From a virus, in the IMG/VR virus record IMGVR_UViG_3300030450_001218, positions 1 through 24,916 of that record: 24,916 nt of DNA. One strand, given 5' to 3'. Each line of letters starts with the position of its first letter. The stretch's first letter is position 1. Shown here in pieces: positions 1 through 24,916 of the stretch. A program made the translations under genes and the position numbers. The notes beneath the pieces are model-generated. The model did no database searches. It was given only the letters and a program-made list of their open reading frames with translations, and was not told the DNA's origin.

Positions 1-40
1 GAGTGATACTTTGGTTATTATAAATGGTATGGAGGTTAAA

Positions 41-400
41 ATGCCAAAATTACATCAAGACATTGCGAACAATGTCGATTATGCTTCAGAGACTAAAGCC
101 GAGAAGCTAGAAAGGTACCTTATTCAAGGTACAAATACAGGAAAAACTGCAAAGCAGTTTTACCAAGGATTGCTTCAAGAAGCAATAGATCCTCTTACAG
201 AGGATCAAATATCTCTCATCAAAGAGATGAGAGGTCAAGTAAGAAATAACAATTGCAATTGTTATTTGCCAAAATTTATCTCCGATAAATTATGGTATTC
301 CGAGCAACTTGAAGTTGCTAAAGAATCCAAAAACAAGTTTGTTTTTGAAAACATATTTTCCCTTCCGATTGTATCGGATAAATGGAAAGTAAAAAGTTAA
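41..400 (+). CDS. Small hypothetical phage protein (119 aa)
   Basis: I do not recognise this protein. It is hydrophilic and mixed-charge, with no signal peptide, membrane segment or obvious motif; a short Asn/Cys patch (NNNCNCY) lies in the middle. The frame is open back to a TTG at 11, but a strong GGAGG at 31-35 sits five bases before the ATG at 41, so I take 41 as the start. It is the only gene before the terminator at 425-461 and is separated from the packaging and structural genes by about 770 nt, so it probably ends an upstream transcription unit rather than opening the late operon. No function is proposed. Confidence 0.72.
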   Translation: MPKLHQDIANNVDYASETKAEKLERYLIQGTNTGKTAKQFYQGLLQEAIDPLTEDQISLIKEMRGQVRNNNCNCYLPKFISDKLWYSEQLEVAKESKNKFVFENIFSLPIVSDKWKVKS

Positions 401-424
401 GCTAAAGCTTAACTCCTTTGAATG

Positions 425-461
425 AGGGAGGGTGCGAAGCACCCTCCCTTTTATTTTTTTT
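425..461 (+). terminator. Intrinsic terminator after the first gene
   Basis: A perfect inverted repeat pairs 425-435 with 439-449 (AGGGAGGGTGC / GCACCCTCCCT) across a GAA triloop, followed by a T-rich tail to 461. Stem, loop and U-tract are textbook for a rho-independent terminator reading on the + strand. The C(GAA)G loop is the same element as the very stable GCGAAGC mini-hairpin. Confidence 0.93.
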
Positions 462-471
462 GCAAAAAAAA
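454..471. repeat. T8-GC-A8 palindrome, half-copied at 871-885
   Basis: The terminator T-tract runs into GC and then A9, giving a perfect 18-nt palindrome (T8 GC A8). Fifteen of these bases, TTTTTTTTGCAAAAA, recur at 871-885 just before another promoter-like site. Both stand among many GCAAA / TTTGC words in this gene-free region. They could be protein-binding words or simply low-complexity sequence. Confidence 0.5.
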
Positions 472-473
472 AT

Positions 474-681
474 TGCTACAGCAAGTGGCTGTAGCATTGC
501 AAATGCTCAGGCATTTGCATAAAAATTGCTCTAAAGGTATTATGGCACATATGGCACACATATAAAAAGAGCAATTTTTTGCATTGCCTGTGGCAATGAG
601 CAAACGGAGTTTGCTACCCCTCGGAGGCAATGCTTCGCATTTGCAAGCTTCGCTTGCTACTCGCTGTCGCGAGTTGCCTCC
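474..681. other. Dense hairpin array with a cloverleaf-like fold
   Basis: This gene-free stretch is almost entirely made of inverted repeats. Read 5' to 3': 474-482/488-496 (9 bp, 5-nt loop); 498-506/511-519 (9 bp, loop TCAG); 521-532/568-579 (12 bp, 35-nt loop holding two ATGGCACA copies); 582-588/592-598 (7 bp, loop TGT); 599-605/609-615 (7 bp, loop GGA). Then an outer 8-bp stem, 623-630/674-681 (GGAGGCAA / TTGCCTCC), encloses three small hairpins: 631-633/637-639, 643-648/652-657 and 660-664/669-673. It could be a structured RNA, an extruding DNA element or a protein-binding region. It matches no RNA family I can name, and the short stems and loops rule out a tRNA. Confidence 0.7.
515..543 (+). 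promoter_or_regulatory. Possible promoter inside the hairpin array
   Basis: TTGCAT at 515-520 and TATTAT at 538-543 are 17 bp apart. The -10 matches consensus at five of six positions, the -35 only at three. The arms of the 12-bp inverted repeat (521-532 and 568-579) flank the -10 box and the expected start near 550, as an operator could. A transcript from here would carry the cloverleaf-like fold. This is prediction only. Confidence 0.3.
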
Positions 682-682
682 T

Positions 683-742
683 CCCCCCACCCTGCCACCC
701 TTCCCTGCCAGCACCCCCTCCCCACCTGCCACCCCCATCCCC
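683..742 (-). other. C-rich tract; bottom-strand G-quadruplex motif
   Basis: In 60 nt the + strand has eight C-runs of three or more (683-688, 690-692, 698-700, 703-705, 714-718, 720-723, 732-736, 739-742) and only four G. The bottom strand therefore has eight G-tracts. The set at 683-705 fits the canonical quadruplex rule, with bottom-strand loops of 2, 5 and 1 nt. CCTGCCA recurs at 691-697, 704-710 and 725-731. The tract directly follows the cloverleaf-like fold and contrasts sharply with the AT-rich surroundings. Open frames across it on either strand give proline- or glycine-rich nonsense, so I do not call a gene. Confidence 0.75.
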
Positions 743-876
743 GAAGGTATCAAAAGTGGTCTGAGTTAAGAACTTAGCTACTGAGTATGGTGTTATCTGT
801 TTGTCTTTGTATGTGCTAGGGGGTAGGGCTTAGAGTTTCGTTGGTTGGTTTATATATACCTATGACAAAATTTTTT

Positions 877-906
877 TTGCAAAAAGTGATTGGGTGTAGC
901 TATTAT
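877..906 (+). promoter_or_regulatory. Possible promoter of a short leader or sRNA
   Basis: TTGCAA at 877-882 and TATTAT at 901-906 are 18 bp apart. A transcript starting near 913 would contain the hairpin at 927-953 and stop at the terminator at 1067-1103, giving an RNA of about 190 nt without a gene. The bases between 743 and 876 hold nothing I can identify apart from a short G-rich patch near 828-838. Confidence 0.33.
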
Positions 907-926
907 ATGCTAAGTGGTATAGCAAA

Positions 927-953
927 TGTTCTCCCTTTTAATTAGGGAGAACA
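927..953 (+). other. 10-bp hairpin in the terS leader region
   Basis: TGTTCTCCCT (927-936) pairs perfectly with AGGGAGAACA (944-953) over a 7-nt TTTAATT loop; AGCA/TGCT outside could extend the stem past small bulges. A T5 run follows after about four bases, so it could be a weak terminator. Its CTCCC/GGGAG core is complementary to other stems in this region, so alternative pairings are possible. Confidence 0.6.
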
Positions 954-1029
954 ATGCTTTTTGGTAGATGTTATCCCTTCCCCTTTGCAAATTATACTGC
1001 AATAGCAAAAAAATAGTCAAGCGAATAAA

Positions 1030-1064
1030 AAAGAAAAAAGAAAGTATATAAAGAAAAAAGAAAG
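1030..1064 (+). repeat. Tandem 15-nt purine repeat, 20-bp period
   Basis: AAAGAAAAAAGAAAG occurs at 1030-1044 and exactly again at 1050-1064, within a polypurine stretch of roughly 1023-1082. The 20-bp period is close to two helical turns, so the A-tracts should be in phase and the DNA curved. It lies about 100 bp before terS, where many phages keep the site recognised by the small terminase. That role is an inference from position. Confidence 0.6.
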
Positions 1065-1066
1065 AT

Positions 1067-1103
1067 AAAGGGGAGGAAGGGATTAAGTTGCCTCCCCTTT
1101 TTT
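1067..1103 (+). terminator. Intrinsic terminator before the terS promoter
   Basis: AAAGGGGAGG (1067-1076) pairs with CCTCCCCTTT (1091-1100) over a 14-nt loop, and the T-run continues to 1103. It would stop upstream transcripts just before the terS promoter at 1115, insulating the late operon, or act as an attenuator. The words AGTTGCCTCC here (1086-1095) and at 672-681 are identical, so the two structures could compete. Confidence 0.72.
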
Positions 1104-1114
1104 CAAGGAGATAG

Positions 1115-1143
1115 TTGACTCATGGAGCCAACACAGTTATTAT
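1115..1143 (+). promoter_or_regulatory. Sigma70-like promoter of the late operon
   Basis: TTGACT (1115-1120) and TATTAT (1138-1143) are separated by 17 bp; each box matches consensus at five of six positions. The expected start near 1150 leaves a very short leader with AGGAG at 1153-1157 nine bases before the terS ATG. The site lies just after a terminator, which supports it as the first promoter of the packaging and structural genes. A host-polymerase late promoter means no phage RNA polymerase is needed here. Confidence 0.62.
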
Positions 1144-1166
1144 ATTTTATGTAGGAGAACAGGTCA

Positions 1167-1592
1167 ATGACAAAAAATAATAAAAAGAAAGAGAAATTTT
1201 TAGAGAAATTTAAAGAAATAAAGACTGTATATACTACTTGTCAAGTTGTCAATGTTCCAAGACGAACATTGTATAATTGGTTAAAAGAAGATCATGAATT
1301 TAAAGCTGACTTTGATGAAATTAGACTAGGTATTGGAGATGATTTAGAAAGTAAGGCATTTCAATTAATAGACAAGATGATGGAAAAGGGTGATTATGGT
1401 AGACCTGTTTTACTTATAACTATGTTAAATGCTAACAATAGTAAATACAAAACAGCAGATAATACTTCAGATGAATCTAGACAATTAATGGAAGATTTCA
1501 GAAAAATGGCTGCAGAAAATAAGAAGAAACCTACTAAATCTAAGGCAGTTAAGGAAGCAGAGGACATAATTAATGACTCAGAGTCAAAGTGA
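1167..1592 (+). CDS. terS: Terminase small subunit
   Basis: This is the probable DNA-recognition subunit of the packaging motor, 141 aa, within the usual small-terminase range. Residues about 10-50 resemble the helix-turn-helix of phage terminase small subunits: a helix, then a Cys-Gln-Val-Val-Asn-Val-Pro turn, then a recognition helix ending RRTLYNWLKED. The middle is predicted helical and fits an oligomerisation domain; the C-terminal 40 residues are Lys/Glu-rich and probably flexible, as in the part that contacts TerL. AGGAG lies nine bases before the ATG. The last 20 nt overlap terL, which strongly supports the assignment. The call rests on the HTH plus position; sequence identity in this family is always low. 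Confidence 0.85.
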   Translation: MTKNNKKKEKFLEKFKEIKTVYTTCQVVNVPRRTLYNWLKEDHEFKADFDEIRLGIGDDLESKAFQLIDKMMEKGDYGRPVLLITMLNANNSKYKTADNTSDESRQLMEDFRKMAAENKKKPTKSKAVKEAEDIINDSESK

Positions 1593-2913
1593 GCTAACAG
1601 ATTTTCTTTATGAGAAGGTAGGGTTTGATCCTACTGATGAACAAAGAGTAATATTAGACTCAGATAAAAGATTTACACTTGTAGCAGGTGGAGAACAGGC
1701 AGGAAAAAGCATGATTGCTAGTAAATTCTTGTTAAAAAAGACATTTGAAACAGAAAATCCAGGATTATATTGGCTAGTTGCTGCAGATTACGGCAGAACT
1801 AGGGCAGAATTTGAATATTTAATAGAAGATTTTGGTAAACTAGGCTTATTAAAGAAGGCATCTAAGAGAGTAGATCCAGGTAGAATTGAATTAGCTGATG
1901 GTACAGTAATAGAAACCAAGTCAGCCAAAGATCCTAGAACTCTAGCTATGAGAGCACCCGATGGAATCATAGGATGTGAGGCTAGTCAGTTAGATTTAGA
2001 AAGTTATTACAGGATAAGAGGTAGATGTGCACCTAAAGCAGCATGGATGTTTCTAGCAGGAACATTTGAGGGTAGCCTTGGATGGTACCCTTCGTTGTTT
2101 CAGGCATGGAAGTACGGAGATAAAGACGAAAAATCTTTTTCTCTCCCTTCTTATACTAATAAACACTTATATCCAGGAGGTAAAAATGATCCAGAGATAC
2201 AAAAACTCAAGAATGAGGCTAGTGATGATTTCTTTATGGAAAGGATTGAAGGTATTCCTTCTCCACCTACGGGAATCGTATTCCAAGAATTCAGAAGTGA
2301 CAGACATATATCAGAAAAGGCTAGCTATGTACCAGGGGAACCAGTCCACTTGTGGATGGACCCAGGTTATGCAGGCGGCTATGCTATCGAAGCGATACAG
2401 ATCAGCGATGATCAAGTTAGACTTATCGATGAAGTCTACGAAAAATCTTTAATTACTGAGGAAATGATTAACATTTGTCAGAATAGAGAGTGGTGGAGTG
2501 ATGTGCAGTTTGGAGTAATTGATGTAGCAGGGTATCAGCATCAGGCTATGGCAGCTCCTGCTGAAGTTTGGTTAAATGAAACAGGATTATATTTAGATTC
2601 TCAGAAAGTAAAGATTAATGATGGTACAGAAAAATTAAAATCTATGTTAAAATTAGCTCCAAATGGTGAGCCAAGATTAATAATTAACCCTAAATGTAAA
2701 GGAATCTTGTCAGAGTTTGGTGCAGCTCCTAATCCATTTAATGGACAGACACTTGTTTACAAGTGGAAAACAGATAGAGATGGAAATATAGTTGGCAATC
2801 AGCCTGAAGATAAGTATAATCATGGTGTGAAAGCTGTAATATATGGCTTGATTAATCATTTTGGTTATGCACATATAGAAAATAGAAGCACAATTCGTGT
2901 AAAGAGGTGGTAA
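1573..2913 (+). CDS. terL: Terminase large subunit (ATPase-nuclease)
   Basis: This is the motor that pumps DNA through the portal and cuts it, 446 aa, normal size. The N-terminal ATPase has a Walker A GGEQAGKS at residues 39-46 and a Walker B-like DGIIGCE ending at Glu136, followed by a coupling-type segment FLAGTFEG. The C-terminal RNase H-like nuclease shows three well-placed acidic residues: Asp263 in LWMDPGYAGG, Asp317 in VIDVAG and Asp413 in EDKYNHGVKAVIYGL. GAGGA lies eight bases before the ATG, inside the end of terS, so the two are translated together. The stop overlaps the portal start in a TAATG. No motif appears lost, so I expect an active enzyme. Confidence 0.96.
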   Translation: MTQSQSELTDFLYEKVGFDPTDEQRVILDSDKRFTLVAGGEQAGKSMIASKFLLKKTFETENPGLYWLVAADYGRTRAEFEYLIEDFGKLGLLKKASKRVDPGRIELADGTVIETKSAKDPRTLAMRAPDGIIGCEASQLDLESYYRIRGRCAPKAAWMFLAGTFEGSLGWYPSLFQAWKYGDKDEKSFSLPSYTNKHLYPGGKNDPEIQKLKNEASDDFFMERIEGIPSPPTGIVFQEFRSDRHISEKASYVPGEPVHLWMDPGYAGGYAIEAIQISDDQVRLIDEVYEKSLITEEMINICQNREWWSDVQFGVIDVAGYQHQAMAAPAEVWLNETGLYLDSQKVKINDGTEKLKSMLKLAPNGEPRLIINPKCKGILSEFGAAPNPFNGQTLVYKWKTDRDGNIVGNQPEDKYNHGVKAVIYGLINHFGYAHIENRSTIRVKRW

Positions 2914-4745
2914 TGGCACGGAAAAATTATAAGCCTGAAACAATTATAGATAAAGTAGAGAGTCATTATGATGCTACTGAACCATTAAGAAACAGAATGG
3001 ACAAGGATTATTCTCTTTATAGATTAGATCCTTATGATGCAGGTGATGGATATCAATCATATACTTCAAATGAACCATCTACTTATGCAGACAAAATAAT
3101 TTCTTTTGTCGTGCAAAGCGAAATGGTAGCAAGAATTCCTAATATATCTGAAAACGAAGAAGACAGAGATGCAAATAATATGAAAGAAAGATTCTTCCTT
3201 GGTGCATTAAGAAGTGCTGATGAAAGAATTAAAAAAGCATCTATGCCCTCAATTAAAAATCAACTAGGTTGGTATATATGTATGAGAGGGTGGTATGCAG
3301 GTAGAGCATTACTTGTAAAAGATAAAGAAGAAGAAACTTATGTAGATATTACACCTTGGGATCCAATGCATACTTATTGGTCTGCAGGAGCTAACGGACT
3401 AGAGTGGGCTTGTTATAAGATTAAAAAATCTAAAGAACTAGTAGAGGCACAATACAATATTAAGTTACCAAGAAACGAACAGTATGATGATGAGGATTGG
3501 GTAGATGTATATGATTACTACGATAAAGAAATGAATACAGTTGTTCTTTCTAACGGAAGAGTAGCTAAGAAACCTACACCACATGGTTCACCAAGGGTGC
3601 CTGTGTTTTTGGGGCCTGTAGGGTCAGCTCCTATGATACAGGCACTTAATGATATGACTCCTATTGATGACACGATTGCTGATTATGGAGAATCTGTTTT
3701 TAAACATAACAGAGAAAATTACGAAAAGAATAATCTTATGATGTCTATAATGTTAGAGCTTACAGCTAGAGCAAGACGGCAAGGATTAAAAATTACATCA
3801 AGAGATGGAATGAAAACACTTGACGAAGATCCTTATAAAGAAGGTACAGAAATATCCTTAGCACAAGGAGAAAATGTAGAGCCTTTAGGTTTAATGGAAG
3901 TAGCTAGAGAAACAGGTGCTTTTATGGGATTAGTGTCAGGAGAAACTCAAAGAGGATCTATACCACATACACTTTATGGAGATATTCAATTTCAATTGTC
4001 AGGATTTGCAATCAATACCCTTAGACAAGGTATTGATTCTGTAATCTCACCTAGAATAAAAGCTATGGAAGATGCTTATACAGATATGTGTATGTTAATT
4101 GTAGATCAATATTTAACAGAATCTTTTGATGCTATGGAATTATCTGGACAAGATATGAACAGACAATATTTTAAAGATGAAATATCTCCTGACTCAATTA
4201 AAAAGGCAGGAGATATAATCATATCATTTGTAGGTCAATTGCCTCAAGATGATATGTCTAAGATGAGCATGGCTCAGATAGCAAGAGAAGGCGAAAGTCC
4301 ATTGCTACCTGATATATTTATTAGAGATAAGATACTTGGTTTACAAGATACAGATCAAATAGATGATGCAATTAGAGAACAACAAGCAGAAAAGGTTTTA
4401 CCTGAAGCTGCACTTTGGACATTACTTAAAGCTGCAGAAGACAGAGGAAGATCTGATCTTGCACAATTTTATTATAGCGAACTACTTACCTTGATGACAG
4501 AAAAAGAAGCAAGAAAGCTAGAATCGCAAATGGCTTTACAGCAACAATTAACAGGACAGCCCCCTATGGGAGGAGGCCCCACAGCAGATCCTAGAGTAGC
4601 ACCAAATGCTATGATGGGAGTGCCGCCACCCACACCTACTCCACAAGCAGGAGCAGTAGTACCTCCAGGAACTCCTAGACCAGGAGCTCAAAGTGAGGAA
4701 GAAAGAATTAGAAGGGCAGGTCTTAACGGAATGAGAGGAGCATAA
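2913..4745 (+). CDS. Portal protein
   Basis: This is the probable dodecameric ring at the packaging vertex, 610 aa, in the range of podovirus-type portals. The assignment rests on size, position directly after terL and overall composition: an acidic N-terminal half, a helix-rich core and a central segment (SGETQRGSIPHTLYG onward) like the portal stem region. The C-terminal 60 residues are Pro/Gly/Ala-rich and likely disordered. The frame is open from a GTG at 2907, but GAGGTGG followed by ATG at 2913 is a better start and makes a one-base TAATG overlap with terL. It has three cysteines, unlike the next five genes. I see no fused protease or head-morphogenesis domain. Confidence 0.88.
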   Translation: MARKNYKPETIIDKVESHYDATEPLRNRMDKDYSLYRLDPYDAGDGYQSYTSNEPSTYADKIISFVVQSEMVARIPNISENEEDRDANNMKERFFLGALRSADERIKKASMPSIKNQLGWYICMRGWYAGRALLVKDKEEETYVDITPWDPMHTYWSAGANGLEWACYKIKKSKELVEAQYNIKLPRNEQYDDEDWVDVYDYYDKEMNTVVLSNGRVAKKPTPHGSPRVPVFLGPVGSAPMIQALNDMTPIDDTIADYGESVFKHNRENYEKNNLMMSIMLELTARARRQGLKITSRDGMKTLDEDPYKEGTEISLAQGENVEPLGLMEVARETGAFMGLVSGETQRGSIPHTLYGDIQFQLSGFAINTLRQGIDSVISPRIKAMEDAYTDMCMLIVDQYLTESFDAMELSGQDMNRQYFKDEISPDSIKKAGDIIISFVGQLPQDDMSKMSMAQIAREGESPLLPDIFIRDKILGLQDTDQIDDAIREQQAEKVLPEAALWTLLKAAEDRGRSDLAQFYYSELLTLMTEKEARKLESQMALQQQLTGQPPMGGGPTADPRVAPNAMMGVPPPTPTPQAGAVVPPGTPRPGAQSEEERIRRAGLNGMRGA

Positions 4746-4746
4746 T

Positions 4747-7700
4747 ATGTCAGATTCAAATTATTATTACGGAGCAGTCGAATCAGATCTTAGCATTAAT
4801 CCAACATCTGATTTTTTTGATCAACATGCAGAACAACTAAAAGGAAGATTTGGAATAGTTACTTCTGCATCAGATGTTTTGTATTTACCTACAGTTATAA
4901 AATTTCCTAAAGAATGGAATGATAGACGAAGAAGAGAATGGTATCAAACTGTTAATTGGAATAAAAATGCTACAAAAAAAGATGTTGAACAATTTTATTT
5001 TGACACTCAACAATGGGTAAAAAAATTTGGAGGATGGGAACCAAAAAATATTGATACATTAGATGTATTTGCAGTTCCTGTTATAGATGCTGAAGCATGG
5101 GAAAACGATGTAAAAGCATCAGAAACAGGTGATACAACTTTTAATAGTAAATATTTTACAGGAGAAAAACCTACTAAAATTTCAGTAGAAGCAAAACGAG
5201 ATGATAAAGGGTTTATGCAAAAAGAAATAGGGGCTGATGATTTATTTACAAAAGGACAAACAAATTATTTTTCAACTTATAGGGATGCTGAAAAAGATAA
5301 TGTACTTGGAAGATGGTCACAATTTGGTGCTATTTCTACTGCTTCACCACCTACTCCAGGAATTGGAGGAGGAGGAGGAGGCACAACTGTTGTTGAAGGA
5401 AGTCAATTTACTCCTAAATTTTCATATGCTAGTACTGATACTGACGACATTACTCAAAAATTAACAGGAGCTCCTAAAGATTTTAAAGAACCTAAAAATA
5501 TTCAACAAGATAATCAACTAATAGCTCGATTAATAGATGAAGCTAAAGCACCTTTAACTGAATACATTTCACAAAAAAATAATATTCCTTTAAGTGAAAT
5601 GAATCAACTTGAAATAGATTTTGACATGGATGTTGATGGGAATATTACAAATTTAGTAGTAAGAAAAGCAGGAGAAGTAACTCCTTTATATAATTATAGA
5701 CAAGCAGGATACAATGACGAAGATGATCCAGGAACAAATACTGAAGCTTTAAATTCTTTCAATGGATCAGGAACAGATTCTTTTTCTGTTTTTAAAAGAC
5801 AGAAACTTATTGATCCTAATTATGCATGGAAAAAATTAGGCTACAAAGTACAGACAGGTGGCGAGCAAGGAGAAGACTCTTGGATAACAGATAAAGATGG
5901 AAACAGAATAGAAGGAGCTATTGTAGATACTGATGGTAGATGGATAAATATGCCAGGAAGTACAGCAGCACCTAGTTATGGAGCAACTGTTACTAATGCA
6001 ACAGCTACTGCTAATGCTGTTAAGTCAGCAGGGTTTGCATCTCCAGGAGGGCTTCCTCCAGGAGCAAGCAATATAGCAGGAGGTGGTGGAGGTAATTTAG
6101 ACTTGCCATATGATTTTACTCCAATTAATCCTGCTCAAGCATTTGCAACTCAAACTCCTGCTATGGCAGCAGGTTTTGCTTTAGGAACAGGACAATTACC
6201 TGGATCTGCTAATCCTTATTTACAACAACCTTATCAAGATATATACGGAGGTTTAGCTAGTGCTTATAATTTGGCATTACAAACAGGAAGATTGCAAGCT
6301 CCAACAATAGGAGCTAATCTTGCAGGTACTCCAATACAGGCACCAGGATTAGGATTTTCTCAGTTTACTCAAACAGGAGCAAATATATTACAAGGATTAC
6401 AATCTGACCTTGCTTCTATAGAAACTGTTAAACGAAAAGTTCAAGCAGGAGGAGGAGTAACTACAGGATTAAATGAAGCAGAACTAAGACTTTATAATCA
6501 ATTATTAAAAGATCCTGCAACAGAATATAAATTAAGAAAAAATTTAATTGATATAACATCTCCAAACCAAGCTACTGCTGATGCTCGAGCAGAGTTGTTA
6601 GCACGGCAATATAGTTTAGGAGAATTAACTATGCCAGGTCAAACAGGTATGACTCCAGGATTTTACGGAGGATTAGGAGGAACTATGGGACAAACTGCAG
6701 TAACTCCTTTACCTAGTATGATGACTGCTTCGCCAAGTAATATGGCAGGAACAGGTTCTGTACCAAGTGCAATGCCTGCCCCTGCACCTACATCAAGTGT
6801 TACACCAACACCTGCACCAACACCTGCATCTTCGCCTTCAATATCTGCAACAGCAAATAGTGTTAATAATCAACAAACTACTGTTACTGATTTAGCAGAA
6901 TTAAATCAAAAAATAGATGATGCTAATACTGCTATTAATATGGCTACAGGAACTAATAATTCAGGAATAAACATTCCTGATTATCAAACTGCAGCAATGA
7001 TGGAAGGTATGAATAAACCAACTCTTGAAGAATACAATAGATCTCCTGGATTATATCCAGGATGGACTTTAAGTAATATGAATACAGTTGTTGCTAGTCA
7101 AAGTGCAGATGTACCTACACCTAATCCTTATACACCTGCAATGCAAAGTCCTACTGACACAGATCCTTATAAAGTTTTTAATGTTGATAATGCAATAGCT
7201 AGAGGAGCAAGTGGTACATTAATAGATGACAGAACAGGATCTGCAACAGAAGGAAAAATGTTAACAATAAATAACGGAGTTATAACAGAAGCTTATCAAA
7301 TAGATATGAATTCAGGGCAAAAAGTTAATCTTGATCTTGTTACAGGATTAATATCAGGACAACAATTTGCACAAACAAATCCAAATACAGGAGAACAACA
7401 ATTTGCAAGTAATATTGTTCCTACAGCAGGAACTGCATTAGGATCAGGCTTTGGAGTTCCTGATGGGTTTGGTGTAGGAACTTATGATCCTAATACTTTT
7501 TCAACAAGCAATCCTATTATGGCTAATGTTCCTGCAAATGTTACTCAAGGTTTAGGACTAGGAGCAAACAATAATGCTTTAGCTACACCTGCTCCTTCAA
7601 TACAATATCCTTTAGGCCCGCCTATGTCAGCAGAAAGTATAAATGAATTTTTAAGTATGCCAGGAAACAAACCACCTATGGGAGGGTTGCCTCAAATAAA

Positions 7701-7803
7701 TACTCCTCAAGCTATTTTAATGCAACAAGGATTAAAACAAATAGCAAATCCTGTTATTCCTATAGTTGATAACCCTTGGCTTAATATGGGAGGAGTAATG
7801 TAA
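4747..7803 (+). CDS. Large cysteine-free virion-type protein (1018 aa)
   Basis: I do not recognise a family. The N-terminal 200 residues are charged and probably folded. A six-glycine run follows near residue 205, then another ordered stretch, and from about 430 on the protein is rich in Ala, Gly, Pro, Gln and Thr with a Pro/Thr linker near 674-700. No signal peptide, membrane helix or catalytic motif is visible, and I found no cysteine. Residues about 495-505 (YQDIYGG) resemble a segment of the next gene (FQDIYNQYLG). It starts one base after the portal stop, with AGAGGAG upstream, and overlaps the next gene by one base. Position between portal and scaffold suggests an internal head or ejected protein; that is inference. 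Confidence 0.75.
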   Translation: MSDSNYYYGAVESDLSINPTSDFFDQHAEQLKGRFGIVTSASDVLYLPTVIKFPKEWNDRRRREWYQTVNWNKNATKKDVEQFYFDTQQWVKKFGGWEPKNIDTLDVFAVPVIDAEAWENDVKASETGDTTFNSKYFTGEKPTKISVEAKRDDKGFMQKEIGADDLFTKGQTNYFSTYRDAEKDNVLGRWSQFGAISTASPPTPGIGGGGGGTTVVEGSQFTPKFSYASTDTDDITQKLTGAPKDFKEPKNIQQDNQLIARLIDEAKAPLTEYISQKNNIPLSEMNQLEIDFDMDVDGNITNLVVRKAGEVTPLYNYRQAGYNDEDDPGTNTEALNSFNGSGTDSFSVFKRQKLIDPNYAWKKLGYKVQTGGEQGEDSWITDKDGNRIEGAIVDTDGRWINMPGSTAAPSYGATVTNATATANAVKSAGFASPGGLPPGASNIAGGGGGNLDLPYDFTPINPAQAFATQTPAMAAGFALGTGQLPGSANPYLQQPYQDIYGGLASAYNLALQTGRLQAPTIGANLAGTPIQAPGLGFSQFTQTGANILQGLQSDLASIETVKRKVQAGGGVTTGLNEAELRLYNQLLKDPATEYKLRKNLIDITSPNQATADARAELLARQYSLGELTMPGQTGMTPGFYGGLGGTMGQTAVTPLPSMMTASPSNMAGTGSVPSAMPAPAPTSSVTPTPAPTPASSPSISATANSVNNQQTTVTDLAELNQKIDDANTAINMATGTNNSGINIPDYQTAAMMEGMNKPTLEEYNRSPGLYPGWTLSNMNTVVASQSADVPTPNPYTPAMQSPTDTDPYKVFNVDNAIARGASGTLIDDRTGSATEGKMLTINNGVITEAYQIDMNSGQKVNLDLVTGLISGQQFAQTNPNTGEQQFASNIVPTAGTALGSGFGVPDGFGVGTYDPNTFSTSNPIMANVPANVTQGLGLGANNNALATPAPSIQYPLGPPMSAESINEFLSMPGNKPPMGGLPQINTPQAILMQQGLKQIANPVIPIVDNPWLNMGGVM

Positions 7804-8165
7804 TGGCAAATCCGTTTCAAACTTTTACTGATTTTTCTTATAGTCCTGAAATAGGATCTATGTTATCTAGTAATTTTTTAGAAAGAACTCCTACAGCAGC
7901 TTATTATAGCTCTCCTACAGGAATGGCTTTTTCAACAGCTTCTCCTAATAGAAGAAGATTTTTTCAAGATAGTTTCCAAGATATTTACAATCAATATCTT
8001 GGAGAGCTTGGATCAAGAGCTAGACAAGGAGAAATTTCTCCATTAAAATTTGCTGACTATTTAGAAAGAGATCCTTTTACTGAAAGATATTCAAGGTTAA
8101 ATCCAACACAAAGAGGTATTTACAGCCAAGACTATTCACCATCAACTAGATTTATATATTATTAA
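7803..8165 (+). CDS. Small protein with QDIYNQYLG motif (120 aa)
   Basis: Unknown function. It is rich in Phe, Tyr, Arg and Ser, with no cysteine and no membrane segment. Residues about 52-102 look like a compact helical unit (RRRFFQDSFQDIYNQYLG, then SPLKFADYLERDPF). The QDIY motif also occurs in the preceding 1018-aa protein, so the two may share a short binding module. Both ends are TAATG junctions with the neighbours, and GGAGGAG lies upstream, so it is made in step with them. It may be a partner or spacer of the two very large proteins. Confidence 0.72.
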   Translation: MANPFQTFTDFSYSPEIGSMLSSNFLERTPTAAYYSSPTGMAFSTASPNRRRFFQDSFQDIYNQYLGELGSRARQGEISPLKFADYLERDPFTERYSRLNPTQRGIYSQDYSPSTRFIYY

Positions 8166-11100
8166 TGCCACACATACCAGGACATAATCCTTATTCAGGC
8201 TTTGTATCACAAGGAGGATTTGCAAGTCCTTACGGGATACCTGCCACAAGTAAATTATTAACTCCTCCGCAACCAACTACGGCTGTTACTCAAATTCCTA
8301 AAACAGAACAACCAACTCTTACTCAAGCACCTCCTACTAGAATGCCTGAACCAAAAGAAAGAGGAGGATTCTTTGATCCTTTGATTAGTAAAGAAGCTGT
8401 TCAAAGAAGATTGCCAGGAGTTAAGGGAACTGTATTAGGAACTATAGCAGAATATACTACTAGTCCTTTTGATATAGCTGTACTGCCAACATGGGCTATT
8501 GGAGGCCCTGTTATATCAGGTGCCTTAAAAGGAGCCAAAGCATTATCATTTTTTCCTAAAGGATTAAAATGGTTTCCTAAAGTATTAGGATCAATCTTTG
8601 AACCATTTCCAGGAACTAGAGGATCTTTACCTGCTAGATTATTAGCAGAAACAGGGGCTGCAACAGGTGGTGGTTATTTAGGAACTGAAGCTGCAGATGC
8701 AGGAGCTGAGATTGGAGGAACTCCAGGAGCTATATTAGGAGCTATTGGCGGTGGCCTTCTTGGAGGAACAGCAGGTGGTTTATTATCAGTAGGAGGAATG
8801 AAAGGAATAGGCAAAGCTATTTCAAAAGCTAGAGGAACAAGTGAAGTTCCAGGTAATGGTAAATTTAAAGGAATGGATCCTTTATATCAAGCAAATCAAT
8901 ACTTCCCTCCTAAATCACAAATGGAATTAGAAATGGAACAAATAGAAGTATTGGCTGCAGGAAGACCTTATACTCCTATTAACGATATAAGAGATCGTGC
9001 TTTAAGACAAATACAAGTAGGACAAAGTTATTTTAGAATGCCTGTATGGTTACAAGGAACAGGATATTATCCTGATAGAGAACAAGCAATGTCAGACTTT
9101 TTAAAATTAATGTTACAAAGTCCTGAAACATTAGATGCATCAAGTATAGAAGATGTAGGAAGAATAAATGGATTTGAAGAAGGAGGAGGATGGGATAGTA
9201 ATCCTTATTCTATTGTAGAAGATGTAAGAGCAAGTACAAGAAGTATGAGTCAAAGTTGGATAGGAAAAAGAATAGAACAACTTCCTGATGCTGTTAAAAA
9301 TGTTATACATAGAATACATAGAACAGGAAATCCTATGTCTGCAGCTAAATTTGGAGTAGAAGTTTTTGAAGTAACCAAAAACAGAATGGAAAAAATAGTA
9401 AAAAGTAAAGCAGAAAGATTATATGATTGGGCAGGATTACCTAGAGCTCAAGAACTTTTTGGAGAGTTTGATATTAATGCAACTAAAATTGATGAAGCAA
9501 CAGGGCAAAGAGTACCTAATATAGATTCAGGAAGAATTAAAGAAGGGTTTTGGAATAATGAAGAAACTAGAAATAAAATAAAACAAGCATGGATAAAACT
9601 AGAACCTGAAAAAGATATAAGAGAAATAGATGCAGTATTAAATAATTTAAGTTTACTTAAAATAATTGAAAACACATTGCCATTAGAAAATGATTGGAGA
9701 GCTTTTGCTGATGTTTTAACTGAAGAACAAAAAAGATTAATAAAAAGATATTCTCAAGCAAATGAATGGGTGAGAAGATACGGAATGGAAGAAGGTCTTC
9801 ATTTTGGAGATGTTAATTGGCATCTTCAAAGTTCAGTAGAAGATGGTGAGTTTATGGATGTTTTAGGGTTTACAGATGAAATGTTAGAAAGAATGAATGA
9901 AAACATAACAGATGTCGAAGATCCAACAGGGGCTTTAAGAAATGAATTTAAAAATAATGTAATTAACTATGCAAACAGAATTCCTATAATGAAGTTTGAT
10001 CCTAAAACAAGAGAAATAGGGGACATTGCAGTAATAGCAAGAGATGGAAGTATTTGGAGATTAGGTAAAAGAACAGGATCCGAATACTCTAGAAGATTTT
10101 CTAAAATAGAAGTCGGAGAAGCTGAAGGATATGTTTATATGTCTGCTGATACTGCTTTTCTTATTAGTAATCAAGCTAGATTAAAACGAATAGAATATAA
10201 AAAACTAGGAAAACTTTTAGCAGAAATGGTAAATAGTGGAGATTATGTAGATTTCAGAGAACTTGAAGCTGTAGAAATAAAACAAGGAACTTATGAATAT
10301 TTATTTAAACAATGGAGAGATCGATTTCCTGAATATACAGATGAAGAAATTACTAGAAGACTTAAGGCAATTAAAGACGGAGATCTTACTCAGTTACCTG
10401 AACAAGCTTTGTTAAAGGAAGCACATGAAAGAAATAAAATTGTTATTAATAAAATAATAGATAAATTAAATAAACCTGGATTTAAATGGTCAAACTTAAC
10501 CCCATTAGAAGTAGAAAAAATGAAAGCTATGTGGCAAGAATTTCCTCATTTGTTAAATGATAACAATTCAGGAAATGCTATTTCAGATATATTTTCAGAT
10601 CCTGTAGGAAATAAATTTATTAAAAATTTAAACAATTTAGAGCAAGAAGGTTTTACATCTCAACACCTTAAAGAAAAATTGTATAATCTTTTAAATATAG
10701 ATAATGATGAAGAAGCAAGATTTTTAGTTACATTTGCTTGGGCAAGAAGAATAATGGGAGATGATATTTTATTTTCAGGAAGAGATATTAATGGAATAGA
10801 AGTAAGTAAGTTAAAAGAAGTTATAGATGGAACTAGAATTGGAACCTTAGAAGATACAGAAATTATTAGAAGACTTATAAACAGATACAAAGATACAACT
10901 TCTGAACAAGGCAGATTAAGAACAAAAGAATTAGAACTTGAATTAAAAGGATTATTAGACGAAGCTCAAAGAAATAAAAATAAATATTTTCCCTCACAAG
11001 TTAAAGCAACTCCTGAAATAGATCCTTTGTATAGAGCTGATACTTATTTCCCTACTAGAGAATGGTTTGATGATGGACTTAATAATATTGTTGCTCCTCG

Positions 11101-13609
11101 TATAAACGAAATACAAGCAAAGTTAACAACTATCAGAACTTTTGAACATTCTTACAAACAATATGGAAACAAAAAATCATTAGACTTTTTAGGTGAAGAT
11201 TGGATTCAAGGACTTAGATATAAAAAAGAAAATACATGGATATTAGATAAAGCAGATTCTGTATTTGCTGACGATATTGCAAGACTTATTGATGATACAG
11301 AATTAGACGATGCAGCAAAAGTTTTAGAAGAAGATAAATTTAATTTATGGAACGAAACTTTAGATCAAGCTGATGTATTAAAAACTAAAAAACTAAGGAA
11401 CATGGATCTTAATACAGAAGCTGATATAGAAAAATTTAAATCAGCTTTATTACAAATGTTTAGAACAAGCACAAGAGCTTTAGACGGAAGTGAAACTCAA
11501 CCAGGATTAAATGATATTATCTTAGAAGCTGAAAATATAATGAAGTTTACAGGAGCAGGACTTGACGATATAGTATTTTTAGATCAACCAATGTTGGAAG
11601 ATTATATTTTTAGAAGAGTTCAAGATGCTTCTCCTACTACTTATGATAATTTAATAGAATTTAGAGTTGGAATAAATAATGCATTAAAAATATTTGAACC
11701 TACTACATGGCAAAAATGGTGGGTAGGTGTGAATACTGTTCAAAGAATGGTAGCTTTAGGCTTTGATGCTTCTATATTTATGATTCAATTATTACCTGCT
11801 TGGTTTAATCATCCAGAGATTGGCCCCAAAGTATTTAAAGCATATTGGAGAGCATTAATAACAACCTTTAAAGATCCCGAAGGAGGTAAGTTATTACTTT
11901 ACAATTACAGAATGCAACCTGAGAACCAAACAATAATAGCAAAATATGGAGCAGATTTATTGTTATCAGAAGATAACGAAATATTTGAAGCATTAACTGC
12001 AGGTGGCTTTGGTGAAATGATAACTAAAACTGCAGGATTAGGAAGAGTAACTATTGGATTTAAAAATGCTTTTGATCATGTTTTAGATGTAGCAGGACTT
12101 GAACTTGTAAAAGGATTAGATACTATGGTAGATCCTACTAATCCTGAATTAGCTAAAAGACAAATGAAAGCTATATCTGATTATGTAAACTCAATGAGAG
12201 GATTATTTAGTTCTCAAATGGCAGGTGTTCCTGCATCACAAAGATACTACGAATCTATGTGGTTATTAGCTGCTAGATACAGAAGAGCAGTAGCAGCTTT
12301 ATATGGAATGGCTTTATCAAGAGATCCTGAAAGAAGTTATTTAGCACATAAAGCTTTAATTAATGTTACAACAGGAACAGCTTTTGCAGCAGTAGGATTA
12401 CAAATGATGCAATCATGGGCAGCAGGAGATACTGAAGAAGAAATTTTAGATAAAGTAGAACAATTAATAACTCCTACTAAACCAGGATTTTTAATGTTTA
12501 ATGTTAATGGACAATCTGTTGGGCCAGGGTCTAAGTTTGTTTCAGATTCTAGAACAATAGGAAGAGCTTTTACTTTTATGTTTAAAAAAGGAACAGGGCA
12601 AGATGTAGAAGATTGGCAAAACTTTATGTCATTAAGTGACGACAATCCAGGATTGCTATGGGTACGAAGTCAATTAGCTTTAGCCCCTACTTCAGCATGG
12701 AGTATATTTACAGGATCAGATTTTACGGGAGAACCTGTATTTAGAAAAGGAGAAAGTGACTTTGAAACATTAAAAAATTTCTTAGGGCCAGCACAAGATG
12801 CAGCAGTTCCAATATGGTTATCAAGTATGTTATTTGAAAACGGAAGTAAAGATGGTGATTGGGGATCATCAGGATTACGAGGAGCAAGTGAACTTGTTGG
12901 ATTAAGAACACATCCACAAAGTGCAGGAACTATATTAAGAATAGCATCTTATGACAAAATGTCTAAACCTTATAGTGCATTAGAACCTTTTGAAAAAGAT
13001 TTATTAAGACATTCTTTGGTAAAGGAATTAACTCCTTTACAAGAAGAACAAGTTAGAAAAAGTAAAAGTGATTATGCTATTTATTTTAATAATATAGAAA
13101 GAATTAATGAAGAGTTCCAAGAAGGATTAAGAGCTTTAGTATTACAACACCCTGATACTCCTGAAGGTAATAGAGATCTTTACACAACTTACAGAGGAAT
13201 GAAAAGTCATAGAAGAGGACAGTTAAAAGAAAGAGGGTATGATGTAGAATTTAGAGAAACAAATCTTGAAGAAGAGTCAAATCCTATTAAAATTGCTTTA
13301 GCTAAGTATCATCAAATTTATGATAAAGCTATTATTCCAGGTACTTTTGTAATTAATTGGGATAGATGGGATGAAGAGTACGACAAGCTTATGAGTTCTT
13401 TAACATTAGAACAACAAGTAGCTATTACTAGAAATAATGATGACTTGCCAATGCCTGTAGAATTTTTAGAAAGATTGAAAAAGATAGGTAAAAAAGAATA
13501 TGCAAGGTTAGTTCAAGCACAAAAACTAAGAGAAGAATTTTTTATTGCAGCAGATAGACCTGATTTAGCAGAAGAAATTCATAATTGGTATTTTATGTTA
13601 GAGGATTGA
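8165..13609 (+). CDS. Giant polyvalent-type internal virion protein (1814 aa)
   Basis: This is the largest gene in the window. Order: Pro/Thr-rich N-terminus (about 28-65); a Gly-Ala-Leu-rich hydrophobic segment (about 166-212) with many GxxxG-type spacings that could insert in a membrane; a long charged helical middle; a segment at about 1190-1415 (RMVALGFDASIFMIQ, then GLGRVTIGFKNAF, then SDYVNSMRGLFSS) that resembles the LPD38-type domain of phage large polyvalent proteins; and a charged C-terminus ending in helices. A short motif recurs, DPLYQANQYFP at 238 and DPLYRADTYFP at 953. I found no cysteine. I saw no RNA-polymerase, lysozyme or protease motif. It is probably packaged in the head and ejected with DNA. 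The LPD38 match is from memory of family patterns and needs a profile search. Confidence 0.78.
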   Translation: MPHIPGHNPYSGFVSQGGFASPYGIPATSKLLTPPQPTTAVTQIPKTEQPTLTQAPPTRMPEPKERGGFFDPLISKEAVQRRLPGVKGTVLGTIAEYTTSPFDIAVLPTWAIGGPVISGALKGAKALSFFPKGLKWFPKVLGSIFEPFPGTRGSLPARLLAETGAATGGGYLGTEAADAGAEIGGTPGAILGAIGGGLLGGTAGGLLSVGGMKGIGKAISKARGTSEVPGNGKFKGMDPLYQANQYFPPKSQMELEMEQIEVLAAGRPYTPINDIRDRALRQIQVGQSYFRMPVWLQGTGYYPDREQAMSDFLKLMLQSPETLDASSIEDVGRINGFEEGGGWDSNPYSIVEDVRASTRSMSQSWIGKRIEQLPDAVKNVIHRIHRTGNPMSAAKFGVEVFEVTKNRMEKIVKSKAERLYDWAGLPRAQELFGEFDINATKIDEATGQRVPNIDSGRIKEGFWNNEETRNKIKQAWIKLEPEKDIREIDAVLNNLSLLKIIENTLPLENDWRAFADVLTEEQKRLIKRYSQANEWVRRYGMEEGLHFGDVNWHLQSSVEDGEFMDVLGFTDEMLERMNENITDVEDPTGALRNEFKNNVINYANRIPIMKFDPKTREIGDIAVIARDGSIWRLGKRTGSEYSRRFSKIEVGEAEGYVYMSADTAFLISNQARLKRIEYKKLGKLLAEMVNSGDYVDFRELEAVEIKQGTYEYLFKQWRDRFPEYTDEEITRRLKAIKDGDLTQLPEQALLKEAHERNKIVINKIIDKLNKPGFKWSNLTPLEVEKMKAMWQEFPHLLNDNNSGNAISDIFSDPVGNKFIKNLNNLEQEGFTSQHLKEKLYNLLNIDNDEEARFLVTFAWARRIMGDDILFSGRDINGIEVSKLKEVIDGTRIGTLEDTEIIRRLINRYKDTTSEQGRLRTKELELELKGLLDEAQRNKNKYFPSQVKATPEIDPLYRADTYFPTREWFDDGLNNIVAPRINEIQAKLTTIRTFEHSYKQYGNKKSLDFLGEDWIQGLRYKKENTWILDKADSVFADDIARLIDDTELDDAAKVLEEDKFNLWNETLDQADVLKTKKLRNMDLNTEADIEKFKSALLQMFRTSTRALDGSETQPGLNDIILEAENIMKFTGAGLDDIVFLDQPMLEDYIFRRVQDASPTTYDNLIEFRVGINNALKIFEPTTWQKWWVGVNTVQRMVALGFDASIFMIQLLPAWFNHPEIGPKVFKAYWRALITTFKDPEGGKLLLYNYRMQPENQTIIAKYGADLLLSEDNEIFEALTAGGFGEMITKTAGLGRVTIGFKNAFDHVLDVAGLELVKGLDTMVDPTNPELAKRQMKAISDYVNSMRGLFSSQMAGVPASQRYYESMWLLAARYRRAVAALYGMALSRDPERSYLAHKALINVTTGTAFAAVGLQMMQSWAAGDTEEEILDKVEQLITPTKPGFLMFNVNGQSVGPGSKFVSDSRTIGRAFTFMFKKGTGQDVEDWQNFMSLSDDNPGLLWVRSQLALAPTSAWSIFTGSDFTGEPVFRKGESDFETLKNFLGPAQDAAVPIWLSSMLFENGSKDGDWGSSGLRGASELVGLRTHPQSAGTILRIASYDKMSKPYSALEPFEKDLLRHSLVKELTPLQEEQVRKSKSDYAIYFNNIERINEEFQEGLRALVLQHPDTPEGNRDLYTTYRGMKSHRRGQLKERGYDVEFRETNLEEESNPIKIALAKYHQIYDKAIIPGTFVINWDRWDEEYDKLMSSLTLEQQVAITRNNDDLPMPVEFLERLKKIGKKEYARLVQAQKLREEFFIAADRPDLAEEIHNWYFMLED

Positions 13610-13650
13610 CGAATATAATTTATTTTGGTATTTTTATATAAGGAGGACAA

Positions 13651-14415
13651 ATGGTAAACGAAAATGAAAATACACAACCAGAATTAAACATGGTAACTGA
13701 AGAGAGCACAGCTCCTGTAGCTGAACCTCAAGCAGAACCTATAGCTGAACCTGTAGCAGAACCTGCTGTAGAATCTGAAACAACAACTACAGAATCTACT
13801 GAAGTTATACCTGCTGCAGAATCTTTGCCACCTAAAGTTGAAGAACCTGTTGGAACTTATCCTACGGGAACTGATTTTAGTGATGGTGATGAGATGCAAA
13901 AACAACTAAATGCATCACAAGAAAGGATAGCTGAATTAGAACAACACAGAGCTTATAGTGAAGTACAACAACAAGCTATGCAATATCAGCAACAATTAAT
14001 TCAACAAGGTTATACTGTAGAGCAAGCAAATACAACAGCACAACAATGGCTTGGAACAAGACAGCAACAAATTCAATCAGAACAAAATTATAAACAAAAA
14101 ATAGAATTCCAAGAAGGGCAATATAAAGCATCTTTACATTATGGGAAAAAATTTAATGTAGATCCTGAAGTACTATTAAAGTACCAAACCCCTCAAGAAA
14201 TGGAAGTAGCAGCAAAGCATATGTCTGAAGTTAGGGCATTAAAAGAAGAAAATGCTAAGTTAAAGCAAGGCAAAGTTCCTACACAGAACTTTGACACTAA
14301 TACTGCACCTGCAGATGCTAGTTCTAGTGAGGAAAGATTATTGGATCTTTACAATTCAGGAGTTCGTAATCCTGAAACCGAGGCAGCAGCTCGAAGAGCA
14401 GCAGGCATCGGATAA
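13651..14415 (+). CDS. Capsid scaffolding protein
   Basis: Scaffolds fill the procapsid and are removed before DNA enters. This 254-aa protein fits: very acidic N-terminus with a repeated AEP motif (about residues 22-40), then a Gln-rich coiled-coil region (about 85-150), then a basic-acidic helix before a low-complexity Ser/Ala tail. Position immediately before the capsid gene is the usual one. No protease signature is visible. AAGGAGG lies four bases before the ATG. The 41-nt gap before it is AT-rich, the first real gap since terS, and could hold a weak promoter, though I see no good pair of boxes. Confidence 0.85.
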   Translation: MVNENENTQPELNMVTEESTAPVAEPQAEPIAEPVAEPAVESETTTTESTEVIPAAESLPPKVEEPVGTYPTGTDFSDGDEMQKQLNASQERIAELEQHRAYSEVQQQAMQYQQQLIQQGYTVEQANTTAQQWLGTRQQQIQSEQNYKQKIEFQEGQYKASLHYGKKFNVDPEVLLKYQTPQEMEVAAKHMSEVRALKEENAKLKQGKVPTQNFDTNTAPADASSSEERLLDLYNSGVRNPETEAAARRAAGIG

Positions 14416-14450
14416 ATTTATAAACCCTTAACAAATAAGGAGTAGTCGTA
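14416..14450 (+). promoter_or_regulatory. Capsid leader with hairpin over the SD
   Basis: CCTTA (14426-14430) can pair with TAAGG (14436-14440), which covers part of the AAGGAG ribosome site at 14437-14442. The stem is only five base pairs, so any effect on capsid translation would be mild. The SD itself is strong and eight bases from the ATG. Confidence 0.35.
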
Positions 14451-15308
14451 ATGGCACAAACAGCGACAACAGGTAATTTAGAGAATGCGAGTAAGATAAT
14501 TATCGCAGCAGCTAGATATACCGAGGAGCATAATGCTCCTGCTATGGCTCTAATAGAGAGCTTCAGCCTTCCTAAAGGAGCTAAACAAGTAACAGTTCCT
14601 AAAGTAGGGCAAATGACCGTATCTGATTTAACAGATGGTCAAGACATTGTTGACGAAGAAGAAATTGGAATGACAACTGTTGACTTAACAGCAGCAGAAG
14701 TTGGAGCCAAAGTTATCTTAACTGATAAACTTGTTCGTGAACAACAAAATAATGTATTCACAATAATTGGTAAACAATTAGGTGATGCAATGGCAAGAAA
14801 GAAAGATACAGATGTACATGCATTGTATGGATCTTTAAATGGTGGTACCACTCTTGGTGGATCAGCAGCAATGTCATTAGCTAATGTTGCAGGTGCAATA
14901 GCATTTGCAAAAGCAAACAAATTTGGAAGTCAGATTTATATACTTCAACATCCAAATGCTGTTTTTGATATAGCTAATGCAGCAGTAACTTCGTCACAAT
15001 ATGCAATTCCACATGGTTGGTCTGAAGACTTACTAGGAAACTTTTGGAGTGGTATAAGACCTTTAAATGGAGTTCCAATTTTTGAAGATGGTAACTTAGC
15101 AGTATCAAGTAATAATGCAGTTGGTGTTATTGCAGCAAAAGATGCTTTAGCAGTTCTTAAGTCTGTAGACACCAGAACAGAGAGGCAGAGAGATGCTTCA
15201 CTTAGAGCAACAGAGGTAGTTATTACTTCTGATTATGGAGTTTTTGAATTAGACGATGCAAAAGGTGCTCCATTAACTTTTGATGCACAAGCTCCTGCAA
15301 CTTCTTAA
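14451..15308 (+). CDS. Major capsid protein, HK97 fold, short
   Basis: This forms the icosahedral shell. At 285 aa it is at the short end for HK97-fold capsid proteins and has no long N-terminal delta domain, consistent with the separate scaffold gene upstream. Residues about 60-100 (MTVSDLTDGQDIVDEEEIGMTT) suit the E-loop; VAGAIAFAKANKFGSQIYIL at about 145-165 suits the spine helix and P-domain; the GVPIFEDGNL to ASLRATEVVITSDYGVFEL segment is the typical end of the fold. It contains no cysteine, so HK97-like strength must come from other contacts or a cement protein. A strong SD precedes the start. Confidence 0.92.
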   Translation: MAQTATTGNLENASKIIIAAARYTEEHNAPAMALIESFSLPKGAKQVTVPKVGQMTVSDLTDGQDIVDEEEIGMTTVDLTAAEVGAKVILTDKLVREQQNNVFTIIGKQLGDAMARKKDTDVHALYGSLNGGTTLGGSAAMSLANVAGAIAFAKANKFGSQIYILQHPNAVFDIANAAVTSSQYAIPHGWSEDLLGNFWSGIRPLNGVPIFEDGNLAVSSNNAVGVIAAKDALAVLKSVDTRTERQRDASLRATEVVITSDYGVFELDDAKGAPLTFDAQAPATS

Positions 15309-15330
15309 TAATTAAAAATGGAGGTATTAA

Positions 15331-15693
15331 TTGGTTAATCATAATTACGGATTAAAAGGTAAGAATAATAGAGATGAAATTAATAAACAAAGGAAAGATA
15401 TGGGTGTAGATAAATTTGAAGGATTACTGCCTGAATGGCAACCTAAGACTTCGTACTATAATCATATTCCTAAGTTTAATACTGAAGGTAAATTGTTTAA
15501 ACCTTGTGGTTCTGAATACCCGAAACAACCAAGTGATGCCGACACACAAAAAAGAAGAGGAAAAATTGGTTTGTTTCCTATAGAATGGGATGGTAAATGC
15601 AGACTTGAAGCCAAAGGTGACAAGTGTGTATGCAAACCTAAACAAGAAAAAGTAAAGGAAGAGGTCAAGGTAGAGAAGAAATCCTCTATCTAA
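15331..15693 (+). CDS. Small basic protein with four cysteines, TTG start
   Basis: Unknown function, 120 aa, Lys-rich, with a highly charged tail (KEEVKVEKK). Cysteines at 59, 90, 99 and 101 could form a small metal site; they stand out because the five genes before this one have none. The only sensible start is TTG at 15331, six bases after GGAGG at 15320-15324; an ATG at 15318 runs straight into a stop. Position between capsid and decoration genes suggests a minor head or assembly role, not shown by the sequence. Confidence 0.72.
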   Translation: MVNHNYGLKGKNNRDEINKQRKDMGVDKFEGLLPEWQPKTSYYNHIPKFNTEGKLFKPCGSEYPKQPSDADTQKRRGKIGLFPIEWDGKCRLEAKGDKCVCKPKQEKVKEEVKVEKKSSI

Positions 15694-15721
15694 CCTCTCC
15701 TTCTTTAGTATGAGTGTAATC

Positions 15722-15775
15722 TTTGACCGAGCTTATACGACTTTTTAACAATCGGTTGAAGGCGGGGTGTATAAG
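15722..15775 (+). other. Possible H-type RNA pseudoknot between head genes
   Basis: Two interleaved stems: 15722-15730 with 15752-15760 (nine pairs, two of them G-U) and CTTATAC 15732-15738 with GTATAAG 15769-15775 (seven perfect pairs). The order 5'A, 5'B, 3'A, 3'B is that of an H-type pseudoknot. It lies in the 113-nt gap after the Cys-containing gene and 31 nt before the next ATG. It may regulate or protect the decoration-gene message. No T-run follows either stem, so it is not a terminator. Confidence 0.42.
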
Positions 15776-15806
15776 ATACCCGAATTAAATAAAGGAAGGA
15801 AGTGTA

Positions 15807-16556
15807 ATGGCTTTTTCAAACATAATAAACGGAACATATGGTCAGGAGAAAGAAGAGACTTCAAGTCAAAAACTTGAACTTGGAACTCGAATGGTATTCC
15901 GTGACGGAAGAGAATTTAGATATGCCCATAATGGTGGGACAGCAGTCGGTGAAGGATTAGTTGTAGCAGCAGAAGCTTTAGTTACACATCATGGTTCAGA
16001 CGGGGATCTAGCAGTTGCAACAACTGCAGCAGGTTCAAGAACTATTGATGTAACAGTTGAAGGTACAGCAGCAGCAAAAGATCTTTACAAAGAAGGTTAT
16101 CTGTGGTTTAACCAAGCAGCTACATCAGTACATGAATTTTATAAAATTAAAGAACATGATGCTTTTGGAAGTGGTGGTGCAGCTACAGTAACAATAGAGG
16201 ATGAAGCAGGACTACATCAAGCAGTTACTAACGGAACTGATACAGTAGGAATGATGAAAAATCCCTATGACAATATAATTGTGGCTACAGCAGCAGTTGC
16301 TGAAAGACCTGTTGGTGTAACAGTAAATAACTTTACTGCTGATTACTATGGTTGGGTTCAGACTAGAGGAATTTCTGTTTTAAAAATCGATGCAGCAGCA
16401 ACTTGTGCATTAGGAACTCCTCTTGGAACAAGTGCGGCTCATGCAGGACAAGTATCAGCAGTTGGAGCAGATACTACAGGCGGTATTGCTAGAATACACA
16501 GCTTGGCAGGTGTTGATAACGAGTATGCAGTAGTTGTTCTTTATAACTTAGACTAA
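15807..16556 (+). CDS. Probable head decoration (cement) protein
   Basis: The 249-aa sequence is rich in Ala, Gly, Thr and Val and looks all-beta, with strands separated by short turns (for example TIDVTVEGTAAAKDLYKEGY and AATVTIEDEAGLH). Composition, size and position one gene after the capsid protein suit an outer decoration or cement protein. The alternative is a short tail or head-fibre subunit. The start has a long purine-rich SD (AAGGAAGGAAG at 15792-15802) and a structured leader. One cysteine is present. Confidence 0.6.
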   Translation: MAFSNIINGTYGQEKEETSSQKLELGTRMVFRDGREFRYAHNGGTAVGEGLVVAAEALVTHHGSDGDLAVATTAAGSRTIDVTVEGTAAAKDLYKEGYLWFNQAATSVHEFYKIKEHDAFGSGGAATVTIEDEAGLHQAVTNGTDTVGMMKNPYDNIIVATAAVAERPVGVTVNNFTADYYGWVQTRGISVLKIDAAATCALGTPLGTSAAHAGQVSAVGADTTGGIARIHSLAGVDNEYAVVVLYNLD

Positions 16557-16558
16557 CT

Positions 16559-16993
16559 ATGCAGATCGTAGGTTCAGAAACTTATGATAGAAGATTAATA
16601 CTACCTGCGGGTGTTACCCTTATAGGGGAATACGGAACAGGTAGTATTAAATCCTTATCATTTAGTTTCTATGACACAGTTACAGAAAGAAGATCGGTAC
16701 TTCACAATGTGCCTTATACTCCGCATGATCCTTACTCACACAATGCTATTGAAACAATGATAGGTGAGGCTCATGAAACATGGTTAACACAAGTAAGAGC
16801 ACAAGGTAAAAAGAAACCTAAGATGACAGTACAAGAAAGACAGGAAGCAGGGAAAGTATTAAATGAAATAAGAATAAACAAACAAAAAAGAACTGAAAGT
16901 TCTACAGGAAAAATTTATTTTGGAGGAACAAAAATTGACAGAAAAAAACTTAACAGAAAATTCAAACGGAAAGCAAGAGCAAATCGACGATAA
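16559..16993 (+). CDS. Hypothetical protein with very basic tail (144 aa)
   Basis: Unknown. The first 60 residues look beta-rich (LILPAGVTLIGEYGTGS), the middle is helical, and the last 45 are dominated by Lys and Arg, suggesting contact with DNA or RNA. It starts two bases after the previous stop. Its 3' end overlaps the next gene by 59 nt in another frame. In this position phages often carry small head-completion proteins, but no family match is seen. Confidence 0.68.
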   Translation: MQIVGSETYDRRLILPAGVTLIGEYGTGSIKSLSFSFYDTVTERRSVLHNVPYTPHDPYSHNAIETMIGEAHETWLTQVRAQGKKKPKMTVQERQEAGKVLNEIRINKQKRTESSTGKIYFGGTKIDRKKLNRKFKRKARANRR

Positions 16994-17174
16994 TGTAGTT
17001 GTACTACAAAGTGACATAGCAGAAGCTATGAACGAAGATCCTTTGTTAAAACTTAAAGTTTTAAACAAAGCTCTAGTTCGTGAGAATAAAAATTTAAAAG
17101 AACAAATTAAAATAATGGGCGAAGCTCAAGTTAACAAAGCAAAGAAGGAGGAAAAAAATGCCACCAATGGGTAA
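16935..17174 (+). CDS. Small coiled-coil protein, TTG start (79 aa)
   Basis: Unknown. Acidic and Asn-rich at first, then a clear heptad-type helix (LLKLKVLNKALVRENKNLKEQ) that should form a coiled coil, then a Lys-rich end. The frame is open from a TTG at 16920, but GGAGG at 16922-16926 lies eight bases before the TTG at 16935, which I prefer. It overlaps the gene before by 59 nt and the gene after by 17 nt. Reading frame length and the two SD sites make it probably real. Confidence 0.6.
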   Translation: MTEKNLTENSNGKQEQIDDNVVVLQSDIAEAMNEDPLLKLKVLNKALVRENKNLKEQIKIMGEAQVNKAKKEEKNATNG

Positions 17175-17244
17175 AGGTACATACGGAAGTAAAAGAGGAA
17201 GACCACCTAAAAAGAAAAAAGCTATGAAAAGAAAGAAGAAATAA
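17158..17244 (+). CDS. 28-residue AT-hook-like basic peptide
   Basis: A very short frame with an excellent ribosome site (AAGGAGG about six bases before the ATG at 17158) encodes 28 residues, about half of them Lys or Arg. It begins MPPMGKGTYGSKRGRPP and ends in two lysine clusters. RGRP with flanking basic residues is the core of the AT-hook, which binds the minor groove of AT-rich DNA. I recall short GKGTYGS-GRP-type peptides in other marine phages. Overlap with the preceding gene and a four-base gap to the next show it is part of the operon. It could help condense DNA or be a virion component; the role is unproven. Confidence 0.65.
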   Translation: MPPMGKGTYGSKRGRPPKKKKAMKRKKK

Positions 17245-17247
17245 ATT

Positions 17248-17526
17248 ATGGCTGCTGATCCAAGGTTAAAAAGGGCAGGAGTATCAGGGTTTAACAAACC
17301 TAAACGAACTCCTAATCATAAAACTAAATCTCATGTAGTTGTAGCTAAGTCAGGTGACCAGGTAAAGACTATTAGATTTGGGCAACAAGGTGTTAGTGGG
17401 GCAGGTAAAAGTCCTAAGACAGCTAAAGGAAAAGCTAGAAGAAAATCATTCAAAGCTCGTCATGCAAGTAATATAGCACGAGGTAAAATGAGTGCAGCAT
17501 ATTGGGCAAATAAAGTAAAGTGGTAA
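17248..17526 (+). CDS. Small conserved basic phage protein, DUF6321-like (92 aa)
   Basis: The sequence ADPRLKRAGVSGFNKPKRTP, then VKTIRFGQQGVSG, then ARRKSFKARHASNIARGK and a C-terminal SAAYWANKVKW, matches a small basic family I know from phage genomes (I recall it as DUF6321). Function is unknown. The charge and the RRKSFKARH motif suggest nucleic-acid contact. No strong SD is visible (AGAAAG only), so it probably depends on translation of the upstream peptide. Position just before the adaptor gene is in line with a head-completion or packaging role. Confidence 0.78.
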   Translation: MAADPRLKRAGVSGFNKPKRTPNHKTKSHVVVAKSGDQVKTIRFGQQGVSGAGKSPKTAKGKARRKSFKARHASNIARGKMSAAYWANKVKW

Positions 17527-17530
17527 TAAT

Positions 17531-18808
17531 ATGGCAATAACACAAGGTAAAACATTAGAAGATTTAAGAAAGGCTATAGGCAGAAACCTAGGCAAAATGG
17601 TAACAGGTACTACATCAGGTAGTGGCTCTACTACTACTGCTGTAGATGCTACATTATTTGGAGGAGATGACGAATATAACGGATATTATATTCGTATTAC
17701 TTCAGGTACTTATGATGGTACTACTAGAAGAATAACAGATTATACTTCTTCTACAGGTACTATGACATTTGCTGCAGTAGCAGGTACTATTGCAGGTAGT
17801 GTGACTTATGAGTTATGGGAAAATGGATTTGATCCTGATGTTATAGATGAATATATTAATCAATCTATGTGGGAAATAACAGGAAGAGTTTATGATCCCG
17901 TAGAAAATCTAGATGTACATACAGATAGAATTAATGCCAGGTGGGAAATTCCTAGCGGAATAGAGATGATACAGGATGTTTATTATAGAGATAAATTTAC
18001 TGTAAAAGAATTACTTAGTTGTGATTCAGTATTTGACGAAACAGTTGATAGTGACTTTACTGTTAGTGTAGACACAGAAGATTACAAGAGAGGTTCTGCT
18101 TCTAACAAGTTTGTTATAGCAGCAGGAGCTTCGGCAGGAGATATAGCTACAGATTCTATAACCTCTGTTAACCTAGCTAAATATGATTACATAGAATTTT
18201 GGATTAAGTCTACAGCAGCTACATCATCAGGTAATTTAAAAATATTATTAGATGATTCTGCTAGTTGTGCAAGTCCTATAGAAACTTTACTTGTTCCTGC
18301 ATTAACTGCTGATACATGGAAGTATTGTAGGGTAGCATTAAGCAACTCACACAAAGACACAGCAATTATATCTGTAGGATTAGAGTATGACTCTGACTTA
18401 GGAGATTGTACTATATGGCTTGATGACATCAAAGCAGTAAAAAATGATACTGCAGTATGGGAAAAACTGCCAAGAGATACTTGGAGAATAGATAAAGAAG
18501 GTACAACACAGGGAGCTAGTACTGCTGATTTAGTATTGTCAGATAGAGGTAGGGCATTGGCTTCTTATAGATTAATTAAATTAGTGGGTGGAGATAAACC
18601 TGCAGAATTAAGTGCAGACTCTGATACAACTGAAGTTCCTGAAAGATTTATAACAGCTTATGCTACAGCTTTAGCAGCACAAGCAGGATCTGTAAGACAA
18701 GAATTAGATACTGATGGTATGAGAACTCTTTCAGGATTTTGGCACAATAAAGCAGCAGAAGCTAGAAATGCTATGCCATTCTTAACTAATGTAAGAACGG
18801 TGAGATAA
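17531..18808 (+). CDS. Head-tail adaptor with inserted jelly-roll-like domain
   Basis: The N-terminal helix TLEDLRKAIGRNLGKM, a small beta domain (YYIRITSGTYDG), the helix DVIDEYINQSMWEITGR and the C-terminal helix (PERFITAYATALAAQAGS) are what phage adaptor (gp11/gp6-type) proteins show at the portal exit. Between them, about residues 160-305, sits an extra beta-sandwich with the pattern YDYIEFWIKSTAATSSGNL, then TADTWKYCRVALS and CTIWLDDIK, typical of carbohydrate-binding-module-like folds. At 425 aa it is about twice the usual adaptor length, explained by that insert. The TAATG overlap couples it to the next gene. Adaptor identity is inferred from position and helices. Confidence 0.72.
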   Translation: MAITQGKTLEDLRKAIGRNLGKMVTGTTSGSGSTTTAVDATLFGGDDEYNGYYIRITSGTYDGTTRRITDYTSSTGTMTFAAVAGTIAGSVTYELWENGFDPDVIDEYINQSMWEITGRVYDPVENLDVHTDRINARWEIPSGIEMIQDVYYRDKFTVKELLSCDSVFDETVDSDFTVSVDTEDYKRGSASNKFVIAAGASAGDIATDSITSVNLAKYDYIEFWIKSTAATSSGNLKILLDDSASCASPIETLLVPALTADTWKYCRVALSNSHKDTAIISVGLEYDSDLGDCTIWLDDIKAVKNDTAVWEKLPRDTWRIDKEGTTQGASTADLVLSDRGRALASYRLIKLVGGDKPAELSADSDTTEVPERFITAYATALAAQAGSVRQELDTDGMRTLSGFWHNKAAEARNAMPFLTNVRTVR

Positions 18809-20679
18809 TGGCCAATAAGGTTATTAAAAAAAATGAAGTGTTTCTTAATGGAAATTATTATCCAATAACTAGACCTGTGCAACAGGTACTTGCCTCCATT
18901 TACCCTGCTAAGGTTGTTATTGGCGATACCACTCGTGATTCGCAAGCTAGAGCAAGTGTAATATCTTGGTCTGACTTCAGGGGTGGTATAGGTGTAGAGA
19001 GAATGGAAGGAGCTACAGATGTAGATCGTTCTTGGTTCAGTACATGTAGCCTTCGCTACAAAAGACACCTGGTATTACCTGCAAAAACTACTTCTGTAAG
19101 TAACTCAGATGCTACAGGAGAAACTTTAGATATCTTACAAGAGTTTAATGGAAACTTATACGGGATATGGTCTAATAAAAAAATTTATCAATATAATTCA
19201 GGATCAGATAGTTTTGGTTCTGCATTAGATACATTGCCTGATGTGGCTACAGATGCATTAGAAGTAAGAATGGGAGGTACATTATACTTAGTTATAGCTC
19301 ATACAGGAGGATATACTTATACTTCTGATGCTAGTAGTTTTACTGATGACACTAAAGATACAAAGTTTCTTGCATTTTGGAATGATAAATTATACGGGAT
19401 AGATAATGCAGGACAATTATGGTATGCCTCATCATTAGGTTCTGAAACAAATGATGCTAAATTACCATTACCTGACGGACATGTGACTGATTTATTTGTA
19501 GCTAGAAATGCTAGTGGTAATCCTATTTTATATGCTATGACTAAAGAAGGATTATATGCTCATGATTCAGCTAATACTTTATGGGTTGAAACACAATTAG
19601 CTTTACCATTTCATAATGAAAATGGTAAAGGCTCTACTAGATGGAGAGATTCAGTTTATATACCTGCAGGATTAGGTATATATAAATATATTAACGGAAG
19701 TAATTCTGCTGTTGTTTCTATAGTTGGGCCTGACAGAGATCATGGATTGCCTTCTGATTATAGAGGTACTATAACAAAATTAATGGGAACACATAATGAT
19801 TTAATTGCAATGGTAGATGGAACATTAGCTCCTACTTCAGTAGATTTATTTGCTACAGGAGAAACTCCTGTAATAGATAATAGTACAGGATATAGTAGTG
19901 TATTAGGATATAACGAATCAGGATGGGAAGTTAAATGGGCAGCATCGGGAACTGATCAAGGTAAAAAAATTACATCAGGTTTTGTATCAGATGTAGGAGG
20001 AACATTAACTTCTACTAATCCTTATAGAATGTATTGGGGATTTGACGGAAATTTATATTATCAACAATTGCAATCAGATGTTATAAATCCTACACAAGTA
20101 GTTAATTATAATTACGAAGATAGTGTAGATGGAATACATTACACCCCTTGGTTTAGTGCAGATCAAGTAGAAGTAGACAAACTAGCATTAAAACTTAAAG
20201 CAGAAACAGCTACTTGTAATTCAAATCAAACTATTAAAATTGAATATGCTTTAGATTATGACGAAACTTATACTACTATGGGAACTATTACTAGTAATGG
20301 AATAACAACATATACTTTTGGCAATAATGTAGGGACTGCATTTAGATCAATACAATTTAAAATAACCCTTGCTACTAATACTATAACAGCATCTCCTGAT
20401 TTAATAAGTTTAACTTTAGAATATAGAAAAAAATTAGATACAAAATTTGGTTGGGCTGTTAATGTAGATATAAATAAAGGATACAAAGGGAAAACTCCTA
20501 AAGATATGAGAGCAAATATATTGTCTGATATACAAAGTAATACCTTATTAGAGTTTACTTATAGAGATGATTCTTCTACTAATAGAAATTATTATGTTGA
20601 TATAACCTCGGCACAGGGATTGGAAAGCACAGCTTTTGATGAACGAGGCACAACACAATTATTATTAACCGAGCCGTGA
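18808..20679 (+). CDS. Beta-propeller tail (nozzle-like) protein
   Basis: A 623-aa protein built of repeated four-strand blades: motifs such as FNGNLYGIWSNKKIYQYNSG, MGGTLYLVIAHTGGYTY, WNDKLYGIDNAGQLWYAS and ILYAMTKEGLYAHD recur every 40-60 residues over about residues 110-340. A beta-rich C-terminal half follows. Position after the adaptor and before the fibre is that of the T7 gp12-type tail nozzle, which also contains a propeller. It has two cysteines and no enzyme motif. It starts at a TAATG junction. A siphovirus-type tail protein is the alternative, but no tape-measure gene is present. Confidence 0.74.
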   Translation: MANKVIKKNEVFLNGNYYPITRPVQQVLASIYPAKVVIGDTTRDSQARASVISWSDFRGGIGVERMEGATDVDRSWFSTCSLRYKRHLVLPAKTTSVSNSDATGETLDILQEFNGNLYGIWSNKKIYQYNSGSDSFGSALDTLPDVATDALEVRMGGTLYLVIAHTGGYTYTSDASSFTDDTKDTKFLAFWNDKLYGIDNAGQLWYASSLGSETNDAKLPLPDGHVTDLFVARNASGNPILYAMTKEGLYAHDSANTLWVETQLALPFHNENGKGSTRWRDSVYIPAGLGIYKYINGSNSAVVSIVGPDRDHGLPSDYRGTITKLMGTHNDLIAMVDGTLAPTSVDLFATGETPVIDNSTGYSSVLGYNESGWEVKWAASGTDQGKKITSGFVSDVGGTLTSTNPYRMYWGFDGNLYYQQLQSDVINPTQVVNYNYEDSVDGIHYTPWFSADQVEVDKLALKLKAETATCNSNQTIKIEYALDYDETYTTMGTITSNGITTYTFGNNVGTAFRSIQFKITLATNTITASPDLISLTLEYRKKLDTKFGWAVNVDINKGYKGKTPKDMRANILSDIQSNTLLEFTYRDDSSTNRNYYVDITSAQGLESTAFDERGTTQLLLTEP

Positions 20680-20680
20680 T

Positions 20681-21088
20681 ATGACTACACAAAACTTACG
20701 AGAACAAGTACCCGAAGGGTGGCCAGGAAGTTTGCCAGAGTATTTAGTTTACAGATCGTTAACTGAAGAATTCAATAAAACAGAAGGCTCTGACTTTACT
20801 TATCAATCTTCTTTATTAGGAGGAAGGTTGTTTAAAGGAGGAGTAGTATTAGATTTTTACTTTTACAATCCTCCAGACCTTGCAATAAATGTGCAAGGTG
20901 AGTATTATCACTATGGAATGGGTTTAACTCCAATGCAAAATGACAGGTTTGTTAGAGCTCAGATGGCAGGAGAAGGAATCACATTGATTTTTATCGATGA
21001 AAATGATATTTTAAATAATGTAGATCATTTTGTAGAGGAGGCACTAAACTACAAAGATCACTCTAGACTAGGATCAGGAGGAAGATAA
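20681..21088 (+). CDS. Vsr/DUF559-like nuclease-fold protein in tail cassette
   Basis: At 135 aa this looks like the small PD-(D/E)XK endonuclease fold of the Vsr/DUF559 group: helix PEYLVYRSLTEE with Glu20, then GGVVLDFYF with Asp58, then LAINVQGEYYH with Gln72, Glu74 and His77, then QNDRFVRAQMAGEGITLIFI. In active relatives the second acid sits two residues before the Gln or Lys; here that position is Asn70. It may use Glu74, or be inactive and structural. It begins one base after the stop of the propeller gene with no SD, so translation is coupled. Why a nuclease fold lies among tail genes is not clear; virion-borne cleavage of host DNA is one possibility. Confidence 0.68.
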   Translation: MTTQNLREQVPEGWPGSLPEYLVYRSLTEEFNKTEGSDFTYQSSLLGGRLFKGGVVLDFYFYNPPDLAINVQGEYYHYGMGLTPMQNDRFVRAQMAGEGITLIFIDENDILNNVDHFVEEALNYKDHSRLGSGGR

Positions 21089-23947
21089 ATGGCAACAATA
21101 CAATATTCAGGTTGGTTGTTTAAAGATGACGGAACTGCTGTAGATGGAGCAACAGTTCAGTTATACGAACAAGGATCAACAAGTTCTACAGTAGGTAGTT
21201 CAGTTACTACAGGGGATAGCTCTTGGGCTGACGGCTATTGGGAAATAACAACAACACAAGAACCTGATTCTACAGGTGCTTATTATGGTCATGATGTAAA
21301 AATTACATCAGGATCATCAGTAAGATGGTTAAGAGGTAAAACAAGACAAAGTTTTGCAGAAGTAGATATAAGAAATGCAACAGGAGCTACACAAGGTGGA
21401 TTACTTGTTGCTAATAATGCTAATACTGCTAGTAATAAAGTGGCAACATTTGCTAACAGAATGAGAACAGGTCAAGCTAATGATGAAATATATTTATCAT
21501 TTGAAATGATGAATGATGCAGATGTAATACATGAATTTGCCCGTATGACAGTAGTCGCTAAAGATGTAACTAGTAGTGGGAATACTGAAGACGGAGAAAT
21601 ACAATTTGATGTAATGAAATCAGGTAACTTAACTAAGGTATGGACTATAAGTTCTTCAACCTCAGGAGCTACTTCTATGGATATGGATATAGATAGCTTT
21701 ACTATAGGAACAGGAGCAGACACAGATATTACTTTAACCTTTGATGCTAATACAGCAGACGGAGTTATTACCTGGATGGAAGACGAAGACTACTTCCAAT
21801 TCTCAGATGATATCTTAATGAACAGTACCGAAAAAATAAACTTCGGAGATACTGCAACTTTCATACATCAGTCTTCTGACGGAGTAATGACTATTGATGG
21901 AGAAGCAACGATAGACCTTAATGCCTCTACAGCAGTTTTAGTTAGCAATGATTTGAAATTAAATAGTGACTCTGCTGTTTTAGGATTCGGGGCAGATAAC
22001 GACACAACCCTAACCCATACAGACGGAACAGGGTTGACATTAAACTCAACAAACAAATTGACTTTTGGAGATACAGGTACATTTATACATCAATCTTCTG
22101 ACGGTGTTTTAACTATAACTTCAGATACCACAGTAGATATTAATGGAGCTGTTGCCTTTGACGGAGCAATCACAGGAGCAACTAACATCACCTTATCAGG
22201 TGAGTTAGATGCAGCAACTTTAGATATATCAGGCAATGCTGATATAGACGGAACATTGGAAGCTGATGCTATCACAATAGGTGGTACAGCAATAGGCTCA
22301 ATATATGGGGTAGTTGCAGGAAGTTCTAGCATTGTAACAACAGGAGCTTTAGATAGTGGTTCTATTACCTCAGGTTTTGGAAACATTAATACAGGCTCAT
22401 CTACTATTACCACTACAGGAGCTGCTGATTTAGGAGCTACAACTGTAGATAGTTTAACTTCTACAGGAACAATAACAGGTGGAAGTGATGGGTCAGGAGT
22501 AGATGTTGTATTTTACTCAGCAACAAGTGGAGATAATTTAACATGGGATGCCTCAGAAGAAAAGCTAGTTATAACAGGAACTGATGGAGCTAATGCTCTT
22601 GAGGTTGCTGATGGTAATGTAAGTATTACTGACAACTTAACTGTTAGTGGAAATTTAACTGTTAGTGGATCAACAACAACTGTTTCTACAACTAACTTAA
22701 CTGTTACTGATCCTTTGATTAAATTAAATCAAGGGCAAACAGCTTCTCCTGCTAATGACTTAGGACTTATATTTACTAGAGGTGATGGTTCTTCTACTAA
22801 TACAGCAAACAGAGCTATCTTATGGGATGAATCAGCAGACGAATTTGTATTTGCAAATACAAATGATGAAGCAGGAACAACTGTAGGTAATGTAGATATA
22901 GATGATTATGCAAATGTTAGATTAGGAGGGTTAACAGCAGATGATGCTGTGACCTTATCTACTATAGCAGAAGTAGGAAGTGATACTGACAAGTTTTTAA
23001 TGTCAGATAGTGGAGTTGTTAAATATGTAACAGGAGCTAACCTACTAAGCTATATCGGAGCAGGCACAGGAAGTGGAGATATCACAGGAGTTACTATAAC
23101 TGCTGACGATACTAATACAGCTTCTGATACAGCAGGTAGTGCAGACTTTACTGTAGCAGGTGGTACAGGATTAACATCATCTGTGTCAGGAACTACAATA
23201 ACTATAGCAGCAGATGCTGCACAAACAGGAATTAACTCTTTACTTGCTACAGATATAGTAATAGGTGAAGATGCACAAACTAAAATAGATTTTGAAACAG
23301 CTAATGAAATTCACTTTGATGCTGATAATGCAGAACGAGTTAAGATAGATTCTACAGGATTAAATATAGTAAGTGGTAGTTTAGAAACAGCTACCATTGA
23401 TTACACAGATGGCGATTTAGCCATAACAATTGCAGATGGTGGTGGGATAACTGCTGCAGCAGGTATTACATCTACAGCAGCAGCTAATAGTTTTGGAGCT
23501 TCATCCTTTAGTGGTGATATTACAATGGGAGATACAGGTCAAGTTATATTTAGTGACTTAGCTCCTGCTTCAGATCATACAGCTTCAGGTATAGTTATAA
23601 CTACAAATTCAGGAGAATCTGTAGGAATTTTTGATGCAGTTTATATTAGAAGTGACGGAGAATTGGGGCCTGCTGATGCTGATGCAGCATCAACTATGCC
23701 TGCCATAGGAATAGCTTTAGAAGCTAAAGGAGATGGAGAGGCAACAAAAGTTTTAATTCAAGGAGTATTAAGAGATGATACTTATAACTTTACTCCTGGA
23801 GCAGATATATTTATAAGCACAACAGCAGGAGATATTACAGCAACAGCTCCTTCGGGTAGTGGAGATACAGTACAGAAGGTAGGAGTAGCTTTAACTGCTG
23901 ATAGTGTATATTTTAATTTTAATACTACTGAAATATTGTTAGCATAA
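21089..23947 (+). CDS. Tail fibre protein with internal repeats
   Basis: A 952-aa beta-rich protein, Thr/Ser/Gly/Asp-rich and without cysteine. The N-terminus (about 1-70) resembles an Ig-like or carboxypeptidase-regulatory fold (YSGWLFKDDGTAVDGATVQL) and may dock on the tail. The shaft contains the repeats KINFGDTATFIHQSSDGV at 249 and KLTFGDTGTFIHQSSDGV at 323, and LTVSGN/LTVSGS in tandem near 517-527. The end (SDLAPASDHTASGIVITTN onward) is a compact beta domain. Such architecture is common in fibres of marine phages. It starts directly after the nuclease gene with a strong SD (AGGAGG) and couples to the adhesin by TAATG. Confidence 0.85.
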   Translation: MATIQYSGWLFKDDGTAVDGATVQLYEQGSTSSTVGSSVTTGDSSWADGYWEITTTQEPDSTGAYYGHDVKITSGSSVRWLRGKTRQSFAEVDIRNATGATQGGLLVANNANTASNKVATFANRMRTGQANDEIYLSFEMMNDADVIHEFARMTVVAKDVTSSGNTEDGEIQFDVMKSGNLTKVWTISSSTSGATSMDMDIDSFTIGTGADTDITLTFDANTADGVITWMEDEDYFQFSDDILMNSTEKINFGDTATFIHQSSDGVMTIDGEATIDLNASTAVLVSNDLKLNSDSAVLGFGADNDTTLTHTDGTGLTLNSTNKLTFGDTGTFIHQSSDGVLTITSDTTVDINGAVAFDGAITGATNITLSGELDAATLDISGNADIDGTLEADAITIGGTAIGSIYGVVAGSSSIVTTGALDSGSITSGFGNINTGSSTITTTGAADLGATTVDSLTSTGTITGGSDGSGVDVVFYSATSGDNLTWDASEEKLVITGTDGANALEVADGNVSITDNLTVSGNLTVSGSTTTVSTTNLTVTDPLIKLNQGQTASPANDLGLIFTRGDGSSTNTANRAILWDESADEFVFANTNDEAGTTVGNVDIDDYANVRLGGLTADDAVTLSTIAEVGSDTDKFLMSDSGVVKYVTGANLLSYIGAGTGSGDITGVTITADDTNTASDTAGSADFTVAGGTGLTSSVSGTTITIAADAAQTGINSLLATDIVIGEDAQTKIDFETANEIHFDADNAERVKIDSTGLNIVSGSLETATIDYTDGDLAITIADGGGITAAAGITSTAAANSFGASSFSGDITMGDTGQVIFSDLAPASDHTASGIVITTNSGESVGIFDAVYIRSDGELGPADADAASTMPAIGIALEAKGDGEATKVLIQGVLRDDTYNFTPGADIFISTTAGDITATAPSGSGDTVQKVGVALTADSVYFNFNTTEILLA
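21833..22117 (+). repeat. 74-residue repeat in the fibre shaft
   Basis: Two copies of a block containing FGDT-TFIHQSSDGV begin at 21833 and 22055, 222 nt apart, with clear nucleotide similarity. Each is preceded by a related GAD-D-TLT segment. The likely origin is duplication within the fibre gene. Confidence 0.75.
22637..22669 (+). repeat. 18-nt tandem repeat in the fibre gene
   Basis: TTAACTGTTAGTGGA occurs at 22637-22651 and 22655-22669, an 18-nt period encoding LTVSG twice. The exact match suggests recent duplication or slippage. Confidence 0.8.
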
Positions 23948-24906
23948 TGCCTGATATAAGCAAAGTAAATAATGTTACAGGAGATACCTCTACTGTTTCT
24001 AAAATAAACGGAGTAGCTGTTGACGGATTTAGCACAGTTGACGGACAAACCTTTGTAACAAGTAGCATAGTTGCAGCAACAGGAGGTAATACTGTAGCAA
24101 CTGACGGAGATTACAAAGTACACACATTCACTTCTAGTGGAACATTCTCTGTTTCTCAAGGAGGCTCTGTTTCTATTCTTGTTATTGCAGGAGGAGGGGG
24201 CGGAGGCTCAGGTGGTATAATTTCAGGTTCTAAATCAGGAGCAGGAGGAGGAGCAGGAGGTATGCTTATTAACACCGACTATACTGTTTCAGCAGAAGAT
24301 ATTACAGTTACTGTAGGAGCAGGAGGTGCAGGTGGTTCTGTGGTAAATGCTGACCCACCAAAAGGGTCTAGTGGTTCTAATAGTGTATTTGGCGACCAAA
24401 CAGCCTATGGTGGTGGAGGCGGTGGAGGTAGCAGTAGTGGTAGTACCAACCAAGGGCTTAACGGAGGCTCAGGAGGAGGCTCAGGAGGAAATGAAGACGG
24501 AGGACTCGGAACTTCAGGACAAGGTAATAATGGTGGAAGAGGTAGATTTAGCGATCCAGGAGGAGGTGGTGGTGCAGGAGCAACAGGGACAACAGGGCAG
24601 ACTACAGGAAATGGTGGAGCAGGATTGGCGAATAGTATAACAGGTTCATCAGTCACTTATGCAGGTGGCGGTGGAAGAGGTAGAATTAATGAAGACGGAA
24701 CTGCTTTAGGAAGTGGAGGCTCAGGAGGAGGCGGAGATGGTGGAACATCAAATGCTTCTAGTGCTTCAGCAGGTACAGCAGGAACAGCCAATACAGGTGG
24801 CGGTGGTGGTGGCGGAGGTCAAGGAAACTCGAGTGGCAGCTATGCAGGTGGAGCAGGGGGAGCAGGTGGCTCAGGCATTGTAATAGTAAGGTATCAATAC
24901 CAATAA
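23947..24906 (+). CDS. Glycine-rich tail adhesin
   Basis: A 319-aa protein with a short N-terminal region that may attach to the fibre (PDISKVNNVTGDTSTVSKING), a beta segment YKVHTFTSSGTF, then from about residue 78 (ILVIAGGGGGG) a domain in which glycine dominates, closed by GGSGIVIVRYQ. The paired V-V-A-GGGGG and GGSGIVIVRY motifs are a hallmark of glycine-rich phage and bacterial surface domains. In phage S16-type adhesins such runs form a polyglycine-II sandwich whose loops bind receptors. The Gly-runs are split by Ser/Asn/Thr patches that would form those loops. It follows the fibre gene by a TAATG overlap and is the last gene seen. Confidence 0.85.
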   Translation: MPDISKVNNVTGDTSTVSKINGVAVDGFSTVDGQTFVTSSIVAATGGNTVATDGDYKVHTFTSSGTFSVSQGGSVSILVIAGGGGGGSGGIISGSKSGAGGGAGGMLINTDYTVSAEDITVTVGAGGAGGSVVNADPPKGSSGSNSVFGDQTAYGGGGGGGSSSGSTNQGLNGGSGGGSGGNEDGGLGTSGQGNNGGRGRFSDPGGGGGAGATGTTGQTTGNGGAGLANSITGSSVTYAGGGGRGRINEDGTALGSGGSGGGGDGGTSNASSASAGTAGTANTGGGGGGGGQGNSSGSYAGGAGGAGGSGIVIVRYQYQ

Positions 24907-24916
24907 TATAAATGGG

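Follow-up and report, generated by a model that had tools for sequence, protein, structure and literature searches.

The window, by which we mean the whole stretch of DNA analysed, is a linear virus sequence of 24,916 bases from an uncultured marine phage, in which an array of hairpins precedes the DNA-packaging genes. The features of the locus are compiled in Table 1.

Table 1. Genes, hairpins and predicted signals of the array-terS region (window positions).
Feature	Position	Strand	Basis or remark
Small ORF, ATG at 41, SD-like GGAGG upstream	41-400	+	contains 11 perfect hairpins
Hairpins within the small ORF	59-76, 115-132, 143-161, 169-186, 188-206, 213-233, 244-267, 273-291, 303-319, 328-347, 364-378		stems 6-11 bp, loops 2-5
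9-bp hairpin	395-414		over stop codon of the small ORF; inverted-repeat search
Intrinsic-terminator-like hairpin (rightward), 12 pairs, loop GAA, T-rich tail	424-461	+	terminator-like end of the small ORF
9-bp hairpin with T9 tail on the minus strand	474-496 (with tail 465-496)	-	leftward terminator-like
9-bp hairpin, loop TCAG	498-519		inverted-repeat search and fold
Hairpin, 12-bp arms, 35-nt loop	521-579		inverted-repeat search and fold
Two abutting 7-bp hairpins	582-598, 599-615		inverted-repeat search and fold
Cloverleaf-like four-way fold	623-681		fold as RNA and DNA
Outer 8-bp stem of the four-way fold	623-630/674-681
Inner hairpins of the four-way fold	~630-640, 643-657, ~660-673
C-rich, G-poor tract closing the array	678-743		GC skew -0.39 to -0.46
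Conserved block in the array-terS interval, with predicted leftward transcript start	835-1010		sequence conservation
Leader hairpin, 10 bp	927-953	-	compensatory changes across relatives
P_L, sigma-70-like, TTGACT-18-TATAAT (11/12)	991-1020	-	promoter scan
Rightward promoter-like site TTGACT-17-TATTAT before terS	1115-1143	+	promoter scan
terS	1167-1592	+	PHROG match; anchor gene of the locus
terL	1573-2913		further head genes also present

The original prediction described a gene-free stretch of 208 nt (474-681) before terS with at least eight inverted repeats, the last four of them forming a stem around three hairpins. All of the repeats it named were recovered by an inverted-repeat search and by folding, no known gene was placed in the stretch by the ORF list or a PHROG search, and terS, as judged from its PHROG match, indeed starts downstream. 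In the minimum-energy fold, five consecutive hairpins precede the four-way structure, exactly as claimed. Its z-score is -5.9 as RNA and -9.5/-8.7 for the two strands as DNA; none of 200 shuffles folded as well, and six perfect hairpins compare with a shuffle mean of 0.44 (maximum 3). What had to be revised is the extent of the array: 474-681 is only its last third, since perfect hairpins run from about 59, inside the ORF of 118 aa, across that ORF and on to 681. Positions 1-700 contain 20 perfect hairpins (stem of 6 or more, loop of 2-6), as opposed to a mean of 1.2 and a maximum of 5 in 300 shuffles. Across 620 kb of sequence from 67 other viral contigs, the densest 640-nt stretch holds 8 hairpins; that of the window holds 20. 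The array is real and non-random. A tRNA or tmRNA identity of the cloverleaf was rejected, ARAGORN reporting 0 genes. The loop of the 521-579 hairpin holds a tandem direct repeat, TATGGCACA-TATGGCACA, at 541-558, and the minus strand of the C-rich tract carries many G-runs, several of them of three or more G, which could make a quadruplex or an R-loop.

The hairpins within the small ORF exceed what its coding content would yield, as 500 synonymous-codon shuffles gave a mean of 1.2 and a maximum of 5. No homologue of this ORF was found among phages or in IMG/VR, PHROGs and Pfam, and a comparison with the 119-aa ORF of the related loci L001, L003 and L011 did not support homology.

Some of the hairpins resemble transcription signals. 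A GC-rich stem followed by a T-run, as in an intrinsic terminator, is present at 424-461 (plus strand) and 496-465 (minus strand), and the 521-579 hairpin is terminator-like both ways, with A5 and T5-6 in its arms. Terminator-like sites number 9 against 1.5 expected, and 21 against 2.9 in a second count, an excess that follows partly from the hairpin density itself. A palindrome, AACACAGC-AA(A)-GCTGTGTT, precedes small genes in two relatives (L003, 2179-2199 and 2730-2748; L011, 2907-2924), in one case being placed between -35-like and -10-like boxes, and is likely to represent a phage repressor operator. The form AACACAGC-AAA-GCTGTGTT stands before two L003 genes. Terminators and operators of the usual kind, clustered between transcription units and inflated by chance, would accommodate both the surplus of terminator-like sites and this operator-like palindrome, but not the hairpin density noted above (20 against at most 8 per 640 nt), nor an ORF full of hairpins, nor multi-branched outer stems, which are useless to a terminator; already unlikely on these grounds, this explanation retains very little probability.

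A leftward promoter faces the array from the terS side. Near-consensus leftward promoters of the P_L type are kept in about 20 relatives and read into the block; the form found in the window is conserved in L001, L003 and L011, while a perfect TTGACA-18-TATAAT (12/12) occurs upstream of terS in L007-L010, L012, L016, L017, L020-L022 and L043. The arms of the leader hairpin differ among relatives and remain paired, the variants being GTTCTCCC/GGGAGAAC, GTTATCCCC/GGGGATAAC and GCTCTCCC/GGGGAGAGC. The first strong leftward terminator-like site in the window is the one at 496-465, which predicts a leftward RNA of ~520 nt (984-465) that would include the 474-681 stretch. Judged from these signals, leftward transcription of the block is likely. 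The same relatives that have the leftward promoter also have a rightward TTGACT-17/18-TATTAT before terS, corresponding to the site at 1115-1143 of the window. In relatives a palindrome (in L003, AGTTGACT...AGTCAACT) overlaps this rightward site and probably serves as an operator for the late genes.

For comparison, 80 IMG/VR loci were obtained from a TerL search. In the same position, flanked by a leftward gene block on one side and terS on the other, arrays were found in L001-L005, the closest relatives (97-98% TerL identity), and in L011 (94%), and four lineages carry such arrays at the locus, namely the window, L003 with its strains, L001, and L011. The densest 640-nt stretches of L003, L001 and L011 hold 17, 15 and 11 hairpins, respectively. 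In L003, 2.46 kb folds as nested, tree-like hairpins with nearly all bases paired. The arrays of L002, L004 and L005, which come from other metagenomes, match that of L003 at 99.7-99.9%; since the array recurs in separate metagenomes, an assembly artefact can be ruled out.

The sequence of the window array had no detectable homologue among phages, in IMG/VR, PHROGs or Pfam, or in the arrays of L001, L003 and L011. Likewise, a search for the L003 array among phages gave no match, and a search for further array carriers through the conserved flank returned already-known contigs only. The 3' flank from about 819 is nevertheless ~90% identical between the window and L003, and the TerL proteins are 98% identical; at fourfold sites of terL the window and L003 differ by 12%, as compared to 15.6% for L001 and L003. 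Because an unrelated array is combined with a ~90% identical flank and a similar TerL divergence, the window array was probably exchanged as a cassette instead of diverging in place.

Many of the TerL-related loci lack a perfect-hairpin array, and in several of these relatives (among others L007, L014, L018, L020 and L021) the locus is nevertheless occupied by a noncoding block that folds strongly. Away from the locus, hairpin density is low in the genomes checked. An element at 3640-3790 of L007, with homologues in L008, L043, L020 and L021, combines a conserved apical AATCCT(N6)AGGATAA with a covarying outer stem, and in these relatives, which have no perfect array, such elements lie within the leftward leader. 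A search with the apical motif gave 69 matches, which by our own estimate is about chance level except for the known relatives.

The replacement of the array bears on the suggestion, also made in the original prediction, that the stretch is a cis-acting DNA element, which might be a single-strand or cruciform replication origin or a cos/pac packaging site beside terS. Its location about 0.5 kb upstream of terS, the formation of DNA hairpins on both strands, and the presence in relatives of a RusA-like protein (recognised by eye, with no Pfam match) are consistent with such a function. Near-identical terminases would, however, be expected to keep a recognition sequence, whereas here sequence and length of the array are wholly different between phages with 98% identical TerL; moreover, many relatives do without a perfect-hairpin array and no initiator gene was identified. 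We consider a replication or packaging element improbable.

The covariation evidence comes from the arrays of L001, L003 and L011 and from the leader hairpin, the hairpins of 474-681 having no homologue to compare. When L001 and L003 are compared, changes affect 28 of the 912 sites in stems and 41 of the 286 that are unpaired (Fisher p = 7e-11), so that change in stems is about five times rarer than in loops; as the structures were predicted from the sequences under comparison, pairing in the reference is favoured by this procedure. Among 21 changed pairs, seven are altered on both sides and still paired, four of the seven belonging to one hairpin. Adjacent late genes of the two phages show 12-16% divergence at fourfold-degenerate positions, similar to that of the loops, and for this reason the loops appear to evolve almost neutrally and the stems under constraint, with the proviso that one early gene differs at 3% only and the yardstick is therefore not uniform. 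Comparison with L011 added more compensatory pairs, as well as a hairpin with a completely exchanged inner stem that is again perfect. Two compensatory differences distinguish the tandem copies at 2497-2556 and 2569-2628 of L003, and one stem shows an A-T to T-A double change between L002 and L003. The covariation proposed as a check was seen in the arrays of relatives and in the leader hairpin, although it does not extend to the 474-681 hairpins themselves. Selection very probably maintains pairing at this locus.

The composition of the stems points to their origin. In the predicted array stems 1-5% of the pairs are G-U on either strand, as against 10-14% in shuffles and 8-13% in RNase P sequences folded by the same procedure, and the arrays fold equally on both strands. 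One-sided pair changes, compared in order to tell RNA from DNA, show no preference for G-U (85 GT and 104 AC, pooled), but this is a weak test, as the RNase P control gave just 34 to 27. Exact loop inversions distinguish L001 and L003 (gca/tgc and cttt/aaag), and another (tgt/aca) separates the near-identical L005 and L003; such inversions account for only about 3 of the 11 loops that changed. Both multi-pair compensation and loop inversion characterise template switching in the course of DNA replication (PMC8794818). The arrays show its marks, i.e. perfect Watson-Crick stems with few G-U pairs, together with loop inversions and multi-pair compensations in small numbers, and on balance template switching appears to be the main source of the hairpins.

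Coding sequence seems to be affected as well. Genes in the L003 array region contain two hairpins each, while homologues of the two shortest ones outside arrays contain none or one. L003 encodes a 53-aa cysteine-rich protein (2784-2942) whose C-terminal tail is specified by a long inverted repeat; its 43-aa homologue in L043 (875-979, minus strand) lies outside an array and lacks the tail. The tail is possibly coding sequence born through fold-back copying.

Low G-U content and equal folding of both strands suit a palindrome acting at the DNA level at least as well as a leader RNA. The strongest rival explanation takes the array as a set of DNA palindromes that hardly functions as RNA, if at all. 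It would be a hot spot linked to replication, where template switching goes on and is tolerated because it lies between early and late transcription units. Loop inversions, multi-pair compensations, whole-stem replacement, the gain of hairpins by coding sequence within the array, and the fact that the hairpins are mostly unrelated in sequence count in its favour, and the mechanism has been described (PMC8794818). Neutrality, on the other hand, predicts equal divergence of stems and loops, and stems diverge about five times less; we assign this explanation a rather low probability.

Alternatively, small mobile palindromic elements of the Volvox organelle, REP or Rickettsia type might have inserted in one another and in genes. 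Nesting, loops of mostly 2-5 nt and hairpins within ORFs would fit, and nesting with short loops is indeed known from Volvox organelle palindromes (PMC2670323). Copies of a palindromic repeat family (Volvox, REP, RPE) share sequence, whereas the hairpins within one phage array are mostly unrelated, apart from a single tandem duplication and two or three units that recur, and hairpins are scarce elsewhere in the genomes checked. Already weakened by these observations, an origin from mobile palindromes is quite improbable.

We tentatively favour the interpretation, with slightly less than even confidence, that the 474-681 locus belongs to a structured RNA, either a leader or a noncoding RNA, transcribed from the leftward early promoter and formed by a hypervariable cassette of nested hairpins that template switching makes and selection retains. 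Host RNA polymerase would start at P_L (about 984), transcribe the conserved leader hairpin (953-927) and proceed leftward across the G-rich tract, then the four-way fold and finally the five hairpins, to stop at the minus-strand terminator 496-465; the resulting RNA of ~520 nt would consist mostly of hairpins. The small rightward gene would be a separate unit closed by the terminator-like hairpin at 424-461. New hairpins would arise by fold-back template switching at the DNA level, which writes the reverse complement of a sequence beside its source; the same process would correct mismatched stems, invert loops and rewrite short genes within the array, while selection would retain pairing and not letters. 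Transcription, RNA ends and template-switch origin are what we infer from the signals and comparisons described above. Small rightward ORFs lying inside arrays speak against a use of the locus in the leftward direction only.

Of the structured RNA, replication origin and packaging element originally proposed, a structured element is upheld by folding and compensation at the locus in relatives, whereas origin and packaging gained no specific support. Structured RNA fits best among the three, given the conserved leftward promoter that is directed into the block. As to its role, we can only guess: it may be a structured noncoding RNA, or a leader that acts as terminator, antitermination element or insulator and sets early transcription apart from late; any specific role in termination, antitermination or insulation seems rather unlikely. 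A more far-reaching possibility, in which fold-back copying ever writes perfect hairpins and selection keeps nothing but pairing, giving a letter-independent, fractal RNA or DNA in which small genes are rewritten too, is conceivable but doubtful.

Among bacterial genome records, the closest TerL relatives are 54-57% identical and belong to Dehalococcoidia/Chloroflexota MAGs, which suggests a marine Chloroflexota host for the phage group; the loci of these closest relatives show no array. Relatives in such MAGs (L102-L106) span 37-57% identity.

How long perfect stems originate and persist is an open problem in RNA-structure evolution. The present locus is a compact natural case, rich in hairpins and offering both recent strain pairs and replacements between close relatives, in which births, corrections and loop inversions due to template switching can be counted and separated from selection. 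Close relatives keep a folded stretch while its letters change, so that folding itself seems to be preserved. The locus could show structured RNA or DNA, and even pieces of genes, arising through fold-back copying. Should the leftward RNA exist, it would represent a large, structured type of phage RNA that escapes sequence-based RNA searches, because the letters are not conserved.

The Rfam search called for as a check returned nothing at the gathering threshold for the window, L003, L001 and L011, with GOLLD and ROOL included, and weak matches far below the thresholds when these were relaxed. We found no description of such hairpin arrays in phages in the open-access literature. Early-promoter leader RNAs serving antitermination are known from lambda (nut) and HK022 (put). 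These likewise have hairpins right downstream of an early promoter, a position that would fit the predicted leader; the comparison is one of position, and the phage region here is far larger and hypervariable. Rho-independent terminators share the stem and T-run of the two sites at 424-461 and 496-465, but account for two or three of the window's 20 hairpins. The ornate RNAs GOLLD, ROOL and OLE are also large and multi-branched, and GOLLD and ROOL are phage-encoded (PMC12286853); their pairing is kept by covariation, to which the compensatory changes in L001, L003, L011 and the leader hairpin may correspond. The phage arrays differ from them in having no Rfam match, almost no conserved sequence and few G-U pairs, and in being replaced between close relatives; moreover, the RNA is here predicted from sequence. 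Volvox organelle palindromes are nested, short-loop hairpins filling noncoding DNA, but they form families of similar sequence (PMC2670323), whereas the phage hairpins are for the most part unrelated, occur at a single locus and extend into ORFs. Similar in their features are the hairpins attributed to template switching, with perfect Watson-Crick stems, several compensations per stem and inverted loops; those are single events in rRNA and microRNA genes (PMC8794818), while in these phages the same character extends over an entire locus, as long as 2.5 kb and including coding sequence.
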